Positions 1 to 64,000 of a stretch of 64,000 nt of DNA are shown here, in pieces (position 1 is the stretch's first letter; each line of letters starts with the position of its first letter). Location of the stretch: contig NZ_BBIT01000014.1 in NCBI RefSeq assembly GCF_000730625.1, positions 1-64,000 of the forward strand, read 5' to 3'. This DNA is from Pseudomonas oryzihabitans NBRC 102199 (lineage in GTDB: Bacteria > Pseudomonadota > Gammaproteobacteria > Pseudomonadales > Pseudomonadaceae). A program made the translations under genes and the position numbers. The notes beneath the pieces were generated by a model, which saw only the letters and a list, made by a program, of their open reading frames with translations, made no database searches and was not told where the DNA came from.

Positions 1-24
1 ACTGGGCGAACCTTCCCGCCATTC

Positions 25-102
25 GTAGATAAGGCTGCGCCGCTATCCACCCTACGCCTCCCAACCGCCCCCTCTCCCTCCGGGAGAGGGCTGGGGTGAG
101 GG
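25..102. repeat. Two interspersed repeat elements downstream of the hybrid kinase
   Basis: Positions 25-50 hold a degenerate copy of a 26-bp palindromic element (arms GTGGA..AAGG and CC..TCCAC). Positions 69-102 hold a hairpin element with arms CCCTCTCCC and GGGAGAGGG followed by CTGGGGTGAGGG. Both families recur many times in this window, always between genes. Confidence 0.8.
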
Positions 103-124
103 ATGATCCACTCCGACGCTGACC

Positions 125-3100
125 TCAGGTCCCTTCGATCAGATCGCGGATGCGCACCGCCAGGGCGTCCATGGCGAAGGGCTTGGTCATCACGTGCATG
201 CCGGGCTCCAGGTGGCCGTTGCCGACCACGGCGTTCTCGGCGTAGCCGGTGATGAACAGCACCTTGAGGCCTGGGCGGCGCTGGCGGGCGGCGTCGGCCA
301 TCTGGCGACCGTTCATGCCGCCGGGCAGGCCGACGTCGCTGATCAGCAGGTCGATGCGCACGTCGGATTCCAGCAGGCGCAAGCCGGAGCTGGCATCCGC
401 CGCTTCCAGGGCGGCATAGCCCAGTTCCTCCAGCACCTCCACCACCAGCATCCGTACCGTGGGTTCGTCATCCACCACCAGCACCGTCTCACCGTGGCCC
501 TGGCGCGGCAGGGTCGGCTGGCTGGCGGCGAGGTCGACGCCGGTGGCCGCTTCGCGATGACGCGGCAGGAAGAGGGTGACGCTGGTGCCCTGATCGACCT
601 GGGAATGGATGCGCGCCTGGCCGCCGGACTGGCGCACGAAACCATAGATCATCGACAGGCCAAGTCCCGTGCCCACCCCGATCGGCTTGGTGGTGAAGAA
701 GGGATCGAAGGCCTTGGCGATCACCTCGGGCGGCATGCCGCAGCCGTTGTCGGTCACCGAGAGGGCGATGTATTCGCCCGCTTCCAGGTCGCGGACCCGG
801 GCCATGCGCGCATCCAGCGCCCGATTGGCGGTCTCGATGAAGATGCGACCGCCCTCGGGCATGGCGTCGCGGGCATTGATGCAGAGGTTGAGCAGGGCGT
901 TTTCCAATTGCGGCGGATCGACCAGGGTCGACCACAGCTCGCTGCTGGCCACCACTTCGATCTGGATCGCCGGACCCACCGTGCGACGGATCAGGTCTTC
1001 CATGCCGGCCACCAGGCGATTGACGTCGGTGGGCTTGGGATCCAGCGTCTGCCGGCGGGAAAAGGCCAGCAGCCGGTGGGTCAGGGCGGCGGCGCGGATG
1101 GCGGCGCCCTGGGCGGCGGTGGTGTAGCGCTCGAGATTGTTCAGCCGGCCCTGGCCGATGCGTACCGTGAGCAGGTCCAGACTGCCGACGATGCCGGCGA
1201 GCAGGTTGTTGAAATCGTGGGCCAGGCCGCCGGTGAGCTGGCCGACCGCTTCCATCTTTTGCGACTGGCGCAACTGCTCTTCCAGCAGCGCCTGGGTCTC
1301 CGCGGCGTCCCTTTCCCGGGTGATGTCGCGCCCGGCGCCGGTGAGGCGATCCTGTTCGGTGTCCATCGACAGCGTCCAGGACAGCCAGCGCCAGCTGCCG
1401 TCCGCCGCCAGCACGCGATTTTCCACCCGCGCCGGCAGGCCGCTGCGGCGCAGTTCGTCCAGTGCCACCAGCACCCCTGGCAGATCGTCGGGATGGATGA
1501 GTTCCCGGTAGGGGCGGCTGAGCAACTCGGCTTCGGAATAGCCCAGGCCGCGCGACCAGGAGGGACTCACCCGCAGGAGCTGCCCGTTGAAATCGGCGGT
1601 CAGCAGCAGATCCTCGCTGAGCGCCCAGAGCCGGTCGCGCTCGGCGGTGCGCGCCTGGACCTCCTGGCTGAGGCTGAGATTCTGCGCCTGGATCAGCGTC
1701 TGGGCGTCGCGCTGGGCGGTGACGTCCTGGGCGAAGACATAGAAGCCATCCACCGCCCCGCGCGCATCGCGCCGCGGACGATAGTGGATGTCGGCGATGC
1801 GTCGGCGGCCGTCGGGCCAGGCCCAGGGCAGGTCCAGCCGCGCCGGGGTGCCGTCCAGGGCGGCCTGGATGGCCGGACGCCGGGCCGCGAACAGCTCCGG
1901 GGCGAAGACCTCGGCCATGCTGCGACCCAGGATGCTTTCCGGAGCGTCCTTGAACCACTTGGGCGCCTCGATGTTGGCGAAGCGATAGATCAGCTCGCGA
2001 TCGACGAAGGCGATCAGGCAGGGCAGGGTGTCGGCCACCAGCCGCAGATTGAGTTCGCTGTCGCGCAGTGCGCGCTCAGCGGTCAGCCGCGCCGTCGCCG
2101 AGCGGGTGCGATTGGCGATCTCGCGGATGAATTGCACTTCGGCCGGCGTCCAGCACCGCGGTTGGCTGGCGCTGACATAGAGCAGGGCGACGAAATGGCC
2201 GTGCTCGAACAGCGGTGTGCTGACGAAGGCGCGGGTGTCCAGCCGTTGCAGGGCGGCGAGGTTGTGGCAGGTGCGGGCATCCTCGCGCACATCTTCGATG
2301 GCCACGGTCTCGCCGCGCTTGAAGTCCTCGATGCAGCTGCCATAGTCGCGGAAATTCAGGGTGCCCATCAGGCTGCCGGCGGCCGGGATCGTCCAGTCGC
2401 GTTCCACGCTGATGGTCTCGGCGTCGGCGTCCACCAGGCCGTAGCCCACCCGCTGGGCGTCCAGCAGGGTGCCCAGCACTGTGCAGGCCAGCTCGGTGAC
2501 CGCCTCGATGTCGTTGAGGTGGCTGAAGCCTTCGCCCAGTTCTGCCAGGGCGCGGCGATAGCGCTCTTCGTCGCGGGTCGCCTGGGCGGCCTGCTCGCGT
2601 TCGGTGACATCCAGGAACAGCACCAGGAAGCTCTCCGCGCCGGCCTTGTGCGCATGACCTTCGTACCAGCGCCCGTTGGCCTGGAATTGCCGCACGTAGC
2701 TGAACGACTGGCCGGTATCCACCACCCGGGTGAAATCCTCCACCCAGAGGTCTTCGAGTTCGGGAAACAGGGTGCGGGCGGTCTGGCCGATCGCCTGCTC
2801 CGCGCTCAGGCCGAAGTGCGTGCACCAGGCTCGGTTGACCTGGTCATAGCGCCAGTCGCAGCCGCGACCTTGCTCATCGCGCAGAATGGTGCCGAGGATG
2901 AAGCCCTCGTCCAGTTGCTCGAACAGACCGCGCCAATAGCGCTCGCTTTCCGCCAGTTTCTGCTGCACCTCGCCCACGTGGCGCTGGCTGTCACGCAGGG
3001 CCTGGCCGGCCAGATGCTGGGGCGTACGGTCGCGCAGGATCTTGACGAAGCCGGTATGGCGGCCGGCGTCGTCGTGCAGCGGATGCATCTCGCCGCTGGC

Positions 3101-3466
3101 CCAGAAGCGGGTGCCGTCGCGTCGCAGGTGCCAGCGTTCGTCTTCGGCGCGACCGTCCTGCAGCGCCAGCCGCATTTCCAGCGCGGCCCGGCCGATCTGG
3201 TTGTCTTCGGGGGTGAAGAAGCGCTCGACCGGCGCGCCGCGAATCTCTGCGGCGGTCCAGCCCAGCAGGCGTTCGGCGCCGCTGTTCCAGTCGGTGATCA
3301 CCCCGGCCGGATCGAGCACGATCATGGCGAAATCGATGGCACCATCAAAGATCGCCAGACGCCGCTGGGCGTCCTGGGGCGGCAGCGCGGTGCACTGGTC
3401 GAGCGCGGCGCGGAGGCGACGGACTTCGGCCTGGAGTTCAGCGTGGGAGAGAGCGGATTCAGCCAT
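125..3466 (-). CDS. PAS/GAF multi-sensor hybrid histidine kinase with C-terminal receiver
   Basis: Predicted sensor kinase of 1113 residues that autophosphorylates on histidine and passes phosphate to its own receiver. No transmembrane segment or signal peptide is visible, so it is likely cytoplasmic. Domains in order: PAS (about 38-150, with [12 protein letters not shown]), PAS (175-290), GAF (315-465), PAS (470-590), PAS (600-735), HisKA with the phosphoacceptor in GGLAHDFNN near residue 740, an HATPase with N box ([14 protein letters not shown]) and G boxes ([15 protein letters not shown]), then a receiver (about 995-1113) with DDE, phosphoacceptor in LISDVGLPG and the conserved KPF lysine. 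The kinase-receiver core closely resembles the 695-residue kinase at 38656-40743. It is divergent from a single-domain receiver at 3711, a plausible partner. Signal unknown; no LOV cysteine motif was seen in the PAS domains. Confidence 0.93.
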
Positions 3467-3710
3467 GGGGTCGTTCGAACGCGTGAGCAGCGGAAGCGGA
3501 CGGCGGTGACGTCCGGCGAAAGCCTTAGAGTAAGAGAGTCGGGCGATGGCTAGCGATCTGCCAGCACCTTTTTCCGACAGACAGGGAATTAAGTAGCCGT
3601 TACGGCATCAGACAAGTGCCGGCACCCGGCTGCCAGCCGCCCATCCGAGCCTTGTGATCCAATTCGAGAAATTTCGGTCTATTTAGTCGTACTAATGAAG
3701 TAGCGTTGCC

Positions 3711-4094
3711 ATGACCGATGTAGTTTCTTCCGCTGCTGTTACCACCGTGCTGGTCGTCGAAGACGATCCGGTATTGAGATCGCTGGCGACGGAGGTGTTC
3801 GAGATGGAAGGTTATGCCGTCCAGTCCTTCGATACCGCCGACGCCGCCTGGGGTTGGCTCGAGTCCGATCCCCTACCGCCCGATCTCCTGTTCACCGACG
3901 TGCGCATGCCGGGTCGGCTGGACGGACTCGCCCTGGCCAAGCAGGTGCGTCAGCGCTTTCCACAATTGCCGATCCTGGTGTCCTCCGGCTATACCGGCCA
4001 GCAGTACGCCGAGCGCGAGGAGCGGGCGCTGTTCCTGCCCAAGCCCTGGACCATCGACCAGTTGCTCAAGGCCTGCGGCCAGCTGGGTGTCTAG
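3711..4094 (+). CDS. Single-domain response regulator (CheY-like receiver)
   Basis: A 127-residue stand-alone receiver domain. It has the acidic pair in VVEDDPVLRSL, the phosphoacceptor aspartate in LLFTDVRMPG, the conserved threonine/serine in LVSSGYTG and the lysine in LPKPWTID. There is no output domain, so it should act by protein contact or as a phosphate shuttle. It is divergent from the PAS/GAF hybrid kinase, and its last four bases form a CTAG shared with the stop codon of the convergent receiver gene. A true partner kinase cannot be assigned from sequence alone. Confidence 0.9.
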   Translation: MTDVVSSAAVTTVLVVEDDPVLRSLATEVFEMEGYAVQSFDTADAAWGWLESDPLPPDLLFTDVRMPGRLDGLALAKQVRQRFPQLPILVSSGYTGQQYAEREERALFLPKPWTIDQLLKACGQLGV

Positions 4095-4483
4095 CCCGTC
4101 GCCTGGCGTGCCCGTGCCAGGCGTACCGCCGAATCCACCTCGTCCAGCGTCCAGGGCTTCTGCAGGAAGATCACCTGCTCGGGCAGCGCCGTGGTGATCT
4201 CGTAGCCGTAGCCCGAGGTGATCACCATGGGCAGCGCGGGCCAGCGCTGCAGCAGCATCTCCGCCAGTTCGCCGCCGCGCAGCTGGCCGGGCATCAGGTG
4301 GTCGGTGATCACCAGCCCGGGGCTTTGCTGCTGCTGGAGCAGATGCACCAGGGCGTCGTCGGCGTTGTCGAAGCGAACACAGGTCCAGCCCAGTCGCTCT
4401 TCGAGGTGATTGCTCAGCAGTTCGGCGAGCAGCCCGTTGTCTTCGATGACGACGAGATAGGGGAGGGGATCAGGCGAGGTCAT
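4091..4483 (-). CDS. Single-domain response regulator (CheY-like receiver)
   Basis: A 130-residue receiver domain: acidic pair in VVIEDNGLLAELL, phosphoacceptor in LVITDHLMPG, lysine in LQKPWTLDE. The C-terminal KPWT-D pattern is shared with the convergent receiver at 3711-4094, suggesting that the two are related. Start at the ATG preceded by GGAAG. There is no effector domain, so it is probably part of a phosphorelay with one of the hybrid kinases in this window. That link is inference from neighbourhood. Confidence 0.88.
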   Translation of the reverse strand: MTSPDPLPYLVVIEDNGLLAELLSNHLEERLGWTCVRFDNADDALVHLLQQQQSPGLVITDHLMPGQLRGGELAEMLLQRWPALPMVITSGYGYEITTALPEQVIFLQKPWTLDEVDSAVRLARARQATG

Positions 4484-4566
4484 CGGGACTTCCGGAACGC
4501 GATGAGACGATTCCGGAAGTCTAGCAGAGGCCTGCTGGGCTCAGTCTGGCTTTCGTCTGACCATTA

Positions 4567-5574
4567 TCAGAACTCCAGGACGATCTTGCCGAAATGGCTG
4601 CCGTCCTTCTGGAAGGCGAAGGCCGCGGCGATCTCGTTCAGCGGGTAGCTGCGATCGATGACCGGCTTAATCCCGGTGCTTTCCAGGGCGCGAATCATCT
4701 CCTGCTGATGGCGACGACTGCCGACGATCAAACCCTGCAGTCGCTGGTGGCGGCGCATCAGGTTGGCGGTGGGGACCTGGCCCTCGACGCCGGTGAGCAC
4801 CCCGATCAGCGCCAGGTGCCCATGGATGCGCGCGGCCTGGATGGACTGCGCCAGGGTCGCCGGACCGCCCACCTCCACCACGATGTCGACGCCACGCCCG
4901 CCGGTGATGGCCTGCACCTTGGCGCCCCATTCCGGCTCTTCACGGTAATTGATCAGGTGATCGGCGCCCAGGGCATAGGCGCGCTGCAGCTTTTCGTCCG
5001 AGGACGAGGTGGCGATCACCGTGGCGCCCATGGCCTTGGCCATCTGCAGGGCGAAGATGGAGACGCCGCCGGTCCCCATGACCAGCACGCTGTCACCGGC
5101 CTTGAGGCCACCGTCCACCACCAGGGCGCGCCAGGCGGTCAGCCCGGCGGTGGTCAGGGTCGCCGCCTCGGCATGGCTGTAGCCCTTGGGCGCGCGGGTG
5201 AAGGCGGTGGCTGGACGTACCACCACCTCGCAGGCGAAGCCGTCGACGCCATCGCCGGGCGTGGTGGAAAAGTCATCGATGGGCGGCTCGCCGTCCAGCC
5301 AGTGGGGAAAGAAGGTCGAGACCACGTGATCGCCCACGGCGAATTCGCTGACCCCCGCGCCCACCGCCTCGACCACCCCGGCGCCATCGGACATGGGAAT
5401 GCGCCCATCGGCGGTCGGCATCTTGCCCAGCACCACGCCCAGGTCATGGAAATTCAGCGAGCTGGCCTTGATCCGCACCCGGATCTCGCCAGCCCCCGGC
5501 TGCCCGGGATCGGGCAGTTCGCAGGGCTTTAGCTGATCCAGACCGCCGGGTTTGCGTAGGCGTATGGCGTGCAT
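4567..5574 (-). CDS. NAD(P)-dependent medium-chain alcohol dehydrogenase / quinone oxidoreductase family
   Basis: A 335-residue medium-chain dehydrogenase/reductase. The GroES-like N-terminal half carries LNFHDLGVVLGKMP in place of the catalytic zinc-site CGxDxH, as in zinc-independent enzymes. The Rossmann half has a nucleotide-binding glycine run (VLVMGTGGVSIFALQMAKAMGA) and TSSSDEKLQRAYALGADHLINY. The C-terminus ends HFGKIVLEF, as is usual in this family. It likely reduces an enone, quinone or alcohol substrate with NADPH. The substrate cannot be read from sequence. Start at ATG 5574, behind a good GGAGG. It stands alone between a receiver gene and the DUF4398 pair. Confidence 0.85.
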   Translation of the reverse strand: MHAIRLRKPGGLDQLKPCELPDPGQPGAGEIRVRIKASSLNFHDLGVVLGKMPTADGRIPMSDGAGVVEAVGAGVSEFAVGDHVVSTFFPHWLDGEPPIDDFSTTPGDGVDGFACEVVVRPATAFTRAPKGYSHAEAATLTTAGLTAWRALVVDGGLKAGDSVLVMGTGGVSIFALQMAKAMGATVIATSSSDEKLQRAYALGADHLINYREEPEWGAKVQAITGGRGVDIVVEVGGPATLAQSIQAARIHGHLALIGVLTGVEGQVPTANLMRRHQRLQGLIVGSRRHQQEMIRALESTGIKPVIDRSYPLNEIAAAFAFQKDGSHFGKIVLEF

Positions 5575-5674
5575 GAGAAATCCTCCGGACTGTGGCGAGC
5601 AGGACGCTCGCGGGTCAGTAGAGGACCACGGCAGGGGGCGCAGGATTCCCGCCAGGGGACCTGCGCCCTGGACC

Positions 5675-6064
5675 TTACTTGATCGCCTTCTGCAGTTGCT
5701 GCAGCTGCTGGGTGCGGGTGTTGAGGCGGGCTTCGCCGCGTTCGGCGTCGACCTTTTTCAGCTCGGCTTCGGCCATGCGCAGCTTGATGGTCTGCATGGC
5801 GGTCTGGATGCGTTGCTGGGTCAGGTAGGCCAGCTGGTCGACGGTGCGCTCGTTCTCACCGTCCTTGTAGGCCTTGTCGGCCTTGGCCAGCCAGGTGCCG
5901 GCGTCCTTGGTTTCCAGCGCTGCCAGCTGGGTGGCCTGGGGCTGGGATTCGAGAGCGGCGTAGTCGTTGCGCGCCTTTTCCAGATTGGGGTTGGGCGGGG
6001 TGGCGCAGGCGGCCAGGGTGAGGGTCAGCGCCGACATCAGCGGGAGCAGAAAACGTTTACGCAT
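5675..6064 (-). CDS. DUF4398 lipoprotein (second of a tandem pair)
   Basis: A 129-residue envelope lipoprotein. I start at ATG 6064, behind GAAGGA and just before a positively charged MRKRF. A signal peptide ends in the lipobox LTLAAC, giving a lipidated cysteine near residue 21. The mature part is alpha-helical and rich in Ala, Gln, Lys and Glu (ARNDYAALESQPQATQLAALE, then AEAELKKVDAERGEARLN), consistent with DUF4398 and probably a coiled coil. It lies 29 bp downstream of a second DUF4398 gene on the same strand, so the two form an operon. In pseudomonads such pairs often accompany OmpA-like proteins, but none is present here. Function unknown. Confidence 0.85.
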   Translation of the reverse strand: MRKRFLLPLMSALTLTLAACATPPNPNLEKARNDYAALESQPQATQLAALETKDAGTWLAKADKAYKDGENERTVDQLAYLTQQRIQTAMQTIKLRMAEAELKKVDAERGEARLNTRTQQLQQLQKAIK

Positions 6065-6093
6065 GGTTTCGTCCTTCAAGAGAGCGGGCAGCC

Positions 6094-6525
6094 TTACTGC
6101 TGCACCTTTTTCTGTAGACTCTGTTGCAGCTGGAGGTTGATCTGACCTTCCTCACGGATCTGCTGGATGCTGTTCTGGGCATCCTGCAGCGCCGCCTGGG
6201 CCTTGGCGGCCTGGGTCTTGCGGGTCGCCAGACGGGCATCCCACTCGGCCTGCTCGGCCAGGCGCTTGGCCTCGTCGTATTTCTCGTTGGACAGGGCGGC
6301 CTGGGCCTGGGTCCACTTGTCCTGGGCCGACTTGGTCTCGATGGGGGCGAACTGGTTGCCGCCGCCGCTCACGGCTTCGTTGACGGCGGACTGGGTCACG
6401 GCCATCTGCGCGGTCGGCGGGTTGCCGGCGCAGCCCGCGAGCAGCAGACCGCCGCCCAGGACCAGGCTGGCGAGCAGCGCACGAGGCGCGGAGAACGAAG
6501 AGGCACGAGCGGGACCGGTTTTCAT
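6094..6525 (-). CDS. DUF4398 lipoprotein (first of a tandem pair)
   Basis: A 143-residue lipoprotein: basic N-terminus, hydrophobic LLASLVLGGGLLLAGC lipobox, then a helical DUF4398 body (TQAQAALSNEKYDEAKRLAEQAEWDARLATRKTQ) with strong coiled-coil character. ATG at 6525 behind AGGA. It is the promoter-proximal member of the two-gene lipoprotein operon, and the Asp after the cysteine that would favour inner-membrane retention is absent (the residue is Ala), so outer-membrane sorting is likely. Function unknown. Confidence 0.85.
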   Translation of the reverse strand: MKTGPARASSFSAPRALLASLVLGGGLLLAGCAGNPPTAQMAVTQSAVNEAVSGGGNQFAPIETKSAQDKWTQAQAALSNEKYDEAKRLAEQAEWDARLATRKTQAAKAQAALQDAQNSIQQIREEGQINLQLQQSLQKKVQQ

Positions 6526-6631
6526 CCGAACATTCCTGGCAGGTCGCCCGGAATGGGCGACAGTGCCTTTGAGACGACGAAAACGCGGCGAGGTTCGCTG
6601 CAGAACCCCAGCCGAGGGCGGCTCGCTGCGG

Positions 6632-7801
6632 TCAGGCCCGTACCGCCTGGTACAGCGCGCGGATCAGATCCGACTGGGTGATGATGCCCACCAGGCGGCG
6701 CGAGCCGTCGATGATGGGGATGTGGCGGTGGCCGTTCTCGGAAAACACCGGCACCAGATCGATCAGCAGGCGGTCGGCGCTGGCCACCCGCACGGTACGG
6801 GTCATGATGTGACCGACACTGTTTTCCTCCTGGCGCGTGCGCGGGCGGACCAGCGATCTCAGGCGCCAGCCGAGGCCTTCGTGGACGTCCAGATCGATCT
6901 GCCGCATGAAGTCGGCGACGGTGACGATGCCCAGCAGATGACCCTGGCGATCCACCACCGGCAGCGCCTTGATGCGCCGGGCGCGCATCAGCGCCCAGGC
7001 TTGCTGCAGCGGCATCTCGGCGCGGGCCGTCACCGGTTCGTGGCTCATGACGTCGGCGCAGCGCAACTCGCCCATCTTGCGCTGGTAGGCGCGCGCCTCC
7101 ACCTGTTCGAGCAATTCGGCGAGGTCGTCGCGGCTGATGTCCAGCACCTGGTTGTAGCGTGCCAGCACGGCGTCGAGGTCGGCGCGCTGCAGGCGCGTCT
7201 CGCCACTCGGCTCGGCCGGGCGCGGCACATGGGGCCAGGGGCGGCGGGTCAGGTTGTTGTAGAGCAGGCCGGCGCTCACCAGCAGCAGCGAATCCAGCGC
7301 CACCGGACTCCAGGCGTAGCTGAAGTCCTGGGCGCCGATCAGCACCATCAGCAGCGCCGAGGCGCCACCCGGCGGGTGCAGGCAGCGCAGGGTGAACATA
7401 GCGGCGATGGCGAGGGCGACCGCCACGGCGGCGGCCAGGTTGGCCTCGGGAATCCACAGCGCGCAGGCGATGCCGATCAGCGCCGACAGGGTGTTGCCGC
7501 CCACCACCGACCAGGGCTGCGCCAGCGGACTGGAGGGCAGGGCGAACACCAGTACGGCGCTGGCGCCCAGCGGAGCTACCAGCGCCAATGCCAGGGCGCC
7601 ATGCTGATGCACCGGCTGGCCTTCCAGCCACCAGGCGGCGAGCAGGGCCGCGAGCAGGATGCCGAGGCCGGCGCCGAGGCTGGCGCGCAGCCGCTCGCGT
7701 CCGTCGATAGGCAGCGGCGCCGGCCAGAAGGCGCGCAGGCCCTGGACCAGGCGGGCGAAGAGAGACGGCGAAGGCGAGGGCGTAAGGGGTTCCTGGGACA
7801 T
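6632..7801 (-). CDS. HPP-family membrane protein with tandem CBS domains
   Basis: A 389-residue protein: an N-terminal HPP domain of about 170 residues with four or five hydrophobic segments and the signature LHPPGGASALL, then a linker, then two CBS motifs (MSHEPVTARAEMPLQQAWALM..GIVTVADFM and MTRTVRVASADRLLIDLVPVF..GIITQSDLIRAL). HPP proteins are integral membrane proteins. Some plant and cyanobacterial members are linked to nitrite transport, while CBS pairs bind adenosine nucleotides. Here the substrate is unknown. I start at ATG 7801 (MSQEPLTP). The frame stays open upstream, but that sequence looks non-coding. Transcribed divergently from nhaA across about 260 bp. Confidence 0.88.
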   Translation of the reverse strand: MSQEPLTPSPSPSLFARLVQGLRAFWPAPLPIDGRERLRASLGAGLGILLAALLAAWWLEGQPVHQHGALALALVAPLGASAVLVFALPSSPLAQPWSVVGGNTLSALIGIACALWIPEANLAAAVAVALAIAAMFTLRCLHPPGGASALLMVLIGAQDFSYAWSPVALDSLLLVSAGLLYNNLTRRPWPHVPRPAEPSGETRLQRADLDAVLARYNQVLDISRDDLAELLEQVEARAYQRKMGELRCADVMSHEPVTARAEMPLQQAWALMRARRIKALPVVDRQGHLLGIVTVADFMRQIDLDVHEGLGWRLRSLVRPRTRQEENSVGHIMTRTVRVASADRLLIDLVPVFSENGHRHIPIIDGSRRLVGIITQSDLIRALYQAVRA

Positions 7802-8059
7802 GGGAAAGGCAGCTGCTGGGCAGAACGAGGGCGCTGATGGTCCCTCCTGGACGCAGCCCTGGCAAGACCGGCGCGGCGCGCTCGGCGCCCGGGTCGACGG
7901 CCAGGCGGCGACCCAGAGCGGCTGCCGTCTCCAGGCGATTTTCTGCTGCGACCGCCGGGGCTGCCGTAGTAGGATCATCGGCTGGGTGTCGCCGCAGCCA
8001 CGCGGTAGGACAGGTTGAATCGAGCGCAGGTCGGGCCGCCGCGCGGAGTACGGCTGCCC

Positions 8060-9229
8060 ATGAACTCTCCCCTTTCTCCGGCCAGGGCCCTGGCCTATCT
8101 CAATCGCTTCGTCGCGGCCGAAGCGGCCGGTGGTGTCGTGCTGATGGTAGCCGCCGCCATCGCCCTGATCGTCGCCAACTCGCCGCTGGCCGAGGGCTAT
8201 TTCGCCAGTCTGCACTGGTACGTCGGTGGCCTTTCGCTCGGTCACTGGATCAACGACGGCCTGATGGCCATCTTCTTCCTGCTGGTGGGGCTGGAGATCA
8301 AGCGCGAGATGGCGGTCGGCCAACTCGCCAGCTGGGGCGATCGCGCCCTGCCGGGGCTCGCCGCCCTGGGCGGCATGCTGGTGCCGGCACTGCTCTATGC
8401 CCTGGTCAATCGCCACGATCCCCAGACCCTCTCGGGTTGGGCGATTCCCGCCGCCACCGACATCGCCTTCGCCCTGGGCGTGCTGTCGCTGCTGGGTTCG
8501 CGGGTGCCGGTGTCGCTCAAGGTGTTTCTCTCCGCCCTGGCGATCCTCGATGACCTCGGCGCCGTGCTGATCATCGCGCTGTTCTACACCAGCGACCTCT
8601 CCAGCAGCATGCTGCTGGCCGCGGCCGGTCTGGTGGCGGTGCTGTTCGTGCTCAATCGCCTCAAGGTCACCGCCCTGTTGCCCTATCTGCTGGTGGGGGC
8701 GCTGCTATGGTTCTGCATGCTGCGTTCGGGCATCCATGCGACCCTGGCCGGGGTGATCCTGGCGCTGTTCATTCCCCTGGGCGACACCGAGGCCGACGAC
8801 GCTTCTCCGCTGCTCAGGCTGGAGTCCGCGCTGCATCCCTGGGTGGCCTTCCTGATCGTGCCGCTGTTCGGCTTCGCCAATGCCGGGGTCTCCCTGGCCG
8901 GGATGTCACCGGCCAATCTGCTGGATCCGGTGCCCCTGGGCGTGACCCTGGGGCTGTTCCTTGGCAAGCAGATCGGGATTTCCCTGATGGCGGTGCTGGC
9001 CATCCGCAGCGGTCTGGCGCGGCTGCCCGAGGGTGCCAGCTGGCTGCAGCTCTATGGCGTGGCGCTGCTCTGCGGCATTGGCTTTACCATGAGCCTGTTC
9101 ATCGGCGCCCTGGCCTTTCCGGGGGCGCCCTTCCTGGTCGACGAGGTCAAGATCGGCGTGCTGCTGGGGTCGCTGCTGTCGGCCCTGGCGGGCGTTGCCG
9201 TCCTGCTCTTCGCCGCCCCTCGCCGTTGA
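8060..9229 (+). CDS. nhaA: Na+/H+ antiporter NhaA
   Basis: Inner-membrane antiporter of 389 residues that exports Na+ in exchange for H+. It has about 12 hydrophobic segments and hallmark stretches: [30 protein letters not shown] (carrying the first conserved aspartate pair region) and [18 protein letters not shown] (adjacent aspartates of the ion site). The C-terminal [15 protein letters not shown] is typical. I use ATG 8060 ([11 protein letters not shown]) because it fits NhaA N-termini; a GTG/TTG-initiated extension is less likely. crcB starts 12 bp downstream, so the two genes are probably cotranscribed. Confidence 0.96.
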
Positions 9230-9241
9230 GAGGAGTCTGAG

Positions 9242-9619
9242 ATGCCCTATGCGCTGTTCGCGGTGATGTTTGGCGGTGCCCTCGGCAGCGCCTGTCGCTG
9301 GTGGGTCGGTCTGCGGCTGAATGCGCTGTTTCCGCTGCTGCCCCTGGGCACGCTGCTGGTCAATCTGGTCGGTGGCTTCGTGATCGGCCTGGCGCTGGGG
9401 CTGTTCTCCCGTTATCCGGGGCTGGAAGCCCAGTGGCGCCTGCTGCTGGTGACCGGCTTCTGTGGCGGCTTCACCACCTTCTCGACCTTTTCCGCCGAGG
9501 TGGTGGGATTGCTGCAGAGCGGCCGCCTGGGCTGGGCGGCGCTCACCGTGACCATCCATGTGCTGGGCTCGCTGCTGCTGACCCTGGCCGGTTTCGCCCT
9601 GGCCGGTCGCCTCGGCTGA
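9242..9619 (+). CDS. crcB: Fluoride ion channel CrcB/Fluc
   Basis: A 125-residue four-helix membrane protein that forms a dual-topology dimer and expels fluoride. The diagnostic motifs are present: [25 protein letters not shown] (pore asparagine and central Na+ site) and [16 protein letters not shown] (the TFSTF phenylalanine ladder). AGAGGAG stands just upstream of the ATG. It follows nhaA by 12 bp. I found no convincing fluoride riboswitch ahead of the nhaA-crcB unit. Confidence 0.96.
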
Positions 9620-9638
9620 GACGCCCGGCCAGCTGGCC

Positions 9639-10682
9639 TCAGGCCGGCGCCACCGGGGCCTGGCGCCGCGGCTTGAATCTCAGCGCCGGCGCCTCGATCA
9701 GGTGCCAGGAGAGCACCGCGAACCCCAGGGTCAGGACATAGCTCACCAGCAGGAAACCAGGCAGCGAGAAGCTGTCGGGAAACCAGTGCATGAGCAGTTG
9801 CTGGACCGGGAAGTTGAACAGGTAGAGGCCGTAGGAATAGTCGCCGAAGCGGCCGAAGCCATGCAGCACCGGTACCTGCACCTGGGCCAGGTAGATGATC
9901 ACATAGGCCAGCGACACCAGGTGGATCACCGGCAGGACATGCCAGACGATGGCCGCCAGCGACAGCAGGCAGAGCGCCAGGGCGATCTCCAGGCGCCAGG
10001 GGATGCGCGGTCCCGCGAGTTGCAGCAGGGCGCCGGCGAAAAAGAACATGCCCAGGCTGAACACCTTGTGCAGCACGAAGCTGGCGATGCCCATCTGCGG
10101 CAGCAGCAGGAAGTTGCCCAGCACCAGCACCACCAGGGTGGCCATGACCACCGAGCGGGTCAGCAGCCCCAGCACCCCGATGATCAGCAGCGACAGGTAC
10201 ATGAACACCTCGTAGGGCAGGGTCCAGTAGCTGCCGTTCACCGTGTCCGGAAAGGGATTGCCGGTGAAGACGCCGGGCAGTTCGAAGCGCGTCATCAAGA
10301 GGATGTTCTTGAAGAAGCCCAGGGTCTGACGATCGCTGAAGTAGGCGCTCGTTTCCCGGCTGGTGGCCAGCCAGCCCACCACCAGCACCGAGAACAGCAC
10401 CGAGACGATCAGCGCCGGAAAGATCCGCAGGGCGCGCTTGAGCAGAAAGTCCAGGGGATTGCGACTGCGCTGGAAGGACGCCGTGATCAGGAAGCCGCTG
10501 ATCACGAAGAACACATAGACGGCGATGTTGGCCGCGTCGGTGAAGCCGGTGAAGTTGAGGATCGGCTCGGCGCCGATATGCCCCGAGAGCCAGAAGCCGT
10601 GGCCGATCACCACGGTGGAGGCCGCGGCGAATCTCAGGAAATCGAAGTTGTTGCGTCCCTGGGGGACGTGGGCGGTAGTCAT
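9639..10682 (-). CDS. Acyltransferase 3 family membrane protein
   Basis: A 347-residue integral membrane acyltransferase with about ten hydrophobic segments. The N-terminal RNNFDFLRFAAASTVVIGHGFWLSG carries the family's signature Arg and His (RF..A...V...H), and DAANIAVYVFFVISGFLITASFQRSR follows, as in OafA/NodX-type O-acetyltransferases. Such enzymes move acyl groups onto envelope glycans such as O-antigen or periplasmic glucans. There is no SGNH domain and no neighbouring glycan locus, so the acceptor is unknown. ATG 10682 follows GAGGAG; an upstream in-frame start would add 54 residues unlike the family. Confidence 0.88.
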   Translation of the reverse strand: MTTAHVPQGRNNFDFLRFAAASTVVIGHGFWLSGHIGAEPILNFTGFTDAANIAVYVFFVISGFLITASFQRSRNPLDFLLKRALRIFPALIVSVLFSVLVVGWLATSRETSAYFSDRQTLGFFKNILLMTRFELPGVFTGNPFPDTVNGSYWTLPYEVFMYLSLLIIGVLGLLTRSVVMATLVVLVLGNFLLLPQMGIASFVLHKVFSLGMFFFAGALLQLAGPRIPWRLEIALALCLLSLAAIVWHVLPVIHLVSLAYVIIYLAQVQVPVLHGFGRFGDYSYGLYLFNFPVQQLLMHWFPDSFSLPGFLLVSYVLTLGFAVLSWHLIEAPALRFKPRRQAPVAPA

Positions 10683-11033
10683 GTCTGCTCCTCGCAGCCG
10701 TGGCCCATGCCGCGGCCACCCTCCGGGAGCGGACTCCGGCTGGACGGCGACGCGAACGGCATCGGCAGAGACGCCCGTCATAAGACGCGCGCAGGCAAAG
10801 GCCGCTGCCGGCTGGGCCGGCAACGAAAGGACGACAGCCGACACGATCAGCGAGATCGGCCGGCCGGCGAGGGCAGGGGTGCTATGGGGGGCTGAGCGGC
10901 GCGAAAGCGGGCGTCATGCGCCAGGACTCCGGAAAAGCGGTACCGCACGCGGGAACGGGGGCGGCGAGACGCGCGCAGGCGAACGGGGTCTGGGGCCTCC
11001 CGGCCGCCCCGGTCATTGCGTGCGCCTCGCTCA
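10683..11033. other. Intergenic region, no gene recognised
   Basis: About 350 bp of GC-rich sequence upstream of the acyltransferase and downstream of an unknown gene. Open frames here have no family resemblance and appear to be GC-driven. It should contain the acyltransferase promoter. I see no clear palindrome, terminator or repeat element. Confidence 0.5.
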
Positions 11034-11555
11034 TCAGGCGCTGGCCTGCAGCGGCTGGTCGTGCACGTCTTGCGACGGTTCCAGGGCGAAGGGTTCCTGG
11101 GCGAAGTAGAGGGCGGCGCTCTGGCGGGCGTGATCGCCGAATTCATGGGGATGGCGCATGACGATCCGCTCGAAGGCGCCCGGCTCCAGGCCGTCTTCAT
11201 AGAAGCCGTTGTGGCACTGCAGGATGCCCGAGGCGCAGACGCTGCGCTCGACCGCGGCGATCAGGCCGCCGGCCCTGAGGCTCTTGACGATGTTGTGCGG
11301 CAGCCGCTGGCGGCGACGTAGGCTGGCGGCGGTGTCGCTGAGGGTATCGAGGATCTCGCTCTCGGCGGGCGTCAGCTTGCGTACGTCCAGCTTGGACTTC
11401 TGCACCAGGTAGCGACGGGAGAGCAGGCGGGCCTGGTCATTGAGGGCCTTGAGCACCGTGCCGCTGAGTTCACCCCGGGTGAACAGGCCGGTTTCCAGGG
11501 CGATCAGATAGGACCAATCGTTGATGAGCGGAATCTTGCTGATGTCACGTTCCAT
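11034..11555 (-). CDS. Hypothetical protein
   Basis: A 173-residue soluble protein that I do not recognise. It begins MERDISKIPLINDWSYLIALETGLF, has a helical Arg-rich middle (SLRRRQRLPHNIVKSLRAGG) and ends in an Ala/Gln-rich tail. No signal peptide or membrane segment. I prefer ATG 11555, which has a weak AGG upstream; another ATG lies at 11573. Codon use matches its neighbours and the frame is intact, so a real gene is likely. It is separated from the divergent flavoprotein gene by about 230 bp. No function can be inferred. Confidence 0.6.
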   Translation of the reverse strand: MERDISKIPLINDWSYLIALETGLFTRGELSGTVLKALNDQARLLSRRYLVQKSKLDVRKLTPAESEILDTLSDTAASLRRRQRLPHNIVKSLRAGGLIAAVERSVCASGILQCHNGFYEDGLEPGAFERIVMRHPHEFGDHARQSAALYFAQEPFALEPSQDVHDQPLQASA

Positions 11556-11788
11556 GTGAGTGCCTGCGTCCATTTAAGTTGGCTAATTGAGGATAGGACA
11601 CCCTCAATGGTTCCAGATGGCCAGTATAAGGTGACGAGTGGCATGGAATTTGACGCTCCTGACAAGAATTGTCGGTTTTTTGTCGAAGTGGGTCACGCCT
11701 TGGGGATGCAACCTCAACGTTGCGCTTGGGGTCCCTTGCTGGAGACCTGGCGCGAGTCGGGTAACCCTTCACAACGTCAGGTGATGAG

Positions 11789-13225
11789 ATGAGTGACCCT
11801 GCAGCCGCTACGACCCCCGCCGATCTCGAATGTGATGTCGCCGTGATCGGGGCCGGAACCGCCGGCCTCGCCGCCGAACGCGCCGCCCGCCGCCAGGGCG
11901 CGCGCACCCTGCTGATCGACGACCGCTGGGCCGGCACCACCTGTGCCTCCGTGGGCTGCATGCCCTCCAAGCTGCTGATCGTCGCCGGGGAGGCTCATCA
12001 TGCCGTCCGCCGCGCCGGCACCTTCGGCATCGAGGTGGGCAGCGTCAGCGTCGATGGCGCGGCGGTCATGGCGCGGGTGCGGCGCGAGCGCGATCATTTC
12101 GTCGCCGCCACCAAGGAGGGTTTCGCCAAGTTGCCCGAGGGCGTGGCCCAGCGCGCGACGGCGCGCTTCGTGGCGCCGGATCGCCTGCAGCTCAGCGATG
12201 GTAAGACGATAAGCGCCCGCAGCGTGATCATCGCCACCGGCTCCTACCCTCTGGTGCCGGAACCCTTCGACGCCCTCGGCGAGCGGGCGCTGACCAACGA
12301 GACGATCTTCGAACTCCCCGATCTGCCGCGTTCGCTGGCGGTGATCGGCACCGGTCCGGTGGGCCTGGAACTGGCCCAGGCCATGGCCCGCCTTGGCGTG
12401 GCCGTCACCCTGTTCGGCCAGGACGATGGCCTGGGCGCGCTGGAGGACCTGGAGGTCAAGGCCGAGTTGCGCAAGATCCTGGAACAGGACCTGACCCTGT
12501 ACCTGAACGTCGAGGTGGATGCCCGGCGGGAGGGCGAGGGCGTGCGACTGTCCTGGTCCGGCGCGGCGAGCGGCGAGGGCGACTTCGACTACGTGCTGGT
12601 GGCCGCCGGACGACCGCCGCGGCTGAAGGGCCTGGGGCTGGAGACCACCGGCATCGAGCTGGACGACCATGGCACCCCGGTCTACGACCCCGAGACGATG
12701 CAGTGTGGCTCCTCGTCGATCTTTATCGCCGGCGATGCCGACCATGACCGGCCGATCCTCCACGAGGCCTCCGACGAGGGGGCCATCGCCGGGCACAATG
12801 CCGCCTGCTATCCCGAGGTCCGACCGACCCCGAGATCGCCGCTGTTTTCGCTGATCTTCACCGATCCGCCGGTGGCGGTGCTGGGCAGTCCGCCCGACCG
12901 GGGCAGTCTGATCGGCACCTCTTCCTACCACGACCAGGGCCGCGCCCGGGTCGAGGCGCGCAACCAGGGCATCGCCCGCTTCTATGCCGAACCGGGCACC
13001 GGCAAGCTGACCGGCGCGGCCATGGTCGGACCGTGCATGGACCATATCGGCCATCTGCTGGTGCTGGCGCTGATCCACGGCGAGACCGCCAGCTCGCTGC
13101 TGGACATGCCCTTCTACCACCCCACTCTCGAAGAGGGCCTCAAGAGCGGCCTGCGCGAGATCTGCAAGGCCGCCCACAGCAACCTGCGCGGCGATCGCGA
13201 CCAGGGTTTGCCGTCCGGGGCTTGA
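11789..13225 (+). CDS. Dihydrolipoyl dehydrogenase-like pyridine nucleotide-disulfide oxidoreductase
   Basis: A 478-residue class I flavoprotein disulfide reductase: N-terminal FAD-binding GAGTAGLAAERAARRQGA, redox-active cysteines in GTTCASVGCMPSK, NAD-binding GTGPVGLELAQAMARLG, second FAD motif (FIAGDADHDRPILHEASDEG) and a C-terminal dimerisation domain. The C-terminus has HPTLEEGLKSGLRE, which retains the usual His-Pro-Thr..Glu base region of dihydrolipoyl dehydrogenases. No 2-oxoacid dehydrogenase subunits lie nearby, so this is a stand-alone paralogue (lipoamide, mercuric, glutathione-like or other disulfide substrate). The ATG follows AGGTGATG. Confidence 0.85.
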   Translation: MSDPAAATTPADLECDVAVIGAGTAGLAAERAARRQGARTLLIDDRWAGTTCASVGCMPSKLLIVAGEAHHAVRRAGTFGIEVGSVSVDGAAVMARVRRERDHFVAATKEGFAKLPEGVAQRATARFVAPDRLQLSDGKTISARSVIIATGSYPLVPEPFDALGERALTNETIFELPDLPRSLAVIGTGPVGLELAQAMARLGVAVTLFGQDDGLGALEDLEVKAELRKILEQDLTLYLNVEVDARREGEGVRLSWSGAASGEGDFDYVLVAAGRPPRLKGLGLETTGIELDDHGTPVYDPETMQCGSSSIFIAGDADHDRPILHEASDEGAIAGHNAACYPEVRPTPRSPLFSLIFTDPPVAVLGSPPDRGSLIGTSSYHDQGRARVEARNQGIARFYAEPGTGKLTGAAMVGPCMDHIGHLLVLALIHGETASSLLDMPFYHPTLEEGLKSGLREICKAAHSNLRGDRDQGLPSGA

Positions 13226-13229
13226 GGAG

Positions 13230-13729
13230 GGGTATTCGATCCGCCAGTGGAAAAGGCTGCGCCGTTTTCCACGCTACGGTTTGGCTGAGGGCATCCTCAC
13301 CCCAACCCTCTCCCAGGGGGAGAGGGGGCTGTCCGGCGCAGAGGGGAGGTTCAACGTCCGTAGGGTGGATAACGGCGCAGCCTTATCCACGCGTTCCCGA
13401 ACGCCCGGTCTACAAAGAGTCCCGCTGGAGTAACCCGAGCGGCGTCTGCTACCACCAGTCTCGTAGGTTGGGTTGAGCGCAGCGAAGCCCAACGGGGTGT
13501 TCGATCCGCCAGTGGAAAAGGCTGCGCCGTTTTCCACGCTACGGTTTGGCTGAAGGCACCCTCACCCCAACCCTCTCCCAGGGGGAGAGGGGGCTGTCCG
13601 GCGTAGCAGGGAGGTTCAACGTCCGTAGGGTGGATAACGGCGCAGCCTTATCCACGCGTCCCGGAATCCCGGCCAACAAAAAGCCCCGGGGGGATCACCC
13701 GCGGGGCTTCTGCTACCGCCAAACAGTCA
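13230..13729. repeat. Duplicated ~230-bp repeat block (offset 265 bp)
   Basis: The segment starting TTCGATCCGCC at 13235 recurs at 13500 and stays alignable to about 13461 and 13729. Each copy contains the 26-bp palindrome (13247-13272; 13512-13537), a reverse copy of the CCCTCTCCC hairpin (13295-13326; 13560-13591), a second 26-bp palindrome (13365-13390; about 13630-13655) and a terminator-like hairpin next to the chemoreceptor stop. Between the copies lies a GTTGGGTTGAGCGCAG element of a third family. No gene. Confidence 0.85.
13678..13709 (-). terminator. Rho-independent terminator of the chemoreceptor gene
   Basis: On the minus strand AAGCCCCGCGGG, a short loop and CCCCGGGGCTT are followed by a T run, about 20 bp after the chemoreceptor stop. 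A decayed copy of the same hairpin stands near 13413-13445 in the upstream repeat block. Confidence 0.85.
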
Positions 13730-15673
13730 TCAGGCCTTGAAGCGCCGCACCAGGCCGTCCAGTTCGCCCGACAGCTGCGACAGGCGCGAGGAATCGCGGG
13801 TGGTGGACTGGGCCAGGCCTTCCACCTGCTGGGCGTCGTCGTGGATCTGGGCGATGTGGCGGTTGATGTCCTCGGCCACCTGGTGCTGTTCCTCGGCCGC
13901 CGCAGCGATCTGCAGGGCCTGGTCGCGGATCTCGTCCACCGACTGGCGGATGCCTTCGAAACTGCCACGCGCCTCGCTGATGGAGGCCACGCTGGTCTGC
14001 GACAGCTCCAGGCTGGTCTCGATCTGGCGGGTGACCTCCTGGGTGCGCCGCGCCAGGCTGCCAAGCAGGCCGTCGATCTCGCCGGTGGAGTCGGCGGTGC
14101 GCTTGGCCAGGGCCCGCACCTCGTCGGCCACCACGGCGAAGCCACGCCCCTGCTCACCGGCCCGCGCCGCTTCGATGGCGGCGTTGAGCGCCAGCAGGTT
14201 GGTCTGTTCGGCGATGCCGCGGATGGTGTCGAGGATGGTGTTGATGTTGTGGCTGTCCTGTTCCAGCACCGCCATGGCCTGGGCCGACTGGGCCAGGCTG
14301 CCGCTGAGCTGGTTGACGTTGCCGGTGGCCTTCTCGATCTGGCCGTAGCCTTCCTGCACCTTGTGATGACCGGCGTCGGCGGAGGCCGCGGCCTGGCTGC
14401 AGGAGCGCGCGACCTCGTTGGAGGTGGCGACCATCTCGTTGAAGGCGGTGGAGACCAGCTCCACGGCTTCGCGCTGGCGCCCGGCGACCTCGTTCATGCT
14501 GACCGCCGCCTGGGTGGTGGTCTGCGAGGCCTGTTGCAGGTCGTTGGAGGCCTGGCCGATGCGCTGCACCAGCTGGCGGATGCTGGCGAGGAACTGGTTG
14601 AACCAGCCGGCCAGGGTGGCGGTTTCGTCCTTGCCCTGCACGGTCAGGCTCTTGGTCAGGTCGCCTTCGCCCTGGGCGATGGATTCGAGGCCGGCGGAGA
14701 CACCGCGGATCGGCCGCACGATCATGCCGGCAAAGGCGGCGCCGAGCACGGCGAACAGCAGCGCCAGCACCGCGGTGATGCCGGCGATCTGCCAGGTCAG
14801 GGCGGTGGCCTTGCCCATGACTTCGCTGCGCTCGATCAGGCCGATGAATTTCCAGCCCAGGTCCTTGGCCGGATAGACGTTGACCATGTAGTCGGTGCCG
14901 TTGAGATTGACCTCACCCAGGCCGCTCTGGATGCCGCTGAGGGTCTGGTAGGCGTCGCCCAGCTCCTTGAGCTGCTTGAAGTTGTGCTTGGGGTCGCGCG
15001 GGTCGACCAGCACGTTGCCGCTGTCTTCTACCAGCAGCAGGTAGCCGCTCTGACCCAGGGTGATGCTCTTGACCAGATCGGTGAGCTGCTTGAGCGAGAT
15101 GTCCAGGCCCACCACGCCGCGGACCTTGCCGCTGGCGTCTTCCATGGTCCGCACCACGCCCATCAGGGAGACGTCGTCGGTGGCCCAGTAGTAGGCCGGG
15201 GTGCGCACCACCTTGCCCGGATTGTTCATGGCCGCCTGGTACCAGGGGCGCACGCGCGGATCGTAGTTGGCCAGCTTGGCGTCGTCCGGCCAGCTGACGT
15301 AACCGCCATCGGCCAGGCCGACCGACAGGTAGGCGGTGGTGGGGTGGGTCTTGGCGAAGCGGGTGAAATAGGCCAGCGCCTGCTGGCCGGCTTCCGGCTG
15401 CGGCAACTGGGCGGCGTCGGCGCCGCTGTAGTTCTTCAGGCCTTGCAGCGCGACGATGTTCGGCTCCTTGGCGAGGAAGTCGACGTTCTGCTGGATGCCG
15501 GAGAAGAACTGCTGGATGTTGCGGTCGATCTGGCGGATTTCGCGCCCGCTGCCGTCGAGGAAGTCGCCGGTGGCCTGACTGCGCACGTTCATGATGACCA
15601 CGCCCGCCACCAGGATCACCGGGAGGCAGGCGGTTACCGCGAAAAGCGAGGTGAGTTTCTGCTTGATGTTCAT
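13730..15673 (-). CDS. Methyl-accepting chemotaxis protein with dCache sensor domain
   Basis: A 647-residue chemoreceptor. Transmembrane helix at about 8-28; periplasmic double-Cache domain about 35-285; second helix about 290-315; HAMP about 316-370; then the coiled-coil signalling domain with hairpin tip [32 protein letters not shown]. The sensor domain shows [12 protein letters not shown], a later [12 protein letters not shown] and GVVGLDISL, matching the pattern of amino-acid-binding dCache_1AA domains such as PctA-PctC, so an amino acid ligand is likely. No C-terminal pentapeptide for CheR tethering is present. The gene stands alone with its own terminator. Confidence 0.93.
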
Positions 15674-15827
15674 CGAAAGCCCCGGTCGCGCCCTGGCGCG
15701 AAGAATGACGGCGACATGCCTTCACTCTGCATCGGCCCGGATAAGTCCGACTTGATACGGGATGAGAAATTATTCCATCTGGTCCGTAGCAAGCCGGAAA
15801 ATCGCCGATCGGTCGGCTAACGACCCG

Positions 15828-17240
15828 CTATAACTCTTTCTTCAGATGACGTTCGATTTCTTCCAGGGACTTGCCGCGGGTCTCCGGCAGGCAGAAATAG
15901 ACGAACAACAACGAGCCCAGGTTGATGGCGGCGAAGACATAGAAGGTGTAGTTGCCGATGGCTTCCAGGGCCACCGGAAAGCTGAAAGCCACGGTGGCGT
16001 TGCACAGCCACTGCACGGCCACCGCCACCCCGGTCAGCAGGCCACGGACCTGGTTGGGAAACAGCTCGGACATCAGCAGCCAGTAGACCGGCGCGATGCA
16101 CATCTGCATGAACAGCAGGAACACCAGGATGCAGGCCAGCGCCAGGTAGCTCTGGGTGAGGTCCTGCGGCAGCCACAGCAGCACGCTGCCCAGCGCCAGC
16201 TGCGCCACGACCACGATCACCAGGCCGATCAGCAGCAGGGTACGGCGTCCGGCGCGGCCGATGGCCCAGATGCCGAGCAGGGTGGCGATCACCGAGACCA
16301 CGCCGTTGCCGATGGTGGCGGTCAGGGCCGCGCTGGTGCCCATGCCGGTGCTCTTGAGGATGATCGGCGTGTAGTACATGAAGGCGTTGACCCCGGTGAA
16401 CTGGGCGACGAAGCCCAGGCCGATGCCCAGCAGGAGCAACTTGACCACCCAGCCCTGGCTCAGCAATTCGCGCAATGGCGGGCGATGCCTGGCCTGCTCC
16501 TCGCTCTCGCGCATTTCCTCGACCTCGCGCTGCACCTCCTCGGGGGTATCGCGCAGGCGTTCCAGCACGGCCTCGGCTTCTTCGATCCGACCCTTGGCCG
16601 CCAGCCAGCGCGGCGAGGTGGGCAAGAGAAAGGTACCGGCGAACAGCAGGATGCCCGGCACCATGGCGATGGCCAGCATGTAGCGCCAGATGCCGTTGTC
16701 GTGCACCAGCCAGGCGAGCAGGGCGCTGAGCACATAGGCCAGCAGCTGGCCGCTGACGATCATCAGTTCGTTGCGACTCACCAGGCGACCGCGGCGCTTG
16801 GGGCCGGCGATCTCGGCGATGAACACCGGCACCGTGGCCGACCCGCCGCCCACCGCCAGGCCGAGCACGAAGCGTGCGACCACCATCAGTTCCACCGAGG
16901 GCGCCACCGCGGTGCCCAGGGCGCCGACGACGAAGAGGATCGACAGCAGGCGCAGGGTGGTGCGGCGGCCATAGCGATCGGCGAGATAACCCGCCGCCAG
17001 CGAGCCGAAGGCCGCGCCGACGATCAGGGCGGCGGTGACCAGCCCCTCGGTGTAGGCATTGAGGCCAAGCCCACCCTGGTCGGGTGGCAGGGTCATGAAG
17101 GGCAGGGCGCCGGCGATGATGCCGGTGTCGTAGCCGAAGGCCAGGGCGCCCATGGTGGCGACCAGCACGGTGATGAAGATCAGCCGGCGGGCCGAAGCCT
17201 TCTGGTCGGGGTCGACGGCGGGGGAAGCGGAAGCGGACAT
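15828..17240 (-). CDS. MFS sugar porter (SP family) transporter
   Basis: A 470-residue sugar:H+ symporter of the major facilitator superfamily with 12 predicted helices. Signatures of the sugar porter family are clear: FGYDTGIIAGALP in helix 1, GYLADRYGRRTT, a PxxPR-like TSPRWLAAKGR after helix 6, QFTGVNAFMYYTPIIL in helix 7, GRAGRRTLLL and the C-terminal LPETRGKSLEEIERH. It is most like bacterial xylose/myo-inositol/galactose carriers; the substrate cannot be fixed. The frame is open upstream, but ATG 17240 (MSASASPAVDP), preceded by AGGA, gives a normal N-terminus. It is not next to sugar catabolic genes. Confidence 0.92.
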   Translation of the reverse strand: MSASASPAVDPDQKASARRLIFITVLVATMGALAFGYDTGIIAGALPFMTLPPDQGGLGLNAYTEGLVTAALIVGAAFGSLAAGYLADRYGRRTTLRLLSILFVVGALGTAVAPSVELMVVARFVLGLAVGGGSATVPVFIAEIAGPKRRGRLVSRNELMIVSGQLLAYVLSALLAWLVHDNGIWRYMLAIAMVPGILLFAGTFLLPTSPRWLAAKGRIEEAEAVLERLRDTPEEVQREVEEMRESEEQARHRPPLRELLSQGWVVKLLLLGIGLGFVAQFTGVNAFMYYTPIILKSTGMGTSAALTATIGNGVVSVIATLLGIWAIGRAGRRTLLLIGLVIVVVAQLALGSVLLWLPQDLTQSYLALACILVFLLFMQMCIAPVYWLLMSELFPNQVRGLLTGVAVAVQWLCNATVAFSFPVALEAIGNYTFYVFAAINLGSLLFVYFCLPETRGKSLEEIERHLKKEL

Positions 17241-17609
17241 GGCAGAGCGGGATCCTGGCAAGACACGAAGGGGGCCGGCAGCGGGCGCCCAAGGCCAGCG
17301 AAGCGAACGAATGCAACGTTTCGAGTCAGCGAAGGGGCGCCACGAGTGCAGGCGTGGGGGATTAGGGCGGGGATGCCGGCTGGAGTTCCCTAGGGCGCGC
17401 GGCAGTCCCGTTCCGACCAACGGGCCGCGCCGCAGGCGCGGCGCGAGGGGTTTTATCGAAGGGCCCGCCTTGAGCCCCGCAAGCCCACCGGCGCTTGGCG
17501 TGCAGCCCGGCACGGGTGCGGCGGGCAGCCGTTTTGCGGCGCCGCTTCGACTGGAACTCGGGCGGCCGGCGCTGGCTCAGCTACCTCGAAGCCCACCTGA
17601 GAAACGACC
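17241..17609. other. Divergent intergenic region, promoter area
   Basis: About 370 bp between the sugar porter and the iminopeptidase. It is very GC-rich. A GCCGCGCC/GGCGCGGC inverted repeat at 17424-17442 precedes GGGGTTTT and may be a weak hairpin. No convincing small gene or operator was seen. Confidence 0.45.
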
Positions 17610-18590
17610 ATGGATGCACCCTGCGCCGTCACCTACCAGCTCTTTCCGGAAATCGAGCAGCCCAACCGCAGCGGTCGGCTGCGGGTGAGCGCGTTGCACG
17701 AACTCTACTGGGAGGAATGCGGCAATCCCCGGGGCGTGCCGGTGGTCTACCTGCACGGTGGACCCGGCGAAGGGGCCGAGCCCAGCAAGAGGCGCTTCTG
17801 GGATCCGGACCACTACCGCATCGTGCTGTTCGATCAGCGCGGCGCCCTGAGATCCACCCCCCTGGCCGAAACCCGCGACAACACCACCCAGCACCTCATC
17901 GATGACCTCGAACGGTTGCGCGAGCACCTGGGTATCGAGCGCTGGCTGCTCACCGCCGGCTCCTGGGGCACCACCCTGGCGCTGGCCTATGGCGAGGCCC
18001 ACCCCGAGCGCTGCCTGGGTTTCCTGCTGCGCGGCATCTTTCTCGGCACCGCCGACGAGGTGCACTGGTACCTGCACGGCATGCGGCGCTTCTTCCCCCG
18101 TGCCTACGAAGATTTCGTCAGCTGGATTCCGGAAGAGCGGCGCGATGCCGCCTTGGACGCCTACCTCGAACGTCTGCTCGGCGCAGACCCGCAGGCGCGC
18201 CTGGAGGCCGCCCGGGCCTGGGTACGTTATTCAGCCAGCTGTTCCCTGCTGCGCCACGATCCGGAAGGCGTGGAGGCTCAGGCCGCCGATGAGCAGACCA
18301 CCCTGGGCATGGCCGTGCTCGACGCCTGGTACTTCAAGCATCAGCTGTTTCTCGAAGAAGACCAGTTGATCCAGGGCCTGGCGCCCATCCGCCAACTGCC
18401 CTGCTACCTGGTCCAGGGCGGTCACGACATGATCGCCACACCCAATTCTGCCTACCGGCTGCACAAGGCCTGGCCCGGCTCGGTGCTCAAGATCGTCAAC
18501 GACGCCGGCCATGCGCCCACGGAGCCCGGCACCACCAGTGCCCTGATCGAAGCCACGGAGCGTTTCAAGAGTGACGGGCGCTTTGCCTGA
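17610..18590 (+). CDS. pip: Proline iminopeptidase (alpha/beta hydrolase, S33)
   Basis: A 326-residue cytoplasmic peptidase that removes N-terminal proline. It has the oxyanion-hole HGGPGEGA, the nucleophile elbow AGSWGTTLAL, the acid in QGGHDMIATP and the catalytic histidine in NDAGHAPTEPG, all in the usual order for S33 prolyl aminopeptidases (about 320 residues). The commonly seen DQRGCGRS appears as DQRGALRS, and GRYD as GGHD, so it is a somewhat divergent member and could have altered specificity. It converges with the LysR gene, leaving 5 bp between stops. Confidence 0.88.
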   Translation: MDAPCAVTYQLFPEIEQPNRSGRLRVSALHELYWEECGNPRGVPVVYLHGGPGEGAEPSKRRFWDPDHYRIVLFDQRGALRSTPLAETRDNTTQHLIDDLERLREHLGIERWLLTAGSWGTTLALAYGEAHPERCLGFLLRGIFLGTADEVHWYLHGMRRFFPRAYEDFVSWIPEERRDAALDAYLERLLGADPQARLEAARAWVRYSASCSLLRHDPEGVEAQAADEQTTLGMAVLDAWYFKHQLFLEEDQLIQGLAPIRQLPCYLVQGGHDMIATPNSAYRLHKAWPGSVLKIVNDAGHAPTEPGTTSALIEATERFKSDGRFA

Positions 18591-18595
18591 GGGCC

Positions 18596-19489
18596 TCAGT
18601 GGCCCAGCCGCTCCACCAGGAAATCCACGAACACCCGTACCCGCGCCGGCATGGTCGAGCCGCCGACGAAGACCGCGTGGATGGGCTCCAGATCGCCCGG
18701 ATTCCAGGCCTCCAGCAAAGGCACCAGGGCGCCGCTGCGCAGGTCCTCGGCCACGCTGAATTTCCCGATGCGGGCGATCCCGGCGCCTTCGCGGGCCAGC
18801 AGCGCCAGGGCCTCGCCGCTGTTGCACTCGATGTTGCCGCTGATCTTCAAGGCGAAGGCCTGGCCATCACGGACGAAGGGCCAGTCGGGCAGGGCGCGGC
18901 GAAAGTTGAATCTCAGGCAATTGTGCTCGAGCAGGTCTTCCGGCACCTGGGGTGTGCCGTGGCGGGCGAGATAGGCCGGCGAGGCCACCACCACCTGCCC
19001 GGTGACGCCGATGGGGCGGGCGCTCAGGGGGCTGTCGGCCAGCTGGCCGAAGCGGATCGCCACGTCGGCCTGGCCGGCGAGGATGTCCACCACCTCGTCG
19101 CCCAGCGCAAGGTCCACGACGATGTCCGGATAGCGGGCGCTGAAGGCCGCCACCAGCGGCACCATGGTCATGCGGCCATGGCCGAGGGCGGCGCTGACGC
19201 GCAGGCGCCCACGCGGTACGCCCTGGTCGGCGATGGCGTCTTCCACCTCGGCGAGGTCCGCCAGGATCCGTCGCGCCGCGCGCAGATAGGCCTCGCCCTC
19301 GACCGTGAGGGTGATGGCCCGGGTGGTGCGCAACAGCAGTCGCGTGCCGAGGCGCTGCTCGGTACGGGCGATGGAGCGACTCACCGCCGAAGGCGTCAGG
19401 CGCAGGGCTCTGGCGGCGGCGGACAGGCTGCCGGCCTCCACCACCTGGGCGAATACCGCCATCTCTCCCGAGCGACCATTCAGATCCAC
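18596..19489 (-). CDS. LysR-family transcriptional regulator
   Basis: A 297-residue regulator with an N-terminal winged helix-turn-helix (VFAQVVEAGSLSAAARALRLTPSAVSRSIARTEQRLGTRLL) and a type 2 periplasmic-binding-like effector domain. I choose GTG 19489, which has GGAG six bases upstream and gives the usual short LysR N-terminus (MDLNGRSGEMAVF); an ATG at 19519 would add ten residues. It is divergent from an MFS efflux gene, the classic arrangement for a LysR protein controlling the neighbouring transporter. The effector is unknown. The LTPSAVSRSIARTEQ recognition helix resembles the DhcR/YafC-like subgroup. Confidence 0.9.
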   Translation of the reverse strand: MDLNGRSGEMAVFAQVVEAGSLSAAARALRLTPSAVSRSIARTEQRLGTRLLLRTTRAITLTVEGEAYLRAARRILADLAEVEDAIADQGVPRGRLRVSAALGHGRMTMVPLVAAFSARYPDIVVDLALGDEVVDILAGQADVAIRFGQLADSPLSARPIGVTGQVVVASPAYLARHGTPQVPEDLLEHNCLRFNFRRALPDWPFVRDGQAFALKISGNIECNSGEALALLAREGAGIARIGKFSVAEDLRSGALVPLLEAWNPGDLEPIHAVFVGGSTMPARVRVFVDFLVERLGH

Positions 19490-19585
19490 TTGTGACTCCA
19501 GGGCAAAGGTGCATGCCAAAACCGCCGTCTACCGGCGCTTGAGCGGGGAGCTTAGCATTCGCAGCATAGATAAGGAGCCTTTCCC

Positions 19586-20755
19586 ATGCGTATCAATCCA
19601 CCCCTGCTGGCCCTGGCCACCGGTGCCTTCGGCATCGGCGTCACCGAATTCGCGCCCATGGGCATGCTGCCGGGCATCGCCGCCGATCTTGGCGTGTCCA
19701 TTCCGGCGGCGGGTCTCTTGATCAGCGCCTATGCCCTGGGCGTACTGATCGGCGCGCCCCTGATGACCCTGACCACCGGCCGCATTCCGCGCCGTCATCT
19801 GCTGATCGGCCTGATGGCCATCTTCACCCTCGGTAACCTGATGTCGGCGCTGGCGACCGACTACACCAGCCTGCTGATCGCCCGGGTGGTGACCTCGCTC
19901 AACCATGGCGCCTTCTTTGGCGTCGGCGCCCTGGTGGCGGCCAGCGTGGTCGCCCCGGACAAGCGCGCCGGGGCGGTCGCCGCCATGTTCATGGGCCTGA
20001 CCCTGGCGACCATCGGCGGGGTGCCCCTGGCCACCTGGTTCGGCGAATTGCTCGGCTGGCGCCAGGCCTTCTGGGGCATCGCCGGACTCGGCCTGCTGAC
20101 CATGGCCGCGCTCTGGTTCGCCCTGCCCAACGTGGCCCTGCCGCCGAGCGACGGGGTACTGGCCGAGATCCGCGTGCTGGGTCGCCCGCCGGTGCTGGCC
20201 GCCCTGGGTCTGACCGTGGTCGGCTCCGGTGCCATGTTCACCGTCTTCACCTATATCGCGCCGATCCTCGCCCGCGAGACCCATGGCTCCACGGCCTTCA
20301 TTACCGCCATGCTGGTGCTGTTCGGCGTTGGCCTGACCCTGGGCAATCTCTGGGGCGGCAAGGCGGCGGACAAATCCATCGACCGCACCCTGATCGCCTC
20401 CCTGGGCGTGCTCATCGTGGTGCTGCTGGCCTTCAGCGTGCTGATGCGCTGGCCGTTGGCGGCTGCCGTGGCCATCCTCGTCTGGGGCATCGCCAGCTTC
20501 GCCCTGGTGCCGCCGCTGCAGATGCGCGTGATGGAAGCCGCCAAGGACGCCCCCAACCTGGCTTCGGCGGTCAACATCGGCGCCTTCAACCTGGGCAATG
20601 CCCTCGGTGCGGCCCTGGGCGGCGCGGTGATCGACGCCGGTCTCGGCTATCCGGCGATCTCCCTGGCCGGCGCCGGCATGGCCGCCCTGGGCCTGCTGAT
20701 GACCCTGGCGCTGGCCTGGCGCGGTCGGGCCGCCGGGGCCGCGGTAGCCGGGTAG
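19586..20755 (+). CDS. MFS transporter, DHA1 family (AraJ/YdhP-like efflux)
   Basis: A 389-residue, 12-helix major facilitator with the DHA1 pattern: FGIGVTEFAPMGMLPGIAADLGVSIPAAGLLISAYALGV in helices 1-2 and LTTGRIPRRHLLIGLM as motif A. The N-terminus TEF.PMG is typical of AraJ/YdhP/CmlA-type carriers that export sugars or drugs. AAGGAG stands 9 bp before the ATG. Divergent from the LysR regulator, which probably controls it. Substrate unknown. Confidence 0.9.
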   Translation: MRINPPLLALATGAFGIGVTEFAPMGMLPGIAADLGVSIPAAGLLISAYALGVLIGAPLMTLTTGRIPRRHLLIGLMAIFTLGNLMSALATDYTSLLIARVVTSLNHGAFFGVGALVAASVVAPDKRAGAVAAMFMGLTLATIGGVPLATWFGELLGWRQAFWGIAGLGLLTMAALWFALPNVALPPSDGVLAEIRVLGRPPVLAALGLTVVGSGAMFTVFTYIAPILARETHGSTAFITAMLVLFGVGLTLGNLWGGKAADKSIDRTLIASLGVLIVVLLAFSVLMRWPLAAAVAILVWGIASFALVPPLQMRVMEAAKDAPNLASAVNIGAFNLGNALGAALGGAVIDAGLGYPAISLAGAGMAALGLLMTLALAWRGRAAGAAVAG

Positions 20756-20863
20756 CCACGACACCTGCGGCGATCCGCTTTCCGCGAGCGTCGCAATCAG
20801 ACTGGCACCACCCCTGTCGCTCTGGTCACAATCGGGTCTGACCTTTTCCAGGGAGTCTTGGCG

Positions 20864-21364
20864 ATGGACCGGACCTGCACCACCTTCTACCTCGAAATGA
20901 CGGCTTCGACCGAGTTGCGCGAGAAGCCGCCACGGCCCGACCTGCAGATCGTCGAGTGCGAGGTGCCGCAACCCGAATTCAATCGCTTTCTCTATGCCCT
21001 GGTCGGCCAGGCCTGGGACTGGAGCGATCTGAACGGCTGGAGCGACGCCCAGTGGCGCGCGCTGGTGGAGCAGGACGGGCACCGCACCTGGGTCGCCTAT
21101 CACCGCGGCGCTATCGCCGGTTACTACGAGCTGTACCGCCCGGACGGCCGCAACGTCGAGATCCGCTACTTCGGCCTGGCCGGCGCCTTCATGGGCCTGG
21201 GCTTCGGCGGTCCGTTGCTGAGCCATGCACTCCGTTCCGCCTGGGAGTGGCCCGGCACCGAGCGCGTCTGGGTGCATACCTGCACCCTGGATCATCCCGC
21301 CGCGCTGGCCAACTACCAGGCGCGTGGAATGCGGATCTATCGCGAGGAAGACGCGCCCCTCTGA
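20864..21364 (+). CDS. GNAT-family N-acetyltransferase
   Basis: A 166-residue acetyl-CoA-dependent transferase. The central strands (WVAYHRGAIAGYYELYRPDGRNVEIRYFGLAGAFMGLGFGGPLL) hold the motif A region with GLGFGG for pyrophosphate binding, followed by VWVHTCTLDHPAALANYQARGMRIYREE, the usual motif B ending. The ATG at 20864 lies 8 bp after GGGAG; a TTG two codons upstream is also in frame. The acceptor is unknown. It is monocistronic. Confidence 0.87.
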   Translation: MDRTCTTFYLEMTASTELREKPPRPDLQIVECEVPQPEFNRFLYALVGQAWDWSDLNGWSDAQWRALVEQDGHRTWVAYHRGAIAGYYELYRPDGRNVEIRYFGLAGAFMGLGFGGPLLSHALRSAWEWPGTERVWVHTCTLDHPAALANYQARGMRIYREEDAPL

Positions 21365-21466
21365 GGCGCTGCGCCAGCCGTTCGGTGCGTCACCCTCGAC
21401 GCACTGAACGCCCGATCGTTGTTTCCAGTCCGACTATTCAGAAACGACCTTCTGTGGATAGACGGC

Positions 21467-21718
21467 ATGCAAGCACTGAAAAGCCAGTTGGCGGCGCTGG
21501 ACCCGCCCATCAAGCACGAGATCCAGTCCCAGGGTGACAACCTCCTGATCACCCTCATCGATCCCGCCCGGCCGGCGCGGGTGTCGCGCGTGCTCAACCA
21601 GACCCTGGTGCGCAACACCGCGCTGCTCTACGAGGTGATCCGCGACGCCATCAACGAATTACGCGCCATCGGCAGCCTGCCGGCCATCACCGCGGACGAG
21701 ATATATCCGGACGACTAG
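21467..21718 (+). CDS. Small conserved hypothetical protein
   Basis: An 83-residue soluble protein, MQALKSQLAALDPPIKHEI.., with a beta-rich middle (LLITLIDPARPARVSRVLNQ) and an acidic end. No signal peptide. The ATG at 21467 has only a weak GGATAG upstream; a longer TTG start at 21419 is possible but less natural. It lies 78 bp ahead of a GAF-HisKA_2 kinase gene on the same strand, so cotranscription is likely. I do not recognise the family. Confidence 0.6.
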   Translation: MQALKSQLAALDPPIKHEIQSQGDNLLITLIDPARPARVSRVLNQTLVRNTALLYEVIRDAINELRAIGSLPAITADEIYPDD

Positions 21719-21796
21719 CGACGGCGGATGGCCCGGGTCAGCGCTCGCTGACGCCGTTATCCCGGTGCCTTGCTCATGCTAGAAGGAAAGCCTTCG

Positions 21797-22957
21797 ATGA
21801 ACGATGAACAGCGGGTCCAGGCCCTTACCCAGCGGCAAAAGCTGCTGGCGGACTTTGGCGACTTCGCGCTGCGCTGCGAGGACCTGGACGAGATCCTCAT
21901 GCGCGCCTGCCACCTGGTGGGCGATGCCCTCGGCACCGAGCTGTCCAAGGTGCTGGAGATCGAGCGCGGCGAGCACCAGGCGCTGGTCCGCGCCGGGGTC
22001 GGCTGGAAACCCGGGGTGGTGGGCCAGGCCAAGGTGTCCCTCGGCGAGCGCTCCTCCGAAGCCTATTCGATCAAGGTCAGCCGCCCGGTCATCACCCCGA
22101 ACATCCACCAGGAAGAGCGCTTCGACCTGGCCGACTTCCTGCGCGAGCACGGCGTCCAGGCGCTGGTGAACGTGCCGATCTTCCTGCCCGGCGGCCGGCC
22201 CTATGGCCTGTTGCAGGTCGATGCGCGCGAGCCGCGGGACTTCGGCGAAGAAGACGTGGAATTCCTGCGCACCTACGCCACCATCCTCGGCCCGGTCATC
22301 GACCGCCTGCTCAAGAGCAGCGACCTCAACGACGCCCTGCAGGCCAACACCCGGCTGATGCAGGAGATGCAGCACCGCATCAAGAACCACATCGCCATCA
22401 TCGCCGGCTTGGTCTGGCTGAGATCCCGCGCGGCTCAGTCCGACGAGGCCCGCCAGGAGCTGCAGGGCATCGGCGCGCGCATCGACGCCCTGCGCCTGGT
22501 CCACGAGCAGCTCTATGCGGCCAACACCGCCCAGCAACTGCGGCTGCGGCCCTTCGTCATGCAGCTGCTGGAGAATCTCTGCCACCTGCACCAGGAGCAC
22601 TCCGGCCAGGTGCGGCTGCAGATCAACATCGCCGACGTCGACCTGGACCCGGACACCGCCGTGCCCCTGGGCATGATCCTCACCGAATTCGCCTCCAACA
22701 GCCTCAAGTATGCCTTCGAGGGCGAGGGCGGCCTGCTGGCGGTGGACATCGACCTCGCCGAGGACGACACCTGGCGCGTGCGCATCCAGGACGACGGCAA
22801 GGGCCTGCCATTGCAGACCTCCGCCCGCAAGCCCGGCTCGGGCACCGGCATGAAGCTGATCGAGGGCCTCGCCGGCCAGATCGGCGCCCACGCCCAATGG
22901 TCCCGCGCCGGCGAGCGCGGAACCGAGTTGCGGCTGAGCTTCAGGGTGAAGGGGTAG
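21797..22957 (+). CDS. GAF-domain sensor histidine kinase of the HisKA_2 type
   Basis: A 386-residue cytoplasmic kinase: GAF domain at about 30-175 (KLLADFGDFALRCEDLDEILMRACHLVGDAL..), then a HisKA_2 dimerisation domain with phosphoacceptor in MQEMQHRIKNHIAIIAGLV, then an HATPase with N box (ILTEFASNSLKYAF) and G1/G2 boxes (DDGKGLP, GTGMKLIEGLAGQ). HisKA_2 kinases, as in LovHK or general-stress phosphorelays, often serve stand-alone receivers. ATG 21797 has GGAAAG upstream and is preferred over a TTG at 21770. It converges with an SDR gene, 2 bp apart. Confidence 0.9.
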   Translation: MNDEQRVQALTQRQKLLADFGDFALRCEDLDEILMRACHLVGDALGTELSKVLEIERGEHQALVRAGVGWKPGVVGQAKVSLGERSSEAYSIKVSRPVITPNIHQEERFDLADFLREHGVQALVNVPIFLPGGRPYGLLQVDAREPRDFGEEDVEFLRTYATILGPVIDRLLKSSDLNDALQANTRLMQEMQHRIKNHIAIIAGLVWLRSRAAQSDEARQELQGIGARIDALRLVHEQLYAANTAQQLRLRPFVMQLLENLCHLHQEHSGQVRLQINIADVDLDPDTAVPLGMILTEFASNSLKYAFEGEGGLLAVDIDLAEDDTWRVRIQDDGKGLPLQTSARKPGSGTGMKLIEGLAGQIGAHAQWSRAGERGTELRLSFRVKG

Positions 22958-22959
22958 GG

Positions 22960-23769
22960 CTATTCGATCACCGCGGGCGTCACCGCCGAACCGGCCAGCA
23001 GGCCGCCATCCAGATTCAGCTCGCTGCCGGTCATGTAGGCGGCTTCATCGGACGCCAGCAGCAGCGCCACGGCCGCCACCTCCTCGGAGCGACCAAAGCG
23101 CCGCAGCGGCGTGTCCCGCACCAGCGCCGCCATGCGCGCCGCGCGATCCGGGCCGTCGCCCAGCATGGGCTCCCACATCGGCGTGAGGATGGCGGCGGGG
23201 TGGATCGAATTGCAGCGGATGGCGAGGCCCTGTTCCGCGCAATAGAGCGCCACCGTCTTGCTGTGATTGCGCACCGCCGCCTTGGACGAGGCATAGGCCG
23301 CCGCGCCGGGGATACCCACCAGCCCGGAACGCGACGAAATATTGATGATGGAGCCAGCCCCCGCCGGACGCATGGCGCGGATGCCATGCTTGCAGCCGAG
23401 AAAGACTCCATCGAGATTGGTGCGATGCACCGCCTGCCAGTCTTCGAGCCGAGCGTGTTCCGGATCCTGGGCCACCACGCCCTGCTCGAAGCCGGTGATC
23501 CCGGCGTTGTTCACCAGCACGTCGAGCCGACCGCGCTCCCCGAGGATCTGCCCGGTCACCCGCTGCCATTGACTTTCGTCACGCACATCCAGATGTAGAT
23601 AGCGCGCCCGGTCGCCCAGCTCGGCCGCGACGGCGTGGCCCAGCTCGTCGTTCAGGTCGGTGACATAGACGAAGGCGCCTTCCGCCACGAAAGCCCGAGC
23701 GATAGCGGCGCCTATGCCCTGGGCCGCGCCGGTGACCAGGGCGGTCTTGCCCTTGAGTTTGGTTGCCAT
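22960..23769 (-). CDS. Short-chain dehydrogenase/reductase
   Basis: A 269-residue classical SDR: cofactor motif [16 protein letters not shown], an Asp after the second strand (VTDLND) favouring NAD(H), structural NNAG, the catalytic serine in IINISSRSG and the active-site YASSK. Similar in layout to 3-oxoacyl-ACP- or 3-alpha-hydroxysteroid-dehydrogenase-like enzymes. The substrate is not deducible. GGAGGG lies upstream of the ATG. Monocistronic. Confidence 0.9.
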
Positions 23770-23838
23770 GCGAATACGCCCTCCAGATCGTGACAGGCAT
23801 CCGAGGGTAGTCCAGCCGGTCGGGTCAGGGGGCCAGCA

Positions 23839-24321
23839 TCACGCCTTGGCGCTCACTCCGCCAGTGCTTTCGCCGGCTTTCTTCAGGGCTTCGGTATAGG
23901 CGGCATAGGCCGTCGTCAGGGCTTGGCTGGCGGCGGCGACATTGGCCTGGGCGGCTTCGCGCGCAGCCTGGCTGGCTTCCTGCTCGGCCTGGCTGCCGCC
24001 CTTGCTCCGGGCTTCCACCGCGCGCAATTGCTTCTGCGCCAGCTCCAGTTGCCGCTTGGCCATGTCGATGGCCTTCTGCAGGGTATCCAGGGTCTTGTTG
24101 CCGGTGCTGCCCTTCTCGCTGGCAGGGGCAGCGTCGGCTTCGGCCTGGTCCTTGATCTGGTTCAGCGGATTGGGCTTGCCGATCCCCTTGGGCTTCTTGG
24201 ATTGCTCGACCTTGGCTGCCTCTTCCTCGGCGGTGGGCTTGGCCGTCGTGCCACCCAGCCGGAGCGTGGGCGCGCGCAAGATACCGTGGCCGATGCCATT
24301 CACCGACAGCGTGCTGAACAT
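23839..24321 (-). CDS. Hypothetical coiled-coil protein
   Basis: A 160-residue protein of low complexity. It begins MFSTLSVNGIGHGILRAPTL, without a signal peptide, then a Lys/Glu/Pro-rich linker and a long Ala/Gln/Glu helix (LDTLQKAIDMAKRQLELAQ and onward) likely to form a coiled coil. ATG at 24321 with AAGGAG upstream. It lies downstream of the curlin-repeat gene, but a strong hairpin (24391-24424) separates them, so it probably has its own promoter. I do not recognise it; the layout resembles small surface or filament-associated proteins only superficially. Confidence 0.65.
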   Translation of the reverse strand: MFSTLSVNGIGHGILRAPTLRLGGTTAKPTAEEEAAKVEQSKKPKGIGKPNPLNQIKDQAEADAAPASEKGSTGNKTLDTLQKAIDMAKRQLELAQKQLRAVEARSKGGSQAEQEASQAAREAAQANVAAASQALTTAYAAYTEALKKAGESTGGVSAKA

Positions 24322-24390
24322 CGCGGACTCCTTGAAAGGTACATCTCAAGGATAACGGCCGCGTGGGGCAAAGATTGAGCGAGAGTGGCG

Positions 24391-24424
24391 GCGGGGCCCT
24401 CGGCGGCTGCCGGAGGGGCCCCGC
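24391..24424 (-). terminator. Strong GC hairpin after the curlin-repeat gene
   Basis: Nine-base arms GCGGGGCCC (24391-24399) and GGGCCCCGC (24416-24424), with a smaller inner CGGC/GCCG stem, 11 bp after the stop codon. There is no clear T run, so termination strength is uncertain. Confidence 0.5.
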
Positions 24425-24434
24425 TGATGCCTGG

Positions 24435-25556
24435 CTACTGGCTGATGACGGCGTGGTTGGAAAAGCCGCTCTGGGTCAGGTTGATGGCATTGCCCGCGGT
24501 GCTCTGGGTGAGGTCGGCGGTGTGCTGGCTGCCGCTCTGGGCGACGGTGATGCTGGAGGCATTACCGGTCACGTAGGCCGTCACCCCAAGATTGTCGCCC
24601 TGCTGATCGACCTTCAGCTGGCCGTCGTTGCCCAGGTAATAGGCAGTGATGCCATTGGCGTCGCCGTTGGACGCCAGATCCAGCTGATTACCCTCGCCGG
24701 AGACGGTGGCAGAGGCGCCATTGCCGTTACCTGTCTGCGCCAGGGTCAGCTTGCTGCCCACGCCATAGACATTCACGTCCGCGCGGTTCAGATCGCCGCG
24801 CTGGGCGATATCGACGGTACTGGGTCGCGAGTAGCTGCTGGAGTGCCGGACCCGGGCATCGTTGCCGTTGCCCTCCTGCACCACCTTGGAATCCACCCGC
24901 TCGCCGCCTTGCTTGAGGCCGACATAGTTGTCATTGCCGCGCTGTTCGACGATGGTGGTCGAGTCCTCGCCGTTCTGACTCACCCAGGCCTCGTTGCGCA
25001 GGCCGAAGCTGGTCACCTGCAGGTCCTGGCGGTCACCGTGCTGAGCCAGGTCCAGCTTGCCGTTGAGTCCATCCTGGCGGACCGTCAGGGTGTTCTGGCC
25101 CGCGGCGTAGCTGTCCTGCTCGATGTCGATCCGGTGATAGCCGCCGTCCTGATGGACATAGGTGTCCTGCCGCAAGCCGCTCTGCCGCACCACCGTCGCG
25201 TTGCCGCTACCCGGTCCCTGATCGACCTGCACCCGGTCATAGCCGCCATCGCGCTGCTCGATATCCACCAGGCGCTGCGATCCCCAGACCTGATTGACCT
25301 CGATCGCGCTCCTGGCATTGGTCTGCACCACCCGCACGTGGTCGTCGGCATCGTTCTGCTGGGTGACCTGGGCATTGAGAAAGCTGCCGCTCTGCTGGAT
25401 ATCCGCCTGGTTGCGCGCCGACAAATCGCTGCCCTGGTTCAGGTTCACTACATTGAAGCCGCCGTTCTGCTGGACGTTGGCCGTATTGGACGCGGCCCAG
25501 GCGGCACCGGTGTTGGCTAGCAGTAACGCGACCATGAGGGAGCGGGAGGTTTGCAT
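24435..25556 (-). CDS. Secreted curlin-repeat (CsgA/CsgB-like) protein
   Basis: A 373-residue exported protein. The signal peptide MQTSRSLMVALLLANTGAAWA is followed by some 350 residues of degenerate curlin-type turns of about 22 residues, with paired beta strands carrying regularly spaced Gln, Asn and Gly: NVQQNGGFNVVNLNQG, ADIQQSGSFLNAQVTQQ, and the C-terminal NLTQSGFSNHAVISQ, which fits the X6-Q-X-G-X2-N-X-A-X3-Q curlin pattern. There is no cysteine. CsgA and CsgB are about 150 residues, so this is more than twice as long. Homologues of csgC/E/F/G are absent from the neighbourhood. ATG 25556 follows AAGGA. Likely a beta-solenoid, possibly an amyloid-forming surface or matrix protein. Confidence 0.8.
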   Translation of the reverse strand: MQTSRSLMVALLLANTGAAWAASNTANVQQNGGFNVVNLNQGSDLSARNQADIQQSGSFLNAQVTQQNDADDHVRVVQTNARSAIEVNQVWGSQRLVDIEQRDGGYDRVQVDQGPGSGNATVVRQSGLRQDTYVHQDGGYHRIDIEQDSYAAGQNTLTVRQDGLNGKLDLAQHGDRQDLQVTSFGLRNEAWVSQNGEDSTTIVEQRGNDNYVGLKQGGERVDSKVVQEGNGNDARVRHSSSYSRPSTVDIAQRGDLNRADVNVYGVGSKLTLAQTGNGNGASATVSGEGNQLDLASNGDANGITAYYLGNDGQLKVDQQGDNLGVTAYVTGNASSITVAQSGSQHTADLTQSTAGNAINLTQSGFSNHAVISQ

Positions 25557-25771
25557 GGGGACGGTCCTTGTGAGGGGCGGGAGAGCCCGGAGCGTGAGCG
25601 TTCGATTGGGGGGTAGGGGATAGGTGAGGCGCTGAGAAATAATCTGACTGATAAGGCTGAAGGCGCAATCGGTCGAAGGAGCGATGCTGATCCTTGCGTG
25701 AACAACCTTGCGTTGAGTGCGTAAGCCTGGAGGCTTCGAAAGAGAAACGTATGTCTTATGGAGCGCCAAGG

Positions 25772-25806
25772 AAAATCCCTCGCGACCACTCAAGCGGTCG
25801 CGAGGG
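25772..25806 (-). terminator. Rho-independent terminator retained behind the pntB relic
   Basis: Arms CCCTCGCGACC (25777-25787) and GGTCGCGAGGG (25796-25806) form an 11-bp perfect stem followed on the minus strand by ATTTTCC. It begins 9 bp after the TAA of the pntB remnant and upstream of the curlin-repeat gene. Confidence 0.85.
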
Positions 25807-25814
25807 GCTCCGAC

Positions 25815-26187
25815 TTAATCCACCGCCTTGACCGTCTCCTCGATGACCTTCTTGGCGTCGCCAAAGACCATCAGGGTATTGTCCAGGTAGAAGAGTTCGT
25901 TGCCGAGACCCACATAGCCGCTGGCCACGGATCTCTTGTTGACGATGTTCGTCTTGGCCTTGAAGGCTATCGAAGATAGGCATGCCGGCGATGGGCGACT
26001 TGGGGTCGTTGTTGGCAGCCGGGTTGACCACATCCTTGGCGCGGAGCACCAGCACCCCGTCGGCCTGGCCAAACTCGGAGGTGATGTCGTCCATCTCGAA
26101 CACCTGGCCGTAGGGCATCTCGGCTTCGGCCAGCAACACGTTTATATGGCCGGGCATGCGGCCGACCACCGGGTGTTCGAAACGATG
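25815..26187 (-). pseudogene. pntB: Truncated, frameshifted remnant of pntB (NAD(P) transhydrogenase subunit beta C-terminus)
   Basis: On the minus strand from about 26187 one frame encodes [20 protein letters not shown].., then [12 protein letters not shown], which is the NADP(H)-binding C-terminal domain III of PntB. Near 25970-25977 the homology shifts by one base to another frame reading [18 protein letters not shown], then [19 protein letters not shown] and KAVD before TAA at 25815. Only the last ~125 codons of a ~480-codon gene remain, without start codon or membrane domain, and no pntA is adjacent. It cannot make a functional transhydrogenase subunit. Most likely a duplicated tail or a deletion scar. 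Confidence 0.9.
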
Positions 26188-26238
26188 GCAAGCTTTTGGC
26201 AAAGTGACAGGTGATCGAGCCGGCGGCTCGCTTGGAAT

Positions 26239-27111
26239 CTAGTTCGGCGCGGGCATCCGAGGCAGGGCAGCGAACCAATCCAACGCCCTATCCCACAGCG
26301 GCTGGGCGCTGGCGCGGAAATAACCCATGTGGCCAATGGCGCCGCCGTGCTGGCGGGGGTCGAGGTCTTCGCGCTGGAGGTCGACGTTGCGATAGGCCTG
26401 CATGAAGGCATCGCGCGATTGCGGGGTGGCCCAGAGATCGTCCAGGGCGTTGACCGCGACGATGGGGGTGCGCACCGCGGCGTAGCCGGCTTCGATGCCC
26501 CGCATGGCCGGGTCGTCGAAGAAGTAGTGGGGATAGCTGCACCAGTGGCGCCACTGGCGATAGACATCGCGCGGCAGGTCTTCGCCCAGGCCCAGGGCGC
26601 TCCAGGGGCAGTAGCCCTTCCACCAGGTCAGCACCGGCAGAACCAGTTTCCACATGGTCAGCACCTTGAGTCTTTCCAGCGGCGGCATGTAGCCGTACCA
26701 GCCGGCGCTGGTGCCGAAGACATAGAAGCCGGCCACCTTGGCGTGGTTGGGCAGCAGGCCGAAGGCATGGCCGCCATAGGAGTGGCCGACCAGGTAGAGG
26801 GGGACGTCGCCCCGGGCCATGCTGTCCACGGCGGCGGCGAGGTCCTGGCGCGCCCAGTCCAGCAGGTCCATGCGAAAGCCCTTGAGCGAGGCCGGCGCCG
26901 AACGGCCGATGCCACGGTAATCGAAGGTCAGGGTCTCGAAGCCACGGGCCGCGGCGTGCTGGGCGAAACGTCGATAGAAGCCCTGGGGCACGGCGGTGGC
27001 GCCGGCGACGATCAGCCGTCCCTGCAGCGGTCCCTGGGCGGGATAGCGACTGGTGCTGAGGCGATAACCGTCCGCGGTGATCAGCTCCTCAACGAGGGCG
27101 TCGCTGGGCAT
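26239..27111 (-). CDS. Alpha/beta hydrolase
   Basis: A 290-residue serine hydrolase fold: GATAVPQGFYRRFAQHAAARG around the oxyanion hole, FDYRGIGRS, nucleophile elbow LVGHSYGGHAFGLL, acid region in VNALDDLWATPQS and a histidine in GAIGHMGYF. Related to esterase-like proteins of pseudomonads. ATG 27111 (MPSDALVEELITADGYRL) follows AGGGA; upstream in-frame codons overlap the operator region and the TetR gene. Divergent from a TetR repressor with two palindromes between, so probably repressed by it until an inducer or substrate appears. Confidence 0.87.
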   Translation of the reverse strand: MPSDALVEELITADGYRLSTSRYPAQGPLQGRLIVAGATAVPQGFYRRFAQHAAARGFETLTFDYRGIGRSAPASLKGFRMDLLDWARQDLAAAVDSMARGDVPLYLVGHSYGGHAFGLLPNHAKVAGFYVFGTSAGWYGYMPPLERLKVLTMWKLVLPVLTWWKGYCPWSALGLGEDLPRDVYRQWRHWCSYPHYFFDDPAMRGIEAGYAAVRTPIVAVNALDDLWATPQSRDAFMQAYRNVDLQREDLDPRQHGGAIGHMGYFRASAQPLWDRALDWFAALPRMPAPN

Positions 27112-27122
27112 GGGGTGGTCCC

Positions 27123-27171
27123 TATGACAGTTGTTATAATGCCTGGACGGTAGATTATGACAGCTGTCATA
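27123..27171. promoter_or_regulatory. Paired operator palindromes in the hydrolase/TetR divergent promoter
   Basis: A perfect 16-bp palindrome TATGACAGCTGTCATA stands at 27156-27171, just before the TetR ribosome-binding site. An imperfect copy, TATGACAGTTGTTATA (two mismatches), stands at 27123-27138, just upstream of the hydrolase start. Size and placement fit TetR-type operators that would repress both genes. Confidence 0.8.
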
Positions 27172-27184
27172 GCAAGGAGAATGG

Positions 27185-27748
27185 ATGACCGAGCAGTCGA
27201 CGGTGCGGGAACGGGTGGTGGTGGCGGCTTCGGCCATGCTGGCGCAGCACGGCCTCAATGCCACCAGCATCCGCGAGACCATCAAGCGCGCCGAGGCGCC
27301 GCTGGGGTCCACCTATCATCACTTCCCCGGTGGCAAGCACCAGCTGGTGGTGGAGGCGGTGGAGCTGGCCGGCGCCCAGGTCAGTCGCGATCTGGAGCGC
27401 CAGCTGCAGGCCGGGGCCCTGGCGGGAATCCAGGGCTTCTTGCGACTCTGGCGCGACATCCTGCTGGACTCGGACTTTCGCGTCGGCTGCCCGGTGATGG
27501 CGGTGGCGGTGGAAGAACCGGTGGACGAGATCGCCCAGCGCGAGTTGGACGCGGCGGCGGGCATCTATCGCCGCTGGGAGGCTCGGCTGCAGGTGGCGCT
27601 GGTCGAGCATGGTCATGCGCCGGAGGCGGCAGCGGGATTGGCCACGCTGCTGGTGGCGGCGGTGCAGGGGGTGATCCCGCTGTGCCGCGCCCAGCGCAGC
27701 ATCGAACCCTTCGACCGGGTCGCCGAACGTCTGGTGGCGCTAGTCTAG
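27185..27748 (+). CDS. TetR-family transcriptional repressor (LmrA/YxaF-like)
   Basis: A 187-residue regulator. The N-terminal helix-turn-helix reads ERVVVAASAMLAQHGLNATSIRETIKRAEAPLGSTYHHFPGGKHQLV, and the ligand domain holds FRVGCPVMAVAVE, the pattern of the LmrA/YxaF subgroup. AAGGAG lies 5 bp before the ATG at 27185. Divergent from the alpha/beta hydrolase; the palindromes in between are likely its own operators. The inducer is unknown; the hydrolase may act on it or on a related compound. Confidence 0.92.
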   Translation: MTEQSTVRERVVVAASAMLAQHGLNATSIRETIKRAEAPLGSTYHHFPGGKHQLVVEAVELAGAQVSRDLERQLQAGALAGIQGFLRLWRDILLDSDFRVGCPVMAVAVEEPVDEIAQRELDAAAGIYRRWEARLQVALVEHGHAPEAAAGLATLLVAAVQGVIPLCRAQRSIEPFDRVAERLVALV

Positions 27749-27808
27749 CGGGAACGCCGCCGGGGCCGGCGGACTCCACCAAGGGTGCCTCTACGAGCGG
27801 AGTACCCC

Positions 27809-27946
27809 ATGAATCCCGAACCTGCGGATGATAAGCAGACCCCCCACGACTACGACGAATACGGCGACGTGCCGGATTCGGCGAATACTACCACCACCGA
27901 AGAGCGCGAGGACCTGGACGACAGCCCGTTGAGTCCGAAGCGCTAG
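27809..27946 (+). CDS. Small acidic hypothetical protein (45 aa)
   Basis: A 45-codon frame, MNPEPADDKQTPHDYDEYGD.. ending DSPLSPKR, strongly acidic (about a third Asp/Glu) and probably unstructured. CGGAG lies a few bases before the ATG, 60 bp after the TetR stop, so it may be cotranscribed with it. Composition differs from random GC-rich frames. No known family. Confidence 0.5.
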   Translation: MNPEPADDKQTPHDYDEYGDVPDSANTTTTEEREDLDDSPLSPKR

Positions 27947-27959
27947 CGGTGCCTGCCGC

Positions 27960-28138
27960 GTGGACAAGGCTGCGCCGTTGTCCACCCTAGGGGAGCTTGC
28001 TCTCGCCAACCTACGGTGGATGGGTAGGGTGGAAAACCGCGCAGCGTTTTCCACGTATCGATGATCTCGGCTAACGCTAAACCCTGCCGCCATCACAATA
28101 CCACCCCCTCTCCGTCCGGGAGAGGGCTGGGGTGAGGG
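27960..28138. repeat. Cluster of interspersed palindromic repeats
   Basis: Two 26-bp palindromes (27960-27985, with GTGGACAAGG arm, and 28029-28054, with GTGGAAAACC arm) and one CCCCTCTCC/GGGAGAGGG hairpin with CTGGGGTGAGGG tail (28104-28138). Non-coding, between the 45-aa gene and the 3' end of the fucose operon. Confidence 0.8.
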
Positions 28139-28166
28139 CGCCTTCCTGCTCCTCCGCCTCATTCCC

Positions 28167-29796
<1,630 letters not shown>

Positions 29797-29800
<4 letters not shown>

Positions 29801-31089
29801 GACGGCTGCCCTCCGGCATTGCGATAGCGCGCCCGGGAGGCGGCCTTGATGGCGATGGAGAACCCTGGCGCCTGGGGCGCGAGATAGGCGGCGCCGCGCA
29901 CCCGGCAGGGGTCCTCGAAGTGTTCGTGGAGGTGATCGACGTATTCCACCACCCGGCCCTCGTGGGTGCCGGCGACGCAGAGGTAGTCGATCATCGCCAG
30001 GTGCTGCACATATTCGCAGAGGCCCACGCCGCCGGCATGGGGGCAGACCGGCAGGTCGTACTTGGCGGCCATCAGCTGCACCGCCAGCACCTCGTTGAGG
30101 CCGCCCAGGCGGCAGGCATCGAGCTGCACCACGTCCAGGCCGCCGCGCATGATGAATTGCTTGAAGAGGATGCGGTTCTGGCACATCTCACCGGTGGCCA
30201 CCTTGACCGGTGCCACCGCCTCGCGGATGGCGCGATGACCCTCCACGTCGTCGGGGCTGGTGGGTTCCTCGATGAACCAGGGCTGGGCGAAGGCCAGCTC
30301 GCGCACCCAATCGATGGCCTCGCCGACTTCCCATACCTGGTTGGCGTCGATCATCAGGTGGCGCTCGGGGCCGATCACCTCGCGGGCGATGCGCACCCGG
30401 CGGATGTCGTCGGCGAGATCGCGACCGACCTTGAGCTTGATGTGGGAGAAGCCGGCGTCGATGGCCTCCTGGCAGAGGCGGCGCAGCTTGTCGTCGGGAT
30501 AGCCGAGCCAGCCGGCCGAGGTGGTGTAGCAGGGATAGCCCTCGGCTTCGAGGCGCTGCAGGCGCTCGGCCTTGCCCTCGGCGCGCTGGCGCAGCAGGGC
30601 CAGGGCTTCCTCGGGGGTGATGCAGTCGGTGAGGTAGCGGAAGTCGATGCAGCGCACCAGCTCTTCGGGACTCATCTCCGCCACCAGGCGCCAGACCGGC
30701 TTGCCCACGGCGCGCGCCCAGAGGTCCCAGGCGGCGTTGACCACCGCGCCGGTGGCCAGGTGGATGGCGCCCTTGTCCGGGCCGATCCAGCGCAGCTGGC
30801 TGTCGCCGGTGATGTGGCGCCAGAAGCGGCCCGGGTCTTCCTGGATCCATTCCAGGGTCAGGCCTTGCACCCGCGGCTCCAGGGCGCGCAGGGCGGCGCA
30901 GCAGATCTCGTTGCCGCGGCCGATGGTGAAGGTGAGGCCGTGACCCTCCAGCCCCGGCTGGTCGGTCTGCAGGATGACGTAGGCGGCGGAGTAGTCCGGA
31001 TCCGGATTCATGGCATCGGAGCCATCCAGCGCCTGGCTGGTGGGAAAGCGGATGTCTTCGATCTGCAGGCCGGTAATTGTTGTTGGCAT
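29797..31089 (-). CDS. fucD: L-fuconate dehydratase
   Basis: A 430-residue enolase-superfamily enzyme (mandelate-racemase subgroup) that dehydrates L-fuconate to 2-keto-3-deoxy-L-fuconate. Characteristic features: FPTSQALDGSDAMNPDPDYS near the N-terminus, FTIGRGNE, NAAWDLWARA, YPCYTTSAGWLGY, the catalytic KxK in HIKLKVG, metal ligands in MIDANQVW, FIEEPTSPDD and ATGEMCQNR, and the C-terminal PHAGGVGLCEYVQHL and VEYVDHLHEHF. Length and motifs agree with the characterised Xanthomonas FucD. ATG 31089 chosen; the frame is open upstream but non-coding in character. Central gene of the operon. Confidence 0.93.
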
Positions 31090-31195
31090 GGCGCTGTCCT
31101 CGAGGGTTTTCACGGGCTGAGCGAACCCGGCCCCGTGCCCGCTCGATGAAAAGCGGGCACGGGGGTTTGCTAGGTTTGGGTGGGGGTGGCTTGCC

Positions 31196-32044
31196 CTAGT
31201 CGGCGGCGACGGTGCGCTGGTGCTGCTCGCCCAGGCCCTGGATGCCCAGGCGCATTTCCTGGCCGGGCTTGAGGTACACCGACTGCGGCTTGACGCCCAT
31301 GCCCACGCCCGGCGGCGTGCCGGTGGAGATGACGTCACCCGGTTGCAGACTCATGCAGCGGCTGAGGTAGGCGATGATCTGGGCCACCGTGAAGATCATG
31401 GTGCGGGTGTTGCCGTTCTGGTAGCGGTGGCCGTCCACTTCCAGCCAGAGGTCGAGGTTCTGCGGATCGGCCACCTCGTCGGCGGTCACCAGCCAGGGGC
31501 CGAGCGGGCCGAAGGTGTCGAAGCCCTTGCCCTTGTCCCAGGTGCCGCCGCGTTCGAGTTGCCACTCGCGCTCGGAGACGTCGTTGACCACGCAATAGCC
31601 GGCCACGTGATCCAGGGCGTTGGCTTCGTCGATGTAGCGCCCGGCCTTGCCGATCACCACGCCCAGCTCCACTTCCCAGTCGGTCTTGGTCGAGTCGCGG
31701 GGGATCTGCACGGCGTCGTTGGGCCCGCAGATGGCGCTGGTCCACTTGTTGAACACCACCGGCTCCTTGGGCACGTCCAGGCCGGATTCGGCGGCGTGGT
31801 CGGCGTAGTTGAGGCCGATGCAGATGAACTTGCCGACCCGGCCCACGCAGGGGCCCAGGCGCGGGGTGCCGTCCACCAGTGGCAGGCTGTCCGGGTCCAG
31901 CTGACGCAGCCGGGCCAGGGATTCGGCGCCGAGCGCCTCGCCAGCGAGATCGGCCACCTGACCGGAGAGATCGCGAAGCCGACCCTGGGCATCCAGCAGA
32001 CCGGGTTTTTCCTGGCCCTGGGGGCCGTAGCGCAAGAGTTTCAT
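31196..32044 (-). CDS. 2,4-diketo-3-deoxy-L-fuconate hydrolase (FAH family)
   Basis: A 282-residue fumarylacetoacetate-hydrolase-family protein. Core motifs: GKFICIGLNYADHAAESG, EPVVFNKWTSAICGPND, metal ligands in DWEVELGVVIGK (the E-x-E..D pattern), VNDVSEREWQ and DVISTGTPPGVGMG. In the non-phosphorylating L-fucose pathway this enzyme splits 2,4-diketo-3-deoxyfuconate to pyruvate and L-lactate. ATG 32044 with AGGAG upstream. Second gene of the operon, 43 bp after the keto-deoxy-fuconate dehydrogenase and about 105 bp ahead of fucD. Confidence 0.88.
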   Translation of the reverse strand: MKLLRYGPQGQEKPGLLDAQGRLRDLSGQVADLAGEALGAESLARLRQLDPDSLPLVDGTPRLGPCVGRVGKFICIGLNYADHAAESGLDVPKEPVVFNKWTSAICGPNDAVQIPRDSTKTDWEVELGVVIGKAGRYIDEANALDHVAGYCVVNDVSEREWQLERGGTWDKGKGFDTFGPLGPWLVTADEVADPQNLDLWLEVDGHRYQNGNTRTMIFTVAQIIAYLSRCMSLQPGDVISTGTPPGVGMGVKPQSVYLKPGQEMRLGIQGLGEQHQRTVAAD

Positions 32045-32087
32045 CGGAGCTCCTATGAGGGGAAAAGGGTGCGGACGAAAAACGGCG

Positions 32088-32828
32088 TCAGACGCTCCAG
32101 CCACCATCGATCACCTGGGCGGTCCCGGTGACGAAGGCGGCGGCGTCGGAGGCAAGATACAGGGCGAGGGCGGCGATCTCCTCCGGCCGACCCACGCGAC
32201 CCATCGGCTGGCGGGCGGCGAAGGCGGCCTGCACCTCGGCTTCACTGCGGCCTTCGCGGGCGGCCTGGTCGGCGATGCGCTGGTGCAGCGAGGGGGAATC
32301 CACGGTGCCGGGGCAGATGGCGTTGCAGCGGATGCCCTGGCCGACATAGTCGGCGGCCACCGACTTGGTCAGGCCGATCACCGCCGCCTTGCTGGCGCCA
32401 TAGGCGCAGCGATTGGCCACGCCCTTGAGGCTGGAGGCGATCGAGGCCATGTTGATGATGCAGCCGCCGCCCTGGGCCAGCATGCCGGGCAGCACGGCGC
32501 GGATCATGCGGTACATGGCGGTGGCGTTGAGTTCGAAGGAGAAGCGCCAGGCGTCTTCGTCGCAATCGAGAATGCTGCCGGCGTGGACGTAGCCGGCGCA
32601 GTTGAACAGGACATCCAGGCTGCCCAGGTCGGCGACCAGGGCGGTAACCGCCGCCGCATCGGTGACGTCGAGCACCCGGGTACGCAGCCCTTCGAGGCTG
32701 TCCAGGGCGGCGGCATTGATGTCGGTGGCGATGACCTCGGCACCGGCGCGATGGAAGGCGAGGGCGGTGGCCCGGCCGATCCCCTGGCCGGCGGCGGTGA
32801 CCAGGACGCGTTTGCCTGCATGACTCAT
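32088..32828 (-). CDS. 2-keto-3-deoxy-L-fuconate dehydrogenase (SDR)
   Basis: A 246-residue SDR with VTAAGQGIGRATALAF, an Asp at the end of strand 2 (ATDINAAALD) favouring NAD+, NCAGYVHAGSIL, catalytic serine in IINMASIASSLKG and CAYGASKAA, ending FVTGTAQVIDGGWSV. Sequence style, especially NCAGYVHAGSIL and IASSLKGVANRCAYGASK, matches known 2-keto-3-deoxy-L-fuconate dehydrogenases. First gene of the L-fucose operon, transcribed from the promoter shared with the divergent FadR-type regulator. Confidence 0.9.
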   Translation of the reverse strand: MSHAGKRVLVTAAGQGIGRATALAFHRAGAEVIATDINAAALDSLEGLRTRVLDVTDAAAVTALVADLGSLDVLFNCAGYVHAGSILDCDEDAWRFSFELNATAMYRMIRAVLPGMLAQGGGCIINMASIASSLKGVANRCAYGASKAAVIGLTKSVAADYVGQGIRCNAICPGTVDSPSLHQRIADQAAREGRSEAEVQAAFAARQPMGRVGRPEEIAALALYLASDAAAFVTGTAQVIDGGWSV

Positions 32829-32880
32829 GCGGGAGACCTCTTGGCTGATTATTGTTGTGAGTCGCCTGACCGCCAGCGGT

Positions 32881-32897
32881 CAATGGTCAGGCCATTG
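32881..32897. promoter_or_regulatory. Operator-like palindrome of the fucose operon
   Basis: CAATGG-TCAGG-CCATTG, a perfect six-base inverted repeat with a five-base spacer, midway between the divergent starts at 32828 and 32981. It is flanked by GGTC on both sides, giving partial extended symmetry. It fits the size of GntR/FadR-family operators and is the best candidate site for the adjacent regulator. Confidence 0.65.
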
Positions 32898-32980
32898 GTC
32901 CTATTGTTTAGACCCTGCTAGGCTCTCAGGCAAGGATTTTTTCGCGGCAGACTGCGCGACCTGCATGAGACGAGACCGCC

Positions 32981-33745
32981 ATGCCCCTTCAGGTGATTGA
33001 AAAACCACGGCTTTACCGGCAGATCGCCGACCAGCTGCGCGCCCTCATCTACGGCGGCGAATATCCGCAGGGCAGTTGCCTGCCCGCCGAGCGCGAATTG
33101 GCCAAGCAGCTGGGGGTGAGTCGTGCCTCGGTACGCGAGGCGTTGATCGCCCTGGAGGTGATCGGCCTGGTGGACGTGCGCGTCGGCGACGGCGTGCGGG
33201 TCTGCGCGCCCAGCGCCCCGCCGCCGCCGGACACCCCGGTGCTGGAGCTGGCCGGGCGCGGCCAGTGGGCGGAGATGGATCCAGAGCTGAGCCTGGCGCT
33301 GGACCTGGACGCCGAGATCCCGCCCTTCGCCCTGCTGCAGGCGCGCCGCCTGGTGGAGCCGGAGGCCGCCGCCCTGGCCGCAAGGCATGCCAGCGCGAGC
33401 GAACTGGCCGGCATCCGCGCGGCCTATGGGCGCAACGTCGAGGACAATCGCCTGGGCTCGACCACCCATCCCGGCGACCGGCTGTTCCATATCCGCATCG
33501 CCCAGGCCAGCGGCAATCCGGCCTATGCGCTGCTGCTACGCCATCTGCTCGGCCATCGCTACGGCAGCATGTTCCAGCTGCTGCAGCGCCGCTACACCCC
33601 CGAAGACATGCCCGACCGCTCCCAGCAGGAGCACCTGGCCATCCTCGAAGCCCTGGAAGCCCACGATCCCGAAGCCGCCCGCCAGGCCATGGCCACGCAT
33701 CTGGACGCGGTGACCCGCATCTTCGCGCGGCCGGCGGTGGAGTGA
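32981..33745 (+). CDS. FadR-subfamily GntR regulator of the L-fucose operon
   Basis: A 254-residue regulator. The winged helix-turn-helix reads YRQIADQLRALIYGGEYPQGSCLPAERELAKQLGVSRASVREALIALEVIGLVDVRVGDGVRV. The C-terminal FCD domain keeps the metal-coordinating histidine pattern (DRLFHIRIAQASGN, QQEHLAILEALEAHD, and a final Met-Ala-Thr-His). FadR-type proteins usually repress sugar-acid operons and are released by a pathway acid, so 2-keto-3-deoxyfuconate or fuconate is a reasonable effector (inference). Divergent from the five-gene operon. Confidence 0.92.
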   Translation: MPLQVIEKPRLYRQIADQLRALIYGGEYPQGSCLPAERELAKQLGVSRASVREALIALEVIGLVDVRVGDGVRVCAPSAPPPPDTPVLELAGRGQWAEMDPELSLALDLDAEIPPFALLQARRLVEPEAAALAARHASASELAGIRAAYGRNVEDNRLGSTTHPGDRLFHIRIAQASGNPAYALLLRHLLGHRYGSMFQLLQRRYTPEDMPDRSQQEHLAILEALEAHDPEAARQAMATHLDAVTRIFARPAVE

Positions 33746-33767
33746 GGAGGCGGAGGTGCCTCGGCTT

Positions 33768-34308
33768 TTCCCCCTCTCCCTCTGGGAGAGGGTTGGGGTG
33801 AGGGTGGCTAGTGCCCATTGGGCTTCGCTGCGCTCAGTGCCAACCTACGGGTGAGCGATGATTCGTGGACAAGGCTGTGCCGTTGTCCACGCTACGGCAC
33901 GGCGCTACCCCTCCGCGCGGAACCGCCCCCTCTCCCTTGGGGAGAGGGCTGGGGTGAGGGGGGACGTTGGGCTTCGCTGCGCTCAGTGCCAACCTACGGG
34001 TGAGCGATGATTCGTGGACAAGGCTGCGCCGTTGTCCACGCTACGCAGGGCGCTGACCCCACGCGGAACCGCCCCTCTCCCTCTGGGAGAGGGCTGGGGT
34101 GAGGGTGGCTAGTGCCCATTGGCCTTCGCTGCGCTCAGTGCCAACCTACGGGTGAGCGATGATTCGTGGACAAGGCTGCGCCGTTGTCCACGCTACGCAG
34201 GGCGCTGACCCCGCGCGGATCCGCCCCCTCTCCCTCTGGGAGAGGGCTGGGGTGAGGGCAAACCCCGCGACGATGCCGTAGGGTGGAAAACCGCGCAGCG
34301 TTTTCCAC
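33768..34308. repeat. Tandem ~150-bp compound repeat array
   Basis: Three near-identical units of 149-152 bp and a partial fourth. Each unit has a CCCTCTCCC hairpin with GGGGTGAGGG tail (33770, 33926, 34073, 34224), a CTTCGCTGCGCTCAGTGCC element, CCTACGGGTGAGCGATGATTC and a 26-bp palindrome (33865-33890, 34014-34039, 34166-34191). A further palindrome of the GTGGAAAACC type is at 34283-34308. Non-coding, between the fucose regulator and the PhzF-like gene; the remainder up to 34419 is short promoter sequence. Confidence 0.9.
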
Positions 34309-34419
34309 GCAAACCCCGCGCAACGCCCGTCTGTACGGCCATTTAGCGACCCGGCTGTGGCTGGCCCCACCGGCGCCCGGCCGCGGACAATCAGTGCTTT
34401 GCCCAAGGAGTCCGCCGCC

Positions 34420-35250
34420 ATGTCCCTCGTCTTCCATCAGGTCGATGTCTTTGCCCAGCGCCCCCTGGAGGGCAATGCCCTGGCGGTGGTCTGTGGCGCC
34501 GATGCGCTGTCCACCGAGCAGATGGCCGCCCTGGCGCGCTGGACCAATCTGTCGGAAACCACCTTCCTGCTGCAGCCCACCGATCCGACGGCGGACTACC
34601 GGGTACGTATCTTCACCCCGCAGCGCGAGTTGCCCTTCGCCGGCCATCCGACCCTGGGCAGTTGCCATGTCTGGTTGCGCGAAGGCGGGCGGCCCAAGGG
34701 CGGCGAAGTGATCCAGGAATGCGGCGCCGGCCTGGTGCCGATCCGCGCCGCCGGGGAGGAGCTGGCCTTTGCCGCGCCGCCGCTGGTGCGAGGCGGCGCG
34801 GTGGAGCCCGAGATACTGGCGCGCATCGCCCGGGGCACCGGCCTGGCGCCTGAGCGCATCCAGGCCAGCCAGTGGGCCGACAACGGCCCCGGCTGGGTGG
34901 CGGTGCTGCTTGAGAGTCGCGAGGAATTGCTGGAGCTCCGCCCGGACTATGCCGCCCTGGAAGGCCTCAACGTCGGCCTGATCGCCCCCTGGACGGGCAG
35001 CGCGGCCGAGGCGCAATTCGAAGTGCGCGCCCTGATGGGCGAGGAATTCGCCGAAGACCCCGTCACCGGCAGCCTCAACGCCAGCCTGGCGCAGTGGCTG
35101 ATCCCGGCGGGCCTGGCGCCGGAGCGCTATCTGGCCAGTCAGGGCACGGTTCTCGGCCGGCGCGGCCGGGTGCGGGTAGCCCGCATCGCCGACCGCATCT
35201 GGGTGGGTGGCGCGGTGCAGGACTGCATCCGCGGCACCCTCAGCCTCTAG
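34420..35250 (+). CDS. PhzF-family phenazine biosynthesis-like protein (isomerase family)
   Basis: A 276-residue PhzF/YddE-type protein with two-lobed epimerase-like fold. N-terminal VDVFAQRPLEGNALAVV and LSETTFLL carry the family catalytic glutamate (SETTF), RVRIFTPQRELPFAGHPTLGS is the hallmark middle motif, and EDPVTGSLNASLAQWL the C-terminal one. PhzF itself isomerises a dihydroanthranilate in phenazine synthesis; no phenazine genes are nearby, so the substrate is unknown. AAGGAG lies 9 bp before ATG 34420. It converges with the phosphatase gene. Confidence 0.9.
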   Translation: MSLVFHQVDVFAQRPLEGNALAVVCGADALSTEQMAALARWTNLSETTFLLQPTDPTADYRVRIFTPQRELPFAGHPTLGSCHVWLREGGRPKGGEVIQECGAGLVPIRAAGEELAFAAPPLVRGGAVEPEILARIARGTGLAPERIQASQWADNGPGWVAVLLESREELLELRPDYAALEGLNVGLIAPWTGSAAEAQFEVRALMGEEFAEDPVTGSLNASLAQWLIPAGLAPERYLASQGTVLGRRGRVRVARIADRIWVGGAVQDCIRGTLSL

Positions 35251-35257
35251 GCGCGGA

Positions 35258-37075
35258 TCACAGCCCGACCGAGCGACCCTTGAAGCCGGCCGCATCGAAG
35301 TAGCGGGTGTCGCCGACGTTCTGGGTCTTGAGTTCGGTGACCAGCCCGCCCGCCGCCGGTGCCGAGCGCTGCACCCGGTGGCTGGCCTTGACCGGCTTGC
35401 CGCCTTCCAGACTCTCGCCGATCACCCGGCCGACCAGTTGCCCCTTGGCCGGGATCTCCAGGTGCAGCAGGTGCGCCAGGGTCTGGCCGACGTCGGCGTT
35501 GCTGACCGGACTCAGGTCGACGAAGCCCTTGCGGAAGTCCGGGCCGATGGCCGCCATGAAGTTGTGGGTGTCGCCGCGGCTGAAGCTTCCGTGCATGCCC
35601 TGGCCCTGCTGCAGCCCGGTGTCGGCCACCTCGACGGCGCAGACGTCGGGCTTGCCGCAGCCGCTGTCATAGGAGCGGAAGTTGACCACGATGGCGGGGT
35701 AGGGGGTGAGCGCCGAGCCCTTGAGGTTGATCGCCGAGAGCGGCAGGGTGCCGGGGATCTTGCCCAGGTCGTCGTCGACGAACAGGCCGCTGACGTAATC
35801 CTGCTTGAGCAGCGCCGCGACCACCTTGGGCGCCAGCGTCTTGGCATCGCCCTGCGGCAGATAGACCAGGTCCGAGCCGCCGTTGGCCGCCACCACCACC
35901 TCCGGCTTGGCCGCGTCCGGGCCGATCAGGCCATTGGCCTTGCTCGGGTGCTGGCCCTGGTCCATCGCCACCGCGGCGCCCTTGGCGTCCGGATCGAGCA
36001 GCGGCAATTTCAGCGCGGCGGCGAGATCCAGGGCGAGGAAGCCGGGCGGCAGCTGCCCCTTAGGCACGTCGGGGTAGCTGGCCTTGGCCGCCGGACTGGT
36101 CTTGCTCTCCTTGGAGATGGTGGAGAAGCCGTGGTCGGCGCTGACGAAGATGTCGGTGTTGCCGTCCAGGCCCAGCTCCTTGAGCCGGGCGCGCAGGGCG
36201 CCGAGGTTGGCGTCGACGTTGCGGATGGCGGCCAGGCTGGTGGGGCCGTTGATGCCCGGGGTGACCTTGCCCAGGCTGTCGCCCTGGTTGTGCTGGGTGC
36301 CGTCGGGGTCGCGCGACCAGAACACCAGCACGAAGGGCTTGCCGCTCGCCTTGAAGCGCGGCAGCAGCACCTGGTTGGTGACGTCGAGGAAGTAGCGCTG
36401 CTGCTCGACGTTGGCGCTCAGGGTGCCGGGCGTGGTGGCGTTGCCGGCCTTGCCGTTGGCGCCCCGGCTCGGGGCTTCCAGCGGCAGACCGGCCTGTTTC
36501 AGGGCGTCCTGCATGGCCGCGCTCAGGGGAATGCCGGTGGGGTGACCGGTGGAGTCGTCGACGATCACCGTCTTTTCGCCGTCGCGGGCGGTCACGTCCT
36601 GGATGGCCACCGGGCCGAGCTTGCCGACGGCGGCGGTGGACAGGCCCGCCTGGCGCGCGGCGGCCAGCAGGGTTTCCTCGTCCAGGTAGTTGCCGGCGAA
36701 ATGCTCGTCGACGTCGCCCAGCACCTCGTCGTTTTCCAGGAAGGGCGTGACGCTGTTGTTGGCGCCCGGCACCGGGAAGCCGGTGTAGATGGTGTTACTG
36801 AAATCCCCGGTGTCGCCCAGGTAGTGCCCGGTGGCCAGGGCCGAGGCATTGGGCGTGGTGAAGGTCGGGAACAGCGAATGGCTGTTCTGGAAATTCACGC
36901 CCTCCCGGCGCAACTGGGCCAGATTCGGCGCGGTCTGGGCATCGACGATGTTGGCGCGCAGGCCATCGGGGATGAAGAGAATGACGTTGCGCGCCGGCTC
37001 CGCGGCCATGACGGCCGAACTGGCGAGAAGGGCGAGGCTGCAGGCACGGGCGAGACGGGTCGGAAGGAAGGCCAT
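35258..37075 (-). CDS. Secreted alkaline-phosphatase-superfamily phosphodiesterase/phosphatase
   Basis: A 605-residue exported metalloenzyme. The signal peptide MAFLPTRLARACSLALLASSAVMA is followed by the superfamily sites: ILFIPDGLRANIVD (first metal aspartate), FPTFTTPNASALATGHYLGD (nucleophile threonine), FWSRDPDGTQHNQGD (Asp and His ligands), FVSADHGFS (Asp-His) and a late GDTHNFMAAIGPDF histidine. It looks like a nucleotide pyrophosphatase/phosphodiesterase-type phosphatase acting in the periplasm or outside. A PHO box lies 64 bp upstream, so it should be induced by phosphate starvation through PhoB. Upstream in-frame codons are not part of the gene. Confidence 0.9.
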   Translation of the reverse strand: MAFLPTRLARACSLALLASSAVMAAEPARNVILFIPDGLRANIVDAQTAPNLAQLRREGVNFQNSHSLFPTFTTPNASALATGHYLGDTGDFSNTIYTGFPVPGANNSVTPFLENDEVLGDVDEHFAGNYLDEETLLAAARQAGLSTAAVGKLGPVAIQDVTARDGEKTVIVDDSTGHPTGIPLSAAMQDALKQAGLPLEAPSRGANGKAGNATTPGTLSANVEQQRYFLDVTNQVLLPRFKASGKPFVLVFWSRDPDGTQHNQGDSLGKVTPGINGPTSLAAIRNVDANLGALRARLKELGLDGNTDIFVSADHGFSTISKESKTSPAAKASYPDVPKGQLPPGFLALDLAAALKLPLLDPDAKGAAVAMDQGQHPSKANGLIGPDAAKPEVVVAANGGSDLVYLPQGDAKTLAPKVVAALLKQDYVSGLFVDDDLGKIPGTLPLSAINLKGSALTPYPAIVVNFRSYDSGCGKPDVCAVEVADTGLQQGQGMHGSFSRGDTHNFMAAIGPDFRKGFVDLSPVSNADVGQTLAHLLHLEIPAKGQLVGRVIGESLEGGKPVKASHRVQRSAPAAGGLVTELKTQNVGDTRYFDAAGFKGRSVGL

Positions 37076-37138
37076 GGAAAACTCTCTGGAGGGAGGAAAG
37101 ATGGCAGAGATGTAACAAGAGATTGCTGCAATTTTATG

Positions 37139-37156
37139 ATGACAGCGCCATGACAG
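37139..37156 (-). promoter_or_regulatory. PHO box upstream of the phosphatase gene
   Basis: On the minus strand CTGTCAT-GGCG-CTGTCAT: two exact 7-bp half-sites separated by four bases, the PhoB-binding arrangement, oriented toward the phosphatase start 64 bp away. It lies in the divergent region with the class II aldolase gene. Confidence 0.85.
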
Positions 37157-37207
37157 GGGGCGGCATCCTTTGTGCAGCACTCCGGCCTCTTTCCAAGGAG
37201 CACCCCT

Positions 37208-37990
37208 ATGGCCCACGCCTTCGCGAGTACCACTGCCGCTGCCCGTCACCTCGATCTGGACACCCCGGCCATCCGCCAGGCCCGCATCGATCTCGCCGCC
37301 TGCTTCCGCATGGCTGCCCGCCTGGGCCTGGGCGAGGGGATCTGCAATCACTTCTCCTTCGTGGTGCCCGGCCACGACGAGCTGTTCCTGGTCAATCCCT
37401 ATGGCCTGGCCTTCGCCGAGGTCACCGCATCCTCGCTGCTGATCTGCGACTTCGACGGTGGCGTGGTCATGGGCGAGGGTGCCCCCGAGGCCACCGCCTT
37501 CCATATCCATGCCCAGCTGCACCGCCTCAATCCCGGGGCACGGGCGGCCTTCCATACCCATATGCCCAATGCCACGGCGCTCTGTCTGCTGGAGGGCGAG
37601 CCCTTCGTCTGGGCCGGGCAGACCGCGCTGAAATTCTATGACCGTCTGAGCGTGGACGAGGACTACAACGGCCTGGCGCTGGACGCCACGGAAGGCGAAC
37701 GCATCGCCCGGGCGGCGGGGGACGCGGCGGTGGTCATGCTGAAGAATCACGGACCCCTGGTACTGGGGCCGAGCATCGCCGAGGCCTGGGACGACCTCTA
37801 CTACCTGGAGCGCGCCGCCGAGGTGCAACTCAAGGCCATGGCCAGCGGCCGGCCGCTGAAGCCGGTGGCACCGGCCATCGCGCATGCCGCCTGCCAGCAG
37901 ATGCTGCAGGGCAACGCCGACAGCGCGCGGCTGCACCTGGAAAGCGTGAAGCGCCAGCTGCTGCGGCTGGAGCCGGCTTACCGGGACTGA
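37208..37990 (+). CDS. Class II aldolase/adducin-family protein
   Basis: A 260-residue protein of the zinc-dependent class II aldolase/adducin family. Visible motifs: LGLGEGICNHFSFVVPG (N-terminal glycine/histidine phosphate site in modified form), the metal site FHTHMPNATALCLL and a later VVMLKNHGPLVLGP histidine, then YYLERAAEVQ. Family members cleave or epimerise sugar phosphates; this subgroup (annotated simply as class II aldolase) has no settled substrate. AAGGAG precedes ATG 37208. Divergent from the PHO-box phosphatase; the two share a 130-bp promoter region. Confidence 0.87.
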   Translation: MAHAFASTTAAARHLDLDTPAIRQARIDLAACFRMAARLGLGEGICNHFSFVVPGHDELFLVNPYGLAFAEVTASSLLICDFDGGVVMGEGAPEATAFHIHAQLHRLNPGARAAFHTHMPNATALCLLEGEPFVWAGQTALKFYDRLSVDEDYNGLALDATEGERIARAAGDAAVVMLKNHGPLVLGPSIAEAWDDLYYLERAAEVQLKAMASGRPLKPVAPAIAHAACQQMLQGNADSARLHLESVKRQLLRLEPAYRD

Positions 37991-37999
37991 GCGGGGCGG

Positions 38000-38281
38000 T
38001 CAGCCGCCGTGGCTGCGGCGCTGGGACACGGCCTGCACCTGCGGAGCGGACAGCTCCAGTGCGGCGGCCGCGACCACGGGCAGCTGGGCATCCAGCTGCT
38101 CGACCAGGCGCTCGCGCAACTGGCGCTTGATGATGCGACTCATGTCGAGCTGGCCATGATGATCCAGGGCCAGAAAGCCCTGCTGGAGGATCTCGATGGA
38201 CAGGAACGGGACCTCGGCGCCCAGGGGGCAGACATCGAAGGCAAGCGACTGAGCGTGGGCTGACGGCATCCTGGTGATCAT
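38000..38281 (-). CDS. Hypothetical protein
   Basis: A 93-residue soluble protein, MITRMPSAHAQSLAFDVCPLG.., with a beta/alpha-looking middle (FLSIEILQQGFLALDHHGQLDMSRIIKRQLRERLVEQLDAQL) and a basic tail. A strong AGGAGG stands before ATG 38281, which supports expression. Converges with the aldolase gene (9 bp between stops). No family recognised. Confidence 0.6.
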   Translation of the reverse strand: MITRMPSAHAQSLAFDVCPLGAEVPFLSIEILQQGFLALDHHGQLDMSRIIKRQLRERLVEQLDAQLPVVAAAALELSAPQVQAVSQRRSHGG

Positions 38282-38383
38282 GGCTGTCCCTCCTGGACCA
38301 GAGCCCCATCATGCCAGGCCCGGCGGAGAGCGCTGGAGTGGCAAAACGCGGACCCGTGGACTGTTGCGCATTTTGTCGGCGCG

Positions 38384-38410
38384 AAAAAAAGCCCGGGATC
38401 CTCCCGGGCT
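38384..38410 (-). terminator. Rho-independent terminator behind the 27-aa membrane ORF
   Basis: Minus strand AGCCCGGG-AGGAT-CCCGGGCT followed by seven T residues; perfect 8-bp stem. No annotated long gene ends nearby on the minus strand, so it most probably serves the small ORF at 38495-38578. Confidence 0.85.
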
Positions 38411-38494
38411 AAAAGCGCAGATGTCAGCTTCTACGATGCCTTTCGGCATGGAAGAGAGCTTGCCACCGCCCGGCTTATGGCTGGCTTAACGTCG

Positions 38495-38578
38495 CTAGCG
38501 AATCAGCGAGGCCAGCAGGGCCATGCAGGCGATGGCGGCAAAGATCAGCAGGAGGTGTAGCAGGGAGAGCTTGTCCAT
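38495..38578 (-). CDS. Putative 27-residue membrane microprotein
   Basis: A short frame, MDKLSLLHLLLIFAAIACMA followed by LLASLIR and TAG: one hydrophobic helix with charged ends, as in known bacterial membrane microproteins. No good Shine-Dalgarno is visible, which lowers confidence, but a strong terminator lies about 85 bp downstream in the same orientation, showing that a minus-strand transcript ends there. Located between the hybrid kinase and the 93-residue hypothetical gene. Confidence 0.45.
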   Translation of the reverse strand: MDKLSLLHLLLIFAAIACMALLASLIR

Positions 38579-38655
38579 GAGCGAGGGCACGGGTAGCGAC
38601 ACGGAGGGCCGATGATAGCAAAGAGACATCACAGCACACCTGACCTGCTTGCGAC

Positions 38656-40743
38656 TCAGGCCCTTTGCAGCATCGCCTGGATCCGCCGCTCCAGCGTATC
38701 CAGGGTGAAGGGCTTGGTCAGCACCCGCATGCCGGTTTCGAGATGGGCGTCGTCGATGACCTGGCTTTCCGCATAACCGGTGATGAACAGCACCGGCAGC
38801 TCCGGTCGCAGTCCGCGCAGGGCGTCGGCCAGCTGGCGGCCGTTGAGGGCGCCGGGCAGGCCGACATCGGTGATCAGCAGGTCCAGCGGGGTATCGGGCG
38901 AGAGCAGGGCCAGAGCGGTGGCGGCATCGGCCGCCTCCAGTACCCGGTAGCCGTGGGCGAGCATGACTTCCACCAGCAGCGTACGGATGGTGGGTTCGTC
39001 GTCGACCACCAGGATGGTCTCGCCGTGGCCTGGGGCGTGAGGCTCCGGTTCGGCCGGCAAGGCGCTGTCGGCCAGCGGCGCCAGGTGATGACGCGGCAGA
39101 TAGAGGTGTACCCAGGTACCGGCGCCGGGCGCGGAGTCGATGCGGATCTCGCCACCCGACTGCAGTACGAAGCCATGCACCATGGACAGTCCCAGGCCGG
39201 TGCCCTGGCCAATGGGCTTGGTGGTGAAGAAGGGATCGAATACCCGGGCGAGGACCTCGTCGCTCATGCCGCTCCCGGTATCGCCCACGCTCAGGCGCAC
39301 GAAGTCGCCCACGGGCAGGGCCTGGCGCTCGGCCTGGGTCGCGTCCAGGCGCTCGTTGCTCAGGACGATACGGATGCGCCCGCCGTCGGGCATGGCGTCG
39401 CGGGCGTTTAGGCAGAGGTTGAGCAGGGCGTTTTCCAGCTGCAGGCCGTCGATGTGGGTCAGCCAGAGCCGGGGATCGGCTTCGCGCTCCAGGGCGATCT
39501 GCGGACCTATGCTGCGCTGGATCAGGTCTTCCAGGCCGATGACCAGTTGCTCCAGCGCCACCGGTTGCGGATCCAGGGTCTGGCGCCGGGAAAAGGCCAG
39601 CAGCCGGTGGGTCAGGGCGGCGGCGCGCTGGGCGGCGCTGCGGGCGGTGCCGGTGTAGCGCTCGAGGTCCTGCAGCCGGCCCTGGCGCAGGCGCAGGTCG
39701 AGCATCTCCAGCGAGCCGAGGATGCCGGTCAGCAGGTTGTTGAAGTCATGGGCGATGCCGCCGGTGAGTTGGCCGACGGCCTCCATCTTCTGCGACTGGC
39801 GCAGGGCTTCTTCCATCAGCCGGATGCGCTCCTGCTCGTTGAGGCGCTCGGTAACGTCATAGGCGAACTGATAGGCGCCGATGCGCTGGCCGTCGGCATC
39901 GAGCAGCGGGCTGAATTGCAGTTCGTAGTGGCGCTGCAGCGGTGCCTCGCCGACCGAGACGATCTCGTTGAAGGCTTCGCCGGTAAAGGCGCGCTGCCAC
40001 TGCGCGGACAGCCGTTCGCTGATCTCCGGGCGACTGTCCAGGGCCGAGCGGTAGGACGCCCCCAACTGCGGGCGGACGCCAAAGACCTGTTCGAAGAGGT
40101 CGGCGCCGGAGCCATTGACCGCCAGCCAGCGGAAATCGAAGTCCAGTACATGGATCATTGCACTGGCGGCGTCCACCACCTTGGCCAGGATGCGGTTGGC
40201 GGCCAGGGCGGCCTGCACCCGTTCTTCGAGGGTTTCGTTGAGTTGCCGCAGGGCGATTTCGGCGCGCTTGCGCGCGGTGATGTCCTGGAACAGCACCGCG
40301 ACCTGGCGGCGGCTGGCCGGCTCGATGCGAAAGGCGGCCAGCTCCAGGTAGCGCCCGGTGGCCACCAGTTCCTGCTCGAAGCGGATGGCTTCGCCGGTGC
40401 GCAGCACGTGCCCATAGCGGTCGAGCCAGGCCTGAGCCTCGTCGCCGACCATGTCGCGCAGCTTCTGGCCCACCACATTGGGTATACCGGCATGGGCCGC
40501 ATAGGCCGGATTGGCCTCGATGTGGATGTAGTCGCTCAAGGGGCCGTGGGGCCCGTCGAGGAATTCGATGATGCAGAAGCCCTCGTCCATGGCGTTGAAC
40601 AGGAACTGGTAGCGTTCGCTGGTCAGGGTCGCGCTGTTTTCCGCAGGCACGGCGCGGGCATCGAGCTGCTGGCGCAGCTGCTGATTGCGTTGCTCCAGCT
40701 CGGCAAGGCGCGCCAGCAGGGAAGGGATGTCGGCGACAGGCAC
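38656..40743 (-). CDS. PAS hybrid histidine kinase with C-terminal receiver
   Basis: A 695-residue cytoplasmic hybrid kinase: short N-terminal coiled coil ([21 protein letters not shown]), PAS domain about 45-165, short coiled coil, PAS domain about 190-310, HisKA with [11 protein letters not shown] near residue 335, HATPase ([29 protein letters not shown]) and a receiver from about 575 with [25 protein letters not shown] and LTKPFTLD. From [14 protein letters not shown] onward it parallels the 1113-residue kinase at 125-3466, so the two are paralogues with different sensory fronts. Cognate output is not encoded next to it. Confidence 0.93.
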
Positions 40744-40952
40744 GGCAGGCTCGGCGAGAAGAGATGAGACGACGGCTTCGCCTCAAAGACCGGCATTAGA
40801 CGGCTTGGGGCGAAAAAGTGCCGGGCGCGTCACAGATTCTTTAAGGTAGGGTTCAGGGGCCGGTCAGAGAGGCTGAGGTGAGCGCGAAGACTGACTTGGG
40901 TGGCCAGGGACTAGCTACTTGAGAGATGTCTGACCACTCTGCTTTAGGTGGA

Positions 40953-40990
40953 TTGACACCTGTCAAAGTCACTCATACGATGTCGTATGA
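40953..40990 (+). promoter_or_regulatory. Sigma70-type promoter overlapped by an 18-bp palindrome
   Basis: TTGACA (40953-40958), exactly 17 bp, then TACGAT (40976-40981). The perfect palindrome TCATACGATGTCGTATGA (40973-40990) covers the -10 element, ideal for repression. A second inverted repeat, TTGACA-CC-TGTCAA, overlaps the -35. It drives the MFS gene starting at 41062. The regulator is not in this window. Confidence 0.75.
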
Positions 40991-41061
40991 ATATCTGGTA
41001 ACAGCTTTCCAACGACCCCGGTTCACACCGGTCAATAACAACAAGTCAGGAAGCCTATTCG

Positions 41062-42423
41062 ATGACTATCCAGGTCACTCCCGAGACGGAGTCCGCCCTG
41101 CGGCCGCAGGACACGCCCGTCGCCGCTACCCCGCAAGTCTCCCGCTTCACCCGCTACCGCTGGCTGATCTGCGCCCTGCTGTTCATCGCCATCGGCATCA
41201 ACTACATCGACCGCCAGATGATCGGCATCCTCAAGCCCACGCTGCAGGCGGACCTGGGCTGGACGGAGACCGATTACGCCAAGATCGTGTTCTGGTTCCA
41301 GTGCGCCTACGCCATCGGCTTCCTGACCTTTGGCCGCATCATCGACAAGGTCGGGGTGCGCATCGGCTACGCCCTGGCCTTCACCATCTGGACCATCGCC
41401 AGCATCGGTCACGGCATCGCCCATACCGTCACTCACTTCGTGCTGGTGCGTTTCACCCTCGGCTTCGGCGAGTCCGGCAGCTTTCCGGCCAGCCTCAAGG
41501 CGGTCTCGGAATGGTTTCCGCAAAAGGAACGCGCCCAGGCCACCGGGCTGTTCAACGCCGGCACCGCCATGGGTCCAATCATCACACCTTTGCTGGTACC
41601 GGCCATCACCCTGGCCTGGGGCTGGCGCGCGGCCTTCATCTCCATCGGTCTGGTCACCGCCCTGTGGCTGATCGCCTGGCTGCTGATCTATCGCCGCCCC
41701 CACGAACACCCCAAGGTGAGTCGCGAAGAGCTGGCCTACATCCAAGCCGACGATGGCTCCCCGGTATCGGCCAAGCCGGCCGTCGCGGTCAAGATCTCCT
41801 GGTTCAAGCTGCTGACCTTCCGCGAGACCTGGGCCTATGCCGCCGGCAAGTTCCTCACCGATCCGATCTGGTGGCTATACCTGTTCTGGCTGCCGGACTT
41901 CCTCGGCAAGACCTACGGCCTGAATCTGAAATCCTTCGGTCCGCCGCTGATCGCCATCTATATCCTGGCCGACATCGGCTCGGTGATGGGCGGCTGGGGC
42001 TCCTCCAAGCAGATGAAGCTCGGCCGCAGCGCCAACCTGGCGCGCAAGACCACCATGCTGCTCTGCGCCCTGGCGGTCGTGCCCATCGTCACCGCCCAGT
42101 TCGTCTCCAGCCTGTGGCTGGTGGTGGGCATCATCGGTCTCGCCGCCGCGGCCCACCAGGCCTGGTCGGCCAACCTGATGACCCTGCCGTCGGACCTCTT
42201 CCCCAAGGAAGCCGTGGCCTCGGTGATCGGCATCGGCGGTACCGCCGGCGCCATCGGCGGCATGCTGATGACCACCTACAACGGCTACATCCTGGAGATC
42301 TTCAAGTCCTACCAGCCGATCTTCATCGTCGCCGGCAGTGCCTACCTGGTGGCCATCGTGGTCATCCATGTGCTCACGCCGCGGCTCAAGCCGGTACCGC
42401 TGGAGCGCATCTCGGTGGGCTGA
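41062..42423 (+). CDS. MFS transporter, anion:cation symporter family (hexuronate ExuT-like)
   Basis: A 453-residue, 12-helix carrier of the ACS family, which imports sugar acids with H+. Diagnostic stretches: GINYIDRQMIGILKPTLQADLGW in helix 1, YAIGFLTFGRIIDKVGVRIGYALAF, LGFGESGSFPASLKAVSEWFPQKERAQATGLFNAGTAMG and the late LPSDLFPKEAVASVIGIGG. Closest in style to hexuronate/ExuT carriers. AGGAAG precedes ATG 41062. It has its own regulated-looking promoter and a terminator, so it is a monocistronic, inducible transporter. It might serve the fucose operon 8 kb away, but nothing in the sequence proves this. Confidence 0.9.
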   Translation: MTIQVTPETESALRPQDTPVAATPQVSRFTRYRWLICALLFIAIGINYIDRQMIGILKPTLQADLGWTETDYAKIVFWFQCAYAIGFLTFGRIIDKVGVRIGYALAFTIWTIASIGHGIAHTVTHFVLVRFTLGFGESGSFPASLKAVSEWFPQKERAQATGLFNAGTAMGPIITPLLVPAITLAWGWRAAFISIGLVTALWLIAWLLIYRRPHEHPKVSREELAYIQADDGSPVSAKPAVAVKISWFKLLTFRETWAYAAGKFLTDPIWWLYLFWLPDFLGKTYGLNLKSFGPPLIAIYILADIGSVMGGWGSSKQMKLGRSANLARKTTMLLCALAVVPIVTAQFVSSLWLVVGIIGLAAAAHQAWSANLMTLPSDLFPKEAVASVIGIGGTAGAIGGMLMTTYNGYILEIFKSYQPIFIVAGSAYLVAIVVIHVLTPRLKPVPLERISVG

Positions 42424-42442
42424 CCGCGGGTCGCTGACAAGC

Positions 42443-42472
42443 AAGCCGCCGGGTCATCCCCGGCGGCTTTTT
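42443..42472 (+). terminator. Rho-independent terminator of the ExuT-like gene
   Basis: AAGCCGCCGGG, loop TCAT, CCCCGGCGGCTTTTT; 20 bp after the stop codon. A classic strong terminator. Confidence 0.9.
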
Positions 42473-42574
42473 GCATGCTGCTGGCTGTCCGGATCGCGCA
42501 GGGGGCTGTCCTGCTCGCGAGCGCAGCGGACCGGCGGGGCGCTCAGACTCGGGGACCCAGTCCTGGAGTCCCCC

Positions 42575-43639
42575 ATGCTCAAGCAACCCCAGACCAAGTA
42601 CCGCGCCTTTGCCGCGCCCCCGTTGCCCGACCGCCAATGGCCGGGCCGCCAGCTGACCCAGGCACCGCGCTGGTGCTCCACCGACCTGCGCGATGGCAAC
42701 CAGGCGCTGATCGAGCCCATGGGGCTGGAGCGCAAGCGGCGCTTCTTCGCTCTGTTGCTGGCGATCGGCTACCGGGAAATCGAGGTGGCCTTTCCGGCGG
42801 CGTCCCAGACCGATTTCGATTTCGTGCGTGAACTGGTCACCGCGGACGGACTGCCGGACGATCTCTGGCTGCAGGTGATGACACCCGCGCGCAGCGAGCT
42901 GATCGAGCGCACCTTCGCGGCCCTGGAGGGCGTCCCCCGCGCCATCGTGCACCTCTACAACGCCACTGCGCCGCTGTTTCGCCGGGTGGTCTTCGACCAG
43001 GATCGCGCCGCCACCCTGGCCATGGCGGTGGCCGGTACCCAGCGCGTGCGCGCCCTGTGCGACGCCCAGCCGGAGACGGCCTGGACCTATCAGTATTCGC
43101 CCGAGACCTTCTGCTTCACCGAGGCGGACTTCGCCCTGGAGATCTGCCAGGCGGTGCGCGAGGCCTGGCAGCCCTCGGCGGAGCGCCCGCTGATCCTCAA
43201 TCTGCCGGCGACGGTGGAAGTGGCCACGCCCAATGTCTATGCCGACCAGATCGAGGGCTTCATCCGCGGCCTGGGTCCGGCGCCCCATGTGACCATCAGC
43301 GTCCATCCGCACAACGACCGTGGCACTGGCGTCGCCTGCGCCGAACTGGCCCAGCTGGCCGGGGCCACGCGGGTGGAGGGCTGTCTGTTCGGCAACGGCG
43401 AACGCACCGGCAACGTCGATCTGGTGACCCTGGCGCTGAATCTCTACAGCCAGGGCATCACGCCGGGCATCGACTTCTCCCGCCTGGAAGAGGTGGCCAG
43501 CGTGGTGGAGGCCTGCAACCAGCTGACCATCCATCCGCGCCATCCCTATGGCGGTCGCCTGGCCCTGGCCGCCTACCCAGCGCAGGCCGCGCCGCTGGGG
43601 ATCATAGATCCGGCCGATCTGGGCCGGGTGGCGGGCTAG
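42575..43639 (+). CDS. Truncated LeuA-like 2-isopropylmalate synthase paralogue
   Basis: A 354-residue protein matching the N-terminal catalytic barrel of the long LeuA type: YRAFAAPPLPDRQWPGRQ, CSTDLRDGNQALIEPM (catalytic Arg/Asp), EVAFPAASQTDFDFVREL, ATVEVATPNVYADQIEGF, VHPHNDRGTGVA (metal His pair) and GCLFGNGERTGNVDLVTLALNLYSQG. Full LeuA of this type is about 555 residues; this one stops soon after HPRHPYGG and lacks the linker that carries further active-site residues and the whole leucine-binding regulatory domain. The last 38 bp overlap the convergent AraC gene. It may be a feedback-free aldol/Claisen condensing enzyme for another 2-oxoacid, or a decaying copy. Confidence 0.8.
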   Translation: MLKQPQTKYRAFAAPPLPDRQWPGRQLTQAPRWCSTDLRDGNQALIEPMGLERKRRFFALLLAIGYREIEVAFPAASQTDFDFVRELVTADGLPDDLWLQVMTPARSELIERTFAALEGVPRAIVHLYNATAPLFRRVVFDQDRAATLAMAVAGTQRVRALCDAQPETAWTYQYSPETFCFTEADFALEICQAVREAWQPSAERPLILNLPATVEVATPNVYADQIEGFIRGLGPAPHVTISVHPHNDRGTGVACAELAQLAGATRVEGCLFGNGERTGNVDLVTLALNLYSQGITPGIDFSRLEEVASVVEACNQLTIHPRHPYGGRLALAAYPAQAAPLGIIDPADLGRVAG

Positions 43640-44408
43640 GGACGGGGGGCAACTCCGTCTGGCCGCGATAGGCGGAAGGGGACACCCCCAGCACCTGGCG
43701 GAAGCGGGTGGCGAAGGCACTGGGGCTGGCATAGCCGTGGTCCAGGGCGACGTCGACGATGGCGTGGCCGGCGGCCAGGGAGGTCAGGCTGGAATCCAGC
43801 CGCGCCCGCTGCAGCCACTGGCCGAAGGTCAGGCCGGTTTCCTTGAGGAACAGCCGGCTCAGGGTGCGCTCGCTGACCGCCAGCCGCGCGGCGGCGCGGG
43901 TCAGCGTCCAGCGCTCGTCCGGGTGCTGGCGCAGGTGGCGGCAGAGTGCGGCGAGGGTGGCATCCACCGGCCAGGGCAGGTGCAGGCCGGCGGTGGGCGA
44001 GCCCTGCAACTCGTCGAGCATCAGCTGCAGGATAGAGCGGGCACGCCCCTCGGCCGGTCGATCGGCAGGCAGGGGCAGGGCGGCCAGGATGAGTTCGCGC
44101 AGGAGCGGCGAGACGGCGATCAGCTGGCAGCGCGTCGGCAACTCGGCGCGCGCCTGGGGATCGACGAACAGGGTGCGCACCTCGACCCGGCCCAGCAGGT
44201 GCAGATCGTGCTCTTCGCCGGCGGGCACCCAGACGCCGCGCCCGGGCGGCACCACCCAGCGCCCCTGGGCGGTGTTGACGATGACGATGCCGCAGAGGGC
44301 ATGGATCAGCTGCGCCTGGCGATGGCGATGGGGCGGCACCCGCTCGCCATGGGCATAGTCCTGGGCCACGGCGTGCAGGCCATTGCACGAGCTGAAGTCG
44401 AGGTACAT
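43602..44408 (-). CDS. AraC-family transcriptional regulator
   Basis: A 268-residue regulator: N-terminal cupin-like sensor (HGERVPPHRHRQAQLIHALCGIVIVNTAQGRWVVPPGRGVWVPAGEEHDL) and a C-terminal double helix-turn-helix (WTLTRAAARLAVSERTLSRLFLKETGLTFGQWLQRARLDSSL, then IVDVALDHGYASPSAFATRFRQVLGVSPSAYR). This layout matches AraC proteins that regulate adjacent MFS efflux genes. It begins 5 bp after the MarR stop, so the two regulators form an operon divergent from the CynX-like transporter. Start ATG 44408. Confidence 0.9.
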   Translation of the reverse strand: MYLDFSSCNGLHAVAQDYAHGERVPPHRHRQAQLIHALCGIVIVNTAQGRWVVPPGRGVWVPAGEEHDLHLLGRVEVRTLFVDPQARAELPTRCQLIAVSPLLRELILAALPLPADRPAEGRARSILQLMLDELQGSPTAGLHLPWPVDATLAALCRHLRQHPDERWTLTRAAARLAVSERTLSRLFLKETGLTFGQWLQRARLDSSLTSLAAGHAIVDVALDHGYASPSAFATRFRQVLGVSPSAYRGQTELPPVPSPPPGPDRPDL

Positions 44409-44413
44409 GGCCG

Positions 44414-44908
44414 TCAGGACGGCGCGCGGCCGGCCAGCCACTTGCCCAGCAGGGCATCCAGCTGCCGCTGCTCGGCCTCGCTGAGGGTGGCCAGGGCGCG
44501 GCGCTCGTTGTCGACATGGGCGGCCATCAGGCCATCGATCAGGGCGAAGCCGTCCGTGGTGAGGGCCACCAGGGTGCTGCGACGATCCTCGGGATTCTTG
44601 CGCCGCTCGATCAGCCCGGCGCGCTCCAGGCGGTCGAGGCGATTGGTCATGCCGCCCGAGGAGATCATGGCCGATTCATAGAGCACCGTCGGACTCAGGG
44701 CATAGGGCTCGCCGGCGCGCCTCAGGGTGGCCAGCACGTCGAATTCGCCATAGTGCAGCCGGTGTTCGTCGAAGAAGGGCTGCAGGACGTCGCGATTGAG
44801 CACCTGGGCCATCTCGCCCAGGCGACCGACCAGGCGCATGGGCAGGGCATCCAGGTCGGGGCGCTCGCGGTGCCACTGGTCCACGGCGAATTCGGCGCGA
44901 TCGGCCAT
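44414..44908 (-). CDS. MarR-family transcriptional regulator
   Basis: A 164-residue winged-helix regulator: YGEFDVLATLRRAGEPYALSPTVLYESAMISSGGMTNRLDRLERAGLIERRKNPEDRRSTLVALTTDGFALID is the complete MarR DNA-binding core including the wing arginine pair. GAGG lies upstream of ATG 44908; the longer open frame upstream crosses the divergent promoter and is discounted. It precedes an AraC gene in the same operon and is divergent from an MFS gene, with palindromes between. Likely autoregulated. Confidence 0.92.
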   Translation of the reverse strand: MADRAEFAVDQWHRERPDLDALPMRLVGRLGEMAQVLNRDVLQPFFDEHRLHYGEFDVLATLRRAGEPYALSPTVLYESAMISSGGMTNRLDRLERAGLIERRKNPEDRRSTLVALTTDGFALIDGLMAAHVDNERRALATLSEAEQRQLDALLGKWLAGRAPS

Positions 44909-44927
44909 CCGGCTTACCTCGGAAATA

Positions 44928-44958
44928 TATCTTGATGTTAAGATACTTCTCATCAAGA
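44928..44958. promoter_or_regulatory. MarR-type operator palindromes in the divergent MarR/MFS promoter
   Basis: TATCTT-GATGTT-AAGATA (44928-44945) is an 18-bp inverted repeat. Overlapping it, TCTTGATG (44930-44937) and CATCAAGA (44951-44958) form a wider inverted repeat. Both resemble known MarR operators with TATCTTGA..TCAAGATA-like arms and lie 20 bp upstream of the MarR start. Confidence 0.7.
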
Positions 44959-44987
44959 GAAATATCGCGTCACTCTGGAGATTGTCC

Positions 44988-46202
44988 ATGCTTTCCGCGT
45001 CGCCTTCATCCCCGAACACGCCGGCACCGCGCCAGGATGCCTTCCTGGCCGTCTTGCTGGTGCTGCTGGTCGGCGTCAACCTCAGACCCATCCTGGCCGC
45101 CATCGGTCCGCTGCTGGATGGCATCCAGGCGGCCACCGGCCTGGACGGCAGTGGCGCCGGGGCGCTGACCACCCTGCCCATCGCCGCCATGGGCCTCTGC
45201 GCCCTGGGTGGCGCCCGTCTGCAGGCCTGGCTCGGCGAGCGCCGTGGCATCGCCCTCGGCCTGCTGCTGCTGGCCCTGGCCAATGCCCTGCGCTGGGAAG
45301 AGCCAAGCGGCCTGGGGCTGATCCTGACCGCCGGGCTGGGTGGCGTCGGCATCGCCCTGGTCCAGGCGCTGATCCCCGCCTATATCCGCCGCTGCCATCC
45401 GCAGCGCACCAGTACCCTCATGGGCCTCTACACCACCGGCATCATGGGCGGCGCGGCCGTGGCGGCGGCCACCGCCGCGCCCCTGGCCGAGCAGTGGGGC
45501 TGGGCCCAGGGCCTGGCGCTCTGGACCCTGCCGGTGCTGCTGGCGCTCGGCACCTGGCTGGCCCTGGCCCGCCCGGATGCGCCGGCGCGGGACGCGGCAA
45601 CCCGCGCGCAACCCTGGCGGCAGCGCCAGGCCTGGCTGCTGCTGGCCTTCTTCGGCATCGGGACCGCGGCCTACACCCTGGTGCTGGCCTGGCTGCCGCC
45701 GTACTACACCGGCCTCGGCTGGCGACCGGCCGACAGCGGCCTGCTGCTGGGCGGGGTGAGTCTGGCCGAGGTCAGCGCCGGTCTCCTGCTGTCGGCGACC
45801 ATCGCCCGCCTGCGCAATCGCCGGCCGCTGGTGCTGGGGGTGCTCGGCGTGGTGCTGGTGGGGCTGCTGTGCCTGGCGCTGGCGCCGCTGCCCCTGGCGG
45901 TGCCCACCGCCATCCTGCTCGGCCTGGGCATCGGCGCGCTGTTTCCGCTGTCGCTGATCCTGGCGATGGACAAGGTGCGCGATCCCGCCGACGCCGGCGC
46001 GCTGCTCGGTTTCGTCCAGGGCGGTGGCTACCTGATCGCCAGCCTGGCGCCGCTGGCCGCCGGCATCCTGCGCGACCATCTGGACAGCCTGGCCAACGCC
46101 TGGCTGCTGATGGCGGTCGGCGTGGTATTGCTGATGGGCCTCGGCCTGCGCCTGACCCGCCCGGAGCGCCCGGTGGTGGCGCGCGGCTACCAGCGGGCCT
46201 AG
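44988..46202 (+). CDS. CynX/NimT-family MFS transporter
   Basis: A 404-residue, 12-helix major facilitator of the cyanate/nitroimidazole transporter group: LLVLLVGVNLRPILAAIGPLLDGIQAATGLDGSGAGALTTLPIAAMGLCAL in helices 1-2 is characteristic, as are QALIPAYIRRCHPQRTSTLMGLYTTGIMGGA and LFPLSLILAMDKVRDPADAGALLGFVQGGGY. CTGGAG stands 7 bp before ATG 44988. Divergent from the MarR-AraC operon, which very probably controls it. Substrate unknown (cyanate, 2-nitroimidazole or other small compounds in relatives). Confidence 0.9.
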   Translation: MLSASPSSPNTPAPRQDAFLAVLLVLLVGVNLRPILAAIGPLLDGIQAATGLDGSGAGALTTLPIAAMGLCALGGARLQAWLGERRGIALGLLLLALANALRWEEPSGLGLILTAGLGGVGIALVQALIPAYIRRCHPQRTSTLMGLYTTGIMGGAAVAAATAAPLAEQWGWAQGLALWTLPVLLALGTWLALARPDAPARDAATRAQPWRQRQAWLLLAFFGIGTAAYTLVLAWLPPYYTGLGWRPADSGLLLGGVSLAEVSAGLLLSATIARLRNRRPLVLGVLGVVLVGLLCLALAPLPLAVPTAILLGLGIGALFPLSLILAMDKVRDPADAGALLGFVQGGGYLIASLAPLAAGILRDHLDSLANAWLLMAVGVVLLMGLGLRLTRPERPVVARGYQRA

Positions 46203-46212
46203 CTGTTAAAAC

Positions 46213-47574
46213 CTAGCCGGCGCGCGGTAGGCGCAACTCCACGCAGAAGCCGCCCCGGGGGCGATTGCTGAAGGTCAGGGCACCGCCCAGGCGGCGGGTG
46301 ATGGTCTCGACGATGGCCAGCCCCAGCCCGGCACCCTGGGGGTTGCCGGCGCTGTAGAAGCGATCGCACAACCGCGCCAGCTCGGCCTCGTCCACCCCGG
46401 GGCCGCGATCTTTCACCCGCAGCAGGACGCCTTGGTCCTGGCTGGCCTCGATGCCGACTTCCACCGCGCTGCCGGCGGGGGCGAAGGCCAGGGCATTGGT
46501 CACCAGATTCTGCAGGGCGATGGCGATGGCGTCCGGATCGCCGAGCACCGGCGGTCCGGCCTGGGCCGCCAGCACCAGCTCCACCTGCTGCCTGAGCGCC
46601 AGCGGCGTCAATTCCGCCAGCTCTTCGCGCACCAGGGGCTCCAGGGCCAGCGGCTGGACCTGGGTGGCACCGGGTTCCAGTCGCGCCAGGGTCAGCAACT
46701 GGCTGGCCAGGCGGGTGGCCCGGCTGACGCCCTGGCGCAGATAGCCCAGGGCTTCGTCGCGCTCCGCGGCCGTCTCAGCGCGCTGGGCGTTCTGCGCATG
46801 CAGGTCGAGGATCGCCAGGGGCGTGCGCAATTCATGGGCGGCGTCGGCGATGAAGCGCCGCTCGCGATCGAGCAGGGCGCGCAACTGGGCGAGCTGGTGA
46901 TCCAGGGCGCCGCGCATGGGTTGCAGCTCCGGCGGCAGCGGGCCGGTCGGCAGCGGCGCCAGGCTGTGGGGATCGCGCTCGCGCAGTCCGCGGGCGAAAT
47001 CCTGTAGCGGTCGCAGGCCCCAACCCAGCAGCAGCCAGAGCACCCCGACCAGCAGCGGCAGGCCCACCAGGGTCGGCCAGAGGGTATGGCTGACGATGCG
47101 CTGGATCAGGTCCTGGCGCAGGTCCTCGCGCTCGCCGACCCAGATGCGCAGGCCGCCATCGGCGGTACGCACCAGCATCCCGCACCATTCGCGCCCGTTC
47201 TCGAACACCTCGTGCAGGCCCTCCGGCGGCACCTCGGCCAGCTGCGGCGCATTGCCGGAGCGGGCCAGCAGCCGGCCATCGGCGGTCCAGACCTGGAAGG
47301 TCAGCTGATTCTCGTAGGGGTGCGCCGGCACGCTGCCGGGAACGGGTTGCATGGCCCGGTCGAACACCCGGATCAGCTCCGGCCAACGATCCGCCGCCGG
47401 CGTGCCGACCTGCAGCAGGCCTTCCAGCAGGCGCGCGCCCTGGACCAGCTGGGCGTCGTAGATGCCCTCGATCTCGCGATGGCTATCGCGCAGCGCCAGC
47501 AGGGCCAGGGCCAGACTGCCAGCCAGCACCAGGGCCAGGGTGGGGGCGAGGATGCGGGTGCGGATGGCGATCAT
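46213..47574 (-). CDS. Two-component sensor histidine kinase (QseC/PmrB/BqsS-like)
   Basis: A 453-residue membrane kinase: transmembrane helix about 8-28, periplasmic sensor domain about 30-165, second helix about 168-190, HAMP-like linker, HisKA with phosphoacceptor in DAAHELRTPLAIL, and an HATPase with NLVTNALAFAPAG, DRGPGV and GAGLGLAIVETI. Its ATG overlaps the response regulator stop (ATGA), so the two are translated together. The sensor domain layout is that of QseC/PmrB/BqsS kinases, which respond to iron, calcium or other envelope signals; the true signal is not deducible. Confidence 0.92.
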   Translation of the reverse strand: MIAIRTRILAPTLALVLAGSLALALLALRDSHREIEGIYDAQLVQGARLLEGLLQVGTPAADRWPELIRVFDRAMQPVPGSVPAHPYENQLTFQVWTADGRLLARSGNAPQLAEVPPEGLHEVFENGREWCGMLVRTADGGLRIWVGEREDLRQDLIQRIVSHTLWPTLVGLPLLVGVLWLLLGWGLRPLQDFARGLRERDPHSLAPLPTGPLPPELQPMRGALDHQLAQLRALLDRERRFIADAAHELRTPLAILDLHAQNAQRAETAAERDEALGYLRQGVSRATRLASQLLTLARLEPGATQVQPLALEPLVREELAELTPLALRQQVELVLAAQAGPPVLGDPDAIAIALQNLVTNALAFAPAGSAVEVGIEASQDQGVLLRVKDRGPGVDEAELARLCDRFYSAGNPQGAGLGLAIVETITRRLGGALTFSNRPRGGFCVELRLPRAG

Positions 47575-48236
47575 GGCTGACGCTCCAGCAGATAGCCCAC
47601 CCCGCGCACGGTGCGGATCAGGCCGCTGTCGAGCTTCTTGCGCAGGTTGTGGATGAGCACTTCCAGGGTGTTGCCCGAGGCGGCTTCCTGCCAGCCATAG
47701 AGGGTATTGCTCAGGCGCTCGCGGGTGATGACGGCGCCCGGCCGCAACAGCAGCTGGTGCAGCAGCTGGTATTCCATGGGCGTCACCACCACCTCGGCGC
47801 CGCGGTAGTGCACCACCTGGCTGGCCGGGTCGAGGCTGATGCCGGCGTGCTCCAGCAGTGGTTGCGCGCGGCCACAGCTGCGGCGGATCAGGGCGCGCAG
47901 GCGCGCCTTGAGTTCGTCCAGGTCGCAGGGCTTGACCAGGTAGTCGTCGGCGCCGGCATCCAGGCCCTGGATACGATCGGCCTTGGCGTCGCGGGAGGTG
48001 AGCACCAGCACCGGCACCTGGCCGTCGGGCTGGCTGCGCAGGCGGCGCAGCAGGTCGAGGCCGTCGAGGCGCGGCAGGCCCAGGTCCAGCAGCACCAGGT
48101 CGAAGCGCTCGGCGGCCAGGGCGTGTTCGGCGGCCAGGCCGTCGGCCACCCAGTCCAGGGTATAGCCCTCGCCGCGCAGGGCCATGCGGATGCCCTGGGC
48201 CAGGGCCGCATCGTCTTCCACCAGCAGTACCCTCAC
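47571..48236 (-). CDS. OmpR-family response regulator (QseB/PmrA/BqsR-like)
   Basis: A 221-residue regulator: receiver with VEDDAALAQGIRMAL, phosphoacceptor in LVLLDLGLPRLDG, LTSRDAK and VKPCDLDEL, then an OmpR winged helix (VVVTPMEYQLLHQLLLRPGAVITRERLSNTLYGWQEAASGNTLEVLIHNLRKKL, followed by RTVRGVGYLL). Upstream, between it and the divergent PepSY gene, lies a CTAAG-N6-TTAAG box; an equal element precedes the membrane phosphoethanolamine-transferase-like gene at 50420, so both are likely targets. Confidence 0.93.
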   Translation of the reverse strand: MRVLLVEDDAALAQGIRMALRGEGYTLDWVADGLAAEHALAAERFDLVLLDLGLPRLDGLDLLRRLRSQPDGQVPVLVLTSRDAKADRIQGLDAGADDYLVKPCDLDELKARLRALIRRSCGRAQPLLEHAGISLDPASQVVHYRGAEVVVTPMEYQLLHQLLLRPGAVITRERLSNTLYGWQEAASGNTLEVLIHNLRKKLDSGLIRTVRGVGYLLERQP

Positions 48237-48309
48237 GACCGCGTTCCTCTCGTTTTGAAGGCTCTAGCCCGCCATCATCGCTGGCGTCCTGGCGCAGCGG
48301 CAGGGGCAA

Positions 48310-48345
48310 CTGTTACCGGGCGTTGCATCCTAAGACTGCATTAAG
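48310..48345 (+). promoter_or_regulatory. Shared response-regulator element, copy A
   Basis: CTGTTACCGGG (48310-48320), nine variable bases, then CTAAG-ACTGCA-TTAAG (48330-48345). The second part is a direct repeat near the BqsR consensus TTAAG-N6-TTAAG; read in reverse it is CTTAAT-N5-CTTAG, near the PmrA box. The same layout with equal spacing recurs at 50293-50328. Confidence 0.75.
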
Positions 48346-48389
48346 CTTCGCCGTCGAGTCTGGCCACTCCCATCACGAGGAGTGTCGCC

Positions 48390-48656
48390 ATGCGCCGCCT
48401 GTTGCTGCCGTTGCTGTTCGCAAGTCCCCTGGCCCTCGCCGCCGAACCCCAGTGCACCCAGGCGGACAAGTCCACCTGGCAGGACGCCGAGAAATTCCAG
48501 GCGCAGCTGCGTGACCAGGGCTACGAGATCAAGAAATTCAAGATCACCAAGGGCAACTGCTACGAGATCTACGGCTTCGACAAGGACAGGCGCAAGGTCG
48601 AGATCTATCACGATCCGGTGAGCGGCAAGGCGGTCAAGAGCGAGATCGGCAGCTGA
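48390..48656 (+). CDS. Secreted PepSY-domain protein
   Basis: An 88-residue protein with signal peptide MRRLLLPLLFASPLALA and a single PepSY-type domain: FQAQLRDQGYEIKKFKITKGNCYEIYGFDKDRRKVEIYHDPVSGKAV. Two cysteines in the mature part could form a disulfide. Small periplasmic PepSY proteins often sit beside two-component systems and cytochrome b561 genes, as here; a role in modulating redox or metal sensing is suspected. Its stop overlaps the next start (TGATG). Regulated, by inference, by the adjacent response regulator. Confidence 0.85.
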   Translation: MRRLLLPLLFASPLALAAEPQCTQADKSTWQDAEKFQAQLRDQGYEIKKFKITKGNCYEIYGFDKDRRKVEIYHDPVSGKAVKSEIGS

Positions 48657-49200
48657 TGAAGACGGCGACCGTGCGGCTCTGGGATCCCCTGGTGCGGCTG
48701 TTCCACCTGTCGGTCGCCGCCGCCTTCTTCGCCAACTACTTCTTCAACGAGAAGGGCGCCTTCTGGCATCGCTGGATCGGCTATTACGCCTGTGCCTGGC
48801 TGCTGGTGCGCCTGGTCTGGGGCTTCGTCGGCCCGCGCAGCGCGCGCTGGAGCGACTGCTGGCCGACCCGCGCGCGGCTGGGTGCCCATCTGCGCGATCT
48901 CTGGCAGGGGCGGCCCCATCACCGCCTCGGCCATTCGCCGCTGGGCGCCCTGGTGATGCTGCTGATGATGGCCGCCATCGGCGGCCTGGGCGTCACCGGC
49001 TTCCTCATGCGCGAGGTGGATGCCCTCTGGGGCGCCGACTGGCCCGAGGACCTGCACGCCTGCTTCGCCAACGGCCTGCTGGCGCTGGTCTGCCTGCATG
49101 CCGTGGCCGCCGTGGTGGAAAGCCTGAGGGTAGGCGACAACCTGCCGTTGTCGATGCTGACCGGTCGCCGCCGCCCGCTGGAGGAGTCGTCCCCGCGCGA

Positions 49201-49204
<4 letters not shown>
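48656..49204 (+). CDS. Cytochrome b561-family membrane protein
   Basis: A 182-residue, four-helix di-haem-type cytochrome b domain: LWDPLVRLFHLSVAAAFFANYFF and FWHRWIGYYACAWLLVRLVWGFVG supply two histidines, LVCLHAVAAVVES a third in the last helix. This subgroup (HupC/CyaA-like cytochrome b/b6) passes electrons across the inner membrane. It is translationally coupled to the PepSY gene and converges with the CDF exporter, the two stop codons sharing CTAG. Confidence 0.88.
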
Positions 49205-50175
<971 letters not shown>

Positions 50176-50228
50176 CTACAGGTCTCCGGAGCATTGAGGA
50201 GGCAGTGGGCACGGGCCCTTCGCTGACG

Positions 50229-50259
50229 ATCCTGAAGCCTGAAGTGACTTCAGGGTCAA
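50229..50259 (-). promoter_or_regulatory. MerR-type promoter of the CDF exporter
   Basis: Minus strand TTGACC (50259-50254), 19-bp spacer, CAGGAT (50234-50229). A 17-bp near-perfect palindrome CCTGAAGTGACTTCAGG (50238-50254) fills the spacer. Lengthened 19-bp spacers with such palindromes are the hallmark of CadR/ZntR/MerR-activated promoters. Confidence 0.75.
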
Positions 50260-50292
50260 GCGGATCGGGCAGTCAGCTGACCCCTTGGTCAT

Positions 50293-50328
50293 CTGTTACC
50301 GGGCATGAGTTGCTAAGACTTCATTAAG
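50293..50328 (+). promoter_or_regulatory. Shared response-regulator element, copy B
   Basis: CTGTTACCGGG (50293-50303), nine variable bases, CTAAG-ACTTCA-TTAAG (50313-50328): same parts, order and spacing as copy A at 48310-48345. It precedes the leader ORF and the phosphoethanolamine-transferase-like gene. Confidence 0.75.
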
Positions 50329-50372
50329 GTTCGCCCCTCAGGGTAGCGGCTCCCTGTCGCCGGAGCCCGCTC

Positions 50373-50420
50373 ATGATCGCCTTCCCCAGTCTCCCTTCGC
50401 GCAGGCGCCGGGCGCCCTGA
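50373..50420 (+). CDS. Putative 15-residue leader ORF
   Basis: ATG 50373 follows CGGAG and encodes MIAFPSLPSRRRRAP, then TGA whose last base is the A of the next ATG (TGATG). It contains four consecutive arginine codons. It may couple translation of the membrane enzyme, which lacks a ribosome-binding site of its own. Peptide function, if any, unknown. Confidence 0.45.
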   Translation: MIAFPSLPSRRRRAP

Positions 50421-52093
50421 TGCTGCTCGCTGCCTTCTCCCGCCCCCGCGCTTCGGGCTGGCGACCCTGGCGCAATCTGCTGCTACTGAGCAGTCTGAGT
50501 TGCCTGCTGTTGCTGGCCGACGACTTCCTGCAGCAAAGCTTCACGCCAAACAACCGCGCCGAGTTGGAAGCGGGCTATGTGGCCGCGCTCTGGGTGTTCA
50601 GCCTGGCGCTCTGGCTGAGCAATCTGCCGCGCCTAGCGGCGTTCATCCTGCTGGGGTTCGCCCTGATGCAGCTGCTGCAGCTGGGCAACCTGAGTTTCTT
50701 CGGCGAGCCGCTCAGCGCCATCGACATCCAGGCCCTGCTGGGCGACACCGCGGAGGTGCGCCAGACGCTGTGGCTCAGTCTGCCCGAACACTGGCCGGTG
50801 CTGCTGTGCGTGGGGCTGCCCTATGGACTGCTGATCGCCCTGCATCTCCAGCTGCCCGGCCGGGTGCCGCTGCCGGCCAGTCGCTGGGCGCTGATCCTGA
50901 TCGCCGCGGTGCTGCTGTCCAAACCCTATCGCGCCACCTATCGCAACCTCGATGCCTTCGTGCCCAGCCCCGCGCGCAGCGGGCTGCACAACAGCCTCAA
51001 CGCCTTTTCCGCCTGGGCGGTGCGCCTGGCCGGGCGTGACGACGTCGTCCTGCCGCCCACCGCCTATGCGCCCTATGGACTGGCCCCGGTGCCCAGCAGC
51101 GCGCGGCACGTCTGGCTGGTGGTGGCCGATTCCCTGCGCAGCGATCGCCTGGGCGCCTTTGGCTATGCGCGCGATACCACGCCACAGCTGTCGGCCTATC
51201 TGGCGGCCAATCCCCAGACGCTGATCCGCCCCGGCGTGGCGGCAGGGGTGGCCACCGATGTGAGCCTGCCCTACCTGCTCAATCCGATCCGCGAACCGGG
51301 CCAGGACGGGCGCCTGCGCAGCGGCGAGATCAACCTGTTTCGCTTCGCCCAGGCCGCCGGCTTTCGCACCCACTGGCTGTCGTCCCAGGAGTCCAAGTTG
51401 CTGGCGCACCTGGGCAGTCGCCATCTGGACGTCGCCATCACCCGCGAGGACCATCCGCTGCGCTTCCTGCAGCGCCAGGACCGTGCCCTGCTGGAAATCC
51501 TCGACGAACAGCGGTGGGCGCCGCGCAACTTCGTGGTGCTCAACCTGCGCACCGCGCACCTGCCCTATGCGCAGAATTATCGCCACGAGGACACCCCGCC
51601 GCCCTGGCCGGATAGCGGGGCCGAGGGCCAGGCCAATGCCTATGACAATTCCCTGCACTATCTCGACGGCCTGCTCGCCGAGATCCTCGCCGACTTCGAC
51701 CGCCTGGACGGCGAGCGCTATCTGATCATCACCGGCGACCATGGCCAGCGACTGGGGGAGGGCGGTCACTGGGGGCACAACGACCTGGTGCCCGAGGTCA
51801 GCGACGTGCCGGTGATCGTGGTGGCGCGGGACGCACCGCCCCAACCCCTGGCCGAGCTGCAGGGCGAGCGCTGGATCAGCCACTACGAGGCCGGCAGCTG
51901 GCTGGCAGAGCGGCTGGGGACCCGCATCGACAATCCCAATCGCCGCCCCGACGAGTACTTCGTCCATGGCAAGCTGCTGTTCAGCGACAATTTCGTGCAG
52001 CGTGTCTGCGAATCGCCCACCGGCCTGGTGCACCAGCCGCCGCAGCAGCTGAGCACCCTGCTGCTGGATACCTCGGTGGCGCCCTGCGGTTAG
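50420..52093 (+). CDS. Sulfatase-family membrane phosphoethanolamine-transferase-like protein
   Basis: A 557-residue inner-membrane enzyme: four or five N-terminal helices (about 20-180) and a periplasmic sulfatase/alkaline-phosphatase-fold domain. Sites: VWLVVADSLRSDRLGAFGYARDTTP (first metal Asp), GVATDVSLPYLL (threonine-type nucleophile region), NLRTAHLPYAQNY and YLIITGDHGQRLGEGGHWGHNDL (Asp-His and His ligands). It resembles lipid A or glycan phosphoethanolamine/glycerophosphate transferases (EptA/LtaS/OpgB group). Its upstream element is shared with the two-component locus at 46-48 kb, consistent with PmrA/BqsR-type control of lipid A modification. ATG 50420 overlaps the stop of a 15-codon leader ORF. 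Confidence 0.82.
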   Translation: MLLAAFSRPRASGWRPWRNLLLLSSLSCLLLLADDFLQQSFTPNNRAELEAGYVAALWVFSLALWLSNLPRLAAFILLGFALMQLLQLGNLSFFGEPLSAIDIQALLGDTAEVRQTLWLSLPEHWPVLLCVGLPYGLLIALHLQLPGRVPLPASRWALILIAAVLLSKPYRATYRNLDAFVPSPARSGLHNSLNAFSAWAVRLAGRDDVVLPPTAYAPYGLAPVPSSARHVWLVVADSLRSDRLGAFGYARDTTPQLSAYLAANPQTLIRPGVAAGVATDVSLPYLLNPIREPGQDGRLRSGEINLFRFAQAAGFRTHWLSSQESKLLAHLGSRHLDVAITREDHPLRFLQRQDRALLEILDEQRWAPRNFVVLNLRTAHLPYAQNYRHEDTPPPWPDSGAEGQANAYDNSLHYLDGLLAEILADFDRLDGERYLIITGDHGQRLGEGGHWGHNDLVPEVSDVPVIVVARDAPPQPLAELQGERWISHYEAGSWLAERLGTRIDNPNRRPDEYFVHGKLLFSDNFVQRVCESPTGLVHQPPQQLSTLLLDTSVAPCG

Positions 52094-52172
52094 GGCCGCG
52101 GCCGTCTTACCCTTGGCCTCGGGGCGCCGCTACACTGCCGGCGCCTCTTCATCTCAGTCGCAGGATCCCGTC

Positions 52173-52715
52173 ATGCCTTCCGCTTCCTCTGTTTCCCGCT
52201 ATGTGCACAGCGCCCGGCTGCTGCACTGGCTCATGGCCCTGCTGGTATTGCTGGCCTATGTGCTGATCCTCAACCGCGGGCAGTTCGAGCGGGGCTCGCT
52301 GGAGCGCCAGTGGGTGACGCTCAGCCATTTCTGGGTGGGCCTGCTGGTCCTGGCGCTGGTCTTGCCGCGGCTGCTGGTGCGCCACCGCCATCCGGTACCG
52401 CCGATCACGCCGCCGCTGACGCGAAGTCTGGAGGCCGTCGGCCGACTGACCCACTACGCGCTCTATGCCTTTCTGCTGGCCCAGCCGCTGCTCGGGCTGT
52501 TCACCGTCTGGCTGACCATCGGCGCGGTCAAGATCCCGTCCAGCACCTGGGCGCTGCCTTCGCCCTTCCCGGTGGACCCGGCACTGGCGAAGACGCTCAA
52601 GGGCGTGCACCTCTGGCTCGGCAAGGCCTTCTACTGGGTGATCGGCCTGCACCTGCTGGCCGCGCTCTGGCATCACCTGGTGCGCAAGGACGACACCCTG
52701 AAGCGCATGCTTTAA
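52173..52715 (+). CDS. Cytochrome b561
   Basis: A 180-residue, four-helix cytochrome b561 of the CybB type: SRYVHSARLLHWLMALLVLLAYVL and LSHFWVGLLVLALVLPRLLVR give the first haem histidines, LTHYALYAFLLAQPLLGLF and VHLWLGKAFYWVIGLHLLAALWHHLVRKDDTLKRML the others. It moves electrons from ubiquinol or superoxide in the inner membrane. AGGA lies upstream of ATG 52173. It converges with the beta-propeller gene, the stop codons overlapping as TTAA. Confidence 0.93.
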   Translation: MPSASSVSRYVHSARLLHWLMALLVLLAYVLILNRGQFERGSLERQWVTLSHFWVGLLVLALVLPRLLVRHRHPVPPITPPLTRSLEAVGRLTHYALYAFLLAQPLLGLFTVWLTIGAVKIPSSTWALPSPFPVDPALAKTLKGVHLWLGKAFYWVIGLHLLAALWHHLVRKDDTLKRML

Positions 52716-53548
52716 CGCGGGTAGAGGGCGATGATGCGGTCGCGACCGCCTTCGGCCAGCAGATAGCCGTCGCCCCGCGGCAGCAAGGCCTGGGGCGCGC
52801 GCAGGAAGGTCAGGATGGCGCGCGGGGCCGACTGGCGATCCCAGAGCAGCAGACGGGCGCGGTGGGTGGAGTCTTCGCTGATCCACAGGCCGCGGCGGTC
52901 GCAGAGCAGAAAGCTCGGCTCGCGCAGATCGCGCAGCGCCGGCGGATCCCGGCCATCGTCGCTCAGCTGGCGCACCAGGCCGCGGGATTTCTCGGTATAG
53001 AAGGCACTGCCGTCCGGGCAGCGGGTAAAGGACTCCGCCTCGTCCAGGTGGTCGCGCAGTACGGTCAGGCTGCCATCGGCGGCGTCGTAGCGCAGCAGGC
53101 GGCCGGCCCCCTTGCGGTCTTCCACGGCATAGAGCCGCTTGCCTTCGGCCCAGAGCCCCTGGGCGTTGATACCGGTGAAGAGATCGCGACTGCCGGCGGC
53201 GTCGAACCAGCGGATGGGATGGGTGCCGCCTTCCTGGCTGTAGACGAAGCCGTCCTGGTAGGGCACCAGGCCGTCGGGCTTGTACAGCCCCTCGCTGAGC
53301 ACGCTGCGCCGGCCCTGGGCATCGATGCGCAGCAGCCGGCCCTTGCCATCCTTGAGTTCTTCCGCGGTGAGCAGGGCATCGCCCTGCCAGGCCAGGGCGC
53401 TGGCCTTGGCGATGTCGGCATGGGCCACTTCGTAGCGCCAGCCGGGAGCGGCCTGGGCCGGCCAGAAGCGCTGCCAGGCGAGAAAGCCCAAGGCGGCCAG
53501 CAGCAGAGCGGCCAGGACGAGGAGGGCGCTACGCCAGAGGCGAGCCAT
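52712..53548 (-). CDS. Membrane-anchored beta-propeller protein (SMP-30/NHL-like)
   Basis: A 278-residue protein: one N-terminal transmembrane anchor (LWRSALLVLAALLLAALGFLAW) and a periplasmic domain of six or so beta-propeller blades with repeating DG..L..YD-type turns (GRLLRIDAQGRRSVLSEGL, KPDGLVPYQDGFVYSQEGG, GRLLRYDAADGSLTVLRDHL). Resembles SMP-30/strictosidine-synthase-like propellers, without a confident enzymatic site. Its ATG shares one base with the mntP stop (TGATG), so it is cotranslated with the manganese exporter under the same riboswitch. Function unknown. Confidence 0.75.
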   Translation of the reverse strand: MARLWRSALLVLAALLLAALGFLAWQRFWPAQAAPGWRYEVAHADIAKASALAWQGDALLTAEELKDGKGRLLRIDAQGRRSVLSEGLYKPDGLVPYQDGFVYSQEGGTHPIRWFDAAGSRDLFTGINAQGLWAEGKRLYAVEDRKGAGRLLRYDAADGSLTVLRDHLDEAESFTRCPDGSAFYTEKSRGLVRQLSDDGRDPPALRDLREPSFLLCDRRGLWISEDSTHRARLLLWDRQSAPRAILTFLRAPQALLPRGDGYLLAEGGRDRIIALYPR

Positions 53549-54120
53549 CAGCTGGCAACGGCGGCCAGGTGTTCATGCAGGATGGCCGCGCCGATCACGA
53601 TCAGCACCACGCCACCGAGCATTTCCGCGCGCTTGCCGACCAGATTGCCCATCACCCGGCCCAGCATCACCCCGGTGGTGACCATGATCATGGTGGCGAG
53701 GCCGATGGCCAGGGCGGCGGTGATGATGTTGACGTCGATGAAGGCCAGGCCCACGCCCACGGCGAGGGCATCGATGCTGGTGGCCACGGCGGTCAGGGCC
53801 AGCAGCATGAAGGAATGCTGGCGGGGCTTTTCTTCCTCGGCCTCGGGCGCACCGAAGCCGGCCCAGATCATGCGCAGGCCGAGCACGGTGAGCAGGGTGA
53901 AGGCGATCCAGTGATCCCAGGGCTGGACGTACTGGGCGGCGGTGAGGCCGACGGCCCAGCCGATTACCGGGGTGATGGCTTCGATGACGCCAAAGATGGC
54001 GCCGGTGCGCAGGGCTTCGCGCAGGCAGGGCTTGTGCAGGCTGGCGCCCTTGCCGACCGCGGCGGCGAAGGCATCGGTGGACATGGCGAAGGCCAGAAAC
54101 ATCAGGGAAGCGGGGTTCAT
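53548..54120 (-). CDS. mntP: Manganese efflux pump MntP
   Basis: A 190-residue, six-helix exporter of Mn2+. Family motifs: [18 protein letters not shown] in helix 1 and [20 protein letters not shown] in helix 4, each with the conserved aspartate of the ion path, plus [12 protein letters not shown] and [23 protein letters not shown] 54120. A yybP-ykoY manganese riboswitch lies 65 bp upstream, which strongly supports the substrate. The downstream beta-propeller gene is translationally coupled. Confidence 0.96.
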
Positions 54121-54184
54121 CGTGACAGCGCCGGCCGGGCTCGATCCACAAGACATCCCCGCACGCCCGGCTTGGCGCGGTGAT

Positions 54185-54293
54185 GCCTCTGGTCTCGCCA
54201 ACCCTGACTGGCTGTCCTGACCACGGCGGTTGCCGAGTATGTTGATCAGGACGCTTTCCACCGCGGTGGAAGCAGGCTACTCCCCAAAGAGGC
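54185..54293 (-). ncRNA. yybP-ykoY manganese riboswitch
   Basis: Read on the minus strand: closing stem GCCTCT (54293-54288) with AGAGGC (54190-54185); conserved GGGGAGTAGC (54285-54276); a hairpin TTCCACCGCGGTGGAA; CATACTCGG in the second Mn-binding loop; and GGCGAGACC (54199-54191) before the closing strand. These are the signature loops of the yybP-ykoY class. It opens mntP expression when Mn2+ is high. A later GCCGGGC/GCCCGGC pair may be the expression platform. Confidence 0.93.
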
Positions 54294-54620
54294 CGCCACC
54301 TTACCCATCCGGATAGAGAAAGTCTATCTTGTAGATAGTTCTAATATATATAGCCTTGGCTAAATCTTCTGCCGTCGAGTCCTCCAAAAGCGCCGATGAA
54401 TCCTCTGCAGGGCGCGCTCTTACTGGATTGGGGGCTCGGCACAGGATGCTGTGGGAGACGGCTGTCGGCTACCGGTGCCCTGCGCGGACGTCGCCCAGGG
54501 ATGCCCGGAGGTCGCTTGCTCCCGCCGAGCAGGGCGGGAAGCGTGCCCTCACTGGTCGCGAGGCCGAGCGCCAGCCCGTCGCCCATGATGGCGCTCTGCC
54601 GTCCCCGTTTCGTCATGCCG
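54294..54620. other. Intergenic region between the mntP leader and the pst operon
   Basis: Contains an AT-rich stretch at 54315-54350 with inverted repeat CTATCT-TGT-AGATAG, probably in the mntP promoter on the minus strand. Overlapping short open frames on both strands at 54340-54630 have no family resemblance. No gene called. Confidence 0.5.
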
Positions 54621-54638
54621 CTGACACTTAATTGTCAC
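54621..54638 (+). promoter_or_regulatory. PHO box upstream of pstS
   Basis: CTGACAC-TTAA-TTGTCAC: two 7-bp half-sites with a four-base AT spacer, 48 bp before the pstS start. Matches the PhoB-binding consensus with one or two changes per half-site. Expected to activate pstSCAB under phosphate limitation. Confidence 0.8.
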
Positions 54639-54686
54639 ATTTCGGCAATAGCCTAGCGCCAGCCCTCACTAGGTAATGGAGCCACC

Positions 54687-55700
54687 ATGAAACGCACGTT
54701 CAGCCTCTCTCTGTTGTTGTCGGCCTTTTGCCTGAGCACCGCCGCTCACGCCGTGGATGTCACGGGCGCCGGCTCGAGCTTCGTCTTCCCCGTTCTGTCG
54801 AAGTGGTCGCAAGGCTTCAGCGAGAAGACTGGCAACCGTATCAACTACCAGTCCATCGGCTCCGGCGGCGGCATCGCCCAGATCAAGGCCGGCACCGTGG
54901 ACTTCGGCGCCACCGACGCCCCCATGAGCACCGACGACCTGCAGAAGGGCGGTCTGGGCCAGTTCCCGACCATCATCGGCGGCATCGTGCCGGTGATCAA
55001 CGTGGATGGCATCGAGCCCGGCAAGCTGAAGCTCGACGGTCCGACCATGGCCAAGATCTTCATGGGCGAGATCAAGACCTGGAACGACCCGGCCATCGCC
55101 GCGCTGAACCCCGGCATGAAGCTGCCCGAGGGCGCCATCACCGTGGTGCGTCGTTCCGACGGCTCGGGCACCTCCTACAACTTCACCAACTACCTGGCCA
55201 AGGTCAGCCCGGAGTGGAAGGAGAAGTACAACTTCGGCACCACCGTCAACTGGCCGGTCGGTGTGGGTGGCAAGGGTAACGAGGGTATCGCCGCCTACGT
55301 GAAGCAGATCAAGGGCTCCATCGGCTACGTCGAGTACGCCTATGCGCTGACCAACAAGATGACCCATGTGCAGCTGAAGAACGCCGCCGGCAACTTCGTG
55401 CAGCCCGAAGCCAAGAGCTTCCAGGCCGCCGCCGCCACCGCCGACTGGAAGAGCGCCAAGGACTTCAACCTGCTGATGACCAACGCCCCGGGCGCCGACG
55501 CCTGGCCGATCACCGCCACCACCTGGATCGTGATGTACAAGGAACCCAAGAACGAAGAGCGCAGCAAGGTCGCCTTCGACTTCTTCAAGTGGTCCCTGGA
55601 GCATGGCCAGAAGGATGCCGCGGCCCTGGATTACGTCCCGGTCCCGGACACCCTGGTCAAGCAGATCGAAGGCTACTGGGCGTCCGACTTCAAGAAGTAA
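54687..55700 (+). CDS. pstS: Phosphate ABC transporter substrate-binding protein PstS
   Basis: A 337-residue periplasmic phosphate-binding protein with signal peptide MKRTFSLSLLLSAFCLSTAAHA. Phosphate-site motifs: VTGAGSSFVFPVLSKWSQGF, SIGSGGGIAQIKAGTVDFGATDAPMS, and VRRSDGSGTSYNFTNYL; these match the E. coli PstS type and not the divergent PstS typical of P. aeruginosa. First gene of pstSCAB, preceded by a PHO box. It delivers phosphate to the PstCA channel. Confidence 0.97.
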   Translation: MKRTFSLSLLLSAFCLSTAAHAVDVTGAGSSFVFPVLSKWSQGFSEKTGNRINYQSIGSGGGIAQIKAGTVDFGATDAPMSTDDLQKGGLGQFPTIIGGIVPVINVDGIEPGKLKLDGPTMAKIFMGEIKTWNDPAIAALNPGMKLPEGAITVVRRSDGSGTSYNFTNYLAKVSPEWKEKYNFGTTVNWPVGVGGKGNEGIAAYVKQIKGSIGYVEYAYALTNKMTHVQLKNAAGNFVQPEAKSFQAAAATADWKSAKDFNLLMTNAPGADAWPITATTWIVMYKEPKNEERSKVAFDFFKWSLEHGQKDAAALDYVPVPDTLVKQIEGYWASDFKK

Positions 55701-55776
55701 GCACGCCTGTCCCGCCGCCTGGATCCCCTGGGGTCCAGGCGGTTTCGCGCGTCCTTCCAGGTAGACGGAAAGCTCC

Positions 55777-56751
55777 ATGACCGACCAGACCCTGCCCCTC
55801 TCCGCCGCTCAGGAACAGCGCATCCGCCGGGATACCCGCGCCGATGTCTGGTTCCGCCGGCTGCTGTTTTCCGCCGCGCTGCTGGTACTGCTGGTACTGG
55901 TCGGCGCCGCCGCGTCCACCCTCTGGGGCGGTCGCCACGCCTTCATGACCTTTGGCCTGGACTTCATCACCTCGGCCGAATGGGATGTCGGGGCCGAGAA
56001 GTTCGGCGCCCTGGTGCCCATCTACGGCACCCTGATGACCTCCTTCATCGCCCTGCTGCTGGCCGTGCCCACCGCCTTCGGCATCGCCCTGTTCCTCTCC
56101 GAGATCGCCCCCACCTGGCTGCGCGGTCCGGTGGCCACGGCGGTGGAACTGCTGGCCGGTATCCCCTCGATCATCTACGGCATGTGGGGCCTGTTCGTCT
56201 TCGGCCCCTTCATGGCCGCGCACATCTCGCCCTTCATCAACGACTACCTCGGCGCCATCCCGGTGATCGGGGTGCTGTTCCAGGGGCCGCCGCTGGGCAT
56301 CGGCATGCTGACCGCCGGCATCATCCTGGCGATCATGATCCTGCCCTTCATCACCTCGGTGATGTACGAGGTGTTTCGCAGCGTGCCGGCGCAGCTCAAG
56401 GAATCGGCCTATGCGCTGGGCTCCACCACCTGGGAAGTCTGCTGGGACATCGTGCTGCCCTACACCCGCTCGGCGGTGGTCGGCGGCGCCTTCCTCGGCC
56501 TGGGCCGTGCCCTGGGCGAGACCATGGCGGTGACCTTCGTGCTGGGCAACGCCCACCAGTTCTCCCTCTCGCTGATGATGCCGAGCAGCTCCATCGCCTC
56601 GGTGATCGCCAACGAATTCAACGAGGCCTATACCGATCTGCACCGCTCTTCGCTGATCGCCCTGGGCTTTTTGCTGTTCGTGGTGACCTTCTTCGTGCTG
56701 CTGGCGGCACGGCTGATGCTGACGCAACTGTCGCGCAAGGCAGGTAACTGA
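55777..56751 (+). CDS. pstC: Phosphate ABC transporter permease PstC
   Basis: A 324-residue inner-membrane permease with six main helices and the binding-protein-dependent transport loop GSTTWEVCWDIVLPYTRSAVVGGAFLGLGRALGETMAVTFVLGN. Pairs with PstA to form the phosphate channel. Starts 76 bp after pstS; its TGA overlaps the pstA ATG (TGATG), indicating coupled translation. Confidence 0.97.
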   Translation: MTDQTLPLSAAQEQRIRRDTRADVWFRRLLFSAALLVLLVLVGAAASTLWGGRHAFMTFGLDFITSAEWDVGAEKFGALVPIYGTLMTSFIALLLAVPTAFGIALFLSEIAPTWLRGPVATAVELLAGIPSIIYGMWGLFVFGPFMAAHISPFINDYLGAIPVIGVLFQGPPLGIGMLTAGIILAIMILPFITSVMYEVFRSVPAQLKESAYALGSTTWEVCWDIVLPYTRSAVVGGAFLGLGRALGETMAVTFVLGNAHQFSLSLMMPSSSIASVIANEFNEAYTDLHRSSLIALGFLLFVVTFFVLLAARLMLTQLSRKAGN

Positions 56752-57622
56752 TGCACATCGACGCCTATCTCTATCGCAAGCGGCGGATCAAGAACGGCAT
56801 CGCGCTGATCTTCGGCAGCGCCGCCGCCGTGCTCGGCCTGGGTTTCCTGGCCTGGATCCTCGGTACCACCCTGATCAAGGGCGTCAGCGCCCTGAGCCCG
56901 GCCATCTTCGTCGAGATGACGCCGCCGCCCGGCGCCGCCGACGGTGGTCTGGCCAACGCCCTGTTCGGCAGCGTGCTGATCACCCTGCTGGCCACCGCCA
57001 TCGGCGCGCCCATCGGCATCCTCGCCGGACTCTGGTTGGCCGAATACGCCCGCCACTCCAAGCTGGGCCTGGTGGTGCGCTTCGTCAACGACATCCTCCT
57101 GTCGGCGCCGTCCATCGTCATCGGCCTGTTCATCTACACCGCCGTGGTGGTGACCCTGAACCAGTACTCCGGCGGCAGCCTGGGCTTCTCCGGATTCGCC
57201 GGCTCCCTGGCGCTGGCCATGCTGGTGGTGCCGGTGGTGACCCGTACCACCGACGAGATGATGCAGCTGCAGCCGCCGGCCATGCGCGAAGCGGCCCTGG
57301 CCCTGGGCATCCCCCAGTGGAAGGTGACCCTGCAGATCCTCTTGCGCGCCTCCCGCGCCGGCGTGGTGACCGGGGTGCTGCTGTCCATCGCCCGCATTAC
57401 CGGCGAGACCGCACCGCTGCTGTTCACCGCCTTCGGCAACCAGTACTGGAACGCCGACGTGCTCAAGCCCATGGCCACCGTGCCGGTGACCATCTTCCAG
57501 TTCGCCATGAGTCCGTTCGAGAACTGGCAGCACCTGGCCTGGGCCGGCGCCCTGCTGCTGACGCTGTTCGTGCTGCTCCTGAACCTCTCCTCTCGCTTCT
57601 TCTTTCGTAACCGGGATTCCAA

Positions 57623-57626
<4 letters not shown>
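56751..57626 (+). CDS. pstA: Phosphate ABC transporter permease PstA
   Basis: A 291-residue permease: six helices and the EAA-type loop [49 protein letters not shown]. The N-terminal [18 protein letters not shown] and [30 protein letters not shown] are typical of PstA. Overlaps pstC by one base and pstB by four (GTGA). Confidence 0.97.
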
Positions 57627-58396
<770 letters not shown>

Positions 58397-58706
58397 GGAT
58401 TTCGCCGGCTCTCGGCAAGGCCACTCCCCGGAGTGGCCTTTTTCATGGGCGAGCGGAAAGGGGCGGGGCAGGGCGGTCGCCTGGTTTCTCGGTGGAGAAA
58501 ATTGTCTTCACGTCCGAGAAAGACTTTTTCCGAGCTGGCAACGCATGGCGTTACCGTGAAATTTTCATTTAATTTCAAAAGCTTGTATTAAAAGTTTTAC
58601 TTTATTGAAGGCAAAACGACATCTCTTCTGCCGAGACTGACCCAGCTTCGTGACGGGCTGCACTGCCAGCCACCACCCCTGGATTGTCTTGAAAGGAGAT
58701 CTGCCG
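58397..58706. other. Intergenic region between pstB and the porin gene
   Basis: Holds the pst terminator, then a GC-rich part and a distinctly AT-rich stretch at about 58555-58615, unusual for this genome and likely the porin promoter. No operator palindrome or PHO box was seen ahead of the porin. Confidence 0.6.
58417..58443 (+). terminator. Rho-independent terminator of pstSCAB
   Basis: AAGGCCACTC (58417-58426), loop CCCG, GAGTGGCCTT (58431-58440) and a T run; 20 bp after the pstB stop. Confidence 0.9.
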
Positions 58707-59993
58707 ATGTCTGTTAACCCTTATCGATTCACGGCGCTGTTCTCGGGCGTGCTCCTGGCCACCTGCTCGGCCACCGCGAGTGCCGCTGTCGATGAGAAGC
58801 TGCTCGACATGCTCAAGGCCAACGGCTCCATCACCCCCGCCCAGTACGCCGAATTGCGCGGCGACCTGCAGCAGGAGCAGCAGGCGCGCGCCGCCCAGGT
58901 CGCCCAGCAGCAGAAGACCTCCGACTTCGAGAAGAAACTGGCCTGGGCCGCCAAGACCCAGATCAAGGGCGATGTGCGGGTGCGCCACGAGAGCATCGAC
59001 ATCAGCGGCGAGCCGGACAACGGTCGCGACCGCGACCGCCAGCGCATCCGGGCGCGACTGGGCGCCTACAGCGAGATCAATCCGCAGGTGGACACCGGCA
59101 TCCGCATCGCCACCGGCGGCGGCGACGATGCCCGCTCCACCAACCAGGACCTCAACGGCTACTTCAACAAGAAGCAGCTCTGGCTGGATCAGGCCTATAT
59201 CGACTACCACCCCACGGCGCTGCCGAATCTGCACCTGGTGGGCGGCAAGATGGGCCAGCAGTGGGTCAGCACCGGCGACGTCATCTGGGACGCCGACATC
59301 AACCCAGAAGGCCTGGCCGGCACCTACAGGTACGACCTCGGCGGCGGCGCCGAGCTGTTCGGCAGCACCGGCTACTATGTGCTCAAGGACAACGTCGACG
59401 GCGAGGGCTATGAGTTCAAGCACGACCTGCGCCTCTACGCCGGCCAGCTGGGCAGTCGCTTCAACCTGGGCGATGCCGCCAAGCTGATGGTCGGCGGCAG
59501 CGTCTACGCCTACGACAAGGACCAGGACAGCACCTGCCCGACCACCGGTTCGGTCACCTCGCCCTGCGCCCTGGCGGTGAATGGCAACACCACCGACCGC
59601 TTCCAGCTCTACGAGGGCTTCGCCCAGCTGGACCTGACCAAGCTGTGGGTGCCGCTGTCCTTCTATGGCCAGTACGTGGTCAACGACAAGGCCGACGACG
59701 GCGAGGACACCGCCTGGCTGGTGGGCGCCAAGACCAAGCTGATGCAGCGGGTCGGCCTGGAATACAACTACCGCGATGTCCAGCGCAACGCCGTGGTGGG
59801 CGCCTTCACCGACTCCGACTTCGGCAACGGCTCGACCGGCGCCCGCGGCCACAAGCTCAAGCTCGGCTACGACATCGACAAGAACTTCGGCGTCGGCCTG
59901 ACCTATTTCCTCGCCGAGTCCGACACCGCCAGCCGCTTCCGCACCGATGCCGATGTGAAGACCCTGCAGCTGGACCTGGAAGCCAAGTTCTAA
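58707..59993 (+). CDS. Outer-membrane porin (Porin_5 / putative porin family)
   Basis: A 428-residue outer-membrane protein: signal peptide MSVNPYRFTALFSGVLLATCSATASA, a short coiled-coil trimerisation segment (DEKLLDMLKANGSITPAQYAELRGDLQQEQQ), then a beta-barrel rich in aromatic/Gly strands and ending in ...LQLDLEAKF with the terminal phenylalanine needed for Bam assembly. Matches the putative porin family of pseudomonads. Positively charged loop residues are modest, so anion selectivity is unproven; proximity to pst is suggestive only. AAAGGAG precedes ATG 58707. Confidence 0.9.
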   Translation: MSVNPYRFTALFSGVLLATCSATASAAVDEKLLDMLKANGSITPAQYAELRGDLQQEQQARAAQVAQQQKTSDFEKKLAWAAKTQIKGDVRVRHESIDISGEPDNGRDRDRQRIRARLGAYSEINPQVDTGIRIATGGGDDARSTNQDLNGYFNKKQLWLDQAYIDYHPTALPNLHLVGGKMGQQWVSTGDVIWDADINPEGLAGTYRYDLGGGAELFGSTGYYVLKDNVDGEGYEFKHDLRLYAGQLGSRFNLGDAAKLMVGGSVYAYDKDQDSTCPTTGSVTSPCALAVNGNTTDRFQLYEGFAQLDLTKLWVPLSFYGQYVVNDKADDGEDTAWLVGAKTKLMQRVGLEYNYRDVQRNAVVGAFTDSDFGNGSTGARGHKLKLGYDIDKNFGVGLTYFLAESDTASRFRTDADVKTLQLDLEAKF

Positions 59994-60020
59994 CCACGGC
60001 CCTCAGGTCGTGCTCCGCTT

Positions 60021-60046
60021 GAACCGCCCTCGGGCGGTTCTTTTTT
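60021..60046 (+). terminator. Rho-independent terminator of the porin gene
   Basis: GAACCGCCC (60021-60029), CT loop, GGGCGGTTC (60032-60040) and six T residues; 27 bp after the porin stop. Confidence 0.9.
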
Positions 60047-60054
60047 GCCTGCGC

Positions 60055-60298
60055 GATGGAGAGACTCGCCTGGCACCTGTTGGGCTTCGCTGCGCTCAAT
60101 CCAACCTACGCCGGAGCCGCTGCTTTTCCCCCTCTCCCTCCGGGAGAGGGCTGGGGTGAGGGAGGCTCTTGCCTGCTCGATGGCGAGACTCGCCTGGCAC
60201 CTGTTGGGCTTCGCTGCGCTCAATCCAACCTACGCCGGAGCCGCTGCTTTCCCCCTCTCCCTCTGGGAGAGGGTTGGGGTGAGGGAAGCTCCCGCCCA
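60055..60298. repeat. Two tandem copies of a 124-bp compound repeat
   Basis: Copies begin at 60055 and 60179. Each contains GACTCGCCTGGCACC, a GTTGGGCTTCGCTGCGCTC element, CCAACCTACGCCGGAGCC and the CCCCTCTCCC hairpin with GGGGTGAGGG tail (60128-60162; 60251-60285). Non-coding, between the porin terminator and the convergent DUF2845 gene. Same families as the arrays at 13.2 and 33.8 kb. Confidence 0.88.
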
Positions 60299-60589
60299 CT
60301 AACGCTCCACCCTGATCTCCACCAGCTTGCCGTCGATGAACTTGAGGTGACGCGAGGCGCCGTTCTCCGGGGCATAGGTCCAGAACTGGGTCTCGGCGGC
60401 ATTGAATTTGGGCACGTTGTTGTTGCGCAGTGCCGGCGGATTGATCTTGCGCTCGGCAGGAGCGCCACAGGCGGCGAGGACCTGTTCGACGCTGTCGCCT
60501 TCCTCGACGAGACTCTGGCCACAACGCAGGCTGGCCTGGGCGAGGAGGGGACACAGCAGGACGATCGGCAGCAACTGACGGGGCTTCAT
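60299..60589 (-). CDS. DUF2845 secreted protein
   Basis: A 96-residue exported protein: signal peptide MKPRQLLPIVLLCPLLAQA, then SLRCGQSLVEEGDSVEQVLAACGAPAERK with two cysteines and QFWTYAPENGASRHLKFIDGKLVEIRVER, the DUF2845 pattern (a SmpA/BamE-like small beta domain with a conserved RCG..L...GDS...V...CG motif). Function unknown; likely periplasmic. Monocistronic, divergent from the RimK-like gene. Confidence 0.85.
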   Translation of the reverse strand: MKPRQLLPIVLLCPLLAQASLRCGQSLVEEGDSVEQVLAACGAPAERKINPPALRNNNVPKFNAAETQFWTYAPENGASRHLKFIDGKLVEIRVER

Positions 60590-60763
60590 GAGGACTCCAG
60601 GGCAGGACGTTCGCCAAGCTTAGCCAACCGCCGAACGACGTGCCCGGCGCAAAGTCTCGGTCAACTCCGCCGCCAGGGCATAAAGCCTGCGTAACGGCGC
60701 GGGACAGCCGCCGGCGGAAGGCGTATTGCTGGACACCCCTTCCGCCAGAGCCCGGTCCGCATC

Positions 60764-62323
60764 ATGGTCGCGATTCAAGCCCGCCTGCCCGTCGCCACCC
60801 CCGTTCCCCGTCCCGAACCCGTGCTGCACCTGCCGGCCAGCAGCACCCTGCTGATCATCGTCGAGCGCAAGGAAGACTGGTCGGACTACCTGCCCAGCGA
60901 AAGCATCGTCACGGCCCAGGAGTATCTGGAAGACCGCCGTCTCACCGCGGGCGGTGGCCGCATCCAGGTGCTCAACCTCTGTCGCAACTACCGCTACCTG
61001 GGCCACGGCTACTATTGCTCGCTGCTGGCGGAGGCGCGCGGTCATCGCGTCATCCCCTCGGTGCGGACCCTGAGCGAACTCAATCGCAAGGCGCTCTACG
61101 GCCTGCTGCTGGAAGACCTCGACGCCCTGGTGGACCAGGCGCTGGCCGAGCACCCACTGGGCGCCACCGAGGGCTTCACCCTCAACCTCTATTTTGGCCG
61201 CACCGAGTTCGCGCCGCTGCAGGCGCTGGCCAGGCAGCTGTTCGACGCCTTCCCGTGCCCGATCCTGCAGGTGGAGTTGCGCCACAGTCGCCACTGGCAC
61301 ATCGCCGGGATCAAGAGCGGCGCCCTGCACCGCCTGCAGGACGCCCAGCAATACGCCTTCGCCGATGCCCTGGATGCCTTCAACCGACGCATCTGGCGGC
61401 AACCGGCCTCGCGGCGCCAGGCGCGCTACGACCTGGCCATCCTGCATGACCCGGAGGAGTCCTTGCCGCCCTCCAATGCCGCGGCCCTGGCCGGTTTCGT
61501 CGCCGCCGGGCGTGATCTGGGGGTGGCCGTGGAGCTGATCGAGCGCAAGGACTACGGCCGGCTGGCGGAATACGACGCCCTGTTCATCCGCGCCACCACC
61601 CGGGTCGACGACCACACCTATCGCTTCGCCCGCAAGGCCGAGAGCGAAGGCCTGGTGGTGCTGGACGATCCCGCCTCCATCCTGCGCTGCACCAACAAGG
61701 TGTTTCTCAGCGACCTGCTGGCCCAGCACGGCCTAGGCATGCCGCGTACCGAGATCCTCTATCGCGAACGACCCCAGGAGCTGGAAGAGGTGGGGCGGCG
61801 CCTGGGCTATCCGCTGGTGCTGAAGATTCCCGACGGCTGCTTTTCCCGCGGCGTGCTCAAGGTGGCCGACGCCGCCGAACTGCGCCAGGCCGCGGCGGAG
61901 TTGTTCGAGCGCTCGGTGCTGCTGCTGGCCCAGGAATACCTCTACACCGAATTCGACTGGCGTATCGGCGTGCTCGCCGGCGAACCGCTCTATGCCTGTC
62001 GCTACTTCATGTCCGCCGGTCACTGGCAGATCTACAACCACAAGGCGGAATCCGGCAGTACCGGAGGGCGCTGCGAGGCGGTGGCCATCGCCGCGGTGCC
62101 TCCGGCGGTGGTGGAGCTGGCGGTGCAGGCCGCCGCCCTGATCGGCGATGGCCTCTATGGCGTCGATCTCAAGCAGGATCGGGATCGGCTGGTGGTCATC
62201 GAGGTTAACGACAACCCCAATCTGGACGCCGGCATCGAAGACGGCCTGCTGGGCGAGGGCCTCTATCGACGGGTGCTGGAGGATTTCGTCCGGCGCCTGG
62301 AGCAGCGGCGCCAAGGCTGGTAG
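60764..62323 (+). CDS. RimK-like ATP-grasp ligase with N-terminal RLAN domain
   Basis: A 519-residue enzyme: N-terminal RimK-like ATP-grasp associated domain (about 25-220: IIVERKEDWSDYLPSESIVTAQEYL, NLCRNYRYLGHGYYCSLLAEARGH), middle pre-ATP-grasp domain, then the ATP-grasp (about 320-510) with NKVFLSDLLAQHGLGMPRT, YPLVLKIPDGCFSRGVLKV, AQEYLYTEFDWRIGVLAGE and VVIEVNDNPNLDAG (metal-binding Glu/Asn). Such ligases join a carboxylate to an amine, often Glu to peptides, but the substrate of this class is unknown. A CorA-like gene starts 9 bp downstream, forming an operon. Confidence 0.87.
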   Translation: MVAIQARLPVATPVPRPEPVLHLPASSTLLIIVERKEDWSDYLPSESIVTAQEYLEDRRLTAGGGRIQVLNLCRNYRYLGHGYYCSLLAEARGHRVIPSVRTLSELNRKALYGLLLEDLDALVDQALAEHPLGATEGFTLNLYFGRTEFAPLQALARQLFDAFPCPILQVELRHSRHWHIAGIKSGALHRLQDAQQYAFADALDAFNRRIWRQPASRRQARYDLAILHDPEESLPPSNAAALAGFVAAGRDLGVAVELIERKDYGRLAEYDALFIRATTRVDDHTYRFARKAESEGLVVLDDPASILRCTNKVFLSDLLAQHGLGMPRTEILYRERPQELEEVGRRLGYPLVLKIPDGCFSRGVLKVADAAELRQAAAELFERSVLLLAQEYLYTEFDWRIGVLAGEPLYACRYFMSAGHWQIYNHKAESGSTGGRCEAVAIAAVPPAVVELAVQAAALIGDGLYGVDLKQDRDRLVVIEVNDNPNLDAGIEDGLLGEGLYRRVLEDFVRRLEQRRQGW

Positions 62324-62332
62324 GAGCACGCT

Positions 62333-63286
62333 ATGATCGAAGCCTTCACCCTGCGGGAGGGTGGCCTGCTGCCGGCGGGCGACCGCTCGGCGCCGGTGCT
62401 GCTGTGCAGCGATCCGGATGCCCGGGAGCGCGCCTGGCTGCAGCAGGCCTTTCCCCTGGACAGCCACCGCCTGGCCTCGGCGCTCGACCCGGACGAGGTC
62501 TCGCGCCTGGAAGTGCAGGGCGACGAACTCTTCCTGATCTGGAAGCGTCCGGAACGCTATGCCGGCGGGGCGCGCTTCGCCTTCGAGGTGTCTTCCTTCG
62601 GCTTGCTCTGGCATCCCGAGCGGCTGGTGGTCATCTCCGCCGGCCCGTCGCTGCTGGCCGGCGAGGGGCCGGTGCAGCCGCTGCACGATCCGCTGGATGT
62701 GCTGGTGGAGTTGCTGTTTCGCAGCGTCCATCACTACCAGGGGCATCTCAAGGTCATCAGGCTGGTCGGCCGCGAATTGCAGCAGCGCTTCGACAGCTCC
62801 CTGGGCAACGAGCATCTGCTGCAGATGTTCAATCTCAGCGAGAGCCTGATCCATTACATCAACGCCCTGCAGGGCAACGGCGTGGTGCTCGACCGACTGC
62901 GGCAAGTCGCCGAAAGGCGCGAGCTGGGCGAGGCGCTGCGGGCGCGCCTGGAAGACCTCATCATCGAGAACGACCAGTGCCGCCGCCAGGCCGACCTCTA
63001 CGCCACGGTGTTCGCCCGCCTCATGGATGCCCGCGGCAACCTGGCCAACAACAGCATGAACCTGACCCTGCGCAACCTCACGCTGATCAACGTGGTGTTC
63101 CTGCCGCTCAACCTCATCGCCGGCATCGGCGGCATGTCCGAATTCAGCATGATGACCGCCGGCCATCCCTGGTGGCTGTCCTATTCGCTGCTGCTGGTGG
63201 CCATGGCCGCCCTGAGTCTCGCCCTGACCTGGATCCTGCGCCGCTCGTTGCGGCGCCGGGCCGAATCCGCCGCGCGCGCGGCCTAG
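62333..63286 (+). CDS. CorA-family divalent cation transporter (GMS variant)
   Basis: A 317-residue CorA-like channel: cytoplasmic N-terminal alpha/beta domain, long stalk helix, and two C-terminal helices ([22 protein letters not shown] and [23 protein letters not shown]). The universal periplasmic-loop signature Gly-Met-Asn is replaced by GMSEFSMM. The loop Asn normally selects hydrated Mg2+, so ion selectivity may differ, though variants exist in the family. Follows the RimK-like gene by 9 bp and has a basic C-terminal tail. Confidence 0.88.
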
Positions 63287-63316
63287 CGCGCTTCATCGAC
63301 AGCATCAGAGGACAAT

Positions 63317-63505
63317 ATGGAAAAGCAGCTGCTCGGCCTGGGCATCGTCCTGGCGATTCTGGCCTTCGGCCTCCTGACCCTGATCTTCGATCTGCGTCGC
63401 GGCCGGCGCCAGCACCGCACGGCGATGCTCAGCCAGGAAAACCACGACTCAGATAGCGCGAACCGGCCAGGCCGAAGCGCCAGGGCACCTCGCGCGCGCG
63501 GCTGA
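63317..63505 (+). CDS. Putative small membrane protein (62 aa)
   Basis: [29 protein letters not shown].. has one clear transmembrane helix followed by a basic, polar tail. AGAGGACAAT precedes the ATG, 30 bp after the CorA-like stop, so it may be the third gene of the operon. Its last 77 bp lie antisense to the glycosylase gene, and the tail there may be composition-driven. Moderate confidence. Confidence 0.5.
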
Positions 63506-63986
63506 TGCCGATGCGCGGGCCCGCGAGCACCGCCACCTCGGCAGCCGCCGGCTCCAGCAGGAAGGGCGGCTCGGTCAGCGGCAGGCCATCGTGACTGCCG
63601 TCGATGGCGAGGGCCTGGCACAGCCTGCCGGGACCGGCACAGAGCAGGCGATCGGCCAGCCCGCCCCGGCGTTCGCGCATCACCTCCAGCCCCCACAGGG
63701 GCTCCAGCGCGCGGATCAGCACGCCGGCGCCATGCCCGGCTTCGCGGCACACCAGGTTGAAGCACCAGTGGATGCCGTAGGAGCGATAGACATAGGCATG
63801 GCCGGGCGGGCCGAACATGGCGCGGTTGCGCGGAGTCGGGCCGGAAAAGCTGTGGGAGGCCGGGTCTTCGCCGTCGTAGGCCTCGGTCTCGACGATGAGG
63901 CCGCCGACGCCCGCGACCCTGAGCGTGGCGCCGATCAGTTGCCGGGCGACCTCGTCCACCGGACGGCTGAAATCCAGATCGCTCAC
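63429..63986 (-). CDS. DNA-3-methyladenine glycosylase (AAG/MPG family)
   Basis: A 185-residue base-excision enzyme that removes 3-methyladenine and other alkylated purines. MPG motifs: [51 protein letters not shown] (catalytic glutamate region and Tyr that flips the base), [28 protein letters not shown] and [16 protein letters not shown]. The start is a GTG at 63986 behind GGAG; the window ends 14 bp upstream. Full-length for bacterial MPG. Confidence 0.93.
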
Positions 63987-64000
63987 GCCTCGGGCTCCGG

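Follow-up and report, generated by a model that had tools for sequence, protein, structure and literature searches.

A long stand-alone curlin of Pseudomonas oryzihabitans as a probable accessory curli subunit served by a distant Csg exporter

The DNA analysed here (the window, 64,000 nucleotides of Pseudomonas oryzihabitans NBRC 102199) encodes a curlin-repeat protein, called A below, that stands apart from the csg genes. As a complete curli export system is encoded elsewhere in the same genome, A is most likely an extra subunit for ordinary curli, and the reading of A as an accessory curli subunit using the distant Csg exporter under separate regulation is given a probability of about two in three. 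The observed basis is 15.5 curlin repeats, a single csg export set, conserved length and inward residues, and a second stand-alone curlin, B, whose layout resembles that of A and which shares its upstream element. The A protein would reach the periplasm by Sec, be kept unfolded there by CsgE and the product of a CsgH-like ORF, and leave through the pore of CsgG and CsgF, whose genes lie on another contig. Outside the cell it would fold as a long beta-solenoid, adding to, capping or branching fibres made mainly of operon CsgA, with its own promoter allowing the make-up of the fibre to change without any change to the exporter.

An earlier note, made from the sequence of the window, described a 373-residue ORF with about 16 curlin-like turns and a curlin-type motif at the C-terminus, and this description holds, the motif being present and the curlin HMM search that the note proposed giving a match (PF07012, E 1.6e-17, 63.6 bits against a cut-off of 20.7, in 7 stretches). 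The curlin repeat is the sole Pfam family over cut-off in A. The NCBIfam CsgA model NF007470 scores A at 104.4 bits (E 5.1e-30), under its cut-off of 160, which operon CsgA of this genome misses too at 77.4 bits; the NCBIfam CsgB model likewise matches A under cut-off (E 2.5e-22). The start codon is ATG with AAGGA ahead of it (Table 1). The 352 residues of mature A were parsed into six-residue strands of the form x-psi-x-psi-x-Q, the register being fitted to the window sequence alone, blind to the orthologs. This yielded 31 strands, or 15.5 repeats, and scored 99.6, where 300 shuffles averaged 43.8 and reached 56.4 at most, such that A consists of tandem 22-23-residue curlin units.

Table 1. 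Features of the A locus and of the other curlin and csg loci in the same genome; positions are those of the window unless a locus (L) is named.
Feature	Position	Strand	Basis or remark
Curlin-repeat gene A	24435..25556	-	373 aa + stop; PF07012 and translation
Apparent Sec signal peptide, residues 1-21	25494..25556	-	sequence by eye
Mature solenoid of 31 strands (15.5 curlin repeats)	24438..25493	-	parse, 300 shuffles, AlphaFold2 model
Leader with AAGGA, likely ribosome-binding site	25557..25571	-	conserved in alignment of 7 orthologs
Upstream element CYTTYGRNYGATKGC	25665..25679	-	first base 123 bp ahead of ATG; alignment, exact matches, matrix test
pntB 3' relic	25815..26175	-	PF02233 positions 340-455, two frames
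Downstream neighbour, 160 aa	23839..24321	-	no Pfam match over cut-off
LuxR-type regulator	L010:7782-8462		best NCBIfam match CsgD, E 6.8e-25, below cut-off
Operon csgB	L010		161 aa
Operon csgA	L010:4644-5561		306 aa
CsgH-like 110-aa ORF after csgA	L010:4312-4644	-	CsgH E 3.1e-5, below cut-off; no Pfam match
Stand-alone curlin B	L011:4050-5156		368 aa; PF07012 E 1.1e-28; contig C30, ~436 kb from csgG
Stand-alone curlin C	L012:3813-4865		350 aa; PF07012 E 7e-25; contig C30, ~117 kb from csgG

The repeats are imperfect, with Q ending 24 of the 31 strands; four of the seven strands without it lie within residues 258-329 and carry V or Y instead, and three of the arcs have 8 residues, most having 5. 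By the classes set out by Sleutel et al. (PMC10192328), A would be placed as a degenerate curlin ending on a half repeat. This degeneracy bears on whether A polymerises at all, since A could be a secreted or surface solenoid using the curlin fold as scaffold or adhesin, its degenerate charged repeats blocking end-to-end stacking. The seven strands lacking the terminal Q and the three longer arcs would suit such a protein, as would the identical length of seven full-length copies of A, which is unusual for a polymer with a free repeat number. The reading nevertheless seems unlikely given that the last repeats of A are canonical, that operon CsgA shows a comparable degree of imperfection when parsed likewise (Q ends 19 of its 26 strands) and that degenerate curlins with substitutions and longer arcs appear in sections 6 and 7 of PMC10192328 as one class of CsgA-like subunits. 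With cleavage sites set by eye, mature A begins with a strand at once, like operon CsgA, and neither has an N22-like leader.

Structure prediction, the second check proposed in the earlier note, gave a mixed outcome: the AlphaFold2 model of A, the best of five with pLDDT values of 45.6-85.9, is a beta-solenoid (pLDDT 85.9, pTM 0.84), with no solved curlin among the matches listed in the fold comparisons and no Foldseek match to the model at E 0.001 or better. By sequence, A matches 8c50 (E 2.7e-10), a solved curlin chain whose 363 residues come close to the 352 of mature A; the record, titled curlin associated repeat-containing protein, is presumably the R15.5 entry. R15.5, the CsgA of Pontibacter korlensis, has 15.5 repeats as does A, but it is described as centrosymmetric and regular (PMC10192328), whereas the repeats of A are degenerate, some of its arcs are longer and its gene lies outside the csg operon.

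The earlier note took about 150 residues as the norm for curlins, a norm that fails in this very genome. As operon CsgA has 306 residues and published curlins reach 62 repeats (PMC10192328), the length of A is not odd and is ordinary for non-enterobacterial curlins. Operon CsgA resembles A in its curlin repeats, length, apparent signal peptide (by eye) and strand at the mature N-terminus, but has 13 parsed repeats against 15.5, lies inside the csg operon and shares 32% identity with A over query residues 100-373. CsgA and CsgB of Escherichia coli have the curlin repeat kernel in common with A, with E. coli CsgA, unlike A, having 5 repeats and an N22 leader (PMC10192328) and the E. coli genes forming a csgBAC operon, unlike the stand-alone A (PMC3521004). 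Long curlins and many copies per genome are already in print (PMC10192328 and PMC3521004). The portion of Dueholm et al. (2012; PMC3521004) on extra csgA/B copies describes several dissimilar homologs per genome, as here, with up to 22 repeats; those copies are often in additional curli operons, whereas here they stand alone. Section 7 of Sleutel et al. (PMC10192328) offers a precedent for curlin-type repeats outside the csg operon in A0A249PTX6 of Sinorhizobium fredii, although sequences of that type have a Ser/Thr core and that of A is mostly A, V, I and L.

The earlier note had also stated that no export or nucleation partner adjoins A and had called for a genome search for csgG, csgE and csgF. 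Searches of the whole genome (5.03 Mb, 34 contigs) bore out the first point and answered the second: CsgG, CsgF and CsgE have one match each, all on contig C30, with A on contig C21 and no csg gene next to it. On C30 a single strand (stretch L010) carries a LuxR-type regulator, csgE, csgF, csgG, csgB, csgA and a 110-aa ORF weakly resembling CsgH, a protein described for Alphaproteobacteria (PMC3521004). Two further stand-alone curlins, B and C, lie on the same contig (Table 1). The complete genome G001 has A at 0.72 Mb, B at 1.29 Mb, csgG at 1.45 Mb and a C-type match at 1.84 Mb, such that A, neither inside nor beside the csg operon, is 0.73 Mb from csgG.

Two options had been offered in the earlier note, an unlinked Csg system and an independent amyloid, and the csgDEFG-B-A set on another contig favours the former, the latter being unsupported and not needed. 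Export without Csg was accordingly rejected as the main reading. Among 248 family genomes, curlin repeats (E 1e-4) were found in 95 and CsgG (E <1e-70) in 92, with both in 92, none having strong CsgG without curlin and three having curlin without strong CsgG. CsgG-domain matches of about E 1e-25, the best in a further 49 genomes, were by choice excluded from the count of curli CsgG. This co-occurrence, in 92 of 95 curlin-positive genomes, would fit secretion of A by CsgG with CsgE and CsgF. The three exceptions (G094, G230 and G246) lack a CsgG match even at E 1e-10. In print, roughly 2% of curlin-positive genomes are without CsgG (PMC10192328 and PMC3521004). These exceptions, together with the curlin-like sequences outside the csg operon in section 7 of Sleutel et al. 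(PMC10192328), would fit a Csg-independent amyloid that has a dedicated exporter, as yet unrecognised. That is very improbable for A, with no candidate exporter recognised at its locus, csgEFG present in the genome, and one of the exceptions, G230, looking like a secondary loss.

In G230, csgE has adjoining curlin-like ORFs (L119:6658-8290) and another such ORF lies elsewhere (L118:4506-5849); CsgG and CsgF have no match in this genome, and secondary loss of the exporter is likely. Separately, G005 of the genus carries four long curlin-like ORFs in tandem (L113:8528-13774) and others in L114, L115 and L116, all off contig C6, the site of its strong csgG.

In the genus set of 13 genomes, the present one included, A is full length (373 aa) in seven. 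Named relatives with a full-length copy are three P. oryzihabitans strains at 88-91% identity. In G011 truncation has left residues 151-373 only, G009 has a stop-containing remnant, and G002, G004, G005 and G010 have no A-type match. B-type matches occur in 10 of the 13, that of G010 covering query residues 11-282. Strong CsgG, together with CsgE and CsgF, is found in all 13, and A is therefore dispensable, being absent or broken in six genomes that all have csgG. Among 298 family genomes there was no full-length match to A outside the genus at E 1e-16 and two partial ones (G172 and G182). A mobile origin of A was considered and rejected: apart from these two partial matches the family matches at that threshold fall within the genus, of the four named near relatives two lie on complete chromosomes and two on draft contigs, and the six plasmid matches all have <32% identity, five being annotated as curlin and one having no annotated feature where the match falls.

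Such losses would be expected if A were a paralog in the course of being lost, formerly a curli subunit and now neutral or nearly so, and the unstable neighbouring DNA (a pnt deletion and variable inserts) and the faster divergence of A than of CsgA point the same way. The faster divergence holds for nonsynonymous and synonymous sites alike in the four genomes where both genes were measured, with dN of 0.05-0.09 for A against 0.02-0.03 for CsgA and dS of 0.25-0.42 against 0.10-0.17. Against this, A is under purifying selection, with dN/dS of 0.16-0.31 in all 21 pairs of the seven full-length copies, each keeping 373 aa down to 75% identity. The same measure is 0.21-0.42 for B (9 copies, 36 pairs) and 0.14-0.32 for CsgA (4 copies, 6 pairs); the truncated A of G011 and the remnant of G009 were omitted, CsgA was taken from four of the 13 genomes and C from two, and the B copy of G010 was left out of dN/dS and tree and, its start not having been found, of the upstream alignment. 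In six orthologs, identity to the window protein is 0.93 at inward positions and 0.76 at outward ones (p 2e-6), with the strand-ending column 98% identical. With inward positions more conserved and an upstream block retained amid diverged upstream DNA, the decay of A to neutrality is distinctly improbable.

A tree of 30 curlins places A and B each as one group (100/99), joined together (100/100) and apart from CsgA and C. Owing to a long-branch warning, which extends to the node where CsgA joins the A-B pair, only the sisterhood of A and B is used here. Along much of the solenoid the two proteins also run through similar arc lengths in the same order.

Across seven genomes, of which G000 and G001 are alike in this stretch, the DNA ahead of A shows little conservation outside the leader and a GATTGC block about 105-125 bases before the start. 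The 15-base pattern CYTTYGRNYGATKGC occurs exactly at two sites in the present genome, upstream of A and, on another contig, upstream of B. Across the genus, 12 of the 13 genomes contain exact matches, 28 in all against 17 for a reversed control pattern, with five upstream of A, 10 upstream of B and 13 elsewhere; in G000, G003, G008 and G012 the A and B sites are the sole two matches, and two of the seven A sites (G006 and G007) have no exact match. As the pattern was drawn from the A and B sites, its finding them is circular, and the fair parts of the test are its rarity elsewhere and a matrix built from the seven A sites alone and scored against random segments. By this matrix the 77 bases upstream of B are equalled or exceeded by 0.5% of 2998 random segments and 0.2% of 3000 of their own shuffles, and the 170 bases upstream of C by 0.8% of 998 random segments. 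The element is unconvincing at the csg operon, where 7.2% of 996 random segments equal or beat the stretch upstream of csgD, and those of csgB and csgA, scored with no null set, fall lower still. Given these scores, co-regulation of A with the exporter is undemonstrated. Within the window, CYTTYGRNYGATKGC at up to 2 mismatches occurs 7 times against 9.7 by chance, no excess.

Taken together, the alignment and matrix point to a control element that is probably common to A and B, perhaps to C, and not demonstrably to the csg operon, although common descent of A and B could alone have retained it. A possible CsgD box at the A/B element, judged by the E. coli consensus, is treated as a lead only. 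It may tentatively be suggested, as a rather unlikely extension, that the stand-alone A and B, and perhaps C, of 14.5-15.5 repeats, form a dispersed curlin regulon under a common element distinct from csg control, with one exporter and changeable fibres, within which A and B would serve as a specialised pair confined to the P. oryzihabitans clade, forming for instance caps, branch points or adhesive tips. As a separate observation, G010 carries four identical copies of one 15-mer, CCTTCGGGTGATGGC, on contigs C1, C15, C16 and C18, which is perhaps part of a repeated element.

On its upstream side A is flanked by the 3' relic of pntB, called a pntB relic in the earlier note and confirmed by the PF02233 match in two frames (Table 1), with no other PntB match in the genome. 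In P. oryzihabitans KNF2016, A follows an intact pnt operon (L013:4837-7743), with pntAA and a full pntB by Pfam and the small middle subunit by eye, and in the genome of the window this operon has been deleted except for the end of pntB, which is the relic. The downstream 160-aa neighbour is syntenic with A, matching in 10 of 13 genus genomes and split in two pieces in G011. An obligate partnership was not supported for it, the neighbour persisting in G009, which has an A remnant, and in G010, which has no A-type match. Beside the gene for this neighbour in G012, G009 and G010 lies a gene for a non-curlin protein of 255-259 aa that appears to be secreted (L025:366-1145, minus strand; L040:1917-2696, plus strand; L155:2164-2931, minus strand), its signal peptide being similar to the one of A and the G012 copy having no Pfam match; in G012 and G009 it sits between the 160-aa gene and A or its remnant.

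By title and abstract, the open-access literature searched held nothing evident, incidental matches aside, about P. oryzihabitans curli or about paired stand-alone curlins, nor was the A/B pair of this clade with its common upstream element found in print there. A belongs to a known family, and the element common to A and B is the fresh lead. The case also illustrates that an orphan curlin should not be taken for a curlin without an exporter until the whole genome has been searched. Research on curli centres on the csgBAC operon, and the presence of several off-operon curlins raises the questions of whether several subunits share a single CsgG pore and whether fibre composition is regulated. 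With one csg operon, a sister pair in A and B, natural losses of A and a candidate common control element, this clade offers a small test case for both.
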